From contig NZ_CP050440.1 of assembly GCF_011769525.1 (NCBI RefSeq), positions 7,860,001 to 7,924,000 of the forward strand: DNA of 64,000 nucleotides, read 5' to 3'. A program made the translations under genes and the position numbers. Of this stretch, positions 1-64,000 are shown piece after piece. The DNA is from Tolypothrix sp. PCC 7910. GTDB lineage: Bacteria; Cyanobacteriota; Cyanobacteriia; Cyanobacteriales; Nostocaceae. Position 1 is the first letter of the stretch; every line of letters starts with the position of its first letter. The notes below the pieces were generated by a model. The model was not told where the DNA came from. It saw nothing but the letters and a program-made list of their open reading frames with translations, and made no database searches.

Positions 1-948
1 CCTAATTCATTTTTACTTTGCTTCAAGCCATACTCAACCCAAGTTCTTAATCCATAAAAGTTGCCTACATCTCTTGGTGTAATGTCTGGATACTTACTCA
101 TGACATACCAAGTAGTGTTATCAGGTAAATTCTCACTATCTGTGGTAATCTGCCAATATCTTTTTTCTTGTCGTTTGCCGTGAATTATTTCTCTAATAAA
201 TCGATTTTCACTTCTAAGGTCTGAAAATACTCTTTTAAACTTGTGCCACTTTAAATATTGAGTATGTTGTCTCGGAAGTAAATCCACATCATGGTTTTAG
301 CGAATCGCCACTATATAGTTTAGATTCATTTCATCTAACACAGATATGAAGTTAGTTCCACTTTCTCCATACAAACTGTCTGCCAGTACTAAGTTAAATT
401 TAAAGCCCATTGACTTGAGCTTTCGCATTAGAATTGCTGCTATTTGTGGCTTGGTTAGGTATTTATCTTCTGGCTTTAATCTTTCACGAGGCTTATATAT
501 TTCAAATAGCAGTGGAAAAGTCATACCGCAGAATACGCCATACGCTGTTACTGCCACAATTCCATTCTCTACTTTTCCTAAGTTTCCTATATATTGCCGT
601 TTTACGTAATCTGTTTTATTCCCTTTCTTTCTGTCTCCTGTTTCATCAATAATTAGAATGATTGGTCTGCCTTTTAGCACTTGTAAAATTAGTTCTAATC
701 GCAACACTCTGAACTTTTCTATATTCCAAGGTGATGTAGTTAAAAAATGATGCAACCCTTGCTGGTTATCTAATCCTACAATTTTTGCTATTACTGCAAC
801 GGGTTTTCCGTTTTAGCTCAGAAACACAGCCTACATGAAGATATTTAAAAGCCTCAAAACTCCTAACATCTGGAAACAGGCTTTTATACCACTGGCAATA
901 TTCGTCCACAAATTTGACTGTAGGTGCGGCTGGACGGGGCTGTACCAT
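1..948 (-). pseudogene. IS701-family DDE transposase, broken and partial
   Basis: Read from 948 leftwards, the N-terminus (MVQPRPAAPTVKFVDEYCQW, then VRSFEAFKYLHVG) is typical of cyanobacterial IS701 transposases. The frame is lost near 800-806: after SELKRKT the protein continues in another frame with AVIAKIVGLDNQQGLHHFLT. The second frame carries IILIIDETGDRKKG and LVLADSLYGESG, which fit the DDE catalytic core. It then hits TAA at 297-299, where the family reads R-S-N-H; a TCA to TAA change would explain it. Past the stop the frame stays open to base 1 (HDVDLLPRQ, WYVMSKYPDITPRDVGNFYG). One frameshift plus one nonsense codon mean that it is not functional as read. Confidence 0.85.
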
Positions 949-1020
949 ACTCTGTGTCTTGGTTCTAGCGTTTTTACATTATTATACTACTGCCAGAGTG
1001 ACAAAACAGGGATATTTAGG
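1..1020 (-). mobile_element. IS701-like insertion sequence, decayed, cut by the window edge
   Basis: A leftward IS701-family transposase remnant occupies this stretch and runs off base 1. Its outer end is placed near 1020 because there the hsdM reading frame loses its family resemblance and the leader of the transposase begins. The other end and any target duplication are outside the window. The boundary is approximate, to about 15 bp. Confidence 0.6.
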
Positions 1021-1197
1021 GTCAATGGTGGAACGTTTACCCAAAGGCGGGGGAAGTTGGTTTTGTTCTTCAACCATCTTCAGGAACAGCAAATAGGTAA
1101 GCTGTTCTACATAGTCACTGTAGCTAACGCCGTCATCACGGAGGACGTTGCAGTAATTCCAGAGTTTTTGAACGATGGTTGAGGATTCGTTAGCCAT
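1021..1197 (-). pseudogene. hsdM: HsdM N-terminal fragment (type I restriction methyltransferase), interrupted by the IS
   Basis: From an ATG at 1197 the minus strand encodes MANESSTIVQKLWNYCNVLR followed by DDGVSY and YVEQLTYLLFLKM. This is the characteristic start of HsdM, the N6-adenine methyltransferase subunit of type I restriction-modification systems. Only about 58 residues remain before the frame runs into IS701-like sequence near 1020 and stops at 982. The catalytic methyltransferase domain (NPPF motif) is absent, so the protein cannot methylate DNA. The remainder may lie beyond base 1 on the far side of the insertion. It is divergent from the NACHT gene at 1512. Confidence 0.7.
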
Positions 1198-1511
1198 TTA
1201 CTGATGCTACAGGGAGTTTTACTAGTAACGAAGAATTATATATTTTTGAGATGGCGATCGCGGCGAAGACAGGCTCAAATTAATGATTCAGTTGCTCACT
1301 TGTAGCCATAATGCCAGCTTCACTCTTTGTATAACTGAATAAATCCATCGCTGCGAAAAATCCCAAAGTTTGACTATATTACAGTTATTAGGTGTAATTT
1401 TTCGATAATGCTTGAGAAAGTATAAAATAAAACTTTTTTTGGCGGTATATCATTTGTAATAGTAATTAACCCTTAGTTAGCAAGATAGCTCTGTGCTTTC
1501 GGAGTATCCTA
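1198..1511. other. Divergent intergenic region upstream of the NACHT-WD40 gene
   Basis: These 314 bases separate the hsdM remnant from the NACHT-WD40 gene. They are AT-rich, contain one GCGATCGC site at 1255-1262, and should hold the promoters of both genes. No convincing sigma70 box pair, palindrome or small gene was recognised. Confidence 0.4.
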
Positions 1512-4500
1512 ATGAGTTTGATTAACCTGGATTTGGTCTTCAGCGCAATTACTGGTATTGCCAATCCTTTAATTAAAGAAAAAATTCTGCGTAGTGAGAC
1601 AGTAATTAAGTTACTCCAGCAATTTAATCTTGACCCAGAGCATCCGCCTGCTGATTTTAGTGGTGTTTACGCCTATGCGTTAGTAGAGTACGGTGTAGGT
1701 AAACCAAAACCATTGCTGGAATTATTCCGACAAGAAGCAGTTAAACAAGCTTTTCGCACAGCATTAGACCACAATAACCCCTCAATTCTGCTTTCTGAGG
1801 TTGATGCTTTTCTCAATGCCTATACATTGGGCGATGATATCAGAAGTTTGGAACTTGATATCAGGCGAGAGGTGGCTGAATTCGCGACGGTATTTATTGA
1901 AGTCGCGAAACGTAGCCGCACACCTGCTGATGTGTTGATGAACCAGAAAATTGGTTCTCTACATAAAAGGATTGCAAGTATCCAAGAACAACTGGAAAGA
2001 TTGCCGACTTTGGAGGGAATTCGCACAGAAATAGCAAGGTTGGCAGTAGATAATTATCCCGCACTACCCCCAAGTGCAACCGAAAACCAATGTAGAGCGA
2101 TCGCCCTGGCTCAACAGATGCGAGGATGGTTTGAAACCTTGGGCTATGACTTTGAAAAATATGAAATCTGGGCAGAGGAATATTTTGAATGGATAATTCA
2201 GATTCCAGTACGTCGCAGTTATGACCGCATTCTTATACGTGGTGTTGCTGGAGAAATTGGACTAAGTGATGTCATGGCATTGCGTTCCTCAGTTGAAGCG
2301 CAAAAAACTGATGAAGGATGGTTAGTAACTACCCGCCGGATTTCCCGCGCTGCAAGGGATGAAGTCAAAAAGGAAGCAAATCGTCATCTTGATTGTTTCA
2401 CTTTTGATGAACTAATTGACTTGGATGCCGACTTTAATGCCTATCTTGACTGGTTAGAAGCAGAAATCAAACGCCGAAAAATTGATACTAAGTATGTACC
2501 CCTTGCTTGTACAAAAGAAGAAATTGACCCAATTACTAAGCAGCGAATCGGGATGAGTCGATATGACGAAGAAGATGGCTGGATTGATGGCTATATTGAC
2601 TTGTGGCTTGATGACCCTGCAAAAGAGCATATTTCCATTCTGGGAGAATTTGGTACAGGTAAAACTTGGTTTGTCTTTCACTATGCTTGGACTGCACTGC
2701 AACGTTACCGCGATGCCCAAAAACGTGGTGTTGAACGTCCCCGTCTGCCTTTAGTAATTACCTTGCGTGACTTTGCCAAGGCGCTAAATGTGGAGAATGT
2801 TTTGGCAGGATTCTTTTTTACCCAACATAATATCCGCATCAACAGCGAAGTTTTTGACCAACTCAACCGCATGGGTAAATTGCTGCTAATTTTCGATGGT
2901 TTTGATGAAATGGCAGCAAAAGTTGATCGTCAACAAATGATTAACAACTTCTGGGAACTGGCAAAGGTGGTTGTTCCCGGTGCTAAAGTTATCCTCACCT
3001 GTCGGACTGAGCATTTCCCAGAGGCGAAAGAAGGACGCGCTTTACTAAATGCAGAATTGCAAGCATCGACTAAAAAATTAACCGGAGAAACACCGCAATT
3101 TGAAGTTTTAGAACTAGAAAAATTCAACGATGAGCAAATTCGGCAGGTGTTGTCATACCAAGCTGAAGCTGCGACAGTTGAACAAGTCTTGAGCAATCCG
3201 CAATTATTAGACTTAGCCCGTCGTCCAGTGATGACCGATTTAATCTTAGAAGCATTGCCAGATATTGAAGTGGGTAAACCCGTGGATATGTCACGGGTTT
3301 ATCTGTATGCAGTGCGGCGCAAGATGGAACGAGACATCAAAGCAGAACGTACTTTTACTTCTTTGGCAGATAAACTGTACTTTTTGTGCGAACTTTCTTG
3401 GGAAATGCTCTCTACTGACCAAATGAGCTTGAATTATCGGCTTTTCCCAGAACGCATTCGCCGCTTATTTGGTTTTAGTGTTCAAGAAGAGAAGGATTTA
3501 GATCACTGGCATTATGACATGATGGCGCAGACGATGCTTGTCCGCAATGCTGATGGTGATTATACTCCCGCCCATAGATCTCTACTAGAGTTTTTTGTGG
3601 CGTATAAATTTGCCGCAGAGTTAGGGGCGTTAGCTAGCGATTTTACAGAATTAGCCCAAGCGCGATCGCTTGTAGATAAAACTGTCGCGCCTGCTGATTA
3701 TACTTGGTCTGGTTATTTTTCACGTCAAGGGAGTGGGGAGGCGATGCCTGCGGCAACCCCTTTGGGGAACGCACCACTAAGAGAATTTACAAGTGAGTCA
3801 TTAGATAAGTTAAAAGAGACTTTTGGCAAAGCGCTACTCACAAAAGTCGTAATGGATCTGTTTTTGCCGATGTTAGCTAACAAAGATTCTCTGATTAATG
3901 TTATTGAAGCGACGCGGCATAAAACTGAGGATGAAGTGGGTTATTTAGGGGGCAATGCAGGAAGAGTTTTATTAAATGTGGATCAAACCGCATTGGAAGC
4001 AAAAGACCTCAGTTATACGGTCATTAAAGGTGTAGATTTTACCAATGCCAGCCTGCGTTATGTAGATTTTACTAAGGCTAATGTCAAAGACTCCCTGTTT
4101 GCTAAAGTCTTGGGCAGTGTTCGTTCTGTGGCATTCAGCCCAGATGGCAAATTTTTGGCTACAGGTGATAACTATGGTGCAATTCGTTTATGGCAAGTTG
4201 CTGATGGTAAAGAACTTTTGTTATGTAAAGGGCACAGTAATAGGGTTAACTCTGTTGCCTTTAGTCAAGACGGAAAAACATTAGCTAGTGGTGAATATCA
4301 AACAATTACGCTTTGGGATATTGCTACAGGTAAAAGCTTAAAAATTTTTCAGGGGCATACTGGTTGGGTGCAGTCATTATGCTTTAGTCGGGATGGTATA
4401 TCCTTGGCTAGTGGATCTAGAGACCAAACAGTGAAGCTTTGGAATATTCATACAGGTGAATGCCTAAAAAGTTATCAAGGGCATACTGATTGGGTAAATT

Positions 4501-5966
4501 CAGTTGCATTCAACTTTCAAGGTAATCTTCTAGTTAGTGGTAGTTCTGACCAAATGGTGAAACTCTGGAATATTCATACTGATGAATGCCTAAAAACATG
4601 GCAAGCCCACATTGATGGAGTATTCTCTGTTGCCTTCACTTCTCAAGGTACTTATATAGCTAGTAGTGGTGGAGATCAAACTGTAAAACTTTGGGATGCT
4701 TTGACAGGTGAATGTTTGAAAAATTTTCAAGGACATACCAGTTCGGTATACTCATTCGCTTTTAGTCCAGACGAGGCAATCTTAGTCAGTGGTGGTTATG
4801 ACCAACAAATTAGGATCTGGGATATTCACGCTAACAAATGTATTAAAATATTAGATGGGCATACTGACTGGGTAATGTCAGTTGCCTTCAGTCCAGATGG
4901 CACAACCTTGGCTAGTGGATCTGGAGATCAGACAATTAAGCTTTGGAATACCCAAAAAGGTGAATGCCTCAAAACTCTACAAGCGTATACACGTTATGTA
5001 CATTCAGTTAGATTTAGCCCAAATGGTAAAACTTTAGTTAGCGGTGGTGGAGACCAAACGGTAAAAATTTGGGATGTCAATACAGGTAAATGTATCAAAA
5101 TTTGCCAAGGACATAGCAGTTCAGTGTGGTCTGTTGCCTTTAGTCCAGATGGTACAGCCATAGCCAGTGCAGCCAGAGACCAAACGGTAAAAATTTGGGA
5201 TGTCAATACAGGTAAATGTATCAAAACTTGCCAAGGACATAGCAGTTCAGTATGGTCAATTGCATTTAGCCCAAATGGCACTATTCTTGCTAGTGGTAGT
5301 CATGACCAAATGGTGAAGCTTTGGGATATCCATACAGGTGAATGCCTCAAAACTTTGCAGGGACATACTCAATGGATACGCTCAGTTGCTTTCAGTTGTG
5401 ATGGTACAGTTGTAGCCAGCGGTAGTAGAGACCAGACGATAAAACTATGGAATATTCATACAGGTAAATGCCTCAAAACTTTGCTTGGTCATACTGATGC
5501 CGTGTTCTCAATAGCTTTCAGTCCTGAAGGAACAACCTTGGCTAGTGGTAGTGGTGACAAAACATTAAAGCTTTGGGAAATTCATACAGGTGAATGCCTC
5601 AAAACCTTTAATCATGGCAGTGTGGTGTTGTCAGTGGCTTTTAGCCCAGATGGAAGAATTCTGGCGAGTGGTGGTAGAAATCAAATGGTAACGCTTTGGA
5701 ATTTGCGTACAGATAGAAACCTGAAAACTTTACAAGGACATACAAGTCAAGTAGTTTCAGTTACCTTCAGCCCAGATGGTGCAACTCTTGCCAGTAGTAG
5801 TGAAGACGGAACTATTAAGATTTGGAATGTCCAGACTGGTGAATGCCTAAAAACTTTGAGAGGTACACCACCTTACGAACGCATGAACATCACGGGCATC
5901 AAAGGCTTAACCGAAGCTGAAAAAGCCACACTTAAAGCATTAGGTGCGGTGGAAGATGGAGAATAA
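1512..5966 (+). CDS. NACHT-domain STAND NTPase with 14 WD40 repeats
   Basis: This 1484-residue signal-transducing NTPase has the layout of a prokaryotic NLR-like sensor. Residues 1-180 are helical and unrecognised. Residues 190-330 contain YDRILIRGVAGEIGLSDV and EGWLVTTRRIS, possibly a nuclease-like fold. The NACHT domain has its P-loop GEFGTGKTW near residues 378-386 and Walker B LLLIFDGFDEM near 457-467. Residues 823-865 hold pentapeptide-like repeats (VDFTNASLRYVDFTKA). Fourteen WD40 repeats of 41-42 residues run from about 868 to 1450, enough for two seven-bladed propellers, and a short tail ends VEDGE. NACHT proteins of this type oligomerise when the repeat domain senses a ligand; many act in phage defence. 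Its ligand and effector activity are unknown. In-frame dispersed-repeat sequence lies at about 3731-3775. Confidence 0.92.
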   Translation: MSLINLDLVFSAITGIANPLIKEKILRSETVIKLLQQFNLDPEHPPADFSGVYAYALVEYGVGKPKPLLELFRQEAVKQAFRTALDHNNPSILLSEVDAFLNAYTLGDDIRSLELDIRREVAEFATVFIEVAKRSRTPADVLMNQKIGSLHKRIASIQEQLERLPTLEGIRTEIARLAVDNYPALPPSATENQCRAIALAQQMRGWFETLGYDFEKYEIWAEEYFEWIIQIPVRRSYDRILIRGVAGEIGLSDVMALRSSVEAQKTDEGWLVTTRRISRAARDEVKKEANRHLDCFTFDELIDLDADFNAYLDWLEAEIKRRKIDTKYVPLACTKEEIDPITKQRIGMSRYDEEDGWIDGYIDLWLDDPAKEHISILGEFGTGKTWFVFHYAWTALQRYRDAQKRGVERPRLPLVITLRDFAKALNVENVLAGFFFTQHNIRINSEVFDQLNRMGKLLLIFDGFDEMAAKVDRQQMINNFWELAKVVVPGAKVILTCRTEHFPEAKEGRALLNAELQASTKKLTGETPQFEVLELEKFNDEQIRQVLSYQAEAATVEQVLSNPQLLDLARRPVMTDLILEALPDIEVGKPVDMSRVYLYAVRRKMERDIKAERTFTSLADKLYFLCELSWEMLSTDQMSLNYRLFPERIRRLFGFSVQEEKDLDHWHYDMMAQTMLVRNADGDYTPAHRSLLEFFVAYKFAAELGALASDFTELAQARSLVDKTVAPADYTWSGYFSRQGSGEAMPAATPLGNAPLREFTSESLDKLKETFGKALLTKVVMDLFLPMLANKDSLINVIEATRHKTEDEVGYLGGNAGRVLLNVDQTALEAKDLSYTVIKGVDFTNASLRYVDFTKANVKDSLFAKVLGSVRSVAFSPDGKFLATGDNYGAIRLWQVADGKELLLCKGHSNRVNSVAFSQDGKTLASGEYQTITLWDIATGKSLKIFQGHTGWVQSLCFSRDGISLASGSRDQTVKLWNIHTGECLKSYQGHTDWVNSVAFNFQGNLLVSGSSDQMVKLWNIHTDECLKTWQAHIDGVFSVAFTSQGTYIASSGGDQTVKLWDALTGECLKNFQGHTSSVYSFAFSPDEAILVSGGYDQQIRIWDIHANKCIKILDGHTDWVMSVAFSPDGTTLASGSGDQTIKLWNTQKGECLKTLQAYTRYVHSVRFSPNGKTLVSGGGDQTVKIWDVNTGKCIKICQGHSSSVWSVAFSPDGTAIASAARDQTVKIWDVNTGKCIKTCQGHSSSVWSIAFSPNGTILASGSHDQMVKLWDIHTGECLKTLQGHTQWIRSVAFSCDGTVVASGSRDQTIKLWNIHTGKCLKTLLGHTDAVFSIAFSPEGTTLASGSGDKTLKLWEIHTGECLKTFNHGSVVLSVAFSPDGRILASGGRNQMVTLWNLRTDRNLKTLQGHTSQVVSVTFSPDGATLASSSEDGTIKIWNVQTGECLKTLRGTPPYERMNITGIKGLTEAEKATLKALGAVEDGE
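3731..3775. repeat. Dispersed cyanobacterial repeat inside the NACHT reading frame
   Basis: A segment containing GGCGATGCCTGCGGC and CCCCTTTGGGGAACGC lies within the coding sequence and translates as GEAMPAATPLGNA. Its GC-rich composition and the local palindrome CCCCTTTGGGG are unlike the flanking coding DNA. The same kind of sequence occurs between genes in this window (near 29330). It falls between the NACHT region and the pentapeptide-like segment, a place likely to tolerate a linker insertion. Confidence 0.55.
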
Positions 5967-6045
5967 ATCTGGAACGATAAATTAAGCTATGTTTAGACGA
6001 TCGCACCACCCACGCCTTTACACTAATAAAGTAAGAGCGATCGCA

Positions 6046-6333
6046 TTACCAATTCTGATAAGTCTTGAATGTATGATCGCATGAGTAAACCTCTTCCTCT
6101 TCGCCATACTGTGTTGGTGCTTCACCATGAATCTCAAGAATTTTGGGCTTTTTCATTTTGGGATTAGCAGGTTCAATTTTTTCTAGCTGCAAATCAAACG
6201 CCCACTCATCCAGTAAATCAAAGATAAATTGCAGATGATTTCCTGTTTTTAGTGGTAATTCACCCAAGCGAAAATCGCTGGTGTTTCCGGGAATATACAC
6301 AATCAATATCTCTAAAATCAGCAATAGAAACAA
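6046..6333 (-). pseudogene. pRiA4b ORF-3-like protein, truncated
   Basis: The minus strand encodes about 95 residues, opened by TTG at 6333, including LKTGNHLQFIFDLLDEWAFD, LQLEKIEP and LEIHGEAPTQYGEEEE. This resembles the central and C-terminal part of the plasmid pRiA4b ORF-3-like family, whose usual motif is YLFDYGDDWRFEV...GKAPKQYG. The family is normally 180 residues or more, and the N-terminal half is missing: an in-frame TAA lies upstream with no good start. It is probably a remnant. It lies beyond the 3' end of the leftward AAA-like gene. Confidence 0.5.
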
Positions 6334-6402
6334 GATATTAGATAAAGCTGTTGATAATTTATCAATGATAGCTGATGAACCTTATTTTCTTGTGAATTAT
6401 AT

Positions 6403-8376
6403 TTAATATTTTAAAATTGTCAGAGACAAACTGTAAGATAATGTTTGTTTGCGCTGATAACCCCATCTAGCCACTTCATCCTTATAATTATAACGGAATA
6501 TATTCTCTATTTGCTTGATTAACTGCATTTCTGAACTTTGGGGATTATCATATATTATATTATTTTCATCGGTGGCACGTAGAACTTTGATACTGCCGTC
6601 ATATCTAATTTCTACTTCTAACTTTAAGTTTTTTTGCTGCTGATTACTCAAAAGCGATGATACCAGAGTATTTGGTACTGAAATTATTTTATTATTTTCA
6701 AATAATCGAGGAGTAGCTACAGGAATTATCCTATCTTCGCTATTTATAAGTATTGTTGAATTAGGGATGATGCTGAATAATAAATCTGTTTTTAAATCAC
6801 TACTATTAAAATTTGTATTTTCAGGCAATTGATTAATTGTCCGTAAAATATAGTTATTATCAATATTTTTTTGTAAAAACAGAATCTGTAAAGTTAGAAT
6901 TATGGCAGGAATACCCAAAACTAGCATTAATAACTGAATATAAGTATTATTTTTATAAAAATTATAAATAGGTTGTTTTTTTGATTTGGAAAGGTTAGAT
7001 GATTTAACTCTGACATCTTTTCGGATGTTTGGTAATCTTTTGTCTGTATTTTCTTGTGCTTCTTTAACTTTTAAAGCACTAAAAATTTTATTTTCAAAAT
7101 TACTATTGTTTTTGCTAATGTTATTCGCTAGTAAGCTAGCGCAAAGAAATTCATAATCTACAAGACTTAATGACTTACCATCAGCCCACTGCCATGCTTT
7201 ATACAAAAATTCTTCTGGTAATAAGAATTGCGAATTATTCATTCGACCAGACTGTATCCATTCTTGTAGCTGTTCTGCATACGGACAGCCAAGCTTTTCT
7301 AATGTTCTAGTAATCCATTTCTGATTAAAAACAAATATGTAAAGTTGATTATATATTTTTAATCTACCTTGGTTTTCGACTAAACCAGATAGTAATAAAT
7401 CACTAGCTTCTTCGCTATTATCATATTTAACTACTTTTCCTTCCAAAATTTTTCTGTATAGATTAAGAAATCCGATTTTGTTCTTACTCTTCATTATTCG
7501 TTCACTAATTGTTCTCAAATGCTGTGGTTCGTCTTGAAATTCCCAATTTTCAATAATTCTTGATTTTACAACCTGCTCAACTGTGCGAGGGTTTTCTCGC
7601 TCTGATTCCTCAACCATAAACTGACACAACTTCTGCGTCAGGAAAGGTTGCCCTTCTGTCCACTTTAAAATTTCCTCCATAACCACTTGCGTGTTACTAA
7701 ATTTACCCTCTAAACCTAACTGTAATGGTTTTACCTCATGCAGTTGAAAGCCTTTGAGAGAGATAGCTTTACCAATATTAAACGGAGTTCTTTGCTTATC
7801 TTCTATTAGATTACTAGGCGATGCAACTCCCAATAAACAAAAAGTGAGGCGATTATATTCAGGATTATCAACACGCTGATTGTAACAGGAACGAATAAAA
7901 GCAAAAAAATAATCAGTAGAGAATTGCAGACTTAAAACACTATCAATTTCATCAATAAAAATAACGATATTCTCTTTAATTTCCCGCAGTAATATTTTTT
8001 CCAGAAAGTTACCAAATTTCATCAAAGATGAATTTAATTTATTCTTCTCCCACCACTGTTGAAAATCTATATCCAGGTCAAAGCTATCAATTAGCTTCAC
8101 AATCAAATCTGCATACCAATTTTCTTGCGTCGCGCTATGAATACTGACAGAAGATAAATCAATCGATGCACACTCCACACCAACTTCACGCAAGCGACTC
8201 ATTGTTCTCACCCGTAAGCTGGATTTTCCACTTTGTCTAGAATTAAGTACGTAACAAAACTTCCCTTGCCTTAGTGCTTCATACAGTTCATTATCTGCGT
8301 CTCGTGTCACATAGGTACTAGCATTTTCGGGCAAGCTTCCAGAAAAAATATATTCGTCGATATATTGCTCATCCAT
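6403..8376 (-). CDS. AAA-like ATPase domain protein with a C-terminal membrane segment
   Basis: This 657-residue protein starts with the cyanobacterial AAA-like (PF14516-type) ATPase region. The P-loop is at residues 44-53 (LNSRQSGKSS) and Walker B is NIVIFIDEIDSVL near 136-148. A winged-helix-like portion follows (EGQPFLTQKLCQFM, then LLLSGLV and YIFVFNQKW). Homologues often carry WD40 repeats after this region; here there is a hydrophobic span near residues 475-495 (LLMLVLGIPAIILTLQILFL) and a roughly 150-residue C-terminal domain that was not recognised. The start lies only 3 bases after the stop of the CHAT-AAA gene, so the two are almost certainly cotranscribed. A role as the membrane-anchored partner of the protease-like protein is an inference. 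Confidence 0.85.
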   Translation of the reverse strand: MDEQYIDEYIFSGSLPENASTYVTRDADNELYEALRQGKFCYVLNSRQSGKSSLRVRTMSRLREVGVECASIDLSSVSIHSATQENWYADLIVKLIDSFDLDIDFQQWWEKNKLNSSLMKFGNFLEKILLREIKENIVIFIDEIDSVLSLQFSTDYFFAFIRSCYNQRVDNPEYNRLTFCLLGVASPSNLIEDKQRTPFNIGKAISLKGFQLHEVKPLQLGLEGKFSNTQVVMEEILKWTEGQPFLTQKLCQFMVEESERENPRTVEQVVKSRIIENWEFQDEPQHLRTISERIMKSKNKIGFLNLYRKILEGKVVKYDNSEEASDLLLSGLVENQGRLKIYNQLYIFVFNQKWITRTLEKLGCPYAEQLQEWIQSGRMNNSQFLLPEEFLYKAWQWADGKSLSLVDYEFLCASLLANNISKNNSNFENKIFSALKVKEAQENTDKRLPNIRKDVRVKSSNLSKSKKQPIYNFYKNNTYIQLLMLVLGIPAIILTLQILFLQKNIDNNYILRTINQLPENTNFNSSDLKTDLLFSIIPNSTILINSEDRIIPVATPRLFENNKIISVPNTLVSSLLSNQQQKNLKLEVEIRYDGSIKVLRATDENNIIYDNPQSSEMQLIKQIENIFRYNYKDEVARWGYQRKQTLSYSLSLTILKY

Positions 8377-8379
8377 AAA

Positions 8380-10005
8380 TTACCTCAAATGCACCGAGAA
8401 ATACTTACGGTATAAATCGCAGCTAGGAACGCAATCATTACGAACAATATTCACCAACCCTAAGCTATGCATTTTAAAAGTAATTTCAGGATTAAGTTGT
8501 ACAGGTTCATTTGCCGTTACTACTCTTTTATAAGCTTCTGCTAGCTGAGGATCATCTTGTAAACATTTGAGTTGTTCTCGCAGATGGTGGCTAAAAATGC
8601 CTTGTTCCGTTGGAGCAAGTGTCAAAATTTCTTCTAGAGTAATTTCTTGATTTTTAAGATTACTCAAAGTCTCTTGTAGCAAATAGGGATGCCCTCCCAG
8701 CAATCCCATTAGTTGATTTAAACCTTGTTCTCCTAAATGCCTATCTAATTCATGTTCCTTTACCATTTCTTCTATCTGCTGCTGGTTAAACTCAGGTAAC
8801 TCAATAGCTAATCCCACATTAAAAGGTGAGCGATTAGTATCTAAGGTAGGATAAGTTTCTGTAGAATTAACCACCACTAACCTCAGCTTTTTCCAAATCT
8901 TACCCATCCTGTCCCCTTGTTTGGCAGTTTCATACCAACTCCGCAGCAGTAAGCAAAATTCGGAGAAAATGTTTTCACATTTAAACAACCGCTCAAAATT
9001 ATCTATGGCAAGAACAATAGGACTATCAATTACTGATAGTAAATACTTTTGAAAGTAACGAGTACAGCTTGTATTCAGCCCCATAGTATCTTGCCAGTAT
9101 TCATCCAACTTAGCTTCTAGTTCTAGGCTGTCAGAAACATTGATGCACAACCACTGTAAGAAGGTCTTCAAGTCAGCAATGGCAGAACTATCAGCTAGTT
9201 TCAAATCTAATTTTGCTGTTTGATAACCTTGCTGTCTAGCATAGTCGAGCAATTTCTCTAATAGCAAGGTTTTACCCATCTTTTGCGGAGCTTTAATCCG
9301 AATCAGCGCTCCCGGTTGCAAAATGGCTTTATGGCATTTTTCTTCAATCGGCGGACGTTTAATATATATATTTATTGTTTCCATGCCAGAGTTTGTAGAT
9401 AATTCCTGTGGGGAAATCTGAGAAAGTAAACTTTTTTTTGTGATGAGTTGGGGTATTAAATTCTGCGGTATCCCTGCCACTCTAATCACGCTACAACCTA
9501 GTTTATAGGCAAATTCATAATCTTGACCTGCTCCTAGCGCATCATAAAAACCTACAGCAAATTCAACTGCTGCTTTATCACCAATTGCTTGATTCATACC
9601 CACAACATAATCAATGTGTCGGGCTATTTCTTCTGTCTGGTATTTTGAATAACAAGCATTGAGAACAACACACTCTATTCGATTAGCGAATAATTGAAAT
9701 AATCCAGCTAAAGCTTCTGTATCAACTAACTTGACTTGACCCGTTTCATCCTCAAATAACAAACCTTCTTCTCCAGAACCATGCCCAGAAAAGTGAATGA
9801 TATGTGGTTCGTATTCCAGAATAGCTCTATGTATGTCTCTGTAGCGTACTGCTTCTGCTGTATCTATTGAATAATCATCACGCTTCTTTGCTCGTTTTAA
9901 TCCATCTTTAATTTCGCGCATCTCCTCACCCAGACGAAGCTGACTGGTGCCTTTAGGATTGGCTGATAACAGCAGGATCTTTCGAGCTTGATTATTACTA
10001 TTCAT
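8380..10005 (-). CDS. CHAT (caspase-like) protease domain fused to an AAA-like ATPase
   Basis: This 541-residue protein has an N-terminal CHAT domain with the catalytic histidine in HFSGHGSG (His75) and cysteine in VLNACYS (Cys118), the dyad of clan CD proteases. A second half from about residue 205 is an AAA-like ATPase with P-loop APQKMGKT at 239-246 and Walker B IVLAIDNFERLF near 330-341. Domain pairs of this sort are STAND-type conflict or cell-death modules in cyanobacteria and actinobacteria. It is the first gene of a leftward pair with the AAA-like membrane protein (3-base gap) and begins 55 bases after the stop of the CvkR-like gene. It may therefore be read from the same promoter as the repressor. 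No substrate is evident. Confidence 0.88.
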   Translation of the reverse strand: MNSNNQARKILLLSANPKGTSQLRLGEEMREIKDGLKRAKKRDDYSIDTAEAVRYRDIHRAILEYEPHIIHFSGHGSGEEGLLFEDETGQVKLVDTEALAGLFQLFANRIECVVLNACYSKYQTEEIARHIDYVVGMNQAIGDKAAVEFAVGFYDALGAGQDYEFAYKLGCSVIRVAGIPQNLIPQLITKKSLLSQISPQELSTNSGMETINIYIKRPPIEEKCHKAILQPGALIRIKAPQKMGKTLLLEKLLDYARQQGYQTAKLDLKLADSSAIADLKTFLQWLCINVSDSLELEAKLDEYWQDTMGLNTSCTRYFQKYLLSVIDSPIVLAIDNFERLFKCENIFSEFCLLLRSWYETAKQGDRMGKIWKKLRLVVVNSTETYPTLDTNRSPFNVGLAIELPEFNQQQIEEMVKEHELDRHLGEQGLNQLMGLLGGHPYLLQETLSNLKNQEITLEEILTLAPTEQGIFSHHLREQLKCLQDDPQLAEAYKRVVTANEPVQLNPEITFKMHSLGLVNIVRNDCVPSCDLYRKYFSVHLR

Positions 10006-10060
10006 CAGAAACGTGCATTTTTATAGATTTATACTGCATTTTCTCCAAAATTCTGTCAGA

Positions 10061-10489
10061 TTAACCTGCCAACTTATTCATCAACTGCTGATAAATCATG
10101 TCTAGCCACACCGGAATCACAGGTTTACCTTCATCTAAAGATGCGATCGCTTGTTCTCGGTCATACATTACAAGATTGAGCGATCGCTTATGACCCTGCC
10201 AAAGAAGCATCCACCGACTACCTTTACCAGAGTCAAATAACTCCGGCTCCTTGTCTTTAAGGGTGTTCAACGTAGTACTGGCAATATCAAAACTCAATCC
10301 CATCGACAAAAAATATAACATTGCTGCCAGTTCCATCAAATTCGGCTTTGAGTAATAAATACTACGCCCTGTTCCTGTCTCACCGATAACAGGAACAACT
10401 ACACCCTTTTCTCGCCAGTACTGGAGCTGGCGCAGAGTGCAGCCTGTGATTTCAGCCGCTTGTTTACTCGTAAAAAAAGTTTCCTGCAT
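10061..10489 (-). CDS. cvkR: CvkR-like MerR-family repressor of the CAST
   Basis: The 142-residue product begins with a MerR-type helix-turn-helix (FFTSKQAAEITGCTLRQLQY, then WREKGVV at residues 5-32). A wing segment GTGRSIYYSK and a C-terminal alpha-beta part follow. It is transcribed away from cas12k, with the two starts 69 bases apart. This size, family and position match CvkR, the MerR-type regulator of type V-K CASTs known to repress cas12k and the tracrRNA. It lacks the long dimerisation helix of metal-sensing MerR proteins. The likely operator is the dyad at 10530-10553 in the shared spacer. The function is assigned from family and position. Confidence 0.88.
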   Translation of the reverse strand: MQETFFTSKQAAEITGCTLRQLQYWREKGVVVPVIGETGTGRSIYYSKPNLMELAAMLYFLSMGLSFDIASTTLNTLKDKEPELFDSGKGSRWMLLWQGHKRSLNLVMYDREQAIASLDEGKPVIPVWLDMIYQQLMNKLAG

Positions 10490-10529
10490 GAAATCATTGT
10501 AGGCGCAGCAGCTAATTAAACATCTATGG

Positions 10530-10553
10530 TACTATTAGACATATGTGTTAGTA
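10530..10553. promoter_or_regulatory. Candidate CvkR operator in the cvkR-cas12k spacer
   Basis: The 24-bp sequence has TACTA and TAGTA arms around a perfect ACATATGT palindrome, slightly off centre. It is the only clear dyad between the two divergent genes and lies just upstream of the chosen cas12k start. Operator function is inferred from position. Confidence 0.4.
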
Positions 10554-10558
10554 AGCGT

Positions 10559-12472
10559 ATGAGCCAAATTACTATTCAGTGTCGTTTAGTAGCAAGTGAA
10601 TTTACCCGCCAACAGCTATGGAAGCTGATGGCAGAGAAAAACACGCCACTGATTAACGAACTGTTGCTCAGGGTGGCTCAAAACCCTGAGTTTGAAAGTT
10701 GGCGGCAAAAGGGCAAACACCCCAGTGGTATTGTCAAAGAACTATGCCAGCCTTTAAAAAGTCACCCTTGCTTTATTGGTCAGCCAGGGCGGTTTTACAC
10801 GAGTGCGATCGCCATAGTTAACTACATCTACAAATCTTGGTTTGCCCTGATGAAGCGATCGCAATCTCAACTAGAAGGCAAAATTCGCTGGTGGGAAATG
10901 TTGAAAAGCGATACTGAATTAGTAGAAGCCAGTGGTGTGACCTTAGAGAGCCTTCGTAACAAAGCTGCTGAAATCTTGGCTGAACTTACCCCCCAGTCCG
11001 ATACTGTTAAGGCACAACCAGCGAAAGGAAACAAACGTAAAAAGACTAAAAAAGCTAAAGTTGCAGAAGGCGACCATAGTATCTCTAAAACTTTATTTGA
11101 CACTTACCGCGATACAGAAGATATTTTGACTCGTTGTGCAATTAGCTACTTACTCAAAAATGGATGCAAAATCAACAATAAAGAGGAAGACGCTGAAAAA
11201 TTTGCTAAACGCCGCCGTAAACTAGAAATTCAGATTGAACGCCTCAGAGCAAAGCTAAAGGCACGAATCCCTAAAGGCCGAGATTTAACAGATGCTAAAT
11301 GGTTAGAAACTCTTTTGCTTGCCACTGATAATGTTCCTGAAAGTGAAGAAGAGGCGAAATCTTGGCAAGACAGCCTTTTAAAAAAATCTAGCAAAGTACC
11401 TTTTCCAGTCGCTTATGAAACCAACGAAGACATGACTTGGTTTAAGAACGAGCATGAACGTATCTGTGTGAAATTCAATGGTTTGGGTGAGCATACTTTT
11501 CAAGTCTATTGTGATTCTCGCCATCTCCACTGGTTCCAACGATTTTTAGAAGACCAACAAATTAAGCAGAAGAGTAAAAACCAACACTCTAGCAGCCTAT
11601 TTACTCTCCGCAGTGGGCGTATTGCTTGGCAGGAAGGGGATGGTAAAGGTGATCCTTGGAAAGTTAACCGCTTAATCCTCTACTGTTCTGTAGATACTCG
11701 CCTATGGACTGCTGAAGGAACAAACCTTGTAAGAGTTGAGAAAGCAGAAGAAATTGCTAAAACTATTACCCAGACAAAAGCCAAAGGCGAACTCAACGTT
11801 CAACAACTTGCTCATATAAAACGGAAAAACTCATCTCTAGCCAGAATTAATAACCCCTTTCCCCGTCCGAGTAAACCATTATATAAAGGTCAATCTCACA
11901 TTCTTGTTGCAGTTAGCCTTGGTTTAGAGAAGCCTGCAACAGTAGCAGTGGTTGATGGTTCTACAAGTACAGTCATTACCTACCGCAGTATTAAACAACT
12001 ACTAGGCGATAATTACAAACTACTAAACCAACAGCGGCAACAAAAGCATTCTTTATCCCACCAGCGCCAAATAGCTCAAATGCTCGCTGCACCCAATCAA
12101 ATGGGAGAATCACAGTTAGGGCAGTATGTAGACAGATTACTGGCTAGAGAAATTGTGGCGATCGCTCAAACATATAAAGCTGGCAGTATTGTCCTCCCTA
12201 AATTGGGCGATATGCGAGAACAAGTACAAAGTGAGATTCAAGCCAAAGCCGAACAGAAATCAGACTTAATAGAAGTTCAACAAAAATATGCCAAACAGTA
12301 CCGAGTTAGCGTCTATCAGTGGAGCTATGGTCAATTGCTCGCAAATATTCACTCGTCAGCGGCTAAAGCTGGAATTGTCATAGAGGAGTCAAAACAACCA
12401 ATTCGAGGTAGTCCGCAAGAGAAAGCGAAAGAATTAGCGATCGCTGCTTACCATTCCCGCCAAAAAAGCTGA
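10559..12472 (+). CDS. cas12k: Cas12k, nuclease-dead RNA-guided targeting protein of the type V-K CAST
   Basis: The product of 637 residues begins MSQITIQCRLVASEFTRQQL followed by WKLMAEKNTPLINELL, and contains QPGRFYTSAIAIVNYIYKSW. These are hallmarks of Cas12k (C2c5), which is about 640 residues in characterised CASTs. The ATG at 10559 is preferred to the upstream ATG at 10526, because family members begin at MS-ITIQCRL and the extra 11 residues would cover the operator. The RuvC-I segment reads ILVAVSLGLEKPATVAVVDG near residue 450, without the catalytic aspartate of active Cas12 nucleases. This fits a protein that binds but does not cut the target and recruits TnsC/TniQ/TnsB. A lysine-rich loop (KGNKRKKTKKAKV) lies near 165-178. 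tracrRNA and array follow on the same strand. Confidence 0.96.
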   Translation: MSQITIQCRLVASEFTRQQLWKLMAEKNTPLINELLLRVAQNPEFESWRQKGKHPSGIVKELCQPLKSHPCFIGQPGRFYTSAIAIVNYIYKSWFALMKRSQSQLEGKIRWWEMLKSDTELVEASGVTLESLRNKAAEILAELTPQSDTVKAQPAKGNKRKKTKKAKVAEGDHSISKTLFDTYRDTEDILTRCAISYLLKNGCKINNKEEDAEKFAKRRRKLEIQIERLRAKLKARIPKGRDLTDAKWLETLLLATDNVPESEEEAKSWQDSLLKKSSKVPFPVAYETNEDMTWFKNEHERICVKFNGLGEHTFQVYCDSRHLHWFQRFLEDQQIKQKSKNQHSSSLFTLRSGRIAWQEGDGKGDPWKVNRLILYCSVDTRLWTAEGTNLVRVEKAEEIAKTITQTKAKGELNVQQLAHIKRKNSSLARINNPFPRPSKPLYKGQSHILVAVSLGLEKPATVAVVDGSTSTVITYRSIKQLLGDNYKLLNQQRQQKHSLSHQRQIAQMLAAPNQMGESQLGQYVDRLLAREIVAIAQTYKAGSIVLPKLGDMREQVQSEIQAKAEQKSDLIEVQQKYAKQYRVSVYQWSYGQLLANIHSSAAKAGIVIEESKQPIRGSPQEKAKELAIAAYHSRQKS

Positions 12473-12503
12473 TTGACAAAACACCGAACCTTGAAAATAG
12501 AAT
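12473..12503 (+). promoter_or_regulatory. Candidate tracrRNA promoter
   Basis: TTGACA at 12473-12478, immediately after the cas12k stop codon, is followed 19 bp later by TAGAAT at 12498-12503. It would start transcription near 12510, where sequence similarity to known V-K tracrRNAs begins. The spacing is slightly long for sigma70. Confidence 0.5.
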
Positions 12504-12509
12504 AAGTAT

Positions 12510-12745
12510 CATTAATAGCGCCGCAGTTCATGCTTGTATAAAGCCGCTGTACTGTGAAAATGTGGGTTAGTTTGACTGTTGGAAGATAGTCTTGCTTTCT
12601 GACCCTGGTAGCTGCCCACCTTGATGCTGCTATCCCTTGTGGATAGGAATAAGGTGCGCCCCCAGTAATAGAGGTGCGGGTTTACCGCAGTGGTGGCTAC
12701 CCAATCACCTCCGACCAAGGAGGAACCCACCTTAATTATTTTTTG
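12510..12745 (+). ncRNA. tracrRNA: CAST tracrRNA
   Basis: The segment opens with TTAATAGCGCCGCAG and later has GGGTTAGTTTGACTGTT, CTTGCTTTCTGACCCTGGTA and GCTGC. These blocks are also found in the ShCAST tracrRNA as recalled. Near the 3' end a CCTCC (12708-12712) / GGAGG (12719-12723) hairpin precedes the anti-repeat AACCCACC at 12724-12731. The anti-repeat pairs with the 3' part of the CRISPR repeat (GGCGGGTT, one A-C mismatch) and perfectly with the homing repeat (GGTGGGTT). A T-rich run at 12733-12743 may end transcription. The 5' and 3' ends are estimates. It guides Cas12k together with the crRNA. Confidence 0.88.
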
Positions 12746-12931
12746 GCGAATCGAAGCGGGGTCAATTTCCCCAGGTATCTGCCAAAACTTCAAATCGCTT
12801 ATTGATTAAGGCTTGTAGCTTTTATAGTGTCAGTTAATTTACTTTTTCAAGTGTTAAGTGACAGGCGATTTTGGCAGATCTGACAAAAATGCTTCTGGAG
12901 TCGTTGCTAGTGAAGGATTTGAGGCGCTGGA
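12746..12931 (+). promoter_or_regulatory. Leader region between tracrRNA and CRISPR array
   Basis: This 186-base stretch holds no credible gene. It probably contains the array leader and promoter if the array is not read from the tracrRNA promoter. An AT-rich segment lies at 12806-12860. No clear promoter boxes were identified. Confidence 0.35.
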
Positions 12932-13336
12932 GTTTCAATACCCCTCACAGCTTGAGGCGGGTTGAAAGTTATATTCCGGCATAACTGCCCCTTTTTCTAT
13001 CCTAGAAGTTTCAATACCCCTCACAGCTTGAGGCGGGTTGAAAGAATTTAATGCGCCGGGGGCAGTGGGATAAAGATAATAAAGAGTTTCAATACCCCTC
13101 ACAGCTTGAGGCGGGTTGAAAGCGATGGTTGAGCGTTGAACCACTACTAGAGGAGTTTCAATACCCCTCACAGCTTGAGGCGGGTTGAAAGGGGCTTGGA
13201 AGCGTAAGTATAGCAAGAAGTGACATGTTTCAATACCCCTCACAGCTTGAGGCGGGTTGAAAGATAGCCTTAGTTCAGTGTTTCTACCTATCCATGCAAG
13301 TTTCAATACCCCTAACAGCTTGAGGCGGGTTGAGAT
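12932..13336 (+). CRISPR. Type V-K CRISPR array, 6 repeats (last degenerate), 5 spacers
   Basis: Five identical 37-bp repeats start with GTTTCAATACCCCTCACAG and end GCGGGTTGAAAG, at 12932-12968, 13008-13044, 13086-13122, 13155-13191 and 13227-13263. A sixth at 13300-13336 has three mismatches (CTAACAG, and a GAGAT end). Spacers are 39, 41, 32, 35 and 36 nt. The repeat end GGGTTGAAAG preceding the spacer, and the orientation shared with cas12k and tracrRNA, set the transcribed strand as plus. Repeat decay at the 3' side is the usual leader-distal pattern. No spacer was seen to match elsewhere in the window. Confidence 0.96.
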
Positions 13337-13369
13337 TTGTGCTTATAGCGTTTTTGGGATGTTCGTCTA

Positions 13370-13405
13370 GATTTTCAATACCTTTGCTTAAAGGTAGGTT
13401 GGCAG
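13370..13405 (+). repeat. Highly degenerate CRISPR repeat after the array
   Basis: The sequence GATTTTCAATACC, then CTTAAAGGTAGGTTGGCAG, aligns over its length with the array repeat but with many changes. It is 33 bases beyond the sixth repeat, in register with spacer length. It looks like a fossil of a seventh repeat. Its AAGGTAGGTTG (13391-13401) can pair with CAACCAACCTT at 13443-13453. Confidence 0.55.
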
Positions 13406-13510
13406 AAGATATGACAACAAGACACAGGCAATTTTTCAATTTCAACCAACCTTGCTGATAGAGCTAATAAAAATTTTAGATAGAAAGAGGATTTTAGGAT
13501 TCCATCAATA

Positions 13511-13571
13511 GTATTTGAAACCAACAAGAAAACACTTTTTAGGTGGGTTGAAAGGATAGAGCAACAGATTC
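13511..13571 (+). ncRNA. Detached homing crRNA: atypical repeat plus 17-nt spacer matching tRNA-Arg
   Basis: About 175 bases past the array, 13511-13554 is a repeat-like segment whose 3' part AGGTGGGTTGAAAG (13541-13554) keeps the array repeat end, while its 5' half is unrelated. The next 17 bases (13555-13571), GATAGAGCAACAGATTC, are identical to the minus strand of the tRNA-Arg gene at 13816-13832. In that gene the base triplet directly 5' of the match is GTG, fitting the NGTN PAM of V-K systems. Delocalised crRNAs with short spacers against tRNA genes are the established homing device of these transposons. The hairpin after the spacer (13581-13600) may define the RNA end. Confidence 0.92.
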
Positions 13572-13580
13572 TTGATTTTG

Positions 13581-13600
13581 AGGGACTGACCTGTGTCCCT
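13581..13600 (+). terminator. Hairpin after the homing crRNA
   Basis: AGGGAC (13581-13586) and GTCCCT (13595-13600) form a 6-bp stem with an 8-base loop, 9 bases after the homing spacer. There is no strong T-run behind it, so terminator function is uncertain. Confidence 0.35.
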
Positions 13601-13690
13601 AATATTGACTAATCTTATCGGTGATTAGTTGCTCTGCAAAAGCATATTGCTGCCATACTTTAAGATATAGCAGTATAAACCTGTGAAATT

Positions 13691-13767
13691 AATTTGTTAA
13701 CAGTGACATGAATTTGTTAAAAATGACATGAATCTGTTAACAGTGACAAATAATTAGTTAATGTACA
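13691..13767. repeat. CAST terminal repeats and element end (candidate TnsB sites)
   Basis: Three tandem 20-bp units lie at 13691-13710, 13711-13730 and 13731-13750, each of the form AATyTGTTAAmArTGACAtg. They are followed by TTAATGTACA ending at 13767. Read inward from the end this gives TGTACA and repeated TGTCA...TTAACA blocks, the organisation of Tn7-like V-K CAST ends where TnsB binds. Bases 13768-13772 (ACAAT) would be the target-site duplication if the usual 5-bp duplication holds; the partner copy is outside the window. Confidence 0.85.
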
Positions 13768-13776
13768 ACAATATAA

Positions 13777-13849
13777 CGAGCGCGGAGGGATTTGAACCCC
13801 CGACCCACAGAACCGGAATCTGTTGCTCTATCCACTGAGCCACGCGCCC
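13777..13849 (-). tRNA. tRNA-Arg(CCG), CAST attachment site
   Basis: The minus strand from 13849 folds as a 73-nt tRNA with GGGCGCG acceptor strand paired to CGCGCTC, G73 discriminator and no encoded CCA. The anticodon loop in AGATTCCGGTTCT gives anticodon CCG (arginine), and the T arm has GGTTCAAATCC. The gene is intact. Bases 13816-13832, D-arm to anticodon stem, are the protospacer of the CAST homing spacer, with PAM GTG at 13835-13833 on the minus strand. The transposon end lies 9 bp beyond the tRNA 3' end. Confidence 0.95.
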
Positions 13850-13918
13850 TTAACCTTTTTGATTATAACACGCCGAGGATAGAATTGCAGCTTAGTTGGC
13901 GATCGCACTCCTCTAGTT

Positions 13919-15103
13919 TTAAAGATAACTGGCAGGGTCTACAGGTGTACCATTACGCCGTACTTCAAAATGCAGATGGGGCCCAGTAGATAAACCAGTG
14001 GAACCCACAGCCGCGATCGCTTGTCCGCGTTGTACTCCTTGTCCTTCCGTAACGAACAATTCGCTGGTATGACCGTAAAGTGTAGTAATGTCGTTACCGT
14101 GGTCAATAATTACAGCTTTACCATAACCCCCATACCAGCCAGCAAAAATTACTGTTCCCGAATCAGCGGCGCGAATTGTACTACCATAACTAGCGGCAAA
14201 GTCTAGTCCAGCATGAAAGCGACGATAGCCGAGAATTGGGTGTATCCGCCACCCAAAAGGGCTGCTAGTAGCTGCATCACTGGGATATGCGAACATCCCT
14301 GTACCACGAATAATCACGCTTTTACTATTGCTATTGGCTTTCGCCTGAGCTTCTGCAACCTTTTGTTGAATCAGGACTGCTAAATTTTTGGAATCTTGTT
14401 CTAGCTGGTTTTGTGCTGCTTCTAAAGCCAAGCGATCGCTATTAAGGCGTTCAATTAACTCTGATTGTGACTGTGCTTGTGCTTGATAATCGGCTTTTTG
14501 ACCTAGCAATTGTTGACGAATCAGGGCAATTTGGTTTTTTTGCTGCTCTACTGCAGTTTTTTGTTGATTAATTAACTTTGCTTGTTGATTAAGCTTGGCC
14601 AAAATTTGCCGATCTGCTTGGTAGACTAATTTTAGCTGATGACGACGGCTAATAAAATCACTAATATTTTCACTTTGCAGTAAAATCCCCCATCCTTGAT
14701 TCGCAGGCGATCGCTGAAGAAAGCGCAAGCGTGCAACTGTAGCGACTTGTCTCTCTTCATAGGAAACTTCGGCCATAGCTAAATCAGTCTCTAACTCGTG
14801 CAGGCTTTGATTAGCTTGGCTTAATCGCAATTCAGAGTCTTGAATATAGCTATCAGTGGTTTGTAAATTTTGTTGTAACCCATCGAGGCGATTTTCAGCT
14901 GCGGTTTGCAGATTAGTTAAGCGATCGCGTTCTTTAACTACATCCTGACGTTGCTGCTTAACTTGTTGCTGTTGCTGCTTGAGGGTGTCAATTGATGGAG
15001 TATTAGTTGCATAGATGGGCAAAGCTAGAATGAATGTCAAAAAAATGACACTAAAAATCCCAGCCAATGACATCTGCCACCAACCGCAAAATCTCTTATT
15101 CAT
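13919..15103 (-). CDS. M23-family peptidase with coiled coil (EnvC/LytM-like)
   Basis: Translation from the ATG at 15103 gives 394 residues beginning MNKRFCGWWQMSLAG with a signal peptide ending near IYA-TN. A long Gln-rich coiled coil (about residues 40-260) follows, then a C-terminal LytM/M23 domain with zinc-binding HAGLDF (HxxxD) and HLHFEVR (HxH). This layout is that of murein hydrolases or their activators acting on peptidoglycan in septation. A GTG at 15172 would add 23 residues before the signal peptide and is less likely. It is transcribed toward the tRNA-Arg gene, 69 bases upstream of it. All metal ligands are present, so it could be enzymatically active. Confidence 0.9.
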   Translation of the reverse strand: MNKRFCGWWQMSLAGIFSVIFLTFILALPIYATNTPSIDTLKQQQQQVKQQRQDVVKERDRLTNLQTAAENRLDGLQQNLQTTDSYIQDSELRLSQANQSLHELETDLAMAEVSYEERQVATVARLRFLQRSPANQGWGILLQSENISDFISRRHQLKLVYQADRQILAKLNQQAKLINQQKTAVEQQKNQIALIRQQLLGQKADYQAQAQSQSELIERLNSDRLALEAAQNQLEQDSKNLAVLIQQKVAEAQAKANSNSKSVIIRGTGMFAYPSDAATSSPFGWRIHPILGYRRFHAGLDFAASYGSTIRAADSGTVIFAGWYGGYGKAVIIDHGNDITTLYGHTSELFVTEGQGVQRGQAIAAVGSTGLSTGPHLHFEVRRNGTPVDPASYL

Positions 15104-15341
15104 GGTGTGAAATTGCCAAAAGCGATGACTCCAAGCCAACACCATGAGGATGATTTTCAAAATCCGGCCCACCTACTCAAACGCAATCAATATGTATCAA
15201 CTTTGTCAGCCAAGTTTTAACACAGACTCATGGTAATGTCATGAGGACTGGGGAGAGGATGGAGGCTAGAAGCAATGACAAATTACCAATTACCCATTAC
15301 TTATCACCAAACACCAAATACCAAACCCCAAATTAATTTAT

Positions 15342-15677
15342 ATGAATATTCGCAAAGCAATTCTTTTAATAACTTTAGTGATTCCCGGTTTAGCGGTGGT
15401 GGGAATATCGCTGTATTGGTTTATTTTAGATTATGACGCGCTAGGAAAAGCTGAAAACAACATAGAAAGGTTAGCAAAATCAGACAAAGTTAGTGATAGG
15501 CAGTTAGATTATGCCTATCATCGGACTTTAGCGCATCGCATCAATGTATTCGCTGATGGAACTTGGGGATTGCTTGGAGGCGTAATTACAGGACTAGGTA
15601 TACATGGGTTAGCAACTCTTCCAGAGCAAAATAAGAGCAAAGAAAAATCAGTTTCAGATTTAGATAAGCAGACTTGA
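15342..15677 (+). CDS. Small membrane protein of unknown function
   Basis: This 111-residue protein has an N-terminal membrane helix (AILLITLVIPGLAVVGISLYW), a charged middle (NNIERLAKSDKVSDRQLDY) and a second hydrophobic segment (GTWGLLGGVITGLGIHGLA). The tail is Lys/Ser-rich. No family was recognised. Its stop is 3 bases from the converging trmFO stop. Upstream DNA is made of ATTACC-type short tandem repeats, which give no clear ribosome-binding site. Confidence 0.65.
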   Translation: MNIRKAILLITLVIPGLAVVGISLYWFILDYDALGKAENNIERLAKSDKVSDRQLDYAYHRTLAHRINVFADGTWGLLGGVITGLGIHGLATLPEQNKSKEKSVSDLDKQT

Positions 15678-15680
15678 GAC

Positions 15681-17015
15681 TCAGTAATCAGCACTCAGGA
15701 CTACTGATTGTAGTTTCCAATTCGCTAAATCAGCTAAAGAGCGATCGCGGTAACGTCCGTAACGCTCTTGTTTATTCTTAATTTTTACACCCAAGTCTGG
15801 GAAAATACCGAAGTTAGGCGGCATGGGTTGAAAGTGTTTGGGAGAGGCGGAACTGATAAACTCAAACAGCGCACCCATCATGGTTGTGGGTGGTAGAGTT
15901 AAAGTTTCTTTGCCCAAAGCCAATCTTGCGGCATTAATTCCCGCCAAGCAGCCACCCGCCGCCGCAGCGGTGTAGCCTTCAGTACCAATTAATTGCCCAG
16001 CTGCTAGTAAGGTGGGACGCTGTTTAAATTGCAGAGTGGGATGCATGAGTTGCGGCGCATTAATAAAGGTGTTGCGGTGCATCACTCCCAAACGCACAAA
16101 TTCAGCATTTTCTAAACCGGGAATTAATTTAAATACTCGCTTTTGCTCACCCCAACGCAGATTTGTTTGGAAGCCTACCATGTTCCAAAGTTGACCAGCT
16201 TTATCTTCTTGTCGCAACTGCACTACAGCGTAAGGACGTTCTCCGGTGCGGCTATCAGATAACCCCACTGGTTTGAGGGGGCCATAGCGCATCGTATCTT
16301 CCCCCCGTAAAGCTTGTTCTTCGATAGGGAGACAGGCTTCAAAGAATTTCGCTGTTTCGCGTTCAAAATCCTTCAATTCAGTTTGTTCAGCTTTGCGGAG
16401 TTCTTCCCAAAAATGCAGATATTGCTCTTTATTCATGGGACAGTTGAGATAAGCCGCTTCGCCTTTGTCATAGCGAGAAGCCATAAAAGCAATATCGCGG
16501 TTAATCGATTCTCCTACAACAATTGGGCTAGCAGCATCAAAAAAGCTGAGGTATTCCATCCCCGTTAACCGACGGATATCTTCTGCCAAATCTGGGCTAG
16601 TTAAAGGGCCAGTTGCCAAAACCACAATACCTTCAGGAATGGCAGGAATTTCACCCCGACGAAATTCAATTAAAGGATGGCGGGATAATGTTTGGGTTAA
16701 ATCTTGGCTAAATTGTCCTCTATCTACAGCCAATGCGCCGCCTGCGGGAACAGAGTGTTCATCAGCTTTGGCGATGACAATCGAATTTAGCTGCCGCAAT
16801 TCTTCATGTAATAATCCCGTAGCGCGATCGCTTGCCATTGCGCCAAAGGAATTACTACAAACTAATTCTGCAACATGTTCTGTATGATGGGCAGGACTAA
16901 AGCGATTGGGACGCATTTCATGCAGAATCACTGGCACACCAGCCTGGGCAATTTGCCAAGCTGCTTCTGTCCCAGCTAGTCCACCTCCAATTACTTGTAT
17001 CGGTTGTTGTTCCAT
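15681..17015 (-). CDS. trmFO: tRNA (uracil-54-C5)-methyltransferase, folate/FAD-dependent TrmFO
   Basis: The protein begins [20 protein letters not shown], an FAD-binding Rossmann motif. It also has [22 protein letters not shown] and the C-terminal [15 protein letters not shown] and NFGIFPDLG, all typical of TrmFO. The enzyme makes ribothymidine at position 54 of tRNAs using methylenetetrahydrofolate and FADH2. The ATG at 17015 (444 residues) is chosen: an in-frame upstream start at 17102 would add 29 residues of Ser/Pro-rich sequence (SPVPSPQSP) translated from an intergenic short tandem repeat. Length is normal for the family. Confidence 0.95.
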
Positions 17016-17153
17016 ATTTTGATTATAAGGGGATTGGGGACTAGGGACTGGGGACTGGGATGAGGGAGAGAAGGGAGAAAAGGGAAAAATTCCCATTACC
17101 AATTACCAATTACCCCATGCGCCATGCCCCATGCCCAATGCCCCATGCCCTAC

Positions 17154-18803
17154 TTAATTAGCTTTACCATTCTCTTGGAGTTGCTGCAATTGCACATCGT
17201 TGATCCAAATTGCCTGTTGAGGAACAGGAATGGCAATTCCGGCTTGGTCGAAGGCGATTTTGAGACGGCGGCGGTATTCTCGCGCTACATCCCATTGTTT
17301 CAGGGGTTGTGTTTTAATCCAAACACGAATAATTAAACCGCGATCGCCAAAGTTATCAACTCCTAAAACTTTTGGTGTTTCTACAATCTGATGTTTCCAT
17401 AGTGGATCTTCATCCATCTCTAAGGCAACAGTAGTAATTAATTTCAAAACTTCGTCAATATCCGCTTGGTAGTCTACGGGAATGGTTAAATCTGCCCTTG
17501 ACCAACGGCTAGAAAGATTGGCAACAATTTTAATTTCACTGTTGGGAATGGTGATTAAGCGTCCTTCGGAGTCGCGAACTTGGGTCATCCGCAAATTTAA
17601 ATTCTCTACTAAGCCGCCCACTGTGCCAACGTTAATCACATCACCTAAGGCGTATTGGTCTTCTAAAATAATCAAAAAGCCGTTAATCGCATCTTTGATC
17701 AGGTTTTGCGACGCTAGAGAAACGGCGACACCTACTAAACTAGCACCAGCTAATAAGGGCAGGATATCTATCCCCAAAGCGATTAGCCCTAACAAAAAGC
17801 CAACCGCCACACAGGTAATTGTGGCAATACTTTTAGTTACACCTGAAAAAGTAGAAACCCGTAGTTGCAACCGTTCAGAAGTTTCGGAGGCGAATAAAGC
17901 ACCACTGCTGATGAGAGTGGAGGTAAAACGGTCAATCAGCGCATAACTAAAACGAATCACTACGTAAGTTCCCAGTGCGACAATCCCCAATCTCAGAGGA
18001 ATTTGAGCAGCTGAGAGAATTCCTAACTGCAGAACTCTGGTGTAGGGAAATAGCCCCAAAATCATGAATGTACCGCCACCCCAAATTCCAGTTTGAGTTA
18101 GCTGAAATAGGCGTTTTTTAACTTCGTGTAAATGCCGATGTTGCTGTTGATTTAGTTGTGTGGTGATTGGTTGGGTTTGGCGAGAAGTTGGCATAGGCTG
18201 TTTGACAACATCTTTTTGAGAACGACGTTGCCAACGATATACACCCCAACTAGCAGCCATCATTGCTAGGGCGATCGCAGCTGCTATTTTCCCTTGGTCA
18301 ATTAAAAATTGCGTGTTTCGTTCTTGTTTTGCCCTTTGTAAGGCTTCTTGTAATGTATCTACTATTTGATTGGCTGAAAGTGTGGCATCTTCCTCACGCA
18401 GTCTGGCGTCTTCGGAAGTGACGGTCATCAGGTATTGACCGTTGATAGTAATTACAGGTGCTTCGTTGACTTTTTCTACCTGAACATTGACTGATTGTGC
18501 AGATGAACGCAGGTAATTTTGGCTAATTTCATCCAAGTTTTGTTGAATATTTTGCGATCGCTCTGGGAAATTGATTCTGGTTGCTGCTATTTGGAACAAC
18601 CTGCGACCGTCTAAATAGATCCAGCCTGTGACTATTCTATTATCTGAATCTTTACTTACACTACTAGGAGTTGGCAAGCTAGGTAAAAAGGGAATTTGGG
18701 CTGTAGCTTTGGGTACAGAGACAACGGCGATCGCCATTGAACTCATTAGCGCCAAAAATTGAAAGCGCACTCCAACACCTCCTTGCTTAACATCTTTTAT
18801 CAA
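17154..18803 (-). CDS. MscS-family mechanosensitive ion channel
   Basis: The 549-residue protein has an N-terminal signal-like segment (FLALMSSMAIAVVSVPKATA), a periplasmic region to about residue 165, and several membrane helices. The pore-lining helix region (GIDILPLLAGASLVGVAVSLASQNLIKDAINGF, about 325-360) follows. After it come the beta domain (GDVINVGTVGGLVENLNLRMTQVRD) and the alpha-beta C-terminal domain, with IPNSEI typical of MscS. Such channels release solutes on hypo-osmotic shock. It lies upstream of trmFO on the same strand, separated by 138 bases of short tandem repeats. Confidence 0.9.
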   Translation of the reverse strand: MIKDVKQGGVGVRFQFLALMSSMAIAVVSVPKATAQIPFLPSLPTPSSVSKDSDNRIVTGWIYLDGRRLFQIAATRINFPERSQNIQQNLDEISQNYLRSSAQSVNVQVEKVNEAPVITINGQYLMTVTSEDARLREEDATLSANQIVDTLQEALQRAKQERNTQFLIDQGKIAAAIALAMMAASWGVYRWQRRSQKDVVKQPMPTSRQTQPITTQLNQQQHRHLHEVKKRLFQLTQTGIWGGGTFMILGLFPYTRVLQLGILSAAQIPLRLGIVALGTYVVIRFSYALIDRFTSTLISSGALFASETSERLQLRVSTFSGVTKSIATITCVAVGFLLGLIALGIDILPLLAGASLVGVAVSLASQNLIKDAINGFLIILEDQYALGDVINVGTVGGLVENLNLRMTQVRDSEGRLITIPNSEIKIVANLSSRWSRADLTIPVDYQADIDEVLKLITTVALEMDEDPLWKHQIVETPKVLGVDNFGDRGLIIRVWIKTQPLKQWDVAREYRRRLKIAFDQAGIAIPVPQQAIWINDVQLQQLQENGKAN

Positions 18804-20524
<1,721 letters not shown>

Positions 20525-20528
20525 AGCA

Positions 20529-20548
20529 CACCCTCAAATTTAAGGGTG
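20529..20548 (+). terminator. Candidate ahcY terminator hairpin
   Basis: CACCCT (20529-20534) and AGGGTG (20543-20548) flank an AT core that is itself nearly self-complementary, 5 bases after the ahcY stop. No long T-run follows, so it is only a candidate. Confidence 0.45.
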
Positions 20549-20892
20549 ATTAGCATAACTTAGGTTTGTTGTGGGATGGGCAATTGCCTATCCCATTTTT
20601 ACGAGAAGTGAAGCGCCAAAATTCTTAATAGAGAAATTGCGATCGCGCAGATACCATCAACTCAAATGCGAGATAGATAAGGCTATGAAACTTGTTTCCT
20701 CGGGACTGCCTCCTGCCTCCTGCCTTCTTAAAAAATGCGATCGCGGCTGCAACTTGACAAAAAAGCTGATAAATTTATGATTTTACGAAGATGCAGCTAA
20801 CGCGTATTCAATATTTCACGTCAAAATCATAGAAGAGAGTTAGCATTGCAGGTCACTACCATTAGCTACTGGCAACAAATACCCAAGTAATC
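20549..20892. other. Intergenic region without a credible gene
   Basis: This 344-base stretch contains short tandem CCTCCTGCCT-type sequence around 20709-20728 and two GCGATCGC-type sites. A 69-codon open frame here has low-complexity composition and was not accepted as a gene. Confidence 0.4.
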
Positions 20893-21231
20893 ATGACCAA
20901 ACCTATTTCTGAGAATTTTGATGAATCCCACTACCAGCCTGAACCACCAGAACAGTTTTTTCCTGCTCAACATCTCAAAGTCTACCAAACAAGCCCTACA
21001 GAGCAACTATTAATTTGTGAATGTCAGAAATGCCAAGCACCACTGTCTATTGAAGTGGTTTTTATGACACCACAAAACTCAAAGCCTCGTCCCAAAGGTA
21101 AAACCGACAGCAAACCAGATAATAGAGCACAATGCCCTAATTGTGGACAAGTTCCCATTTATTTAGAGAGTTGTATTGTCAAATCAGTCAATCAATTACC
21201 AACTTCACCTTGGCAAAATAGTGAAAGTTAG
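20893..21231 (+). CDS. Small zinc-ribbon-like protein of unknown function
   Basis: The 112-residue product carries two cysteine pairs, CECQKC near residues 43-48 and CPNCG near 86-90, spaced as in a zinc ribbon. Between them is a basic, Pro/Lys-rich stretch (NSKPRPKGKTDSK). No specific family was recognised. It stands alone between ahcY and the convergent mgtC-like gene. Confidence 0.65.
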   Translation: MTKPISENFDESHYQPEPPEQFFPAQHLKVYQTSPTEQLLICECQKCQAPLSIEVVFMTPQNSKPRPKGKTDSKPDNRAQCPNCGQVPIYLESCIVKSVNQLPTSPWQNSES

Positions 21232-21313
21232 ATGTCAGCAGCGAAAGATTTCCATGAATGAGTCAAAAATCAAAATTTTTTGCATAAATCAATTTTCATG
21301 CTGTAACTAAATG

Positions 21314-21907
21314 TTAATCATCATCATCATTTTCTTCAGTGGTGATTAACTCCTGACTTTTGCTCTTTTTATTTTGACTACCCAGGCTAACGAATGAGCG
21401 ATTGAGCTTTTTCACTCCACTCAGCGTAATCAGCGTTAGCAACCCTCCTAATAATCCCATTTGCCATAAACCACAGCCAATTGCTGCACCCAATCCTGCC
21501 GAAGTCCAAACACAGGCGGCTGTGGTTAAGCCTCGGACTTTTGGCACATTCGATTTTCTAGGAGATTCTTGCAGAATTAATCCAGCACCAAGAAATCCTA
21601 CACCTGTGGCTACACCCTGAATTGTGCGACTTAATGCATTGGTAGCTGCATAAGGGCTGTCACCTTCAGCTTGTAACGGGATCATCACAAATAATGCTGC
21701 ACCCATACTTACTAACATAAAAGTTCTCATGCCAGCAGGTCTACCTCCTTGCTGACGGTTAAAGCCAATCATGCAGCCTACGAGCAGCGCCATCGCCAGT
21801 CTAAATGCTATGTGTGGCCAATCATTGGCACTAATAAACATTGATCCCATTGATCTATCACTCCTAACAATAGAAGGGAATTTTGTGCCTCTTATCAGTA
21901 GGCTCAA
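21314..21907 (-). CDS. MgtC/SapB-family membrane protein
   Basis: The product (up to 197 residues) has the MgtC family motifs RLAMALLVGCMIGFNRQQ, GRPAGMRTFMLVSMGAALF, GVATGVGFLGAGLIL and VRGLTTAACVWTSAGLGAA, with four to five membrane helices. It ends in an acidic tail (TTEENDDDD). MgtC proteins are tied to magnesium homeostasis and regulation of P-type ATPases. Translation may begin at the internal ATG at 21850 (MGSMFISANDW), giving 178 residues; the longer form has 19 polar residues in front. No regulatory partner adjoins it. Confidence 0.88.
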   Translation of the reverse strand: MSLLIRGTKFPSIVRSDRSMGSMFISANDWPHIAFRLAMALLVGCMIGFNRQQGGRPAGMRTFMLVSMGAALFVMIPLQAEGDSPYAATNALSRTIQGVATGVGFLGAGLILQESPRKSNVPKVRGLTTAACVWTSAGLGAAIGCGLWQMGLLGGLLTLITLSGVKKLNRSFVSLGSQNKKSKSQELITTEENDDDD

Positions 21908-22261
21908 GGCTCAACAAAGTTTTCCGTAAAACTTGAGTTTTTAAATTGTAATTAGTTTAACAACATAAAATCAATAAAGTTACCGTATTTATGTAAATAA
22001 ATTACCACTTGAGGTTGAAAAAGCTGGGAGTATGCAGTGGTTAAGGCAGAATTATTACCACAAGTCGCTAAAAAACTCTTGCTTGTGAGGATTTGATAAC
22101 TCTCATCTGTAATATTAGGACTCATATTTAATTTTTGAAATTGCGTGCGTAAGGTGCGTTAGCGATAGCGCAAAGCACCTCTGAGCACTAATAAATATGT
22201 GTAGGGCTGGCAATGCCAAACCTACACATATTACATTTCAATGCTGACTAATTTTTATTTT
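21908..22261. other. Intergenic region with a GTGCGTTAGCG repeat
   Basis: A 354-base AT-rich spacer. Around 22148-22182 is GGTGCGTTAGCGATAGCGC...GCACCT, one of a family of dispersed hairpins in this window (others near 37749, 40692 and 49911). No gene was recognised. Confidence 0.4.
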
Positions 22262-23230
22262 TTAATTTTGAGGATTTTTAGTTCGCTCCAAGCTTAATTT
22301 ATCACCAGCATGTGCTATTTGTGCTATCCGAAATTGTTCGCCTACAAATGTTAAAGAGTCTGCTAAGTGTTCGCGCCAGTATTCCCAAGTATGACTGCCA
22401 GGAAATTGATGAAATATATTATAAATTTTTAGTTGGTTGAGAACATGAGAAAACTGTTTACCCTCATCTAATTCTTCTGTATCTGATGTCCCTGAATCTA
22501 AATAAATTCTCAGCCTTTTCTGCGCTTGTAGAGGAACATTTTTTATATATATGATAGGGCTATTTTGTGGGCCACTCTTATCCTTAAAGTAACCGCTATG
22601 ACTAAATAAAATTGAGAAACGAGATAAGTTATGCAATCCGACATTAACTGCGCCCCATCCACCAGATGAGAGTCCACCCATAGCCCAAAAATCAGGATTA
22701 GGTAGCGTGCGGTAGCGGGTTTTTACCACTGTTACCAGTTCATTTCCTACTGCTGTAGACACATTACCTTGAGGCCCATCAATATATTGAGGATCCCAAT
22801 AAGGGCTGGTACCACGTTTGTCATTACCATCAGGAGTAATAATAATACTAGGCGGTAACTTATTAGTGGCATAAAGTTTTTGTAATGTCTTAATAGCCTG
22901 TCCTTTTTTCTGATCAAACCAGGAATTAGGATCACCGTGTCCACCATGAAGCAGAAAAATTACGGGATAGCGTTGTTGGGTATGTTGCTCATAACCAGGA
23001 GGTAAAGAAACTCCATAGGTGCGATTACCTCCCATCACTTTGCTATCGTATGTTTCTAATTTGTAAGTGAGAGGTTTAGCTAATTCATCAGTATTGGGCT
23101 GTGGTGGTAGGATAGAAAAATTTGGCTGTGATGCTTGAGGTGGTTGTGTTGCTACGCCTTGAGAGTTACGACAGCCGATCAGCGTCAGTAGCGAAACTAG
23201 GAATAAAATTTGAGAAGCTTTGTAGTTCAT
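22262..23230 (-). CDS. Esterase-family lipoprotein (enterochelin esterase / esterase D-like alpha/beta hydrolase)
   Basis: The 322-residue protein starts with a lipoprotein signal (ILFLVSLLTLIGC) whose lipobox cysteine is residue 20. The hydrolase part shows the oxyanion region (FLLHGGHGDPNSWF), the nucleophile elbow GGLSSGGWGA (Ser in GLSSG) and a C-terminal SHTWEYWREHL histidine. This is the pattern of the PF00756 esterases that act on small ester or siderophore substrates. Its substrate is unknown. It is a single gene flanked by AT-rich spacers. Confidence 0.85.
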   Translation of the reverse strand: MNYKASQILFLVSLLTLIGCRNSQGVATQPPQASQPNFSILPPQPNTDELAKPLTYKLETYDSKVMGGNRTYGVSLPPGYEQHTQQRYPVIFLLHGGHGDPNSWFDQKKGQAIKTLQKLYATNKLPPSIIITPDGNDKRGTSPYWDPQYIDGPQGNVSTAVGNELVTVVKTRYRTLPNPDFWAMGGLSSGGWGAVNVGLHNLSRFSILFSHSGYFKDKSGPQNSPIIYIKNVPLQAQKRLRIYLDSGTSDTEELDEGKQFSHVLNQLKIYNIFHQFPGSHTWEYWREHLADSLTFVGEQFRIAQIAHAGDKLSLERTKNPQN

Positions 23231-23650
23231 TATGGTATTAATTAATCAGCTAGCTAATATACAGATAAAATGAAAATAATTAGCTGAATTGATTGCTATC
23301 AATTAACTATGGTTATACATTTTATTGGATATTAATTTACAATGATTTATCTAAGTTATAACTTAGAAATAAAGCTGAATTATGCTTGAGACCTTTAGAT
23401 AATCCAGTTTTCGATTTCTCGAAATTTTATTACTAAAAAATCTCAGCAGCTTGACAAATCATCATCTAAGTAAGAGAGCTTAGGCTAAAGATATGTAGAT
23501 TTTGTGTCAATTTCATGGCAGTAATCAATCAACCTAGTTGACTTGTAGTTACGCTTTGATACATTTCTCACAAAATGGGTAACACATCGTTTACGATGCA
23601 ATTATTTTGCGCTAGCACAATACAATACAAAATAATTTTGGTCTGGTTCA
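23231..23650. other. Divergent intergenic region, AT-rich
   Basis: These 420 bases between the esterase and the cyclase gene are AT-rich and contain no recognised gene or repeat. They presumably contain both promoters. The segment ACGATGCAATTATTTTGCGC (23593-23612) precedes the cyclase start, without a clear operator. Confidence 0.35.
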
Positions 23651-25879
23651 ATGTGGACAAAGCTGAGACAGGTGCTTTGGCAATGGCGTAGCTTATTGAT
23701 TATTACCCCTAGTGTTACTGGATTGATTATCTTACTACGCTTTTCTGGTTTACTGCAGTTCTTGGAGTGGGCAACATTCGATCAATATATGCGTTTACGC
23801 CCGCAAGAACCAAGTGACGATCGCATTGCGATTGTTGGTATTGATGAAGCAGATTTACACAATCTAATTGGACAAGACTATTTACCAGATCAGCTTTTGG
23901 CTCAGTTACTCGTGAAATTGCAAGCGAGAAAGCCGAGAGTTATTGGTCTGGATATTTATCGCGATTTACCTGTAGACCCAGGACACGCAGATTTAGCTAA
24001 GGTTTATCAAAGTTATCACAATATAATTGGTATCCAACAAGTAATTGGTGCAGGTGTTCCACCTTCGCCTTTGTTGAAAGCTAAGGGACAAATAGGCGCT
24101 AATGGTTTACTGATTGATCCAGACGCGAAAGTGAGACGTGGGTTTTTGTCGATTAGCGATCGCCAAGGGAAAAAGATTTGGAGCTTTGGAATGCTGCTGG
24201 CTTTACGATATTTGCAGCCAGAAGGAATCAATCCGCCAGAAATTGATGCACCTATATATCGCCTAGGAAAAACTAAATTTAATGCTTTTGCTGCAAATGA
24301 TGGTGGTTATGTAGGCGCTGATGCCAAAAGATATCAGATTTTATTAAACTATCGTGGGCCGAAACATTCCTTTGAATCGGTTTCGATGTCAGATATTTTA
24401 CTAAATCGCTTACCTCCTGATTGGGGACGCGATCGCATTATCTTAATTGGCAATGTGGGCGAAATTTTTGAAGATTTCGTCTTTTCTCCCTTTAATAGTA
24501 GTTTTCCTCTCGGCATCGAACGCACACCCCGAGTAGAAATCCACGCAAATCAAATTAGCCAAATTCTGAGCAGTGTACTTGATCAGCGTCCTTTAATTAA
24601 AACTTGGGCGGAACCATTAGAATGTTTGTGGATTTTATTCTGGTCTGGATTAGGTGCTACCCTAATTTGGCAATTACGATACACAGGTGGAGTGAGTAAA
24701 GTCTCACTTGCTCAAGTACTAGCTCCCGCGATCGCCGCAGGTGGGTTGGTAGGTTTTTCTTATAGTGCTTTTTTAGCAGGCTGGTGGATACCAGTGATAC
24801 CGCCATTATTAGCTTTAGCCGGAAGTGCGATCGCAGTTACGGGTTATTTAGCTCGCACGGCTGGTTCTATACGTAAAACTTTTGGCCGTTACTTAACTGA
24901 TGAAGTAGTGGCTAATTTACTAGAAAATCCTCAAGGGCTGAAGCTAGGGGGTGAACGACGTAATATTACTATTCTTACATCAGATATTCGCGGCTTTACA
25001 GCTATATCCGAGCGCTTACCAGCTGAAGAAGTAATTCAAATCATCAATCTCTACTTGGGATACATGGCTGATGTCATCACCCAGTACCAAGGAACCATTG
25101 ATGAGTTCATGGGGGATGGGATTTTAGTGCTGTTTGGCGCTCCTACCCATCGAGAAGACGACGCAACCAGAGCGATCGCTTGTGCGGTAAGAATGCAATT
25201 AGCGATGCAATCTGTCAATGAAACCATGAAACAACGAGGATTGCCTAATTTAGAAATGGGGATTGGGATTAATACTGGTGAAGTCGTTGTTGGTAATATT
25301 GGCTCTGAAAAACGTAGCAAATATGGAATTGTTGGCGATCAAGTTAACCTCACATATCGCATTGAATCCTACAGTATTGGCGGTCAAATTTTAATTTCTG
25401 AATCCACCTTCAAAGAAGTAGATAAAATAGTGAGAATTGATGGACAAAAACAAGTCCAACCCAAAGGTGTACAGCAGCCTATCACAATTTATGAAATTGG
25501 CGGTATTGCTGGACAATATAATCTTTATCTGTCTAAAGAAGAAGAAGTATTTTTGAATTTACCTGAAGCCATTCTCCTACAATATACAGTTTTAGATGGC
25601 AAACATCTTGATGGTTCTATCATGCAGGGAACGTTGAACAAGCTTTCATTGAAGGGTGCAGAAATCTATATTTTTCCCGATGAAGTTTCTAGAGTCTTAG
25701 CACCTCTCACAAATATCAAACTAAACCTACAAATGCCTAATACTGAAGTATTCAGTGCAGATGTTTATGCCAAAGTTCTAGACCAAGGGACAGATAATAG
25801 TTTTTATATTCGCTTTACCAATAAACCCCCAGAAGTTGAGCAGCAGTTAAGCGCAATCTACAAAAATTTGCATAATTAA
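23651..25879 (+). CDS. CHASE2-class III nucleotide cyclase-PilZ protein
   Basis: The 742-residue protein has an N-terminal membrane helix, an extracellular CHASE2 sensor (about residues 30-330, with IGLDIYRDLPVDPG and DRIILIGNVGE) and three membrane helices (about 325-410). A class III cyclase domain (about 430-610) and a C-terminal PilZ-like domain (GTLNKLSLKGAEIYIF onward, about 655-740) follow. Metal-binding aspartates are in TSDIRGFT and EFMGDG. The purine-selecting positions are Glu485 and Gly559 rather than the Lys and Asp/Thr usual in adenylate cyclases, so GTP may be the substrate. PilZ domains commonly bind cyclic di-GMP, suggesting cross-talk between second messengers. It is monocistronic. 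Confidence 0.9.
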   Translation: MWTKLRQVLWQWRSLLIITPSVTGLIILLRFSGLLQFLEWATFDQYMRLRPQEPSDDRIAIVGIDEADLHNLIGQDYLPDQLLAQLLVKLQARKPRVIGLDIYRDLPVDPGHADLAKVYQSYHNIIGIQQVIGAGVPPSPLLKAKGQIGANGLLIDPDAKVRRGFLSISDRQGKKIWSFGMLLALRYLQPEGINPPEIDAPIYRLGKTKFNAFAANDGGYVGADAKRYQILLNYRGPKHSFESVSMSDILLNRLPPDWGRDRIILIGNVGEIFEDFVFSPFNSSFPLGIERTPRVEIHANQISQILSSVLDQRPLIKTWAEPLECLWILFWSGLGATLIWQLRYTGGVSKVSLAQVLAPAIAAGGLVGFSYSAFLAGWWIPVIPPLLALAGSAIAVTGYLARTAGSIRKTFGRYLTDEVVANLLENPQGLKLGGERRNITILTSDIRGFTAISERLPAEEVIQIINLYLGYMADVITQYQGTIDEFMGDGILVLFGAPTHREDDATRAIACAVRMQLAMQSVNETMKQRGLPNLEMGIGINTGEVVVGNIGSEKRSKYGIVGDQVNLTYRIESYSIGGQILISESTFKEVDKIVRIDGQKQVQPKGVQQPITIYEIGGIAGQYNLYLSKEEEVFLNLPEAILLQYTVLDGKHLDGSIMQGTLNKLSLKGAEIYIFPDEVSRVLAPLTNIKLNLQMPNTEVFSADVYAKVLDQGTDNSFYIRFTNKPPEVEQQLSAIYKNLHN

Positions 25880-25958
25880 TCATATCTTTTAAATTTTAAA
25901 TCCTCATATTAATTTCACAATAATATTATATATGGGTAGGGACAAGGCACTCCCCACA

Positions 25959-26157
25959 GGTGTCAACTTAACGTGAAGCCTTTGTCCTGCAAGGAACTTC
26001 AGTTCCTTGCAGGACAAAGGCTAAGTCATCTGAAGATGACTAAATATCGCCAGAATTTTGAGTCTACTTCAGTAGACTTGAGCTATTAGCCTGAGAATTA
26101 ATTCTCAGGCGGATGAAGAGGACTACACTGAAGCTAGTTCTAGCTTAAGTTGACACC
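25959..26157. repeat. Hairpin-rich MITE-like element with 13-bp terminal inverted repeats
   Basis: The 199-bp element begins GGTGTCAACTTAA and ends TTAAGTTGACACC, a perfect 13-bp inverted pair. Inside is a chain of small palindromes: CAAGGAACTTCAGTTCCTTG, GTCATCTGAAGATGAC, AGTCTACTTCAGTAGACT, CCTGAGAATTAATTCTCAGG and AAGCTAGTTCTAGCTT. There is no coding capacity. A related copy lies at 52711-53065 and fragments occur at 56016-56070. Confidence 0.75.
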
Positions 26158-26342
26158 AATGGGCACTCCCATGCCCCTACAATCTGTCGCATTCTTTTTT
26201 TAAATTGGTAGAATTGTAGAGGTACAAAATCTTGAGTCTCTACCGTTGTTTAAATTAAACATTTAACCAGAAAGCGATAAGTAGTATTGTTTGAATCCAA
26301 AATTGGTATGACGTTAATGCAACATTACCCTTAATTATAATA

Positions 26343-26371
26343 AAGCTCCTCAATGTTTCTCTGAGGAGCTT
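26343..26371. terminator. Bidirectional hairpin between convergent genes
   Basis: AAGCTCCTCA (26343-26352) and TGAGGAGCTT (26362-26371) form a perfect 10-bp stem with a 9-base loop between the converging cyclase and stress-protein genes. A T-run is lacking on either side. Confidence 0.5.
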
Positions 26372-26569
26372 CGCCATATTAAAACAGCTAATGACTAAAA
26401 ATAATATAAATCTACTAGATAATAGAATCTTCTGCCCAAAGCAATGCAGTTCTATTAAGTAAATTTGTATTCTAAATTACAAGAGCTTTTAATATAGTTT
26501 AAGTGGTGGCGTGGCGTATGATATCAACAGATGTATTGAAACCTCTGTTAATATCATCAAGCCCACTTT

Positions 26570-27130
26570 CTATGCATTTTGAGTTTGGGGAGCATTATAA
26601 ATACCCCAATATTCAATGCCTTGACCGCGTAATATTGGTTCAGTGCGATTAATTTCTGCTTCTGTGCCATCAAGTATCAGCAGATAATAGCTTTGTTGCA
26701 AGCGATCGCTATAAACTCTCGCGCGTTCTTCTGGGATACCTAAATCACCGAGTGCTTTCACCAAATCCTGATTTGCGGCTGCACCCACAGCAACACCAGC
26801 CACACTACTAACTAAGGCGACACCCACAGAACCAGCGGCTAACACAGCACCTAAACCAGGCAGTGCTAAACTACTCAAACCAACTAACACACTACCCCAA
26901 GTAGTTGCTGTCAGTGTATCTGCTACTGGTTCTGTAGCATTTACATCTTGGTCACCGATGCGATCGCTTAATTGCGCTCCACCTACTTGTTTGCCTTTTT
27001 CTACATCTTTACCAATGATAGAAACTCTCTCCATTGGAAAGCTAGCAGCTTTCAATTCATTAATTGCCTGTTCTACTTTCTGAGAATTGGCAAATACTCC
27101 TAATGCGTGTGTAGAGTCTTTAGTTAACAT
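26570..27130 (-). CDS. General stress protein (YflT/17M-like) with glycine/alanine-rich membrane-like core
   Basis: The 186-residue protein starts ALGVFANSQKVEQAINELKA and has FPMERVSIIGKDVE, the pattern of the general stress protein 17M / YflT family. Its centre is a hydrophobic Gly/Ala-rich hairpin (GLSSLALPGLGAVLAAGSVGVALVSSVAGVAVGAAA). The end is LDGTEAEINRTEPILRGQGI. The biochemical role of the family is not established. It is 42 bases downstream of crtO on the same strand and may be cotranscribed with it. Confidence 0.8.
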   Translation of the reverse strand: MLTKDSTHALGVFANSQKVEQAINELKAASFPMERVSIIGKDVEKGKQVGGAQLSDRIGDQDVNATEPVADTLTATTWGSVLVGLSSLALPGLGAVLAAGSVGVALVSSVAGVAVGAAANQDLVKALGDLGIPEERARVYSDRLQQSYYLLILDGTEAEINRTEPILRGQGIEYWGIYNAPQTQNA

Positions 27131-27172
27131 ATTTTCCTCAGGTGAATTTGAATTTTAAATTTTGAATTACTA

Positions 27173-28876
27173 TTACTGTTCTTTACTTCTAAAGACAGAT
27201 GTTAAAGCAGATTTAATTGAGCCTCCTGCTTCCTTGAGTGTTTGAGCGATGGGTTCTTCATGATGCAAGAATACACGCGCACAATTTCGCCCTGGCAATC
27301 CGGAGATTGATCCACCCGGATGAGTTCCCGCACCAGTCAGATACAAGTTATCAATTGGTGTTTTATAGTTAGCTATTTCTGGCAACGGACGAAAACAAAG
27401 CATCTGTTCTAAAGTCATATCGATATGGTAATAATTACCCTTATAAGTCCCTAACCTTTCTGCCAATTCAGCAGGACTTTCTACATGACGAGCGATGATT
27501 GAATGTTGTAAATTAGGCGAATATTGCGCCAATTTATTAATCACCTTGTCTGCAACTTTGTTTTTTAGTTCATCCGTCCACCCTGTCCCTTTTAATCCTG
27601 TACCTTCTGCACCTGCAATTTGATAAGGCGCGAAAAATTCTATCCATAATGTATGCTTTCCTTCAGGAGCCATTGAAGGGTCAAGTGCAGTAGGCATTAC
27701 CACATACATTGATGGGTCTTCATCAGGAATTTTGCCCAGAGTAATCTCACTATGAGCTTGTTCTACATGAGTGACAGAATCAGCAATTAAAACAGAACCC
27801 ATCAAATATTCATCTTGGTGATTGTGGTGAACAAAGCGCAACGGTTCAGATAACGCACAATCGATTTTGAGGATGGTTTCATTGTTATTGACGATGCGGC
27901 GATCTAATCTTTCACGTAAGTTAGGATCGGCACTATCGACATCGGCACTATCCATCAATTGCAGGAATAAGCGCTTAGCATCAATGCTGGAAATTACACC
28001 TTTGTTGGCACGATATTCTTTACCACCAGCAACCCGTACACCGACAGCTTTACCATTATCTACCAAGATTTTTTCTACTTTTTGGTCGGTGAGGATTGTA
28101 CCTCCTTCACTTTTCACCAACTTCACCAAAGCATCAACCAGTGCGCTACTACCACCACGAGGCCGTGCCATACCGGGATTATGACGTAACATCATCATCA
28201 TTGCCCCAAAAGACATGGCTTTTTGCGAGGGAGGGGAACTCAGTTCTGCTGATAGTCGCGCCAGAGGTGCTTTGACAAACTCAGAATCAAAATACTCGTT
28301 AATATTATCTGTGGCACTACTAAGTAGGGTGCGAAGTAAATCCAGAGTTTTATCGGTTCCACCTAAAATAGAAAATAATTCTTGTAGACTATTGAGATTG
28401 TAACTACCAGCAATATCAACAAGTGATTTGGGTGGTGCATTAAAAAAAGGTGATATCGCTTCGATAAAACGCTGCCAAAATTCAGCGTATTCAGCGTATT
28501 TTTGAGCATCACGCTGACTGTAACGGGCAATTTCTGCACAAGTCTTTTCTACAGATTTATGGGCTAAGAAATATTTGCCATCTGGATGGGGGCAAAAGGC
28601 GACTGGATCACAGCTAAGGTATTCCAAGCCATATTTATGCAGTTCCAATTCTTGAATGACTGGCCCCAGGAAGATAAACAGATGATTAATCGCGCAAGGA
28701 TTAAATTTAAAGCCAGGTGCTTCTTGAGGCATCAGTTCTTCTGTGGTACAACCTCCACCAGGGAGCGATCGCCCTTCCAATAACAAGACGCTGTAACCAG
28801 CTTTCAGCAAGTAGCCAGCACAAACTAAGCCATTATGACCAGCGCCAATAATTACAACGTCATACGCTTCCATCAT
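27173..28876 (-). CDS. crtO: CrtO-type beta-carotene ketolase
   Basis: The 567-residue flavoprotein opens with a dinucleotide-binding motif (YDVVIIGAGHNGLVCAGYLL). It shows long near-identity by eye with the Synechocystis CrtO ketolase as recalled: INHLFIFLGPV, VKAPLARL, NNNETILKIDCALS, LWIEFFAPY, GTGWTDELKNKVADKVI and LYLTGAGTHPGGSISGLPGR. CrtO introduces 4-keto groups into beta-carotene, giving echinenone or canthaxanthin, in membranes. A related phytoene-desaturase-like oxidoreductase role cannot be excluded from sequence alone. Length matches the family. Confidence 0.85.
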   Translation of the reverse strand: MMEAYDVVIIGAGHNGLVCAGYLLKAGYSVLLLEGRSLPGGGCTTEELMPQEAPGFKFNPCAINHLFIFLGPVIQELELHKYGLEYLSCDPVAFCPHPDGKYFLAHKSVEKTCAEIARYSQRDAQKYAEYAEFWQRFIEAISPFFNAPPKSLVDIAGSYNLNSLQELFSILGGTDKTLDLLRTLLSSATDNINEYFDSEFVKAPLARLSAELSSPPSQKAMSFGAMMMMLRHNPGMARPRGGSSALVDALVKLVKSEGGTILTDQKVEKILVDNGKAVGVRVAGGKEYRANKGVISSIDAKRLFLQLMDSADVDSADPNLRERLDRRIVNNNETILKIDCALSEPLRFVHHNHQDEYLMGSVLIADSVTHVEQAHSEITLGKIPDEDPSMYVVMPTALDPSMAPEGKHTLWIEFFAPYQIAGAEGTGLKGTGWTDELKNKVADKVINKLAQYSPNLQHSIIARHVESPAELAERLGTYKGNYYHIDMTLEQMLCFRPLPEIANYKTPIDNLYLTGAGTHPGGSISGLPGRNCARVFLHHEEPIAQTLKEAGGSIKSALTSVFRSKEQ

Positions 28877-29569
28877 TGCCAGGTAAAGTAATGTATATTC
28901 CCTTCCCTGATATTAGAAAGTGTTGAGTTTATCTAAATCTTTCGGGAGTTATAGAATGTAAGACACAATTCAGTATTTAGTAGCTGAAAGAGATTTAATA
29001 GCAGTGCTTAAGCTCGGATATAAAATCATCCCTGAGATAGTAGAAAGATGATGACTCTGATTTCTTTAATGTGATGAACATCAATATACTTTCCCTGTCA
29101 CAGTAACTTATAAAGTGAAATAGCACTTACCTCAGAGGTTATTTATAAAGTAAAAATCAAATTACTGTAGGGTGTGTTAGGCGCTGATTTGCAATATGAT
29201 TTGTCACGAAAGAATTATCCTAGCGCCTAACGCACCGCCTCATGGATGGTGCGTTACGGCTAAATTTCATTGTCTCTTTGTCCCAAATCCTTTCATAGCC
29301 GTAACACAACGCCACTTGCTACAACGCGGGGAACCCCTTCGGGTGAATCCTTCGGATACGCTACGCGAGCGGCAGTCCACTCGGCGGCATAGCCGCACGT
29401 GTGGCTGCACTCACCGCGCAACGCAGTGGCTCCCCTACTTAGGATTTACTTTAAGATTTTTAAAACCGCTAAAGCTGATTTATAAACTCCTCTACAAAAT
29501 TACTCATCAGTATTAATAGAGGAATTATTTTCCATGAAAATTCAAGTTTTTAAATGTTAATCAAATAAT
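28877..29569. other. Intergenic region with dispersed GC-rich repeat
   Basis: This 693-base spacer lies between divergent genes. A TAGGCGCTGATTTG...TAGCGCCTAACGCACC pair occurs at 29168-29235. A GC-rich palindromic repeat cluster (GGGGAACCCCTTCGGG, GCGAGCGGCAGTCCACTCGG, CGCAACGCAGTGGCTCCCC) spans about 29328-29436. A 106-codon open frame over the repeat is judged spurious. Confidence 0.55.
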
Positions 29570-31036
29570 ATGGAACCGCACGAAGAAGAAGGCATTCCGC
29601 TAGAAGTAACTCCTCTTCCCCCTATTCCTATTCAAGAAGTACCAGAAGATAGAGCTTTAACAGAAACTGTAATTTCTCCGACTCCGAAACGGTTTTTGAA
29701 ATTTGTTTCTAAACCGGAAATTCGCACAAGCCTGAGGGCGTTAACTTTTGAAAGCGTCTTCGCGAGTATTTTTTATAGTATTATCGGTGGCGCATTGCTC
29801 AGTAATTTCTTGCTAGAGTTAGGTGCTGGCCCAACAGAAATTGGTCTGCTTGCAGCTATTCCTCAGATGGCGAATTTGCTGCAACCACTAGGAGCATATT
29901 TAGTTACCAGAAGTACAAGCTTTCGCTCGTATTTCATGAGTATATTCATTCCATCGCGGCTGCTGTGGTTGATTCTTTTACCAGCAATTGGATTGGTGAA
30001 ATCAACTGGGCTTGCTGGGTACCAAGTAGTGCAGTTAACATTAGGAATTCTGTTAGCAGCTAATATTATCGAAGCCGTTGGTCGTGCGCCTTGGCTTGGT
30101 TGGTCAGCTGTGTTAGTACCTCAGCGATTACGGGGGAGATATTTCGGTTTTCGTAATAGTATTCTCGGTTTAACAAACTTTATTGCTGTTCCACTGCTAG
30201 GTTTAGCGGTATCCGCTTGGCCTGGTGGAAAACTGAAAGGTTATAGCGTGATTTTGACTTTCGGAATCATTCTGGGAGTAATTAGTGTAGTTTGTCAAAT
30301 CTGGATGAAGGATGTGAATCCACAACTTTTTAAAGCTGGGGATTCAGACACATCTCAACCACAAACCCAGGGAATAGATTTTAGCTTCCTTCAAGATGGA
30401 AATTTTTTGAGGTTTGTACTTTATCTGAGCATTTGGTGTTTTTCTGTTAACGTCAGTGGCCCCTTCTTTAACCTCTATTTACTCGATGATTTGGATATAG
30501 ATATTAGTGTGGTAACCGTTTATAACGGTTTGGGAACTGCGGCGAATATGTTAATGCTGCTGGTTTGGGGTAAACTGGCTGACCGAATTGGGAATCGTCC
30601 ACTACTACTATTAGTGGGAATTTTAGTGGCGGTGACACCTCTGCTGTGGCTGTTCATTAGAAGCGATGAAATTTCCTTTTGGGTTTGGTTACCCTTTTTG
30701 CATATGCTAGCTGGGGGAACATGGGCAGCAATTGACTTATGTACCAACAATTTGATGATGGGGATATCACCACTGCGTCATCAGTCCAGTTACTTTGCGA
30801 TCGCAGGCGCAATTGCGGGTATTACTGGTGCGATCGGTACTACTGTCGGTAGTTTTCTTGCAACTGTACCTGCTGCTGGGGGTTTGCTGGGGTTATTTGT
30901 GCTTTCAGGCTTACTACGCATGGCTGCACTTGTACCTTTGATTTTTGTACAAGAACAGCGTTCTACACCATTGGGTCAGCTAATACGAGTCCTATTTCCA
31001 ATCAAACAACCAACAGATTTAATAAAAGGGGAATAA
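29570..31036 (+). CDS. Major facilitator superfamily transporter
   Basis: The 488-residue protein has an acidic, proline-rich cytoplasmic leader (about 45 residues) and then roughly 12 hydrophobic segments. The MFS loop motif GKLADRIGNRPLLLLVG lies near residues 335-350. Membrane spans include FASIFYSIIGGALLSNFLLELG, WVWLPFLHMLAGGTWAAIDL and AIAGITGAIGTTVGSFLATV. The substrate cannot be told. No linked enzyme or regulator is adjacent. Confidence 0.85.
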   Translation: MEPHEEEGIPLEVTPLPPIPIQEVPEDRALTETVISPTPKRFLKFVSKPEIRTSLRALTFESVFASIFYSIIGGALLSNFLLELGAGPTEIGLLAAIPQMANLLQPLGAYLVTRSTSFRSYFMSIFIPSRLLWLILLPAIGLVKSTGLAGYQVVQLTLGILLAANIIEAVGRAPWLGWSAVLVPQRLRGRYFGFRNSILGLTNFIAVPLLGLAVSAWPGGKLKGYSVILTFGIILGVISVVCQIWMKDVNPQLFKAGDSDTSQPQTQGIDFSFLQDGNFLRFVLYLSIWCFSVNVSGPFFNLYLLDDLDIDISVVTVYNGLGTAANMLMLLVWGKLADRIGNRPLLLLVGILVAVTPLLWLFIRSDEISFWVWLPFLHMLAGGTWAAIDLCTNNLMMGISPLRHQSSYFAIAGAIAGITGAIGTTVGSFLATVPAAGGLLGLFVLSGLLRMAALVPLIFVQEQRSTPLGQLIRVLFPIKQPTDLIKGE

Positions 31037-31354
31037 TACAGCATATTTCAGGTAAATGAGGTACGCGCTTCGGGACAAGGCAGTAGCCGTGTCGTTACAA
31101 TTATCTGAACCTTACCAACTTGCAATCTGCTTTATCTGTTGCGAAAATTATTTTAATTATTATGAATTGGTATTAATTAGATTTAAGAATTACAGCACAT
31201 AATATACAGGACACAGCACTGCTGTGCCCCTACATTGTGTTTTACAAATAGTTTGTTTTTACCGTTTTTTCTTCCTTCTACCTCTGCCATTCTTATTACA
31301 AGAAAAATCATTTTATCGGCGTGTATCGGTGGTTAATTTTCTGTAATCCAAGCA
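31037..31354. other. Intergenic region between convergent genes
   Basis: A 318-base AT-rich spacer. A GGACACAGCACTGCTGTGCCCC hairpin at 31209-31230 belongs to the same kind of dispersed palindrome as those near 55480 and 55955. No gene was recognised. Confidence 0.4.
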
Positions 31355-32302
31355 TTACCTCTGAGGAATGGGTTGACCAAACTCAACCACCTGAGTCTCC
31401 GGAATGCTAGGTGGAGAATTGGGAATTGTGGGAACAGGAAAATTAGGATTGACAACAGGCGCAGGACTGTTAAAGTTACCAGGTTGATTTGGCAAAATTG
31501 GCGATGGAAGATTAGTCGGTAATTGGGATGGGTTTTTAGAAGTCAGGGGAGGTACAGTGACGAAGGGTTGCTGTTGGTTATTAGTGATTGGGGGTAAGTT
31601 GTTGGCAGGCGGCGGTAAAGTAAAAAAGGGTGATTGTTGGTTATTACTTATTGGTAGTTGATTAATCGGTGGTTGCGGATAGCTAGTTGGGACTTGAGGT
31701 AGATTTAGTGGATAAGGATTTACAGGTAAGTTACTAGGTAATTGCGGATAGCTTCCCGGTTTTACAGAATTTTGATTACCAGTAACAGCAGGACGTAAAA
31801 CCCAGCGAGTTGGGTTTTTCTTAGAAGCAGGTTGCAATTTTAATTGATTTGGATCTAAAAAATTGCCTGGTGCTAAATCTAAAACAATGCGAGTCACATC
31901 TGCATTTAATTGAGAAATGCGAACTCTTTGAATTGCTCCAGAATAATTTTGTTGAGTGGGAACATACCCTAATTTGGTATTAGGTAAGTCTACAACTATA
32001 CGCGCAGGTTGAGCGAGATAAAAGTATTTAGGAGTTCTAGCAGATGATAGCGTAAATTCTAGTTGCATCGCTTCTGGAGAAAAACGCCAATTATCCAACC
32101 TAGCTAATGAGCCTGTTACATTTGTTGTCGCAGGCTGCACGGGTAGATTGGGATAATAGGGAGGTTTTATTTGCTTTGCTGCTGGTTGAGCAATACTACT
32201 ACCAGCTTCTAGAAGTATTGCTGTGGATATACCCAACAAGCTAATACTAAAAAGCCGCTTGTAGAATTGAAAAAATTGTCTATTCCTCACACCTTTGACC
32301 AT
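31355..32302 (-). CDS. Exported AMIN-domain protein with proline-rich tail
   Basis: The 315-residue protein has a signal peptide (LFSISLLGISTAILLEAGSSIA) and an AMIN domain at about residues 60-170 (LDNWRFSPEAMQLEFTLS, ARIVVDLPNT, IQRVRISQLNADVTRIVLDL). A low-complexity Pro/Asn/Gln tail follows to residue 315 (repeated LPPITNNQQ, LPTNLPSP). AMIN domains localise proteins to peptidoglycan or secretion machinery in the periplasm; here no amidase domain follows. It lies 133 bases downstream of the small exported protein and may belong to the antiporter operon. Confidence 0.8.
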   Translation of the reverse strand: MVKGVRNRQFFQFYKRLFSISLLGISTAILLEAGSSIAQPAAKQIKPPYYPNLPVQPATTNVTGSLARLDNWRFSPEAMQLEFTLSSARTPKYFYLAQPARIVVDLPNTKLGYVPTQQNYSGAIQRVRISQLNADVTRIVLDLAPGNFLDPNQLKLQPASKKNPTRWVLRPAVTGNQNSVKPGSYPQLPSNLPVNPYPLNLPQVPTSYPQPPINQLPISNNQQSPFFTLPPPANNLPPITNNQQQPFVTVPPLTSKNPSQLPTNLPSPILPNQPGNFNSPAPVVNPNFPVPTIPNSPPSIPETQVVEFGQPIPQR

Positions 32303-32435
32303 AATTTTTATCTCTTGATGGAAAAACTCTCTACTAAATTTATAATTTTGAGAGTAGGATGATTATTTTGATTTATCTCAGCAGACGATTTCGGCAGATA
32401 AATCTCAATTAATTTAATTTTTCATCATCCTCCTT

Positions 32436-32957
32436 TTAATGCTTTTTAACTGATTGTGATTTTTCCTGTGCTTTTTGTGGTATTGCAGTAAATTTGAAAT
32501 TTTGTGATACACCACTAACGGTTAATTGCCCGGTAAAATTGCCTTTATCCAGTAATTGCATTTGCATTTTAGCTGAGTGAAAAGGTGCATTCTCTGTAGA
32601 AGCAATATTGCACAGAGCAGAACCATCAATTTTGCCGGATAAATTTAATTCTTGGTTTCTTAAAATGCCTGAGAGAGGATGAGTTTTTTCATCGCTGGTA
32701 GCATTTTCAGAGTTAGCATCTTCTGGTGATAAAGAGGCATTTACATAAATACCTGATTGTTGAATTTTGAGAATTGAGGTATCTGTTTGATTACAGTTAG
32801 GTAGCTTTTCATCCAAGGTAATACGATAGGAGCCGCTGATTACAGGAGGAGCTTTGAGATTGCTTTCTCCGTAAGCACTAACAGCTTTAAATAAGATGAG
32901 AACTCCAGCTATTGTTGCTCCATAAAAGCCTAAAGATTTTAATTTAAAATTATTCAT
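32436..32957 (-). CDS. Exported protein of unknown function, linked to a CPA2 antiporter
   Basis: The 173-residue product has an N-terminal hydrophobic segment (LGFYGATIAGVLILFKAVSAYG) likely to be a signal peptide or anchor. A beta-rich region follows (ISGSYRITLDEKLPNC, LSGILRNQELNLSGKIDGSALC, GNFTGQLTVSGVSQNFKF) with two cysteines, then a basic tail. No family was recognised. It starts 4 bases after the stop of the antiporter gene, so the two are very likely one operon. Confidence 0.7.
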   Translation of the reverse strand: MNNFKLKSLGFYGATIAGVLILFKAVSAYGESNLKAPPVISGSYRITLDEKLPNCNQTDTSILKIQQSGIYVNASLSPEDANSENATSDEKTHPLSGILRNQELNLSGKIDGSALCNIASTENAPFHSAKMQMQLLDKGNFTGQLTVSGVSQNFKFTAIPQKAQEKSQSVKKH

Positions 32958-32961
32958 TTCT

Positions 32962-35139
32962 TTAGCTCCTAGCTACTGATTCTGGACTACTAACATCAGG
33001 AAGTACTGAGGCTAAATGCGAGGTGACTTGACTGTATCGACGGGTAATGAGCAGTGAAGAACGACATTGAATAGCGAGTTCATCTGTGTATCTTCCTAGG
33101 GTTTGGCGTTCAATACCCCAAGCACGGCTAGTACCAGCAATTGTCAAATCAACAGACTCAGAAGCTGCGACTACAGCTTGGATGGGATCTGGAGCTTCAA
33201 TCATTTGAATTTCGATGCGATCGCGTACACTGTTTGGTAATTGCTCCATCATTATTTGTAATTCGTGGCTCAATTCATCCTTAAGCTGATTTTCTGATCG
33301 CACCTGTAAAATACGCAGCATACAAGTATCTCTGTTAACCAGCAATCTCAAGGCTAGTATCAAGGCTAAATCATCATGAATATTGGCAGAATAAGGAACT
33401 AGCAAGCTTTCTAAGCGTTCTCCTCCCCTATCTATAAATACTGCCACATCTACGGGTGCAGTGGTAAGAATTTGACCAACTCTCCCACCTAAGCGATTGT
33501 TACTAAAAGCTGGGCGGTGCCATCCTACTAAAATCAAGTTAGGTTGCTCAATTTGGGCAATCTGGGCAGTTTCTCTAGCAACGTTGCTTGATGTGCGGAT
33601 AATAGGATGTACATAAGCACGAGCCGTTGAAGGTTCGAGAGTATTAATCAACTCTTCTAGTTGTTGGCGACGTTGAGCAATTAAGCGATTAGCCTCAACT
33701 GGTGTGCTTTCAAAAGCATAATCTTCATCAAATTCAATCAAGCTGAGGGGATTAACTACAGCAGATTGCCGATAGTTAAGTGCGATCGCAACTGCTAACT
33801 GTAATAAGCCTTTTTGGGTGCTAGGATTAGCTACTGGTACTAAAATTCGGTATTCTTCAGCAATTCTGGCTGGTGTATCAGTTTCTTCTGCTAATTCTGG
33901 TTCTACTACATCTAACCTGATGAGCTTCTTGGGATAAGTCCATTCCAGTAGAGGTGAGGTCATAAATGTAGTTACCAATGCCATAATTACCAGCATGGTA
34001 AACAGTAAGGGTGAAACTACTCCTAACTCGAGTCCAATATTGAGCACAATTAACTCAGTTAAACCGCGAGTATTCATCAACCAACCAAGGGCTGAGGCTT
34101 CCCGTTTATTAATTCCACTGACACGAGCTGCAACATAAGTACCAATATACTTGCCTGCGATCGCCACTGCTAAAACTAATGCACACAGTAACCACAACTC
34201 TGGACGGTTGAGCAACCCAATCTGCGTCCGCAAGCCACTATAAGCAAAGAATACTGGGAGCAGAAATACTAAGACAAAATCTTCGGTTTTTTCTGCCAGT
34301 TCTCTTACCAAATCTGCATTTTTGGGCATTGCTGCACCCAGTAAAAATGCGCCGAAAATCAGGTGAATGCCAATTAATTCGGTAATTAGAGCAGAAGCCA
34401 CTACTCCCATGTAAATTAAAGCTACTACCAATTGACTTAAACGCCCTGTGCGCTGATGGTAAGTAGCAAGACGTTGCAGGAACCAACGCCCGACACTCAG
34501 CATAAAGCCTATGTAGAGAATGCTTTCGACAATTGTCGGCCAGGCGCTCAAAATACTACCTTCTCTAGCAACTGCGATCGCCACTGCTAACACGCACCAA
34601 GCCGTCACATCATCCACCGCCGCACAAGTTAACGCCAAGGTTCCCAAGCGCGTTCCTTGCAAGTTGTTCTCTGTAATAATTCTCGCCAGTACCGGAAATG
34701 CAGTAATTGACATCGCCGCCCCCAAAAATAGGGCAAAGGCGGTAAAGGAAACACTAGCATTAGAAACCAGAGGATAAAGCAACACTGCAAGCAGCGTTCC
34801 TAAAGAAAACGGCACCAAAATGCTGACATGAGAAGTCAAAACTGCTGTTTCTAATTGTCCACTCAGGTATTTAGGATTCAGTTCTAAGCCAATCAGAAAC
34901 ATAAAAAATATCAGTCCCACCTGAGACAGCACATTCAAAAATGGCACGGCTTCAGGTGGAAACAAGGTAGCTGCTGCTGATGGCGCTATCAAACCCAATA
35001 GAGAAGGGCCGAGCATAATCCCAGCTACAATCTCTCCAATTACCAGCGGTTGCTTAATTGACTTAAATCCCAGTCCTACTAGCCGAGACAGTCCAATAAC
35101 AATCAGCACCTCAAACAAAACGAGTATTACTGTGTGCAT
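32962..35139 (-). CDS. CPA2 cation:proton antiporter with C-terminal universal-stress-like domain
   Basis: The 725-residue protein has about 12 membrane helices in residues 1-395, with GEIVAGIMLGPSLLGL and the conserved Asp pair in CAAVDDVTAWCVLA near 172. A cytoplasmic extension of about 300 residues follows, with PTLLQM-free USP-like motifs (RILVPVANPSTQKGLLQLAVAIAL, LILVGWHRP, LTIAGTSRAWG). CPA2 carriers exchange Na+ or K+ for H+. The USP-like part probably senses nucleotides. It is the first gene of a leftward cluster with the small exported protein and perhaps the AMIN protein, and has a paralogue just upstream at 35375. Confidence 0.9.
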   Translation of the reverse strand: MHTVILVLFEVLIVIGLSRLVGLGFKSIKQPLVIGEIVAGIMLGPSLLGLIAPSAAATLFPPEAVPFLNVLSQVGLIFFMFLIGLELNPKYLSGQLETAVLTSHVSILVPFSLGTLLAVLLYPLVSNASVSFTAFALFLGAAMSITAFPVLARIITENNLQGTRLGTLALTCAAVDDVTAWCVLAVAIAVAREGSILSAWPTIVESILYIGFMLSVGRWFLQRLATYHQRTGRLSQLVVALIYMGVVASALITELIGIHLIFGAFLLGAAMPKNADLVRELAEKTEDFVLVFLLPVFFAYSGLRTQIGLLNRPELWLLCALVLAVAIAGKYIGTYVAARVSGINKREASALGWLMNTRGLTELIVLNIGLELGVVSPLLFTMLVIMALVTTFMTSPLLEWTYPKKLIRLDVVEPELAEETDTPARIAEEYRILVPVANPSTQKGLLQLAVAIALNYRQSAVVNPLSLIEFDEDYAFESTPVEANRLIAQRRQQLEELINTLEPSTARAYVHPIIRTSSNVARETAQIAQIEQPNLILVGWHRPAFSNNRLGGRVGQILTTAPVDVAVFIDRGGERLESLLVPYSANIHDDLALILALRLLVNRDTCMLRILQVRSENQLKDELSHELQIMMEQLPNSVRDRIEIQMIEAPDPIQAVVAASESVDLTIAGTSRAWGIERQTLGRYTDELAIQCRSSLLITRRYSQVTSHLASVLPDVSSPESVARS

Positions 35140-35374
35140 AGTTTCCTCGCAAGTGACTATCCGGTTTCCCTAAGATGATTCTTTATAACACTCAAAAATG
35201 TCAACCTTTTTATACTCAGCTTGAGTTAAGGCAGACTACGTTGTAATGTTAATTGTTGTTAAGGTGGGGCATGGGGCATTGGGCATTGGGCATGGAGCAT
35301 TTCTTCCTTGTCCCCATTCCCCAGGAGTTCTTTAATTTTGAATTTTGAATTTTGAATTTGTTTGTCCCCAGCCC
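35140..35374. repeat. Spacer with GGGGCAT/TTGGGCAT short tandem repeats
   Basis: Between the two antiporter genes lies GGGGCATGGGGCATTGGGCAT (35267-35287 region) and TTTGAATTTTGAATTTTGAAT-type sequence near 35335-35360, both short tandem repeat families. No gene is evident. Confidence 0.5.
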
Positions 35375-36664
35375 CTAAGCCGGAGATTTTTCATACCTCG
35401 TACCTTGCAACAAATAGGCAACTAGTGGTGATGCCATTAATGTCGTCACGATTGCCATAATAACCATGATAGTGAATAAAGTTGGCGTAATTACTCCTTG
35501 TTCCAAACCAATATTCAGGATAATTAACTCCATCAAACCACGAGCATTCATGAGCGCCCCAATAGTTGCTGATTCTCGCCAACTTTCGCCAGCTAATTTG
35601 GCGGCGAGCATACAAGCAATGCCTTTACCAAGAATTGCGATCACTACAATTACAAAAGTAATTGCCCACAAAGTCGGTGTATTTACTAATCCTATTTGTG
35701 TATTCAGTCCGGAAAAAACAAAAAATATTGGTAGTAAAAAACCCGTCGTTAAAAATTCTGTGCGATCGCGTATTTGTTCGGCAAATTCACCGCGCGGCAT
35801 TGCTGTACCTAAAATAAAGGCACCGAAGACTGCATAGATACCAATGGCATCGGTAAACCAAGCGCCAAACATCAAAATTGTGAGTACTAAAGTCAATGTT
35901 TGAATTGTCACTCCACCATCTTTATTAGTGATACGAGTAAAGATAGCCAATGCAGGTTTACCCACAAAAATTGTTAATAGTACATAGCCAATACCACCAC
36001 CAATCGCAAAAGCGGCAATACTAGAATTAGCATTCAAACTGGCTAACACAATAGCCAGTAAACACCAAGCAGTAGCATCATCTATGGAACCTGCGGCTAA
36101 AGCTAAAGTACCAAAAGTAGTTTTCGCAATTCCTCGGTCATAGAGCATCCGGGCTAACATAGGAAATGCTGTAATCGACATCGATGCACCCAAATATAAA
36201 GCCGCAGCCCAAGGCGTTACACCAGCTTTAAAAAGGTCACCTTTACCGTATAAGAAAAAAGCTGCGATCGCACCTAAGCAAAAAGGTGCAATTATCCCTG
36301 CACCAGACACTAAAGCTGCACTTTTAAGACGCTGCTTAATTAAATCTGTATTAAATTCTAAGCCAATCAAAAACATATAAATTACTAGCCCAATCTGGCT
36401 GATAGCGAAGAGAATCGACATTGAAGGATTGGGAATTTTTGCTCCCGTCGCTAACAAGATTGGTGCTTTGGGAAATAGCCATTGCTGGATCTCTGGGGTA
36501 ATTAAACCCAGTAATGATGGGCCTAACATGACCCCCGCGATCATTTCACAAACAACATCGGTTTGTTTGAGATATCGCGTGCCAATAATAGTAACGATGC
36601 GACAAGTCACTAAAATTATTGTTAGTTGTAACAATAGCTTGAGTACTAGCTCAAAATTAGACAT
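35375..36664 (-). CDS. CPA2 cation:proton antiporter, membrane domain only
   Basis: From the ATG at 36664 the product has 429 residues (MSNFELVLKLLLQLTIIL), with about 12 membrane helices. It has EMIAGVMLGPSLLGL, the ion-binding Asp pair in GSIDDATAWCLLA (about residue 178) and IYAVFGAFILGTAMPRGEF. Unlike the neighbouring paralogue it stops after the membrane domain with no USP-like tail. An in-frame start at 36700 would add 12 residues. Same orientation as the downstream antiporter, 235 bases apart; a shared transcript is possible but the gap is full of repeats. Confidence 0.88.
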   Translation of the reverse strand: MSNFELVLKLLLQLTIILVTCRIVTIIGTRYLKQTDVVCEMIAGVMLGPSLLGLITPEIQQWLFPKAPILLATGAKIPNPSMSILFAISQIGLVIYMFLIGLEFNTDLIKQRLKSAALVSGAGIIAPFCLGAIAAFFLYGKGDLFKAGVTPWAAALYLGASMSITAFPMLARMLYDRGIAKTTFGTLALAAGSIDDATAWCLLAIVLASLNANSSIAAFAIGGGIGYVLLTIFVGKPALAIFTRITNKDGGVTIQTLTLVLTILMFGAWFTDAIGIYAVFGAFILGTAMPRGEFAEQIRDRTEFLTTGFLLPIFFVFSGLNTQIGLVNTPTLWAITFVIVVIAILGKGIACMLAAKLAGESWRESATIGALMNARGLMELIILNIGLEQGVITPTLFTIMVIMAIVTTLMASPLVAYLLQGTRYEKSPA

Positions 36665-36890
36665 TGGAATTGCCTGATAAAAAATGGGGAGATTGAGCAA
36701 CGTAGATATAGCAATCTTAAGCTAAAAGCAAACATATTCAGTTGCTAGATGCACCTATTTTTGCTGTAAATATTTAAGTTTTGCAACTCTACGTAGCAGT
36801 ACTTATCTATTTGTAATAAAATCCAAAAACTCCTGTTATATTGGCATTCAGCTAATGCAGATGCAAAATTTATCTAAAAAGTGAGCTTTT

Positions 36891-37154
36891 TTACAGATTG
36901 CGATCGCGCTTTAAATGCTTTATAACCAAACCTATATCTTTATTCCCATCTAAACAAAGTAATTCTGCATTGATAATAACCTGCTGCAAGCCATCAACTT
37001 CTCCTGTGAGAGAAAGTAAGTATAGCTTGCTTCTCTGTAGTTTTACCGTAACGGCTCCCTGAAGCATTCCGCATCTACTTACAGCATTTTTTAATTGCAT
37101 GAGGTACAAATTAACTGGTTTTGAGACATGAGGCCCTACAAGCACCAGACTCAT
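36891..37154 (-). CDS. Hypothetical small protein
   Basis: An 87-residue frame (MSLVLVGPHVSKPVNLYLMQ, KLYLLSLTGEVDGLQQVIIN, CLDGNKDIGLVIKHL) of ordinary composition with no recognised motif. It is divergent from the GNAT gene. It has only a weak ribosome site (AAAG), so expression is uncertain. Confidence 0.4.
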   Translation of the reverse strand: MSLVLVGPHVSKPVNLYLMQLKNAVSRCGMLQGAVTVKLQRSKLYLLSLTGEVDGLQQVIINAELLCLDGNKDIGLVIKHLKRDRNL

Positions 37155-37215
37155 CTTTAATTTGGTATCTGCTTGACCGACTTAATTACGAATTACGAAT
37201 TACAAATTAGTAATT

Positions 37216-37713
37216 ATGAGCGCTAACGAAATATTTCTTCGACCTGCTGTCAAAACAGATGCGTGCTGTATGAGTGCAATTCATATTGCTGCTATCAAAG
37301 CGCTACCAGCAACTTTATATTCTGAAGAAGAACTGTTAGCTTGGCGAAACTACCTTGACAAACCTGATGGTTCTAATCTTCTGAGAAGTATGAAAGTAAA
37401 AAATTGCTGGGTTGCTGTTCATAAAAATGTAACTGTTGGATTTACTAGTTACATTTTTGATGAACTTATAGCCTTATATGTGCATCCTAAATATCAAGGA
37501 AAAGGTGTTGGTCGAGCGTTAGTTACTCATTTTTGTGAGCAAGCAAACAAGCAAGGTATAGACCAGGTAATTACAACTGCTAGTCTTTATGCTGAAGGAT
37601 TTTATACGAGGTTAGGTTTTACATTTATCCAAAGAGCGCCTCATTACTTAAGAAGAGGGATAATTGTTCCAGTTAGTAAAATGAGTAAAACTTTGGTTTC
37701 CGCCCCAAAATAA
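37216..37713 (+). CDS. GNAT-family N-acetyltransferase
   Basis: The 165-residue protein has the acetyl-CoA-binding segment IALYVHPKYQGKGVGRALVTHF (residues about 88-110; core Q/R-x-x-G-x-G as QGKGVG) and the C-terminal GFYTRLGFTFIQRAPHYL, both usual in GNAT enzymes. The acceptor substrate is unknown. A short ATTACGAATTAC repeat lies just in front of the start. Confidence 0.85.
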   Translation: MSANEIFLRPAVKTDACCMSAIHIAAIKALPATLYSEEELLAWRNYLDKPDGSNLLRSMKVKNCWVAVHKNVTVGFTSYIFDELIALYVHPKYQGKGVGRALVTHFCEQANKQGIDQVITTASLYAEGFYTRLGFTFIQRAPHYLRRGIIVPVSKMSKTLVSAPK

Positions 37714-37992
37714 TACAGCCTATTTCAGATAAATAAATTAAGTATGTGTAGGGTGCGTTATCACGAAGTGTAACGCACCTTATTCTAGGCATTGAATTAA
37801 ATTATAATTTGTATATAAAAAATGAGTATCTTTACTCTAGATTTAGAGCCAATTATACCCAAGTAAATGAATATTAGTAAATAATGTGGTTTTAACTACG
37901 CTATGGCGGGGAATTAGTAAGATAAACTTGCCAGGTGGATGTCATTAAACTCTTAAATTGAGTTTACTAACAACAAAGGATAAACATTAACC
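37714..37992. other. Intergenic region with GTGCGTTA hairpin
   Basis: A 279-base spacer holding GGGTGCGTTATCACGAAGTGTAACGCACC (37750-37778), an 8-bp-stem hairpin related to the other GTGCGTTA repeats. It lies shortly after the GNAT gene and could stop transcription. Confidence 0.45.
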
Positions 37993-38220
37993 ATGCCGAA
38001 AGAAGTAGCCAAAATCATCTTATGGGAAGAAAACCAAAAAGATTTTCTCAAAAAGTTTTATGATCTCCCATTTGTTCCTCGCATTGGGGAAGAAGTTTAC
38101 TTAAAAAAGGAGCAATGGAAAGTAACTAGAGTTGAACATGATGTAGAAGTGAGTGAAATTAATGTCTACATGGAAATCATCAAGAAAGTGAAGCAACAGG
38201 ATAAATCATCTAATTCATAG
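37993..38220 (+). CDS. Hypothetical small protein
   Basis: This 75-residue protein (MPKEVAKIILWEENQKDFLK, LPFVPRIGEEVYLKKEQWKV) is charged and has a predicted beta-rich centre (YLKKEQWKVTRVEHDVEVSEINVYMEII). GAAAC-free AAAGGATAAAC before the ATG offers a ribosome site (AAAGGA, 37976-37981). No family was recognised. Its composition and start signal suggest a real gene. Confidence 0.6.
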   Translation: MPKEVAKIILWEENQKDFLKKFYDLPFVPRIGEEVYLKKEQWKVTRVEHDVEVSEINVYMEIIKKVKQQDKSSNS

Positions 38221-39054
38221 TCTCTACTGAAACACTATCCTACCTCAGCATTTATTCTTTCTCTTCTCTTCCCTCCCGCAGGAAACAGTTTTAGCGATCG
38301 CATCGGCTGGCTATAACTTATTACCTGCAATATAGATAATTTGCATAAAGCTGCTAAGGCGAACCTACATAGATAGCAATCCTATTTCAGTTGTGGCTGT
38401 TAACCGTTGACTGCTGACTGTTGACTGTCAAAGAACCTTGATGCAATATTTCACAAATCATTTAGGATTGCTATACTCAGCAGCTTTTAGAATTATCTTA
38501 CGTGACATCCTCCCCGACCAGGATAGCTGAGTTCAAGTAGAGCACTATAGCCTGATAGGTCGTTCCTGTGCAGATGTGGAACTGTCCGAAATATTTGGTA
38601 TGTACGATTCATCAATTGTGTTTATGTCATTCAAAAACGGCAAAAATACAATGCGTAGATTCTCGTATTGTTTGGGGACTGGGGATTGGGTAATGGGTAA
38701 TTGGTAAAAGAGAGGACTTCACTCAACACTCAGAACTCAGTACTCTTGTACAGAATTGATGACTTTGTGAAAAAAATATGAGAAGGGCGTTAGTCCTAAA
38801 ATGTATTGCCAATAAATAAAAATAAGCATTCTTGCTTTTCAACTCGATGCTTTCACAGAAATATACAAAGTGACAGGCAAGGAAAAACTAGGATATTGTA
38901 TAAGCTACGCAATCATCGGTTTTAGTGGATAACAACCACTAAAGGTAATGGCAAAACTTGGGTATGAATTTTGAAGTCCACCAAAAAGCAGTTGCTAAAG
39001 CAAGCCCCAGCCAAAATGGAGGCCGATGCATTTTTTTTGATTTATGCGAGGTAT
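38221..39054. other. Long intergenic region upstream of cbtB-like gene
   Basis: About 830 bases with no accepted gene. It contains a TTGACTGTTGACTGTC-type short repeat around 38407-38428, a GGGGACTGGGGATTGGGTAATGGG repeat (38675-38698), and an AT-rich run before the cbtB-like gene. A cobalamin riboswitch was looked for because cbtB genes often have one; its conserved box was not seen. Confidence 0.45.
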
Positions 39055-39249
39055 ATGATGACAACTCAGACTCATTCTTCAGTGTTGCAAAAGACTGCTA
39101 GCTTGACTTTATCCAAGCCTGTACAAGCAACACTTTATGTTTCCTTGTGCGCGTTGACACTGTGGACTGTTTATTTTACAACCTACCCAGCAATTCACGA
39201 TCGCGTACACAGTCCCCGTCACCATACTTTGCTGGTTCCTTGTCACTAA
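39055..39249 (+). CDS. CbtB-like small membrane protein (putative metal transport subunit)
   Basis: From the ATG at 39055 the product has 64 residues (MMTTQTHSSVLQKTASL), one membrane helix (ATLYVSLCALTLWTVYFTTYP) and the ending AIHDRVHSPRHHTLLVPCH. The His-rich tail ending in PCH is the mark of the CbtB family, partner of the CbtA cobalt transporter. AGG at 39049-39051 suits this start; an upstream TTG at 38971 would add an unlikely 28 residues. No cbtA follows; instead a His-containing membrane protein starts 61 bases downstream. The metal could be cobalt or another divalent ion. Confidence 0.75.
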   Translation: MMTTQTHSSVLQKTASLTLSKPVQATLYVSLCALTLWTVYFTTYPAIHDRVHSPRHHTLLVPCH

Positions 39250-39310
39250 AACACTTAGCAACTGTTTGGGAATCTTCAAGTTAATTCATAATTGATTATT
39301 CGCACTGAGA

Positions 39311-40498
39311 ATGCCAAAATTTAAGCTTTATACACTCATCAGTATTATTTGTATGATGAGTGTAGTTTTTTATAGTTTTGTGGGCTTTTCGCAGTCACCA
39401 CAACCCAGTGTGAGACTAATTAGCCCAACGCCAGAAAGCCAAATTATACCTTTTGAAGCGGAAGCTAGTACACCCCAATCTCCAGTTAAATTAGCATTGC
39501 AAGCAGTAGATGCTAAAGGTAAAGCTTTAGACAATGCTAAATTCCATCTGGAAATTTTTACGCCACCACATAACCCTTGGTTCACAACAGATTTCCCTAT
39601 AGTTGAGGGAACCAAGCTGCTTGATATAGAAACAATAGCTCCTCAAGGGCAGTTGGAATTACAACAAATACTACCAATTCGCGGAAATTACCAATTTAAG
39701 GTAAATGTTACCCCTGTGGTAGCCAACGCCTTTAACCCAATTGCACAAACTCTGACTTTATCAGTAAAAGAGAATTGGGTGAAATACCGCAATTTTGCGA
39801 TTCTCGCTGTAGTGTTGTTGATAGTTGGGTTAGCTGGCGGTTGGGTAATTGGTGGTTCCCAATCTGTCACACCTACCGAAATTGCCCCTGAACGCGTGCG
39901 ATTATTGTTGAGTGGCGCAATTGTAGTTGCGATCGCAGCTCTATTATTCGTTAACATTAGTGCAGAAGTTGCCCAGTCAGAGAGTTTAACACACGCACAT
40001 CATCATGAGGATCATGCATCAAAAAGTGCAGTTGAAACTGATAGTTCTGGGATTGTTCGCCAACAGGGTTTAAAAGCAGAATTATTAGGCGATACTAGCG
40101 CCATAGTAGGCAAACCTGCGGCTTTACAAGTAAAAGTCATTGACGAAAAAACAAATCAGCCTGTTCAAGACGTAATCCTAAATATTAAAACAACCATGCT
40201 GGAAGATGGTTGGGTTAATTTTGCTTATCAAGCTGTTCCCGATACCACAGGAAAATTTGCTTGGGAACAAGGATTTTTTGATGGCGCGCCTCACAAATTA
40301 GAGGTAGAAGTTGCTCCCAAACCCAATGCATCCCGCCAATTTACACCTTTTAAAGTGCAAAAAGAAATAGACGTGGAAGGAGTTGCACCACCGTTATCAG
40401 TGCGGTTTATTAGTCTAGCCTATATGACAGCTTTCGTGATTGCGGGATTGTTAATAGGATTACGATTACGGGGTAATTCTTTAACATCAGTTTCCTAA
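39311..40498 (+). CDS. Membrane protein with His-rich loop and FixH/YtkA-like domain
   Basis: The 395-residue protein has a signal/anchor (LISIICMMSVVFYSFVGFS) and a beta-sandwich-like extracytoplasmic part. Two helices follow (NFAILAVVLLIVGLAGGWVIGG near 162-183; LLLSGAIVVAIAALLFVNI near 198-217), then a His-rich segment HAHHHEDH near 227-234. After these come a second beta-rich domain (AIVGKPAALQVKVIDEKTNQ, PVQDVILNIKTTMLEDG) and a last helix (LAYMTAFVIAGLLIGLRL). The second domain resembles FixH/YtkA-type modules. Position between a CbtB-like gene and a metal ATPase gene suggests metal handling. No exact family was recognised. Confidence 0.75.
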   Translation: MPKFKLYTLISIICMMSVVFYSFVGFSQSPQPSVRLISPTPESQIIPFEAEASTPQSPVKLALQAVDAKGKALDNAKFHLEIFTPPHNPWFTTDFPIVEGTKLLDIETIAPQGQLELQQILPIRGNYQFKVNVTPVVANAFNPIAQTLTLSVKENWVKYRNFAILAVVLLIVGLAGGWVIGGSQSVTPTEIAPERVRLLLSGAIVVAIAALLFVNISAEVAQSESLTHAHHHEDHASKSAVETDSSGIVRQQGLKAELLGDTSAIVGKPAALQVKVIDEKTNQPVQDVILNIKTTMLEDGWVNFAYQAVPDTTGKFAWEQGFFDGAPHKLEVEVAPKPNASRQFTPFKVQKEIDVEGVAPPLSVRFISLAYMTAFVIAGLLIGLRLRGNSLTSVS

Positions 40499-40569
40499 GT
40501 TTTTCTGGAGAAATTAGAGCTTTAAATTAAAGGCTAAAGTCCTTGCTGTAACATCTTCGGCATTGCCTA

Positions 40570-40599
40570 CCCTACAATTCAGCTTGTAGGGATTTTTTT
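40570..40599 (+). terminator. Rho-independent terminator after the CbtB-like/His-rich operon
   Basis: CCCTACA (40570-40576) and TGTAGGG (40585-40591) form a 7-bp stem with an 8-base loop, directly followed by ATTTTTTTA. This is a classical intrinsic terminator 71 bases after the stop codon. Confidence 0.8.
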
Positions 40600-41114
40600 A
40601 TCAAACCGCATTTTTATACAAAAAGCTAATTTGGTGCAATAGCAAAGTTCATTTAATCCGTACGGCAGTTGCTTCTCCCAAGTCAGTCCAGTAGGATGCG
40701 TTAGCGCTAGCGTAACGCATTACAAGCGCTGATGCGTTACGCTGAGATTTTTTCATAAATCAAATCCGATTTCTCTATAGAATTCACTTGCTTTCTAATT
40801 ATTTAATTGAGCAACTAAAATGCCCAAGTATTCCTATGTGCTTGGTTTGATTTAAATTGTCTTGGGGCAGGGCTACGCCTCGCCCGCTATTTGTGACAGT
40901 TGCGTAAGTCCTGTAGAATTCATATTTAATTTGTTAAAGCAAAGTATATTTGTAGTTTTTCTTTCCTGTTCCCTACCTTAATCAATAATTTTGCAACTAC
41001 TACATAGATTGATATAGATTCTCATTCTTAAATTAGTAACTTGTAAAAACTCATTTTTTTTATTACATTTGAACGATAGCTCATATATCTAATAAATTAC
41101 TAATTGGCAGCGAA
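40600..41114. other. Intergenic region upstream of the metal ATPase
   Basis: A 515-base AT-rich spacer with one GTAGGATGCGTTAGCGCTAGCGTAACGCAT hairpin (40691-40720). The stretch before the ATPase start probably holds its promoter; no clear metal-regulator operator was identified. Confidence 0.4.
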
Positions 41115-43187
41115 ATGAAGCAGGAAATACATTCAGAATCTGACCATTGCTGTAATTGCGGACATGATACTCATGAGAATCATCATCATAATCATACTCA
41201 CGAACATGATGAGAATCATAACCATGACCATCATCACGATCATGGTGGAGAATTTAATCTCAAAAATGAGATATTACCGTTAGTTTTGATTTTAAGTCTG
41301 TATATACCTGGTGTCATTTTTGAAGGGCAATTACACAATACATTCTACACTATAGGTGAATATTTACTTTTTATCCCTGCGTATTTATTAAGTGGCTGGA
41401 GTGTGCTCAAAACTGCGGGTAGGAATATAATTCGCGGCAGGGTATTTGATGAAACATTTTTAATGACGGTAGCGACATTGGGAGCGATCGCAATTCATAA
41501 GTTACCCGAAGCTGTGGGGGTAATGTTGTTTTACAAAATAGGTGAGTTGTTTCAAGACATTGCCGTTAACCGTTCCCGCAATTCTATTAAAGCTTTATTA
41601 GAAATCCGCCCAGATTATGCCAATGTAAAAACAGATGGAGAACTACAGAAAGTATCGCCAGAGACAGTAAATATCGGTGAAATTATTGTAGTCAAGCCAG
41701 GAGAAAAGATTCCCTTAGATGGTGAGATTATCGATGGTAATTCCCAAGTTGATACATCTGCTTTAACTGGAGAATCCGTACCGCGAACTGTAAGGATTGG
41801 TGAAACAGTTTTGGCAGGAATGCTCAATAAAATGGGTGTCCTCACAATTAAAGTTACCAAGCTATTTGATGAGTCTTCTATTGCTAAGATTTTAAACTTG
41901 GTACAGAATGCTAGAAGCAAAAAAGCAGCAACCGAGAAATTTATTACTAAGTTTGCGAGATACTATACCCCAGTAGTAGTTTTTGCTTCTCTAGCAGTGG
42001 CCTTATTACCACCTTTATTTTTAGGTGGTGCAACAGCTTCCGAATGGGTTTATCGCGGTTTAATTTTATTAGTAATTTCTTGCCCATGTGGATTAGTTAT
42101 TAGTATTCCCCTCGGTTATTTTGGGGGCATAGGTGGCGCTGCTAAACGTGGAATTTTGGTAAAAGGCTCTACTTTTTTAGATATTTTGACAACAGTAGAT
42201 ACAGTTGTATTTGATAAAACTGGGACGTTAACTCAAGGAGTATTTAAAGTAGTAAATATTAGTCCTGCCAATGGTAGAAATCAGCAAGAATTACTAGAAC
42301 TAGCTGCCAAAATAGAATCACATTCCAATCATCCCATCGCCCAATCCATTAGAGAGGCGTATCAGGGAAAAATCGATGCGTCGAATGTAGAAGATTATCA
42401 AGAAATCGCTGGTTATGGAATTAGCGCCACAGTAGAAAATCAATTAGTGCTAGCAGGAAGCGATCGCCTATTACATCGAGAGAACATTGCTCATGATGTT
42501 TGCAATACAGAAGGTACAGTCATTCATCTAGCCGTGAATCATATATATGCAGGGTATATTGCGATCGCAGATGAGGTGAAATCCGACGCAAAAGAGGCTA
42601 TTCAAGCGCTCAAACGCATCGGTGTCCGCAAAACCGTGATGTTGACAGGAGATAATCAAGCGATCGCCTCTCGCATTGCTCAACAGCTGGGTATAGATTC
42701 CTACGAAGCCGAGTTATTACCAGAAGAAAAAGTCAGCGCCATTGAAAAGTTACTCAGCACCACCCCCAAGCATCATAAAGTCGCCTTTATCGGTGATGGA
42801 ATCAATGATGCGCCAGTGATTGCAAGAGCCGATGTTGGTATCGCAATGGGTGGTTTAGGTTCAGATGCCGCGATAGAAACTGCTGATATTGTGATTATGA
42901 CGGATAGTCCTGCAAAAGTAGCCGAAGCCATCGAAATTTCCCGCAAAACCCGCAGCATTGTCTGGCAAAATATCATTTTCGCCTTAGGAATCAAAAGCAT
43001 ATTTATTGGCTTAGGTATTTTTGGAATAGCAACAATGTGGGAAGCCGTTTTCGCCGATGTCGGTGTAGCACTGCTGGCGATTTTGAATGCAACTAGGGTG
43101 ATGGAGACTGGGGACAAATCAATTCAAAATTCGGCGTTGCATAATGGCGGTATGAATTATACCGGAACTGGAACATCCCAAAATTAG
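41115..43187 (+). CDS. Heavy-metal P1B-type ATPase with His-rich N-terminus
   Basis: This 690-residue exporter starts with a histidine-rich segment (about residues 7-47, HENHHHNHTHEHDENHNHDH and more) likely to bind zinc or a similar metal. The core has TGES in SALTGESVPR, the CPC membrane metal site (SCPCGLVIS, about residue 323), phosphorylation motif DKTGTLTQG (about 363), the HP motif SHSNHPIAQS, and GDGINDAPVIARADVGIAMGG. A CPC site with a His-rich N-terminus fits the P1B-2 (Zn/Cd/Pb) group, though cobalt is possible beside a CbtB-like gene. It follows the cbtB-like pair after a terminator, so it has its own promoter. Confidence 0.92.
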   Translation: MKQEIHSESDHCCNCGHDTHENHHHNHTHEHDENHNHDHHHDHGGEFNLKNEILPLVLILSLYIPGVIFEGQLHNTFYTIGEYLLFIPAYLLSGWSVLKTAGRNIIRGRVFDETFLMTVATLGAIAIHKLPEAVGVMLFYKIGELFQDIAVNRSRNSIKALLEIRPDYANVKTDGELQKVSPETVNIGEIIVVKPGEKIPLDGEIIDGNSQVDTSALTGESVPRTVRIGETVLAGMLNKMGVLTIKVTKLFDESSIAKILNLVQNARSKKAATEKFITKFARYYTPVVVFASLAVALLPPLFLGGATASEWVYRGLILLVISCPCGLVISIPLGYFGGIGGAAKRGILVKGSTFLDILTTVDTVVFDKTGTLTQGVFKVVNISPANGRNQQELLELAAKIESHSNHPIAQSIREAYQGKIDASNVEDYQEIAGYGISATVENQLVLAGSDRLLHRENIAHDVCNTEGTVIHLAVNHIYAGYIAIADEVKSDAKEAIQALKRIGVRKTVMLTGDNQAIASRIAQQLGIDSYEAELLPEEKVSAIEKLLSTTPKHHKVAFIGDGINDAPVIARADVGIAMGGLGSDAAIETADIVIMTDSPAKVAEAIEISRKTRSIVWQNIIFALGIKSIFIGLGIFGIATMWEAVFADVGVALLAILNATRVMETGDKSIQNSALHNGGMNYTGTGTSQN

Positions 43188-43218
43188 AGATAGTGAAGTA
43201 GCAATCGAATCGAGTATT

Positions 43219-43266
43219 TCAGCATTTGTCACAGACGCGATTAATCGCGTCTGTGACAAATGCTGA
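43219..43266. repeat. Perfect 48-bp palindrome between convergent genes
   Basis: TCAGCATTTGTCACAGACGC (43219-43238) continues into GATT/AATC at the centre and is mirrored exactly to 43266. There is no loop beyond the minimum, so it can form a 24-bp arm cruciform or a long RNA hairpin. It lies between the metal ATPase and lysC stops and may terminate both. No T-run follows. Confidence 0.8.
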
Positions 43267-43323
43267 GTTTTGAGTTGTGATACTCCTTGTGCCCCCTCTG
43301 CTTCCTCTGCTCTCCCTTTACCC

Positions 43324-45180
43324 CTAAGCGGGAACGACAAACTTCTGGCTACCAGCCAGCCCAAATGCTGCATGAATGACTTGCAAAGCCTTACTGCCTT
43401 GTTCTTGGGCGACTACACAGCTAATTTTGATTTCTGAGGTAGCAATCATTTGAATATTAATTTGGTTCTGTGCTAGGGCTTCAAACATTTTTGCGGCTAC
43501 ACCTGGTTGTCCTACCATACCAGAACCAACGATACTCACTTTGGCGATCGCACTATCCAGAACAACTTCACCCCAGCCATATTCTGCGGCTGCTTGAGAA
43601 AGCAACTTCTGAGTTTGTTCCCCATCCATACGGGCGACAGTAAAGGCGATATCTCTTCTCGCAACTCCATCTACTATGCGACAGCGTTGAGATTGAATAA
43701 TCATGTCAACGCTGATGTTGTGTTGTGCCAATAATCCAAATAGTTTTGCCGCCATTCCGGGGCGATCAGGGACTTGGCGAATTGCTAACCGTGCTTGATT
43801 CAAATCTAGCGCCACGCCACGAACGGGGGGAGAATCGGGCAGAGGGGCAGAGGGGCAGAGGGGCAGAGGGGAAACAATGTTTCTGTGATTTGTCTCTACT
43901 GTTTCCTTGCTGGCTTCTTCTTCGGCAATTTCAAAGGCGCTGCGGAGTGCGGCGACGGCGCGATCGCATTCTGAGGCTGAAACTACACAGCTAACTTTGA
44001 CTTCGCTGGTGGAAATCATGTGGATGTTGACACCTGCTGTCGCTAAGGTGGCGAACATCTGGGCGGCTACACCAGGACGGCCAATCATCCCTGCGCCGGA
44101 AATGCTGACTTTGGCGATATTTTCCTCAATCATCACCTCAGCTTCTTCGCTGTTGTGAGAGTTGTTTCTGAGTGCGGGGGCGATCGCAGCGGCGACTGCT
44201 TCTGCTCGTTTTAATATTGGTGTAGTTACGGTGAAAGCAATGTCATTAGTATTACCTTCATGGATAGATTGAATAATCAAATCTACATCTACTTGTTGAC
44301 GGGCAATTTCTCCAAATAATCTAGCTGCAACCCCTGGTTTATCGGGGACGCGTAACAGAGCTACCCTAGCTTGATTGGTATCAAATTCTATACCATCTAC
44401 AGCCTTGGCAATTTCCAAATTCACCAGCGATCGCCCATGTGGTTGAGGCGATGTTACCCAAGTCCCTGGGTCTTCAGTCCAACTTGATTTCACTACTAAA
44501 GGCACACCATAATTCCGGGCAATTTCCACAGCCCGGGGATGTAGAACTTTTGCGCCCAAGCTGGCGAGTTCCAGCATTTCATCACTGGTAATTTCTGCCA
44601 TCAGTTGGGCTTCGGGAACTAAGCGGGGATCTGTAGTTAAAATCCCGGGTACATCAGTATAAATTTCACAGAAATTCGCTTTTAAGGCGGCTGCTAAAGC
44701 CACGGCTGAGGTATCAGAACCGCCACGCCCCAAGGTAGTAATTTCTAATTCTTCTGTGCTGGATATCCCTTGAAAGCCAGCTACCACAACAACTTTACCT
44801 TGATTGAGGTAACGCTCCATGCGCTCGGTTTCAATCCGCAAAATTCGAGCGCGGGTGTGTTCGGCTTCGGTAACAATTCCTACCTGCGCGCCAGTCATAG
44901 AAATTGCAGGTTGACCAATTTCCTGCAATGCCATACTCAATAATGCGATCGTTACTTGCTCACCAGTAGAAAGCAGCATATCCATTTCGCGGCGGCTAGG
45001 ATTATTAGAGATAGCATTGGCTAACTTCACAAGTCCATCGGTGGTTTTTCCCATAGCAGAAACCACCACTACTAGCGAGTTTCCGCGTTGGACAGTCTTG
45101 GAGACTCGCTGTGCAACAGCTTGAATACGTTCGACTGAACCAACAGATGTACCACCGTATTTCTGAACTATGAGCGCCAT
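43324..45180 (-). CDS. lysC: Aspartate kinase with two tandem ACT pairs
   Basis: The 618-residue enzyme phosphorylates aspartate, the first step to lysine, threonine and methionine. It begins MALIVQKYGGTSVGSVERIQ and has MTGAQVGIVTEAEHTRARI and TLGRGGSDTSAVALAAAL in the kinase domain (about 1-245). Four ACT modules in two pairs follow, with similar pieces repeated (ARVALLRVPDKPGVAARLFG / ARLAIRQVPDRPGMAAKLFG and VSISGAGMIGRPGVAAQMF / VSIVGSGMVGQPGVAAKMF). Between the pairs, about residues 428-452, is Pro-rich PLPLCPSAPLPDSPPV, encoded by an 8-bp tandem repeat. The two-pair arrangement is usual for cyanobacteria; the linker is not. Confidence 0.95.
   Translation of the reverse strand: MALIVQKYGGTSVGSVERIQAVAQRVSKTVQRGNSLVVVVSAMGKTTDGLVKLANAISNNPSRREMDMLLSTGEQVTIALLSMALQEIGQPAISMTGAQVGIVTEAEHTRARILRIETERMERYLNQGKVVVVAGFQGISSTEELEITTLGRGGSDTSAVALAAALKANFCEIYTDVPGILTTDPRLVPEAQLMAEITSDEMLELASLGAKVLHPRAVEIARNYGVPLVVKSSWTEDPGTWVTSPQPHGRSLVNLEIAKAVDGIEFDTNQARVALLRVPDKPGVAARLFGEIARQQVDVDLIIQSIHEGNTNDIAFTVTTPILKRAEAVAAAIAPALRNNSHNSEEAEVMIEENIAKVSISGAGMIGRPGVAAQMFATLATAGVNIHMISTSEVKVSCVVSASECDRAVAALRSAFEIAEEEASKETVETNHRNIVSPLPLCPSAPLPDSPPVRGVALDLNQARLAIRQVPDRPGMAAKLFGLLAQHNISVDMIIQSQRCRIVDGVARRDIAFTVARMDGEQTQKLLSQAAAEYGWGEVVLDSAIAKVSIVGSGMVGQPGVAAKMFEALAQNQINIQMIATSEIKISCVVAQEQGSKALQVIHAAFGLAGSQKFVVPA
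43837..43871. repeat. GGGCAGAG 8-bp tandem repeat within lysC
   Basis: Four direct copies of GGGCAGAG (43837-43868) plus GGG lie inside the lysC reading frame, in the linker between the two ACT pairs. Such octamers are usually intergenic in these genomes. The frame stays open on both sides. Confidence 0.8.
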
Positions 45181-45467
45181 AACTTTTAGGAAATCAATAT
45201 TGCTGCTTTGCTTGTATCAACGAGATCACCGATTTGGCAAGCTGAGCAAGGCATTACCAGTTATTTAGTTTACAGAAAATTGCGCTGTGTCTCACAACCT
45301 CTGTGATATATGTTATGGATTGACCATAATTTGATTAAAAATAGTTTACATTTAACAGTCTGAGTGTGATTTATCGACTATAGCCATGAATAACTACACG
45401 AGAATGAGTAATTGAGAATATTTAGACCACAAAGGGTTAGTATCTATGTGCCAACCTGATTGAAAAA
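45181..45467. other. Divergent spacer between lysC and the Nudix gene
   Basis: An AT-rich 287-base spacer which should hold both promoters. No repeat or small gene was recognised. Confidence 0.35.
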
Positions 45468-45986
45468 ATGCAGTTAGCATTAGCTTTAGAGCTCAGTGTC
45501 ACTAAGTTTATCAATCACTCTTCTCAAGTACCTCAGGAATTGACACCACAGAATCTACGTCACATGAGTCGAAAAGCCAACAAAGTATTGAAGCAATCTG
45601 GAGTGATTCCTTATAGAATTCAAGATGGCAAAATTGAAGTCTTACTGATCACAAGCCGCGATCGCCAAAGCTGGGTAATGCCCAAAGGTGATATTCCTGA
45701 AGGTATGAGTCCGCCAGATTCCGCCGCCAAAGAAGCTTGGGAAGAAGCGGGAGTTATCGGCCAGGTCAATACTCGTGAAATTGGCACTTATAAATATCGC
45801 AAACAAGGTAAAAATTATCGCGTCAAGATGTATTTATTACCAGTGCAAACCCTGAGTGAAGATTATCCCGAAGCTGGGTTTAGAGATAGACAGTGGTTAG
45901 ATATACCCCAAGCAATGCGGCGAATTAAAACTACTTCCCTGAGAAGAATTTTGCAAGGATTTTTGTTGGCGGAAGTGATGTTTTGA
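45468..45986 (+). CDS. Nudix hydrolase
   Basis: The product of up to 172 residues carries a Nudix box, GDIPEGMSPPDSAAKEAWEE followed by AGV (residues about 75-97), matching the Gx5Ex7REUXEEXGU pattern with Ala-Trp where Arg-Glu is usual (KEAWEEAG). Flanking parts SGVIPYRIQDGKIEVLLITS and WVMPKGD are also typical. Translation may start at the internal ATG at 45564 (MSRKANKVLKQSG, 140 residues), which begins closer to the domain. The substrate is unknown; diphosphoinositol or dinucleotide polyphosphate hydrolases share this look. Confidence 0.85.
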   Translation: MQLALALELSVTKFINHSSQVPQELTPQNLRHMSRKANKVLKQSGVIPYRIQDGKIEVLLITSRDRQSWVMPKGDIPEGMSPPDSAAKEAWEEAGVIGQVNTREIGTYKYRKQGKNYRVKMYLLPVQTLSEDYPEAGFRDRQWLDIPQAMRRIKTTSLRRILQGFLLAEVMF

Positions 45987-46082
45987 GGGATTGGGGATTG
46001 GGGACTGGGGACTGGGAACTGGGGATTGTTTGGTAGGATTGAATAGAGATTTAATTAAGTGCTTAATTAAATCATGATGCAA

Positions 46083-46292
46083 GTGCCTTTCAGGAAATGA
46101 TTGATAAAATTGAGCGTGCAGAATCAGAAATGCGTCAGCTGAAGTTAGAAGCATTACAGCGAGATATGGCGATCGCACGCAGCTGAACAGATCAAAAATG
46201 GCGAATCTACAGAATACGATGATGAGTCTCTACCGAGTTTACTAGAAAATATCAAAGCACGGGGAAAGCGTCAGCTAAATCAGGATAGCTGA
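46083..46292 (+). pseudogene. ParD-like antitoxin remnant, frameshifted and N-terminally truncated
   Basis: One frame reads FQEMIDKIERAESEMRQLKL followed by EALQRDMAIA, then RS and a stop at 46184-46186. A second frame continues EQIKNGESTEYDDESLPSLL, ENIKARGKRQLNQDS to TGA at 46290-46292. Joined, they resemble the C-terminal half of ParD-type antitoxins. The break is at a HIP1 site: GCGATCGCA is followed by an extra CGCA before GCTGAACAG, so a 4-bp duplication explains the shift. The DNA-binding N-terminus and any toxin gene are missing. Confidence 0.55.
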
Positions 46293-46485
46293 TCATGAAT
46301 TGTTATAGACCAATAAAGGTTAAATAAGAAATAAGATCATTAGTTATTGATTTGTCAGTTGTGGAAACAGCTAGCTCAATTGGGGGAGAATCCCCCAAAC
46401 CCCCGATTGGGTGACGGTTGCGTCCCCCAAACCCCCTCCAAAATGATTGTTCGGTTTTTTGTTAAGTAACTATATATTTGTATTT

Positions 46486-46580
46486 GTCATTGCGAGTTGA
46501 GCGTAAAGCCTTCTCTGCGAGAGGCTGCGCCAACGGCATAGCTTCGCTTAACGCTACATTTCACTTCGCTCGCAATGACA
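46486..46580. repeat. Dispersed repeat with GTCATTGCGAG inverted ends
   Basis: GTCATTGCGAG at 46486-46496 and CTCGCAATGAC at 46570-46580 form perfect 11-bp inverted ends around a GC-rich interior with its own palindromes (CTCTGCGAGAG). The interior resembles the widespread Nostoc repeat family with GCGAAGC motifs. It has no coding capacity. Confidence 0.65.
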
Positions 46581-46777
46581 TAAATAATTTTGCGTAAGCA
46601 CTTAATATTACACAAAAATAACTGATGCCATAGAGATTTTTCGCATATTACATCAATCAAGAGATGTTGAAAGCGAATTTTCTTAATTGTACGATTTTTA
46701 GGAGAATACCCTGTTCTCTCTCACAAACACTCAACATCAATTACCCATTACCCATGCCCAATGCCCCATGCCCTATA

Positions 46778-49681
46778 CTAAATCTGTTGCCGCTTAATCA
46801 ATTGACCAAACAATCCAGGTTGCGTGGCGAGTTCGTCAAAATTGCCTTGTTGTACTAAACGCCCATTTTGCAAAACGTAAATGCGATCGGCGTTGCGGAT
46901 GGTGCTGAGGCGGTGGGCGACAACGATGCGGGTAACGTTCAGTTTCTCTAAGCTTTCACTAACAATTGCTTGGGTACGATTATCTAAGGCGCTGGTGGCT
47001 TCATCAAATAACAGGATGCGGGGGCGTAAAGCTAAAGCGCGGGCAATTAATAAGCGTTGTCGCTGTCCACCGGAAAGGTTTGTACCACCTTCACTAACTA
47101 CTGTATGCATTCCCATTGGCATGGCGTTGATATCATCAGCTAAACCTGCCATCCTTGCAGCTTCCCAGGCTTCTTCCATTGAAATAACGGCGTTACTGGA
47201 AATATTGTCAAATATGGATGCAGACATTAAGCGGCTGTGTTGCAATACCACACCTAATTGACGGCGCACAGCGTTGACATCTAATCCGGCCAGTTCTTGC
47301 CCATCATAATAAATACTACCAGATTCGAGATTTTCAAAGCCTAATAACAACCGGAATAAAGTAGACTTTCCACTTCCCGAAGGGCCGACGAAGGCAATAA
47401 ATTCTCCGGGTTCTGCCCGTAAGCTGACATCATCTAGAGTCAGGGGGCCATCAAGGCGATAGCGGAAAATGGCATGGCTGATTTCGACTTTGCCAGATAA
47501 TCTGCCTGGGTCGGCTTTATTTGTATCGACTTCTGGGGTAGCTTTGAGGATGGGTTGGGCGCGTTCCCAGAGAGGAAGGGCTTCTAAAACATCAACTACG
47601 GTGGTACTTAAGCTAGTTGCACCACTAATAAAGGTACCAAATGCGGCATTAAACGCTAAGAATGTCCCTGTGGAAAAACCACCTCCGTTGGCTTGGGACT
47701 GTTGCAATAAACTGGTGGCGAAGCCAAAAATAATGGCAGGGGTTAAGGCGGAGAGAAGATTATTAATGACAACTAAATTATCGTCAATACTCTGAGATTC
47801 TAAGGTTAAATGTAGCTGCTCGCGATATTGTTTACCCCAGTAAGCAAATGCTCTTGATTCTGCACCTACTGTCCGAAATTTAGATACACCATTGATGATT
47901 TGCACCATCATCCCAAAGAGTTTGCCTTGCATATTTAACAAGGGACGGACTTTGCGGAGTGTGAGAATCCCGGTAACAATGGTGACGGTGACATTCACTA
48001 AAGCGACTAATACGGCAATCATCGCCAAAGGTGCGCTGTAATAAAATAGTAAACCTAAATTTAAGAGCGAGAAGACGCTAGAAAATAAGGTTTTCAGTAA
48101 AGTATTGCTGAGTTTTTGGCGAATCTGGCTGATGACAGAAACCCGGGCGCTTAAATCACCTATAGAAAACTGGCGGAAAAATGATGCTTGCAGGTTTAAC
48201 AATCTATCCCAAATAGCCGCTTGGGTGGAAGTATCAGCAAAGGTTTCCAAACGCATCAGCGCTATGCCTTGGGTAAGCTGAAATAGCGTTGCCCCAAAGG
48301 TAGTAGCTACTAAACCTAAAGCAATTTGGGATAAAAGCGCTCTATCAGCATCGGGAATTGCTTGGTCGATGAGAATTGTGGTGGCTTGGGGTGTCACCAT
48401 ACCCAGCAGTGTAGTTGCAATTCCGGCAAATAATATGGTAAATAGTTCTTTATAATGCCCTTTTGCTGCGAATTGGATCAGAGAGATGACTTTTAAAGTC
48501 TCTGGTAGGGGGCGATAGAAAGTATATGCAGTTGGCGATAAAGTTTGAGCAATTTTGCGATCGCACTTCACCCGTTTCTTTTCTATGGGGTCGATGAGTT
48601 CGTAACGGGTATCGGAGACAGGTAAAACTGCAACTGGGCGATTATCTCCCAATGTATAAGCTAACAAAGGGCCGCTATCACGATTCCACCAGCCATCTCG
48701 CAGAGTAATGCGGCGGATGCGGATACGGGAAGCCCGGGCGATCGCATCTAAGGGATCGCGGACTCTGCGTAAATCTTCCGAGTTTGCTGGGGGACGAATG
48801 GTAATATCTAAAACCCTCCCCACCGCCCCAGCCGCAAATAATAGCGCTTCTTCAGGAGTTAGGGCGGTTTTTAACGGAGAAGTGGGAGTTTTTTCGCTTT
48901 CAAACAGATTCGCAAACTCATTCAGGGTAGTTGCGATCGCTTGATTGTTGAGATGCGCCCGTTCTTGAAAGCGGACTAATTCAGCTTGGTTATGTTTTTG
49001 TTCGAGTTGCTGGAGTCCCGTTAAGACGTAGCTTTGAATTTGCTGTACGCCATCGATCAGGGTTTGATGATCGGTGATCTCTGCGATCGCCACCGAGTCA
49101 ATTTCGACAATCTCCCGCACTTGTAACCAGAGTTGAGAATTTAAGGGAATACGCCCCATCTCAGAATTAAATTCTAAATCTGGAAATCCCAGTAAATTTG
49201 CTTGTCCCTGTAATACCTTCACCCAAGCAACAGAGTCATGTGATACTTGAAACACTTCATTATCACCCAAAACCGCGCAACCTGGGGTTTTGTTGGGTGT
49301 AGGGATAGTTCTAGAAGTAATTTCCGCGACAGCCGAACCCAGATGATTTACCCAACGTTCCACTGCTGCGGGGAGTTCCGCGCCTAAATATTCTGGTGGA
49401 ACTGGCAAAAGTTCTGCATCACTGAGTGCGATCGCCATGATATGATGCTGCCCATCAGGTGATGTGGGTTTGGCAGAAAACATCGCTTCACCTGCTTTGA
49501 CGCTAAATAAATAACGTCTTCTACCTTTAGCAATGCCGTGCTGAACGTTAATTGCAAATAGTGCTAGAGAACCAGATTTGACCACCCAAACTTTTTCTGG
49601 GTTGTTGAGTAATAGGGGGTCATTACTCTTAAATTCATAGGGTTCTTCAAATAAGTCCATCTGATTTTCTTCAGCTAGCAT
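46778..49681 (-). CDS. NHLP-family bacteriocin export ABC transporter, permease/ATPase subunit
   Basis: The 967-residue protein has a long N-terminal part with a cyclic-nucleotide-binding-like region (about 20-130; WVVKSGSLALFAINVQHGIA, KGRRRYLFSVKAGEAMF). A central region to about 390 follows, then a six-helix ABC membrane domain (about 410-700) and an ATPase domain with Walker A FVGPSGSGKSTLF, signature NLSGGQRQRLLIARAL and Walker B RILLFDEATSALD. It lacks a C39 peptidase domain. This is the architecture of the second transporter protein of NHLM systems, which export ribosomal peptides with nitrile-hydratase-like or Nif11 leaders. It lies 324 bases downstream of its peptidase-containing partner. 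Confidence 0.9.
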   Translation of the reverse strand: MLAEENQMDLFEEPYEFKSNDPLLLNNPEKVWVVKSGSLALFAINVQHGIAKGRRRYLFSVKAGEAMFSAKPTSPDGQHHIMAIALSDAELLPVPPEYLGAELPAAVERWVNHLGSAVAEITSRTIPTPNKTPGCAVLGDNEVFQVSHDSVAWVKVLQGQANLLGFPDLEFNSEMGRIPLNSQLWLQVREIVEIDSVAIAEITDHQTLIDGVQQIQSYVLTGLQQLEQKHNQAELVRFQERAHLNNQAIATTLNEFANLFESEKTPTSPLKTALTPEEALLFAAGAVGRVLDITIRPPANSEDLRRVRDPLDAIARASRIRIRRITLRDGWWNRDSGPLLAYTLGDNRPVAVLPVSDTRYELIDPIEKKRVKCDRKIAQTLSPTAYTFYRPLPETLKVISLIQFAAKGHYKELFTILFAGIATTLLGMVTPQATTILIDQAIPDADRALLSQIALGLVATTFGATLFQLTQGIALMRLETFADTSTQAAIWDRLLNLQASFFRQFSIGDLSARVSVISQIRQKLSNTLLKTLFSSVFSLLNLGLLFYYSAPLAMIAVLVALVNVTVTIVTGILTLRKVRPLLNMQGKLFGMMVQIINGVSKFRTVGAESRAFAYWGKQYREQLHLTLESQSIDDNLVVINNLLSALTPAIIFGFATSLLQQSQANGGGFSTGTFLAFNAAFGTFISGATSLSTTVVDVLEALPLWERAQPILKATPEVDTNKADPGRLSGKVEISHAIFRYRLDGPLTLDDVSLRAEPGEFIAFVGPSGSGKSTLFRLLLGFENLESGSIYYDGQELAGLDVNAVRRQLGVVLQHSRLMSASIFDNISSNAVISMEEAWEAARMAGLADDINAMPMGMHTVVSEGGTNLSGGQRQRLLIARALALRPRILLFDEATSALDNRTQAIVSESLEKLNVTRIVVAHRLSTIRNADRIYVLQNGRLVQQGNFDELATQPGLFGQLIKRQQI

Positions 49682-50005
49682 AATTAAATTTATATCAAAA
49701 TATTTAGGTTTAATTTGAGAAATTACTGGCGTAGGGAGGGAACAGGAAACAGGGAAGAAGCAATAAAAGTTAATGTAATTTTGTTAAACAACAAATATGA
49801 GTAAGATATGTGCTGCTTTTTCTTTGCGCCTTTGCGCCTCTGCGTGAGATAAAAAGATAATAAACGAACCGCAAAGACGCGAAGTCCACGAAGACAGAAG
49901 ATAAGAAGTAGGATGCGTTAGCGATAGCGTAACGCATCGTTGCTAAAGCTTTTCTTGCGTTACGGCTTGCTGAGATTTTTTCAGAAATCAAAATCTAAAA
50001 TTGCT
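49682..50005. other. Spacer between the two NHLP transporter genes
   Basis: The 324 bases include GTAGGATGCGTTAGCGATAGCGTAACGCATC (49911-49941), a hairpin of a repeated family, and low-complexity CTTTGCGCCTTTGCGCCTC near 49825. A 73-codon frame here is a repeat artefact. No HlyD-like adaptor gene is present. Confidence 0.5.
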
Positions 50006-52213
50006 TCAGCTTTCCAAAACACCGCCTTCACTTTTAATTAATTCTAAATACGGGCCTTCAACTGCGGCTAACTCATCATGAGTACCGCGTTGCACAACCT
50101 TACCGCGATTGAGAACGATGATTTCATCGCAATCACGAATTGTACTCAAACGGTGAGCAACAATTATGCAACTACAACCCCGCAATCTTAAATTTTGGTC
50201 GATAATTTTTTCGGTTTCCGCATCTAATGCACTTGTCGCTTCATCCATTACCAAAATTGAAGGATTATTCACCAAAGCGCGGGCGATTTCTAACCTTTGT
50301 CTTTGTCCACCACTTAAATTCATTGCGCCTTCTAACAAGTCTGCATTGTAACCGCCGGGAAGTGACAAAATAATTTCATGAATTGCGGCATCACGGCAAG
50401 CTTGCATCAGGTTACTATCAGGAATAGTGGTGTCCCACAACGTCAGGTTCTCGCGCACAGTCCCAGCAAATAACATAATTTCCTGTTCAATTGTGGCGAC
50501 AGAATTGACTATTACCTCACGGGGTATATCTTTTTTGAGTTCTCCATCAAACAGAATTTCTCCCGCCCAAGGTTGGTAAAGTCCAGATACTAACTTCGCT
50601 ACTGTCGATTTTCCAGAACCGCTACCACCAACTAAGGCTACACGTTGTCCTGGTTTGAGGGAAAAGCTAAAGTTTTCAATTAAAGGTGCGGCGGTGCGGT
50701 TGTAGCCAAAGGTGATGTTACGCAGTTCTAAATGTCCTTCCAATTTGGGATAAGGAAGAACAGATGCAGAAGATGGTTTGCTGTCTACTTCTGTAGGGTT
50801 AAATAAAACATCATCTAGCCGATTTAAATTACCTTCGAGTTCTTGTAATTCACCGCCTAAAGTTACTAGTTGGTTGACTGGTTGCATAAATTGCTGCATC
50901 AAGGATTGAAACGCAATCAGCATCCCGATAGTTAGCGCCCCATCCATGACGCGCAATCCCCCAACGGCGAGTAATAACATGGAGGTGATACCAGACAAAA
51001 ATGATGGTAATGTTCCCAAGCCTTGATTAATGCTGTCCATTTCTTGACGCACATTAATTGACTTGGCGTAATATCCCGCCCAACGAGTGAAAAAATCGGA
51101 CTCTAAGCCGGAAGCTTTCAAGGTTTCCATACTTTGCAAACCTGCGATCGCAACCCCGCTGACTTTACCTGATTCTTGCATCATGCGAATATTGGTATCT
51201 ACCCGCAATCTTCCTACCCACTGCAAGGCTACTAAGTTCACGAAAACAAAGGCAACGCCAATGGAAGTTAAAATGCGATCGTATTGCCACATGACAATAC
51301 CGTAGAAACATACCATCACCGCCGAAATTACTGTTGTTGCCAGTTTACCGGATAATAAACTTGCTAATCGGTCATTGAGTTGAATCCGGCTGCTAATTTC
51401 CCCAGCAAAACGTTGATCGTAAAAGCTGACAGGTAGATGTAGTAAATGCCAAATAAATTTACTTGACATTGACATTGATAATTTAATTTTCATCCGCCGC
51501 AATAACTGTAATTGCAAGCGAGTTAATAAGCCAGTAATTAATGCTGTAAATAGCATTCCAAATATTAAAGGACGTAACCAATCTTCCCGCCCTTGAATTA
51601 ATATTTGGTCTACAAATACCTGGGAAAAAGTTGGCATAGCCAACCCAGGAATTACTAAAAAGAAACCAGCTAATACACAATATAGTAAAGAAGCATAAGA
51701 CCCACGCAACCGGGAAGTTAAAGCTAAAAATAAACTCGGTTTACTTCCTCCCTTTTTAAACTCCGGGCCGCGTTCAAATACTAAAACAACACCTGTAAAA
51801 GATGAACTAAATTCATCTAAAGTAATTTTACGTCTTCCCGTTGCTGGGTCATTGAGAAAAACGTGATTTTTAGTAAAACCTTCAACAACTAAAAAATGAT
51901 TAAAATTCCAAAATACAATATAAGGACAAGACATTTGTTGCAGTGCAGCTATGTCTGTCTTAAAACCCTTAGCTTGTAAGCCGTAACTCCTAGCAGCATT
52001 GAGTACATTTGAAGCCTTACTTCCATCCCGCGAAATGCCACAAGCTTGGCGTAATTCTGCTAGGGGAACAATGCGCCCATAGTAACCTAAAATCATGCCT
52101 AAAGCTGCGGCACCACATTCTACTGCTTCCATTTGCAGTAAGGTGGGTGTGCGGCGAATGGGTTGAAATTTGGGTTTTATTTGTGATAGCTTTTGCCGAA
52201 CTTGATCAAACAT
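50006..52213 (-). CDS. NHLP-family bacteriocin export ABC transporter with C39 peptidase
   Basis: The 735-residue protein has an N-terminal C39 cysteine peptidase with Cys33 (MEAVECGAAALGM), His106 (FWNFNHFLVVEGF) and Asp122 (FLNDPATG). An ABC membrane domain (about 165-450) and an ATPase domain follow, with Walker A LVGGSGSGKSTVAK, signature NLSGGQRQRLEIARAL and Walker B SILVMDEATSALD. Such proteins cut leader peptides after a double-glycine motif and export the core peptide. The pair with the 967-residue protein forms a two-part NHLM exporter. No leader peptide precursor or modification enzyme is obvious nearby; the only candidate small frame is at 52422-52583. Confidence 0.92.
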   Translation of the reverse strand: MFDQVRQKLSQIKPKFQPIRRTPTLLQMEAVECGAAALGMILGYYGRIVPLAELRQACGISRDGSKASNVLNAARSYGLQAKGFKTDIAALQQMSCPYIVFWNFNHFLVVEGFTKNHVFLNDPATGRRKITLDEFSSSFTGVVLVFERGPEFKKGGSKPSLFLALTSRLRGSYASLLYCVLAGFFLVIPGLAMPTFSQVFVDQILIQGREDWLRPLIFGMLFTALITGLLTRLQLQLLRRMKIKLSMSMSSKFIWHLLHLPVSFYDQRFAGEISSRIQLNDRLASLLSGKLATTVISAVMVCFYGIVMWQYDRILTSIGVAFVFVNLVALQWVGRLRVDTNIRMMQESGKVSGVAIAGLQSMETLKASGLESDFFTRWAGYYAKSINVRQEMDSINQGLGTLPSFLSGITSMLLLAVGGLRVMDGALTIGMLIAFQSLMQQFMQPVNQLVTLGGELQELEGNLNRLDDVLFNPTEVDSKPSSASVLPYPKLEGHLELRNITFGYNRTAAPLIENFSFSLKPGQRVALVGGSGSGKSTVAKLVSGLYQPWAGEILFDGELKKDIPREVIVNSVATIEQEIMLFAGTVRENLTLWDTTIPDSNLMQACRDAAIHEIILSLPGGYNADLLEGAMNLSGGQRQRLEIARALVNNPSILVMDEATSALDAETEKIIDQNLRLRGCSCIIVAHRLSTIRDCDEIIVLNRGKVVQRGTHDELAAVEGPYLELIKSEGGVLES

Positions 52214-52421
52214 AAGCGTGATAGATAGCTTTCACCATAGAGAGAATCGCTTCTCAACCTTCGTTCCTAACTAAATATTTCTAGGGAGAGGTAACTTATG
52301 CAGTTTGTGGCAATTTCAGGACTGCTAGGCTGCAAGATACCCTCACAACTTCTCCTCACTTGTGCGGTAAATGTGAGTTTTAGGGCGATTAGCTTTCTTG
52401 AACTGCGGAGATAGATACACC

Positions 52422-52583
52422 GTGGCTACCTCAGAGTACGCAGATAATAACCAAGATGAAGATTTAGGGTGTATTATACCGCAGGCTAATGTACCATTTC
52501 TCAACTACTGGTCTGACACGAATCAGATAATTGACCATATCGAAAGATTAGACCTCTTACATGAATCTTTGCCCTCACCCTAA
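52422..52583 (+). CDS. Possible small protein of unknown function
   Basis: A GTG at 52422 preceded by GGAG (52407-52410) opens a 53-residue frame: VATSEYADNNQDEDLGCIIP, QANVPFLNYWSDTNQIIDHI and ERLDLLHESLPSP. Composition is protein-like, but the last residues come from the dispersed double-hairpin repeat, so the gene may have been shortened by repeat insertion. It is divergent from the C39 transporter gene. It has no double-glycine leader site, so it is not a clear export substrate. Confidence 0.3.
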   Translation: MATSEYADNNQDEDLGCIIPQANVPFLNYWSDTNQIIDHIERLDLLHESLPSP

Positions 52584-52667
52584 ATCCCTCTCCCAAGCAT
52601 GGGAGAGGGACTTTGATATCGGCTCCCCTTCTCCCGAAATTGGGAGAAGGGGCTCTTGGATGAGGGT
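52569..52667. repeat. Double-hairpin dispersed repeat
   Basis: TCCCTCTCCC/GGGAGAGGGA (52585-52594, 52601-52610) and CCCCTTCTCCC/GGGAGAAGGGG (52625-52635, 52642-52652) are two perfect stems. They are enclosed by CCCTCACCC and GGATGAGGG. This kind of repeat is common in cyanobacterial spacers and is non-coding. Confidence 0.65.
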
Positions 52668-52710
52668 AAGTTTTGTATTCGTGCAAGAAGTCTATTGTAG
52701 ATACCCAACT

Positions 52711-53065
52711 GTGTCAACTTAATGCGAAACCCATAGCCCGACTAGGAATGAATTCCTAGTCTCATAGAAAAAGTCATCTCAAGATGACTAAATATGCCCA
52801 AAATTTTGAGTCTACTTCAGTAGACTTGAACTTTGTCCCTGAGAATTCATGATGCTGTTGGCGAATCGGGTGGGGTTTTAACCCATCAATGGAATATTTC
52901 CCATATTTCCAGTGCGTTTGAACGCACTTTGTCTATTAGCCCGCAATTCATTGCAGGGCGGGAGAACAACGCAAAGCGAAGGGTTTTGTGGTGGGGGGTT
53001 ATACCCCTGAGTTAATTGACCAACAGCATTATTCATTCTCAGGCGGGTGAGGAAGCCTACACTAA
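52711..53065. repeat. Second copy of the hairpin-rich element, interrupted by a MITE
   Basis: It starts GTGTCAACTTAATGCGAA and contains GACTAGGAATGAATTCCTAGTC, GTCATCTCAAGATGAC and AGTCTACTTCAGTAGACT, as in the 25959-26157 copy. Its next palindrome, originally CCTGAGAATTCATTCTCAGG, is split at 52851-53031 by an insertion. The end is degraded after GGAAGCCTACACT. Confidence 0.65.
52851..53031. mobile_element. 181-bp MITE with TTCAT target duplication
   Basis: The insertion has ends with ATGCTGTTGG inside the left border and its complement CCAACAGCAT inside the right border. It is flanked by direct TTCAT copies at 52846-52850 and 53032-53036. Removing it and one TTCAT restores the palindrome found in the sister repeat. 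Internally it has AGTGCGTTTGAACGCACT and a CCCGC...GCGGG hairpin, and no transposase. Its parent transposon is not known. Confidence 0.75.
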
Positions 53066-53187
53066 AAAGCTGCCGATTTACGTAATTATCAAACTTACCA
53101 TTGATGTATTTACAGTAAACTGGGCTTAATTCTCAGTAAAAATACATTATCTTAAATCTTGGTATTCAAAATCACCAAATTCCCACT

Positions 53188-53568
53188 ATGGCAGACACAT
53201 CAGACATCAAACTCACAATTACCTTTATTGACCCAGACTTAGACGAAGAGGAGAAGGAGGAGGAAGTTGCGAAACTGCTAACTCAAATCAAAGAATTGGA
53301 TGAGGTAGAAGAGGTTACCCGCGTACAAGATCCCAACCCGCCACAGGGAAATAAATCATTGACAGGCTGGCTAGCTGGAAAGCTAATGGCTTTTGTCAAG
53401 CCGGAAAAAATTAAACAAGTATTTGGATCTCTGATTCAAAATCTGGCTAACAAAAGCATTGAAGTAGAAGCAGAAGCCAATGGCAAGAAAATCAAAGTAA
53501 AAGCTAGCAATCTGGCAGAATTAGAAGCAGCAGTTAAAGCAGTAGAAAATTTTGTAAATCAAAAGTAA
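53188..53568 (+). CDS. EACC1-like effector-associated small protein
   Basis: The 126-residue protein starts with a beta-rich acidic part (DIKLTITFIDPDLDEEEKEE, VAKLLTQIKELDEVEEVTRV). A basic stretch follows (GWLAGKLMAFVKPEKIKQVF) and then a second part (SIEVEAEANGKKIKVKASNL, ELEAAVKAVENF). This resembles the effector-associated constant component EACC1, a small domain that neighbours caspase, TIR and other effectors in multi-component conflict systems. The caspase-GUN4 gene starts 9 bases after its stop, a close operon. The assignment rests on recalled family features and context. Confidence 0.65.
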   Translation: MADTSDIKLTITFIDPDLDEEEKEEEVAKLLTQIKELDEVEEVTRVQDPNPPQGNKSLTGWLAGKLMAFVKPEKIKQVFGSLIQNLANKSIEVEAEANGKKIKVKASNLAELEAAVKAVENFVNQK

Positions 53569-53577
53569 ACAGCTACA

Positions 53578-55266
53578 ATGGAGAAATTTGCATTGCTAAT
53601 TGGGGTTAGTGAGTACGAACCTGGATTACAACCACTACCAAGTGCTGTGAAAGATGTTGAAGCAATGCAACGAATTTTACTGCACCCAGAAATTGGTGGT
53701 TTTGATGAGGCTATAGTGCTAAGAAATAGCCAAAGGCAAGAAATTGAAGAAACTATCTTCAAATTATTTGCTAACCGGAAAAAAGAAGATTTGCTACTGC
53801 TGTACTTTTCTGGACATGGTATTGTCACTGAAAATAATGAGTTTTTTCTGTCAACTCGTTCTACAAATACTTATCAAGGAAAACTGATTCCTCCAACTGC
53901 TGTAGCTGCAACTTACATACATCAACAGATGCAACAAAGCAAGTCGAGGCATCAGGTGATTATTCTAGACTGCTGTTATAGCGGTGCTTTTACCAAAGGA
54001 CTCCACGCGAAAGATACAGGTACTGTCAATATTATTAATCAGTTGGGAGGAGAAGGAAGAGCAATTCTTACTGCTTCTAATTCAACTCAATATGCTTTTG
54101 AGCAAGAAGGTTTTGATTTATCTCTCTACACTCATTTTCTCGTAGAAGGAATTGAAAAAGGAGTAGCAGATCAAGATAATGACGGTTGGATATCAGTTGA
54201 AGAATTACATGATTTTGTCAGCTACAAGGTAAAAGAAACCTCTCCCGCAATGACACCGGAATTGTATCCTGTGAAGGAAGGGTACAAAATACTGCTGGCT
54301 AAGTCACCTAAAGATGATCCCAAACTCAAATACCGCAAAGAAGTAGAAAAGAAAGCATATCAAGGTAAATTTACAATTCCCGCACGTCGTCAGTTAAACG
54401 CCTTACGACCCTTGTTAGGATTAACAGCACCAGAAGCAGAAGCAATTGAGGCAGAAGTTTTGCAACCCTATTTAGAGTACAGGCGTAAGTTGCAAGATTA
54501 TGAACAAACACTTCAAGACACCTTACAGGAAGAAAACCCTCTGAGTCAGCGCGCCCTTGATGATCTAAAAGATTATCAGCAATTTCTGGGCTTGCGCGAT
54601 GAAGATATTGAACTTATCTATAAACGGAATTTGCTGCAAGATAGCATTAAATCCGTTTCACAAGAAGCACCAATACGAGAAAAAGAGCCACTTGATCCTC
54701 AAGCTTCACAACCTGAACTTGATGACCTTAGTTCAGAAAAAGGTGTAGACTATAGCAAACTACGCAACTTACTAGCCGCAGGCAAATGGAAAGAGGCTGA
54801 TTATGAAACCTATATGGTAATGTTGCAAGCGGTAGGGCTTAAGGAAAATCACTGGATTAGGGATGAAGAACTATTAAACTTTCCCTGTACCGACCTCCGC
54901 ACAATTGACCGCCTATGGGTAAAATATAGCAATGGACGCTTTGGCTTCAGCGTCCAAAAGGAAATTTACTTAAGTGTTGGTGGAAAGCCAGACGGTAAGT
55001 ATTACGAAGAAGCCTGGAATAAATTTGGCGATCGCGTAGGTTGGAGAGTGGAAAGTAGCTGGATTAGTTACACAAAAGTCACTTTTGATACCTCAGCACC
55101 GGATGGACACCTCCCCGTCTTTGTGGGGTTGGACACCTCCCAGCGGGGTTTGGTTGGTAGCAGAATGGTAAGGGAAAGGAGAGAGGGTTTAGGGGAATTT
55201 GGGAGGGTTTATGGTTTGGGGCGGTGTACGCGTCTCTTCTCTCGCATCGAGACTTGTAAAGTTTAA
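53578..55266 (+). CDS. Caspase-like (C14) protease fused to a C-terminal GUN4 domain
   Basis: The 562-residue protein opens with a C14 caspase domain (residues 1-240): FALLIGVSEY, His80 in YFSGHG, and ILDCCYSG with the likely nucleophile Cys133. An EF-hand-type loop DQDNDGWISVEE is at 198-209, as seen in some calcium-dependent caspase relatives. A helical acidic linker (about 240-385) follows. A GUN4 domain starts near 390 (YSKLRNLLAAGKWKEADYET, RTIDRLWVKYSNGRFGFSVQ, FGDRVGW). GUN4 binds porphyrins in chlorophyll synthesis. After GHLPV (about 508) the end is replaced by a low-complexity GRE-rich stretch before RLFSRIETCKV, apparently repeat-derived. It is in an operon with the EACC1-like gene. 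Confidence 0.9.
   Translation: MEKFALLIGVSEYEPGLQPLPSAVKDVEAMQRILLHPEIGGFDEAIVLRNSQRQEIEETIFKLFANRKKEDLLLLYFSGHGIVTENNEFFLSTRSTNTYQGKLIPPTAVAATYIHQQMQQSKSRHQVIILDCCYSGAFTKGLHAKDTGTVNIINQLGGEGRAILTASNSTQYAFEQEGFDLSLYTHFLVEGIEKGVADQDNDGWISVEELHDFVSYKVKETSPAMTPELYPVKEGYKILLAKSPKDDPKLKYRKEVEKKAYQGKFTIPARRQLNALRPLLGLTAPEAEAIEAEVLQPYLEYRRKLQDYEQTLQDTLQEENPLSQRALDDLKDYQQFLGLRDEDIELIYKRNLLQDSIKSVSQEAPIREKEPLDPQASQPELDDLSSEKGVDYSKLRNLLAAGKWKEADYETYMVMLQAVGLKENHWIRDEELLNFPCTDLRTIDRLWVKYSNGRFGFSVQKEIYLSVGGKPDGKYYEEAWNKFGDRVGWRVESSWISYTKVTFDTSAPDGHLPVFVGLDTSQRGLVGSRMVRERREGLGEFGRVYGLGRCTRLFSRIETCKV
55095..55235. repeat. Repeat-derived insertion in the GUN4 3' coding end
   Basis: GGACACCTCCCCGTCTTTGT and a second GGACACCTCCCAGCGGGG form imperfect tandem copies, followed by G-rich GGAAAGGAGAGAGGGTTTAG. 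The sequence is unlike the preceding coding DNA, and the frame recovers a GUN4-like ending afterwards. Borders are approximate. Confidence 0.45.
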
Positions 55267-56075
55267 CATTTAAGGCTTTCAGAGATTTATAAAGATTTTT
55301 CACAAGCCCCTTATGCACGGTATAATCAACCTTCTAGTATTCCGATACCTGGTACTGTGGGCTGATAGCAGTTCGCTTGAATAAATACTTCTGCTACCTC
55401 ATGCATCTCAGTATCTTCAGTTACTTTTTGCTTATCCCAAGGTAAGTCGCCAAGATGAATTACCTGGTAGGGGCACGGCATCGATAAGATATTTGTGTAA
55501 CCGAAAGTCTGTGGATGCCGTGCCCCTACGATAGATGTGGTTCAAATATGCGAAAACTGTTGTCAAATGCGATCGCTCTTAACTCTACATGAAAATGCGT
55601 AGATGTAGCCCACCTTTGGCATTGCTAACAAACTTTAGTCCTCAACCTTACAACATTAAGAACTAAACCTTGACTATTAAGAACAAAACCTCGACCATTA
55701 AGAACTAAACCTTGACTATTAAGAACAAAACCTCGACCATTAAGAACAAAACCTCGACCATTAAGAACAAAACCTCGACCATTAAGAACAAAACCTCGAC
55801 CATTAAGGGTTACAGTTGAAGCGATCGCCTATGCAGGCAGTAAATATTAAGTAACGCACCATCTTTCTCGATGCTGTACTCTCTGCTAACGCATCCTACA
55901 ACTTAAGGTTTATACCAATTCAAATAATGTTTGCGACACATCAATATATTCTAGAGGGCACGGCGTGCCGTGCCCCTACAATCTGTCGCATTCTTTTTTC
56001 AAATTGGTATACTTAGTCATCTGAAGATGACTTTTGCTATTAGCAAGGAACTTCAGTTCCTTGCAGGACAATGAT
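55267..56075. other. Long spacer with minisatellite and several palindromic repeats
   Basis: This 809-base spacer between convergent genes holds GTAGGGGCACGGCATC (55468-55483) and its complement (55514-55529), a 7 x 21-bp minisatellite (55655-55801), GGGCACGGCGTGCCGTGCCC near 55956, and hairpins shared with the 25959 element (56016-56070). No gene was accepted. Confidence 0.6.
55655..55801. repeat. Seven 21-bp tandem repeats
   Basis: Units start at 55655, 55676, 55697, 55718, 55739, 55760 and 55781. Two variants occur: ATTAAGAACAAAACCTCGACC (units 2, 4, 5, 6, 7) and a sister form with AACTAAACCTTGACT (units 1 and 3). The alternation followed by four identical copies suggests recent expansion by slippage. 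On the minus strand the unit could encode NGRGFVL, but no start codon serves it. Confidence 0.9.
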
Positions 56076-58634
56076 TTATCTTTCCCCAATCAAAGTAAAC
56101 GCCGCCCAATTAACAGGCGAAGGAAATTTCTCCTTTGTCTTCAACATTGCTTGACGCAAAGCCAGCGCTTTATCTGGTTGAGTTTGCAAACTCTTATAAA
56201 ACTCCACCATTAAATATTGTGTCGGTTCATCTGGTACTTGCCACAGAGAAACTAATACGCTGGGAACACCGGCAGAAATTAACGATCGCGATAACCCAAT
56301 TACCCCATCACCGGAAAGTTTACCTTTCCCCGTTTCACAAGCACTCAGAACGACTAATTGGGCTTTTAATTTTAAATCTAAAATTTCCTCAGCCGTGAGT
56401 AAACCATCATCTTTTCCCGATGGTGCTAGCGCAATCCAGCTACCTAAACCCTGATCATCATCAGCCCAGCCGTGAGTAGCTAAATGAATTACATCTGCTG
56501 TTGATAAACGTTGCAGAATATTGGCTTTAGTCGCATCTTTACCGAAAATTGCTTTAGTTTTTAATAAATCAGCAATAGTCTTTGCTTCTTGTTCCGCCCC
56601 TGGTAGTGAATCTAACTGTGTTGCAGGTTGACCTAGTTCTGTAGAGACTACAGGCATAGTAGGATTACCAACAATTAGGGCATTATAATAATTTGTTGTT
56701 CTCCCTTGTGCTAATTTATGAGTAAAATCTAATACCTGAATTGCTGGGGCAGTCAGGATGGTATGTTTTTCAATTAAATACTTACCTTGTTCATCTCGCA
56801 AAGCTGGGAAAGGTGCAAGAAATAAAGAAACTTGAGGGATGAAAATAACTCTATCCTTAGTATTTTTTGGTAACTCATCGGCGATATCTTTAATTAAGAT
56901 GTCATACAGTTTTTGTAATGGCTTTTTCACGGTTGCAGCATCAGGATTTTGGCTGACGGTAATACCACCGCGCCCTCTACCCGCACCAATATTTATGCGA
57001 CTATTGGTAACTAATTCTTCTAAGGTTGTATTATCTTTTTGCCACAGGTGTTTAAGGTCAGCTTTGCGGAATGTAACTTCACCTGTAGGCTTGACAACCC
57101 AAATATACAGGTCTGATTCTTTAGTTTGTTGTTTACCATCAACTTTAAAATTATCGTTAAGAATAGAGTATTGAATGAGAGTGGCATTTTGCTGTTTAGC
57201 AATTTGTTTAATCTCAGCAATTGTCAGTGCTTGGGGCGATTTATCCGGTTGTTTATTATTAGTAGATACACGAGATGCCAACAACTCAACAAAAGCCCTA
57301 GCGCGACCGCGTTCGGCTATTTCTAAAGCTGCATCAATTTTATTTTGGGCGATGAGGACTTTTTGTAAAATTCTGTAGGTTCTGTTTTGGGTGTCAAAAA
57401 ATGAGACTTTGTTAGTATCAGCTAACTTTTGATCTCGCAAAGATTCCCAAACCTGAATTCCTTCATACAGAGTTTTCTCTGCTGTGGGCAGATTACCTTG
57501 TTTGTAGAAAGCAAGTCCTAGATTGTTTAAAGACAGTGCTTCGCCGTTGCGGTCTTTAATTGCCCGGGCGATCGCTAAACTCTGCTGCTGATACTCAATT
57601 GCTTTTGCATAGTCTTCCAAATACTGGTAAGCAATACCGAGATTACCTAGTGACTGTTCCTCTCCTAAACGGTTTTTAATTTCCCTGGCGATCGCTAGAT
57701 GTTGCTGTTGGTATTCAATGGCTTTTTTGTAGTCACCCAAAGAAAAGTAAGTATTACCGAGATTACCCAGCGCTGCTCCCTCGCCTAATCTGTCTTTGAG
57801 TTCACGAGCCATCGCTAACTGTTGCTGCTGGTAGTCAATGGCTTTTGGGTAGTCTTCCAAAGACTGGTAAGCAAGACCAATATTACCCAGTGCTTGAGCC
57901 TCGCCGTCACGGTCTTTGATTTCACGAGCGATCGCTAAACTTTGCTCTTGATAGTCAATCATTGTCGGGTAGTCTCCTAAAGCATAGTAAGCACCACCCA
58001 GATTACTTAGCACCGTAGCCTCAAGTTTACGATTTTTCATTTTACGGGCGATCGTTAAACTTTGCTGCTGGGACTCAATCGCTTTTGGGTAGTCTCCTAA
58101 AGCATAGTAAGCAGCACCCAGATTACCCAGCGCCGTTCCCTCGGTATTAATATCTTTAAGTTCGCGGGCGATCGCTAAAATTTGCTGCTGGGACTCAATC
58201 GCTTTTGGGTAGTCTCCTAAAGAATAGTAAGCAACACCAAGAATAAACAGCCCCGCCATCTCCCTTTGACGGTCTTTAATTTCCCGGATGAGCGCTAAAA
58301 ATGGCTGTTGGGACTCAATCACTTTAGGATAGTCTCCCAAAGAATAATAAATATAACCGAGACTACCCAAGGACTGTGCCTCGCCATTACGGTCTTTAAT
58401 TTTTCGGTAAATCATCAGTGCTTGTTGCAATGATTTTAATGCAGCTTCAAATTGACTAGTTTGAAACTGCTGAAGACCTTGGTTATACAATCTATCAGCT
58501 TCTGCTTTCTGGGCTTCTGGGGTTTGCGCTGAAGCTTGGGTTATTCCCACAAATCCGGGTAGGTTGTTTGTCATTTGTCCAATAGTGGTGAGTAGGGTAA
58601 TGAGGGTAATCAGTGTAATTTTGTGTATTTTCAT
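56076..58634 (-). CDS. TPR-CHAT caspase-like protein (paralogue A)
   Basis: The 852-residue protein has a signal-like N-terminus (ITLITLITLLTTIGQMTNNL, residues 7-26) and about nine 40-residue tetratricopeptide repeats (about 40-430; unit core LGNLGxAYxxLGDYPKAIEYQQQ). A helical connector (RGRARAFVELLASRVSTN) precedes a C-terminal CHAT domain with His in VIHLATHGWADD (about 714-726) and Cys in VVLSACETGKG (about 757-767). CHAT domains are caspase-fold proteases. It is in tandem with a close paralogue 150 bases upstream. Export across the membrane is possible. Repeats here are more diverged than in the paralogue. Confidence 0.92.
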   Translation of the reverse strand: MKIHKITLITLITLLTTIGQMTNNLPGFVGITQASAQTPEAQKAEADRLYNQGLQQFQTSQFEAALKSLQQALMIYRKIKDRNGEAQSLGSLGYIYYSLGDYPKVIESQQPFLALIREIKDRQREMAGLFILGVAYYSLGDYPKAIESQQQILAIARELKDINTEGTALGNLGAAYYALGDYPKAIESQQQSLTIARKMKNRKLEATVLSNLGGAYYALGDYPTMIDYQEQSLAIAREIKDRDGEAQALGNIGLAYQSLEDYPKAIDYQQQQLAMARELKDRLGEGAALGNLGNTYFSLGDYKKAIEYQQQHLAIAREIKNRLGEEQSLGNLGIAYQYLEDYAKAIEYQQQSLAIARAIKDRNGEALSLNNLGLAFYKQGNLPTAEKTLYEGIQVWESLRDQKLADTNKVSFFDTQNRTYRILQKVLIAQNKIDAALEIAERGRARAFVELLASRVSTNNKQPDKSPQALTIAEIKQIAKQQNATLIQYSILNDNFKVDGKQQTKESDLYIWVVKPTGEVTFRKADLKHLWQKDNTTLEELVTNSRINIGAGRGRGGITVSQNPDAATVKKPLQKLYDILIKDIADELPKNTKDRVIFIPQVSLFLAPFPALRDEQGKYLIEKHTILTAPAIQVLDFTHKLAQGRTTNYYNALIVGNPTMPVVSTELGQPATQLDSLPGAEQEAKTIADLLKTKAIFGKDATKANILQRLSTADVIHLATHGWADDDQGLGSWIALAPSGKDDGLLTAEEILDLKLKAQLVVLSACETGKGKLSGDGVIGLSRSLISAGVPSVLVSLWQVPDEPTQYLMVEFYKSLQTQPDKALALRQAMLKTKEKFPSPVNWAAFTLIGER

Positions 58635-58638
58635 CAGT

Positions 58639-58664
58639 GTTACTGAGGTAATCCTGTCAGTAAC
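58639..58664 (-). promoter_or_regulatory. Hairpin in the 5' leader of TPR-CHAT gene A
   Basis: GTTACTGA (58639-58646) and TCAGTAAC (58657-58664) form a perfect 8-bp stem 4 bases upstream of the start codon. The same hairpin with a different loop precedes the paralogue start (61357-61382), and upstream sequence ATATATCTCTGTGATGG is shared too. It could occlude the ribosome site or bind a protein. Confidence 0.45.
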
Positions 58665-58784
58665 ATATATCTCTGTGATGGCTGAAGCTATGCAGTTTTA
58701 ATGAAATGTTTCTTTATCAGTTGGTGATTGTTATTTGAGTACGTCGAAATAGCAAATGTAGTCTCAACAACGGCAAATATATAA

Positions 58785-61352
58785 TTACCTTTCACCAATC
58801 AAGCTAAACGCCGCCCAATTAACAGGGTTCGGGAATTTTTCTTTTGTTTTCAACATCGCTTGACGCAAAGCCAGCGCTTTATCTGGTTGCGTTTGCAAAC
58901 TTTTATAAAATTCCACCATTAAATATTGTGTCGGTGCATCTGGTACTTGCCACAGAGAAACTAATACGCTGGGAACACCGGCAGAAATTAACGATCGCGA
59001 TAACCCAATTACCCCATCACCGGAAAGTTTTCCTTTCCCCGTTTCACAAGCACTAAGAACTACTAATTGAGCTTTGATTTTTAAATCTAAAATTTCCTCA
59101 GCTGTGAGTAAACCATTATCTTTACCCGAAGGTGCAAAAGCAATCCAGCTACCCAAACCCCGGTTATCATCCGCCCAACCGTGAGTAGCTAAATGAATTA
59201 CATCTGCTGTTGATAACTGTTGCAGAATATTGGCTTTAGTCGCATCTTTACCAACAATTGCTTTAGTTTTTAACATATCAGCAATCGTGTTTGCTTCAAC
59301 TTCCGCCCCTGGTAGTGGAATTAACTGTGTTCCTGGTTTACCCAGTTCCGTAGAGACTACGGGCATAGTTGGATTACCGACAATGAGAGCGTTATTATAA
59401 TTTGTTGTTTTACCTTGATTTAATTGATGGGTAAAATCTAACACTTGAATTGCGGGTGAAGTAAGAATGGTGTATTTTTCAAGTAAGGATTTACCTTTTT
59501 CGTCTATCAGTGCCGGGAAAGGAACAAGGAACAAACTATTTTGCGGAACGAAAGTTACACGTTGATTGGGGTCAGTTGGTAAAAGGTCAGCAATAGGTTT
59601 AATTAATAGTTGATGGAGTTTTTGTAAGTTGGCTCGTTGGATTTTTTCATTCCCAGAGTTGATGACTTCTGCTTGAAAAATACTCCGTTCTTTATCAGAT
59701 ACACCCAAGGATTCGCGGGTGGTGGACACTAATTTATTTAAAGTTATATTATCTTTTTGCCACAGATGTTTGAGGTCAACTTTGCGGAATGTGACCTCAC
59801 CATTCGGTTTGACAACCCAAATATACAGGTCTGATTCTTTAGTTTGTTGTTTATCTCCTACTTTGAAATCATTATAAATAATAGAATATTGAACGAACGT
59901 GGCATTTTGCTGTTTAGCAATTTGTTTAATCTCAGCAATTGTCAGTGGTTCGGGTGATTTATCTGCCTGTTTATTATTAGTAGATACACGAGATGCTAAC
60001 AACTCAACAAACGCCCTAGCGCGACCGCGTTCAGCAATTTCTAAAGCAGCATCAGTTTTATTTTCGGCGATGAGCACTTGTTGTAAAGTTCCGTAGGTGT
60101 TGCGTTGGGTGTCAAAAAAAGAGACTTTGTTGGTATCAGCTAACTTTTTATCTCGCAGAGATTCTTTAACCTTAATTCCTTCATACAGGGTTTTCTCTGC
60201 GGCGCTGAGATTACCTTGTTTGTAGAAAGCAAGTCCTAGATTGTTTAACGACTGTCCCTCACCTAGTCGATCTTTAATTTCTTTGGCGATCGCTAAACTC
60301 TGCTGCTGGTACTCAATCGCTTTGGGGTAGTTTCCCAATGCATAGTAAGCAAGACCGAGATTACCCAGCGCCGCACCTTCGCCTAGTCGATATTTAATTT
60401 CTTTGGCGATCACTAAACTCTGCTGCTGGTACTCAATCGCTTTTGGGTAGTCTCCCAAATCAAAGTAAGCAAGACCGAGATTACCCAGAGACTGTCCCTC
60501 GCCTAGTCGATATTTAATTTCTTTGGCGATCGCTAAATCCTGCTGCTGGTACTCAATCGCTTTTGGGTAGTCTCCCAATGCATAGTAAGCAAGACCGAGA
60601 CTACCCAGAGACTGTCCCTCGCCTAGTCGATCTTTAATTTCTTTGGCGATCACTAATCTCTGCTGCTGGTACTCAATCGCTTTTGGGTAGTCTCCCAAAT
60701 CAAAGTAAGCAAGACCGAGACTACCCAGCGCATTACTCTCGCCTAGTCGATCTTTAATTTCTTTGGCGATCGCTAATCTCTGTTGTAGGTACTCAATCGC
60801 TTTTGGGTAGTCTCCCAATGCACCGTAAGCAATACCGAGATTACCCAGAGACTGTCCCTCGCCTAGTCGATCTTTAATTTCTTTGGCGATCGCTAATCTC
60901 TGCTGCTGGTACTCAATCGCTTTTGGGTAGTCTCCCAAATCAAAGTAAGCAAGACCGAGATTACCCAGAGACTGTCCCTCGCCTAATCGATCTTTAATTT
61001 CTTTAGCGATCGCTAATCTCTGCTGCTGGTACTCAATCGCTTTTGGGTAGTCTCCCAATGAATCGTAAGCACTACCGAGATTACCCAGCGCCGCACCTTC
61101 GCCTGGACGGTCTTTGATTTCTCGGTAAATAATCAGTGCTTGTTGCCACGATCGCAAGGCTGCTTCAAATTGACTGGTTTGATACTGCTGAACTCCTTGA
61201 TCCAAAAGTCTATCAGCTTCGGCTTTCCTCGCCTGTGGGTTTTGTGCTAACGCCTCTTGTATTCCCACAATGGCGCTGCGGTTAATGGGTGCTTGTCCAA
61301 TGGTGGTGAGTAGAGTGATGAGGGTAAGAAGTGCGATTTTGTGTATCTTCAT
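58785..61352 (-). CDS. TPR-CHAT caspase-like protein (paralogue B)
   Basis: From the ATG at 61352 the product has 855 residues (MKIHKIALLTLITLLTTIGQ), starting as paralogue A does. An in-frame start at 61490 would add 46 residues and run through the leader hairpin, so it is not preferred. About nine near-identical TPR units (LGNLGLAYFDLGDYPKAIEY and variants) cover about residues 45-415, followed by the connector and a CHAT domain with HLATHG and VVLSACETGKG. The protein is close to paralogue A at both ends and diverges most around the middle (SLGVSDKERSIFQAEVIN). The TPR units are much more uniform in DNA than those of A. Confidence 0.93.
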   Translation of the reverse strand: MKIHKIALLTLITLLTTIGQAPINRSAIVGIQEALAQNPQARKAEADRLLDQGVQQYQTSQFEAALRSWQQALIIYREIKDRPGEGAALGNLGSAYDSLGDYPKAIEYQQQRLAIAKEIKDRLGEGQSLGNLGLAYFDLGDYPKAIEYQQQRLAIAKEIKDRLGEGQSLGNLGIAYGALGDYPKAIEYLQQRLAIAKEIKDRLGESNALGSLGLAYFDLGDYPKAIEYQQQRLVIAKEIKDRLGEGQSLGSLGLAYYALGDYPKAIEYQQQDLAIAKEIKYRLGEGQSLGNLGLAYFDLGDYPKAIEYQQQSLVIAKEIKYRLGEGAALGNLGLAYYALGNYPKAIEYQQQSLAIAKEIKDRLGEGQSLNNLGLAFYKQGNLSAAEKTLYEGIKVKESLRDKKLADTNKVSFFDTQRNTYGTLQQVLIAENKTDAALEIAERGRARAFVELLASRVSTNNKQADKSPEPLTIAEIKQIAKQQNATFVQYSIIYNDFKVGDKQQTKESDLYIWVVKPNGEVTFRKVDLKHLWQKDNITLNKLVSTTRESLGVSDKERSIFQAEVINSGNEKIQRANLQKLHQLLIKPIADLLPTDPNQRVTFVPQNSLFLVPFPALIDEKGKSLLEKYTILTSPAIQVLDFTHQLNQGKTTNYNNALIVGNPTMPVVSTELGKPGTQLIPLPGAEVEANTIADMLKTKAIVGKDATKANILQQLSTADVIHLATHGWADDNRGLGSWIAFAPSGKDNGLLTAEEILDLKIKAQLVVLSACETGKGKLSGDGVIGLSRSLISAGVPSVLVSLWQVPDAPTQYLMVEFYKSLQTQPDKALALRQAMLKTKEKFPNPVNWAAFSLIGER
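60236..61110 (-). repeat. Homogenised 120-bp TPR-coding units
   Basis: Consecutive 120-bp units, each with TACTCAATCGCTTTTGGGTAG and GCCTAGTCGAT, repeat about seven times with few changes. Alternate units differ mainly in TCAAAG versus TGCATA around the AYFDLG/AYYALG codons. This indicates recent unit duplication or gene conversion within the gene. Confidence 0.8.
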
Positions 61353-61356
61353 TGGT

Positions 61357-61382
61357 GTTACTGAGGTGTCCCTGTCAGTAAC
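61357..61382 (-). promoter_or_regulatory. Hairpin in the 5' leader of TPR-CHAT gene B
   Basis: GTTACTGA (61357-61364) and TCAGTAAC (61375-61382) give the same 8-bp stem as in gene A, 4 bases before the chosen ATG. Loop sequences differ while the stem is kept, which suggests that the structure matters or that the duplication is recent. Confidence 0.45.
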
Positions 61383-61622
61383 ATATATCTCTGTGATGGC
61401 GAAGCCTATGCAGTTTTGATGAAATTTGGGCATTGGGCATTGGTAAAGAAAAGATATTGGGGCGATCTCATTTCCCTCAAATACAATCAAACAATCATCC
61501 TGTATAGTTCAAAACCTTTTGCCCTCTGCCTTCCCATAAAAAAAGTCAAAGATAAAAGGCAGGTGGTAGACTAAACCTTTTATTTTTGACTCGTGCTAAC
61601 CTTTGTTGTGTTAGGGGACGTT

Positions 61623-62489
61623 TTACCCTACGTCATCGTGGGCAAATCTGTTAAATAGGAAGTCTAGGGCATAGTTCCGCAGCTTGTAATATTGTGGATC
61701 TTCCATGATGCGGGCGCGATCGCGTGGACGCGCAAAGGGTATTTCCATAACTTCCCCAATTTTGGCGTGTGGGCCATTGGTCATCATTACCAATTTGTCT
61801 GCTAAGAACAGTGCTTCATCAATATCATGGGTAATCATCAGCACTGTGCAGCGATTATCACCCCAAATCTTCAGTAATTCTTCTTGTAATTCTTCTTTGG
61901 TAATCGCATCTAACGCCCCAAAAGGTTCGTCTAAAATCAGCACTTTGGGACGAATTGCCAATGCACGGGCAATAGAAACCCGTTGCCTCATACCCCCAGA
62001 CATCTGCATTGGTTTCTTTTCCATTGCATCAGCCAGTCCCACCATTGCCAAATGTTCGCGGACGATCGCTCTTTTTTCCTGTTCTGGCTTTTCAGGATAC
62101 ACTGCGTTGACAGCGAGATAAATATTTTCAAATGCTGTGCGCCAGGGAAGCAAAGCATAGTTTTGGAACACCACCATTCTATCTGGGCCTGGTTTGGTGA
62201 TGGGTTGTCCTTCTAGCAATACTTGTCCTGATGTGGGAAAGTTAAAACCCGACACCATATTTAATAGAGTGGATTTGCCACAGCCAGAGTGACCAATTAC
62301 ACAAATAAACTCACCTTTTTCTACGTTGAGGTTAACGCCATCCAGTACGGTGAAGGGGCCTGTTTTGGTGGGGTAAACTTTAGAAACGTCTCTAATTTCT
62401 AGGAAAGGCTGACGGGTAGTTACGCTTCCATATCCTGTTCTTTGTGTATCTCTGGGAGTTTCGGCTAGTCTTAAATTGCGGTTTTGCAT
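61623..62489 (-). CDS. nrtD: Nitrate ABC transporter ATP-binding protein NrtD
   Basis: The 288-residue ATPase has Walker A VIGHSGCGKSTLLN (about residues 67-80), Q-loop VVFQNYALLPWRTAFENI, signature MSGGMRQRVSIARAL and Walker B VLILDEPFGALDAITKEEL. This is the NrtD/TauB-like subclass. It ends RNYALDFLFNRFAHDDVG. NrtD pairs with NrtC to power nitrate/nitrite uptake through NrtB, with NrtA binding substrate. It lies 132 bases downstream of nrtC on the same strand. NtcA control is expected from the family, but the operon promoter is outside the window. Confidence 0.93.
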   Translation of the reverse strand: MQNRNLRLAETPRDTQRTGYGSVTTRQPFLEIRDVSKVYPTKTGPFTVLDGVNLNVEKGEFICVIGHSGCGKSTLLNMVSGFNFPTSGQVLLEGQPITKPGPDRMVVFQNYALLPWRTAFENIYLAVNAVYPEKPEQEKRAIVREHLAMVGLADAMEKKPMQMSGGMRQRVSIARALAIRPKVLILDEPFGALDAITKEELQEELLKIWGDNRCTVLMITHDIDEALFLADKLVMMTNGPHAKIGEVMEIPFARPRDRARIMEDPQYYKLRNYALDFLFNRFAHDDVG

Positions 62490-62621
62490 AGGGATGGAGA
62501 AAAGATGAAGGGTGAAGGGTGTAGACGCGTAGCAACTTGTTGCAGGCTAGGGTGAAGATAAAGGGAAATTAAGTTTTCAAAGGATAAAGTTTTAGCCTTT
62601 ATCCTTTAGCCTTTAACCTTT

Positions 62622-64000
62622 TTACGCTGCTGTTCTGCGCGGTGCATCGAGGATGACTTCAGCAATGGAGAAGTCACGCTTGATCTGCAAGCTATTGAGG
62701 TAGGAGATAGGATCATCAGCGTTAAAGGGAGTGCCATCAAATAGCTGAATCGGTTGGCGAGTATAGCTAATATCCAAACCTAATTCTCTAGCTGCGGTAC
62801 TAAAGACGCGGACTCGACAAACTCTTTCTACAACTTCTACCCAGTTTCTCGGGAAAGGTGTATCACCCCACCGCGCGAGTTGACTCATGATCCAAATTTG
62901 TTCGGTACGGCTGGGGCGGTTAATTGCCGACTCGGAATAAAATTGGTGGTGGGCATAATCCCGTAGTGGATGGTCTAAGTCACAAGTTAAATTATCAGGA
63001 TCTTCGAGTTGAATATACTCTACATCGGTGCTGACATATTCACGCCCGGCTGTAATCCTTCTAATTTCCTCGGCATTTTTGGGATCTGCACAGTAAACGC
63101 AAGCTTCTAGTAGGGCTTTGGTTAAAGCAATATGAGTATTGGGATAAGCTTCCGCCCAGTCTTCCCGCACACCCAGAACTTTACCGGGGTGTCCTAGCCA
63201 AACTTCTAAGTCTGTCGCCACGGTGAAGCCAACACCTTCAACAGCAGCGCGGTAGTTCCAAGGTTCGCCCACACAGTAACCGTCAATACTGCCATTTTGT
63301 AAGTCGGCTACCATCTGCGCTGGGGGAATGGTCGACATATCCACATCAATATCGGGGTCAACTCCCCCAGATGCTAGCCAGTAACGCAGCAGCAAGTTGT
63401 GCATGGATGCGGGATGCACTACGCCCATTGTGTGGCGTTGTTCGCGGGTACGTAGCAGATATTTTTTGAAATCTGATAAGCTTTGTACACCTTGGTCGTA
63501 AAAGCGTTTCGCTAAAGTAATAGCGTTACCGTTACGAGTCATGGTGAGAGAACTCACCACTGGTAACGGTTGGTTTTTACGTCCGCCCAATGTTAACCAC
63601 ATTGGCATACCCGAAGGCATTTGAGCAGCATCTAAATAACCACCAGCAATCCCATCTTCAATCCCACGCCAGCTGGTTTCCCGGACTAAGTTAACTTCAT
63701 CTAAACCATGCTTGGCAAAAAAGCCTTTTTCTTTGGCAATCGCTAGAGGGGCGCAAGCGGTGAGGGGTAAGAAACCAATTTCTAAGTTGACTTTTTCTAA
63801 GCCATGACGGGAAATATTCGCAGTTTTCCGCGCCCGAATTTTCTTAATGCGTTTCTGCTGGTTGAGGAAGTAAATCATCTCACTCCGCAGACGGTAGTAG
63901 CTAGGATGTTCTACTACTTCCATGCGCTTGCGGGGTCTGGGGATATCTACTTCTAAGATGTCACCAATTTTCGATTCGGGGCCATTGGTCAACATCACAA
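62622..64000 (-). CDS. nrtC: Nitrate ABC transporter NrtC, C-terminal part (cut by window edge)
   Basis: The frame is open to base 64000, so the N-terminal ATPase domain lies outside. The visible start is the end of the ATPase (MLTNGPESKIGDILEVDIPR). An NrtA-like substrate-binding domain follows (LEIGFLPLTACAPLAIAKEK, GGYLDAAQMPSGMPMW, DLQNGSIDGYCVGEPWNYRA) and ends LDAPRRTAA. NrtC is an ATPase fused to a solute-binding-like domain that regulates transport in response to ammonium. The fusion separates it from nrtD. Methionine codons near the edge are internal, not starts. Confidence 0.93.
   Translation of the reverse strand, partial: VMLTNGPESKIGDILEVDIPRPRKRMEVVEHPSYYRLRSEMIYFLNQQKRIKKIRARKTANISRHGLEKVNLEIGFLPLTACAPLAIAKEKGFFAKHGLDEVNLVRETSWRGIEDGIAGGYLDAAQMPSGMPMWLTLGGRKNQPLPVVSSLTMTRNGNAITLAKRFYDQGVQSLSDFKKYLLRTREQRHTMGVVHPASMHNLLLRYWLASGGVDPDIDVDMSTIPPAQMVADLQNGSIDGYCVGEPWNYRAAVEGVGFTVATDLEVWLGHPGKVLGVREDWAEAYPNTHIALTKALLEACVYCADPKNAEEIRRITAGREYVSTDVEYIQLEDPDNLTCDLDHPLRDYAHHQFYSESAINRPSRTEQIWIMSQLARWGDTPFPRNWVEVVERVCRVRVFSTAARELGLDISYTRQPIQLFDGTPFNADDPISYLNSLQIKRDFSIAEVILDAPRRTAA

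Follow-up and report, generated by a model that had tools for sequence, protein, structure and literature searches.

Why does a type V-K CRISPR-associated transposon (CAST) of Tolypothrix sp. PCC 7910 lie beside a tRNA-Arg(CCG) gene, and did a guide carried by the element itself bring it there? The window, that is, the whole 64,000-nucleotide stretch that was analysed (G000:C1:7860001-7924000), contains the CRISPR side of the element, and the second end was mapped outside it. Our analysis points, with a probability of roughly 0.88, to a V-K CAST that was homed by its own guide to tRNA-Arg(CCG), beside the scar of an older CAST, and that presumably lost one ACAAT copy through slippage.

Parts of the element and the guide-target match

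The features on which the argument depends are the following (window coordinates):

1512-5966, plus strand: cargo, NACHT-type WD40 protein (Pfam)
6403-8376, minus strand: cargo, AAA_35 protein (Pfam)
8380-10005, minus strand: cargo, CHAT-AAA_35 protein (Pfam)
10061..10489, minus strand: MerR-type regulator in cvkR position, in reverse orientation next to cas12k (Pfam MerR_1, 8.3e-13)
10526..12472, plus strand: Cas12k effector, 648-aa frame whose true start may be downstream (NCBIfam V_Cas12k, 975.6 bits; PADLOC Cas12k, 1041.9 bits)
12724..12731, plus strand: putative tracrRNA anti-repeat AACCCACC, downstream of cas12k (8/8 complementary to R*)
12932..13336, plus strand: CRISPR array of six 37-nt repeats, the last degenerate (repeat search, family D1)
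13538..13554, plus strand: R*, truncated repeat of the homing crRNA (repeat family D2)
13555..13571, plus strand: homing (anchor) spacer, 17 nt (genome-wide exact match to itself and the tRNA only)
13680..13767, plus strand: left end (CRISPR side) with repeated TnsB-site-like units and terminal TGTACA (alignment with relatives)
13768..13772, plus strand: ACAAT, presumably the one copy of the target-site duplication that remains
13777..13849, minus strand: tRNA-Arg(CCG), attachment site (ARAGORN; Rfam, 63.4 bits)
13816..13832, minus strand: protospacer inside the tRNA gene (sequence match)
13833..13835, minus strand: GTG PAM (CAC on the plus strand; read from the sequence)

The element spans 25,824 bp, with its CRISPR side in the window and its tnsB side beyond it. 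A second TGTACA-type end, expected to the left by the initial annotation, was located at C1:7847944, left of the window, and the two ends bound the element. Inward of C1:7847944 we found tnsB, tnsC and tniQ (V-K type, PADLOC), in that order from the end, and an IS4-type transposase also lies within the element on the tnsB side. The ends were named according to the published convention, in which the CRISPR side is the left end (LE) and the tnsB side the right end (RE) (accessible text of PMC9938897 and PMC11406308); taking the tnsB side as the left end would misplace the target and was ruled out by this convention.

Judged from its sequence, the element is a native type V-K CAST of Nostocaceae, with a MerR gene placed as in CvkR-regulated V-K CASTs. 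The MerR-type regulator was 81% identical to its relative in the second CAST of the genome and 95% identical to that of G002. The strict CvkR motif AnnACATnATGTnnT, expected upstream of cas12k and of tnsB, was absent from the two stretches scanned; ACATATGT occurs at 10539 and ACATAAATGT at L009:8197. An Rfam gathering search returned only the tRNA. The array region gave no match to plasmids, a weak test at a spacer length of 30-40 nt. Many cargo genes (window 1512-10005 and L009:14366-19600) were of signalling or defence-like types (NACHT-WD40, CHAT, AAA_35 and type I methyltransferase-like), and a defence role is possible.

The spacer at 13555-13571 was confirmed to be the exact minus strand of 13816-13832 in tRNA-Arg(CCG), as the initial annotation had claimed. 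The GTG that it had taken for a PAM is indeed present on the minus strand at 13833-13835 and matches the V-K GTN, and the end that it had placed at 13767 leaves a PAM-to-end spacing of 65 bp (13832-13767). The 17-mer has exactly two occurrences in the 8.76-Mb genome, the guide itself and tRNA-Arg(CCG), which excludes a chance match; five further places match with 2 mismatches. The same guide is present in seven other surveyed loci, with one change in G031, and was also found in G005 and G007.

Homing by truncated repeat-spacer units is published, and this kind of arrangement is already known. The accessible text of PMC9938897 gives the V-K rule as a truncated repeat followed by a 17-nt anchor spacer, a target that is usually a tRNA gene, a GTN PAM, and a PAM-to-end distance of 46 to 82 nt with one exception at 147; the architecture also appears in PMC11406308 and PMC12719977, as far as their accessible text goes. 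Like AnCAST, ShCAST and AcCAST, V-K elements with anchor (delocalised) crRNAs described in the same part of PMC9938897, the present element has Cas12k, tnsB-tnsC-tniQ and a truncated repeat with a 17-nt spacer near the left end, and it shares with V-K CASTs of this kind the tRNA target, the PAM and the range of spacing. It departs from them in no point of principle; its particulars are a right end that meets an older scar in a palindrome, a missing duplication and a frame-broken tnsB.

We infer that this guide directed this particular insertion. By analogy with V-K biochemistry, a short crRNA composed of R* and the 17-nt spacer would pair with the tracrRNA and be carried by Cas12k, the complex would recognise tRNA-Arg(CCG) behind the GTG PAM, and TniQ and TnsC would direct TnsB to insert the element 65 bp away, its CRISPR-side end closest to the tRNA.

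The far junction and the older end scar

Relatives lacking the element at tRNA-Arg(CCG), for which the initial annotation had suggested looking, were found in the same genus: G003 and G004 keep the flanks and carry no CAST between them, which identifies 13767/13768 as a real junction. With a guide unique in its genome and related strains without the element, the locus is a clean natural case of RNA-guided homing. The ACAAT duplication that had been predicted for the far end was looked for at C1:7847944 and was absent, so that a 5-bp target-site duplication was not found here and ACAAT stands on the tRNA side only. Thus, the claim that the native element explains its own location stood as far as guide, PAM, spacing and end agree, and needed revision at the far end, where ACAAT is missing and an older end scar is present.

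The far end (C1:7847944) lies back to back with an LE-type remnant, one TGTACA being common to both, in a perfect 40-bp palindrome. In G003 and G004 the alcohol-dehydrogenase flank (92% and 97%, respectively) runs straight into this remnant and then into the tRNA. The remnant, about 40 bp long, is therefore an end scar that an older CAST left next to the tRNA after using the same attachment site. The present element now separates this scar from the tRNA. In G003, 5 nt separate the TGTACA of the scar from ACGAGCG. If the ancestor had this spacing, an insertion about 3 bp inside the scar end would yield two copies of ACAAT, with TGTACA-AT-TGTACA at the far junction, and slippage between the neighbouring TGTACA repeats, with a loss of 8 bp, may then have removed the second ACAAT copy. 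We infer such a landing inside the scar, followed by slippage, from the sequences compared. An 11-bp loss at the far junction, which we had considered at first and which was likewise conjectural, was superseded by the 8-bp loss, which fits the 5-nt spacing in G003.

Alternatively, the present copy could have replaced an older CAST by recombination through shared ends, in which case the guide would explain the location of the ancestor only. This would agree with the absent duplication, with a far junction at which the TGTACA is shared and the ends are almost identical, and with the older scar at the same tRNA site. However, the scar retains its own inner sequence outside the new right end, as predicted by an insertion beside it, and stacked ends were found at other loci too, some of them with a direct repeat; we consider such a replacement unlikely. 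At 9 of 49 right ends, LE-type sequence followed immediately on the outer side, as judged by a score exceeding the 99th percentile of those at 980 random local positions. The window is missing from these nine, since the TGTACA of its scar is also that of the element end; scored with the shared TGTACA included, the scar gave 23/25 matches.

The homing reading also has to accommodate the missing duplication. For 50 of 60 far-end regions a pair was formed with a surveyed LE on the same contig, the other 10 being excluded; the pairs may include mispairs. A scan with subtype motifs of the clean LE-RE pairs (46/50) gave a flush direct repeat of at least 5 bp in 21 (exactly 5 bp in 15) and of 3-4 bp in 5, and none of at least 3 bp in 20, a count that may hold mispairs because the one-element status of each pair was assumed. 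Since these 20/46 pairs also have no repeat of at least 3 bp, the missing duplication is not decisive for V-K membership. Flush repeats of 7-10 bp, where 5 bp are expected, were seen in six of the 46 clean pairs (L100/L184, L160/L217, L102/L187, L162/L223, L104/L202 and L165/L220), one of these targets being a tandem repeat and two lying within the end scars of earlier elements.

In 16/27 relatives, three of them borderline, an LE-type end lay at most 20 nt from tRNA-Arg(CCG); every one of the 8 genomes of the genus is among the 16. This proportion may be biased upward, since the loci compared (27 of 30 retrieved) were best matches to a query that itself contained the LE. G001 and G006 have such an end by tRNA-Arg(CCG), and we regard it as a scar because neither genome has a Cas12k match genome-wide at E 1e-20. 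The same tRNA site has been refilled repeatedly, with end scars as records of past CASTs.

Some related arrangements were also observed. G002 has tRNA-Arg(CCG) twice, about 15.7 kb apart (L086:13784-13856 and L087:9515-9599), each with an LE-type end upstream; one of the copies is decayed and is labelled Trp by ARAGORN. In G007 (L089:4460-5960), a TGTACA-type LE that an IS-like insert has interrupted is contained in another element, immediately upstream of the R*-guide of the latter, an arrangement of nested CASTs at the same tRNA. A further LE-like end to which no element could be tied was seen near the end of contig 1 (L014:8020-8045, C1:8478020-8478045).

Homing guides across the family

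A Cas12k search of 217 genomes of the family gave a match in 131. On plasmids, Cas12k matched 2 records, one of them covering at least 80% of the query. The surveyed sample of 84 V-K loci was non-random: it comprised 80 of the 88 best-scoring listed Cas12k matches from other genomes, eight being passed over, and four loci added by hand (the window, the second CAST, G002 and G031). For the 80 matches, the sequence downstream of cas12k was covered. We looked in each locus for an R*-like repeat followed by 17 nt with a target within 2.5 kb, allowing at most 2 mismatches and demanding a GTN PAM, and 78/84 loci had such a guide beside the element. The other 17-mers following repeats in the surveyed loci never matched their own flank (0/373), and when a guide was tested against loci carrying another guide, 59/5582 trials gave a match. 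Six loci had no guide match with up to 2 mismatches: L103 and L110, where only about 1 kb of sequence was covered, L145 and L147, where no repeat was detected, L164 and L177. The initial annotation had spoken of a CAST caught with its own guide, target and insertion point; the survey shows the arrangement to be ordinary for the V-K family and no rarity.

The PAM-to-LE distance was 43-66 bp in the 51 loci with an exact terminal TGTACA; only these 51 of the 78 were counted because the scan used TGTACA alone and misplaced ends of the CGACA subtype (giving, for example, values of 99-102).

Two other explanations of the position of the element were weighed. A selector protein of the TnsD type, as in I-B2 and I-D CASTs, might have chosen the tRNA, the guide being secondary, and other Tn7-like elements do reach tRNA sites via TnsD (PMC11406308, accessible text); however, the TniQ encoded beside tnsC is of the short 167-aa V-K type (PADLOC), and V-K CASTs have no extra TnsD according to the accessible text of the same review, so this can hardly have happened. 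That the 17-nt match and the spacing are unrelated to the position of the element, a view left room only by the sequence-only nature of the evidence for this strain, is scarcely credible given a 17-mer present at exactly two places in the genome, guides in 78/84 loci against 0/373 array spacers, and the experimental support for such insertion cited in the accessible text of PMC9938897.

A second V-K CAST of the genome has its LE at C1:7181872 and its outer end at 7210733. Its guide matches the 3'-end of a protein gene, which resembles mutS, with 2/17 mismatches, both at third codon positions. It is flanked by the 8-bp repeat TTAGAAAT rather than by one of 5 bp (L011:11815-11871 and 12191-12220; L012:10711-10741; C1:7181815-7210741).

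Fit of the repeats to the tracrRNA and state of tnsB

In the window, the putative anti-repeat at 12724-12731 pairs 8/8 with R* (GGTGGGTT) and mismatches the array repeat (GGCGGGTT). We compared the two kinds of repeat in the 65 loci having both an anti-repeat and an array; of the 78, twelve without AACCC (ten with the variant AATCC) and one without an array were dropped. Pairing with the anti-repeat was perfect (8/8) for R* in 51/65 loci and for the commonest array repeat in 5/65, and R* paired better in 52, equally in 9 and worse in 4, counts that are not independent because the loci are related by descent. The duplex of R* was stronger in 55 loci, equal in 2 and weaker in 8, with a mean difference of 2.3 kcal/mol (1.1 in the window). 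Anti-repeat and R* covary (ACC with GGTGGG, TCC with GGAGGG, TCT with AGAGGG and ATC with GATGGG), and in the array repeat the third of the eight positions was unpaired in 59 of the 60 imperfect loci. This base may be fixed in array repeats for other reasons, via the hairpins that they look able to form. The common ShCAST guide has an array-type repeat opposite AACCCUCC, the mismatched form.

On these comparisons we suggest, tentatively and with more doubt than confidence, that V-K CASTs might rank their guides by the fit of repeat to tracrRNA, R* being kept perfect and array repeats keeping a mismatch. If so, the attachment-site guide would be privileged and better-loading, the plasmid-seeking array guides would form a weaker class, and guide scaffolds derived from the array repeat would bear the handicap. 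Type I-F3b CASTs similarly have a special class of attachment-site crRNAs, atypical and hyperactive, apart from the array crRNAs; unlike the present element with its Cas12k and tracrRNA, they use Cascade (PMC11406308, accessible text). Here the special class seems to be marked by better pairing with the tracrRNA. The difference in fit could bear on how the elements choose a chromosomal or a plasmid target, on where homing crRNAs come from, which the accessible text of PMC11656645 calls unclear, and on why V-K tools show poor specificity in foreign hosts, as reported in that of PMC11406308. Repeat fit and scar layering went unmentioned in the literature searched, a scope outside which the primary homing papers (Saito 2021; Hsieh and Peters 2021) fall.

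Finally, tnsB of the element in the window (L009:8222-9944, C1:7848222-7849944) was interrupted near L009:8860 by a one-base frame change, which leaves two pieces corresponding to profile positions 11-223 and 256-546 of 621; in G031 and in the second CAST of the genome the matched tnsB pieces lie in a single frame. A short run of G lies close by, and the break could conceivably be a sequencing error. Because of the break, the present copy is probably no longer self-mobile. The TnsB of the second CAST, 88% identical to that of the window element, has an unbroken frame (571 aa open) and could therefore supply TnsB in trans.
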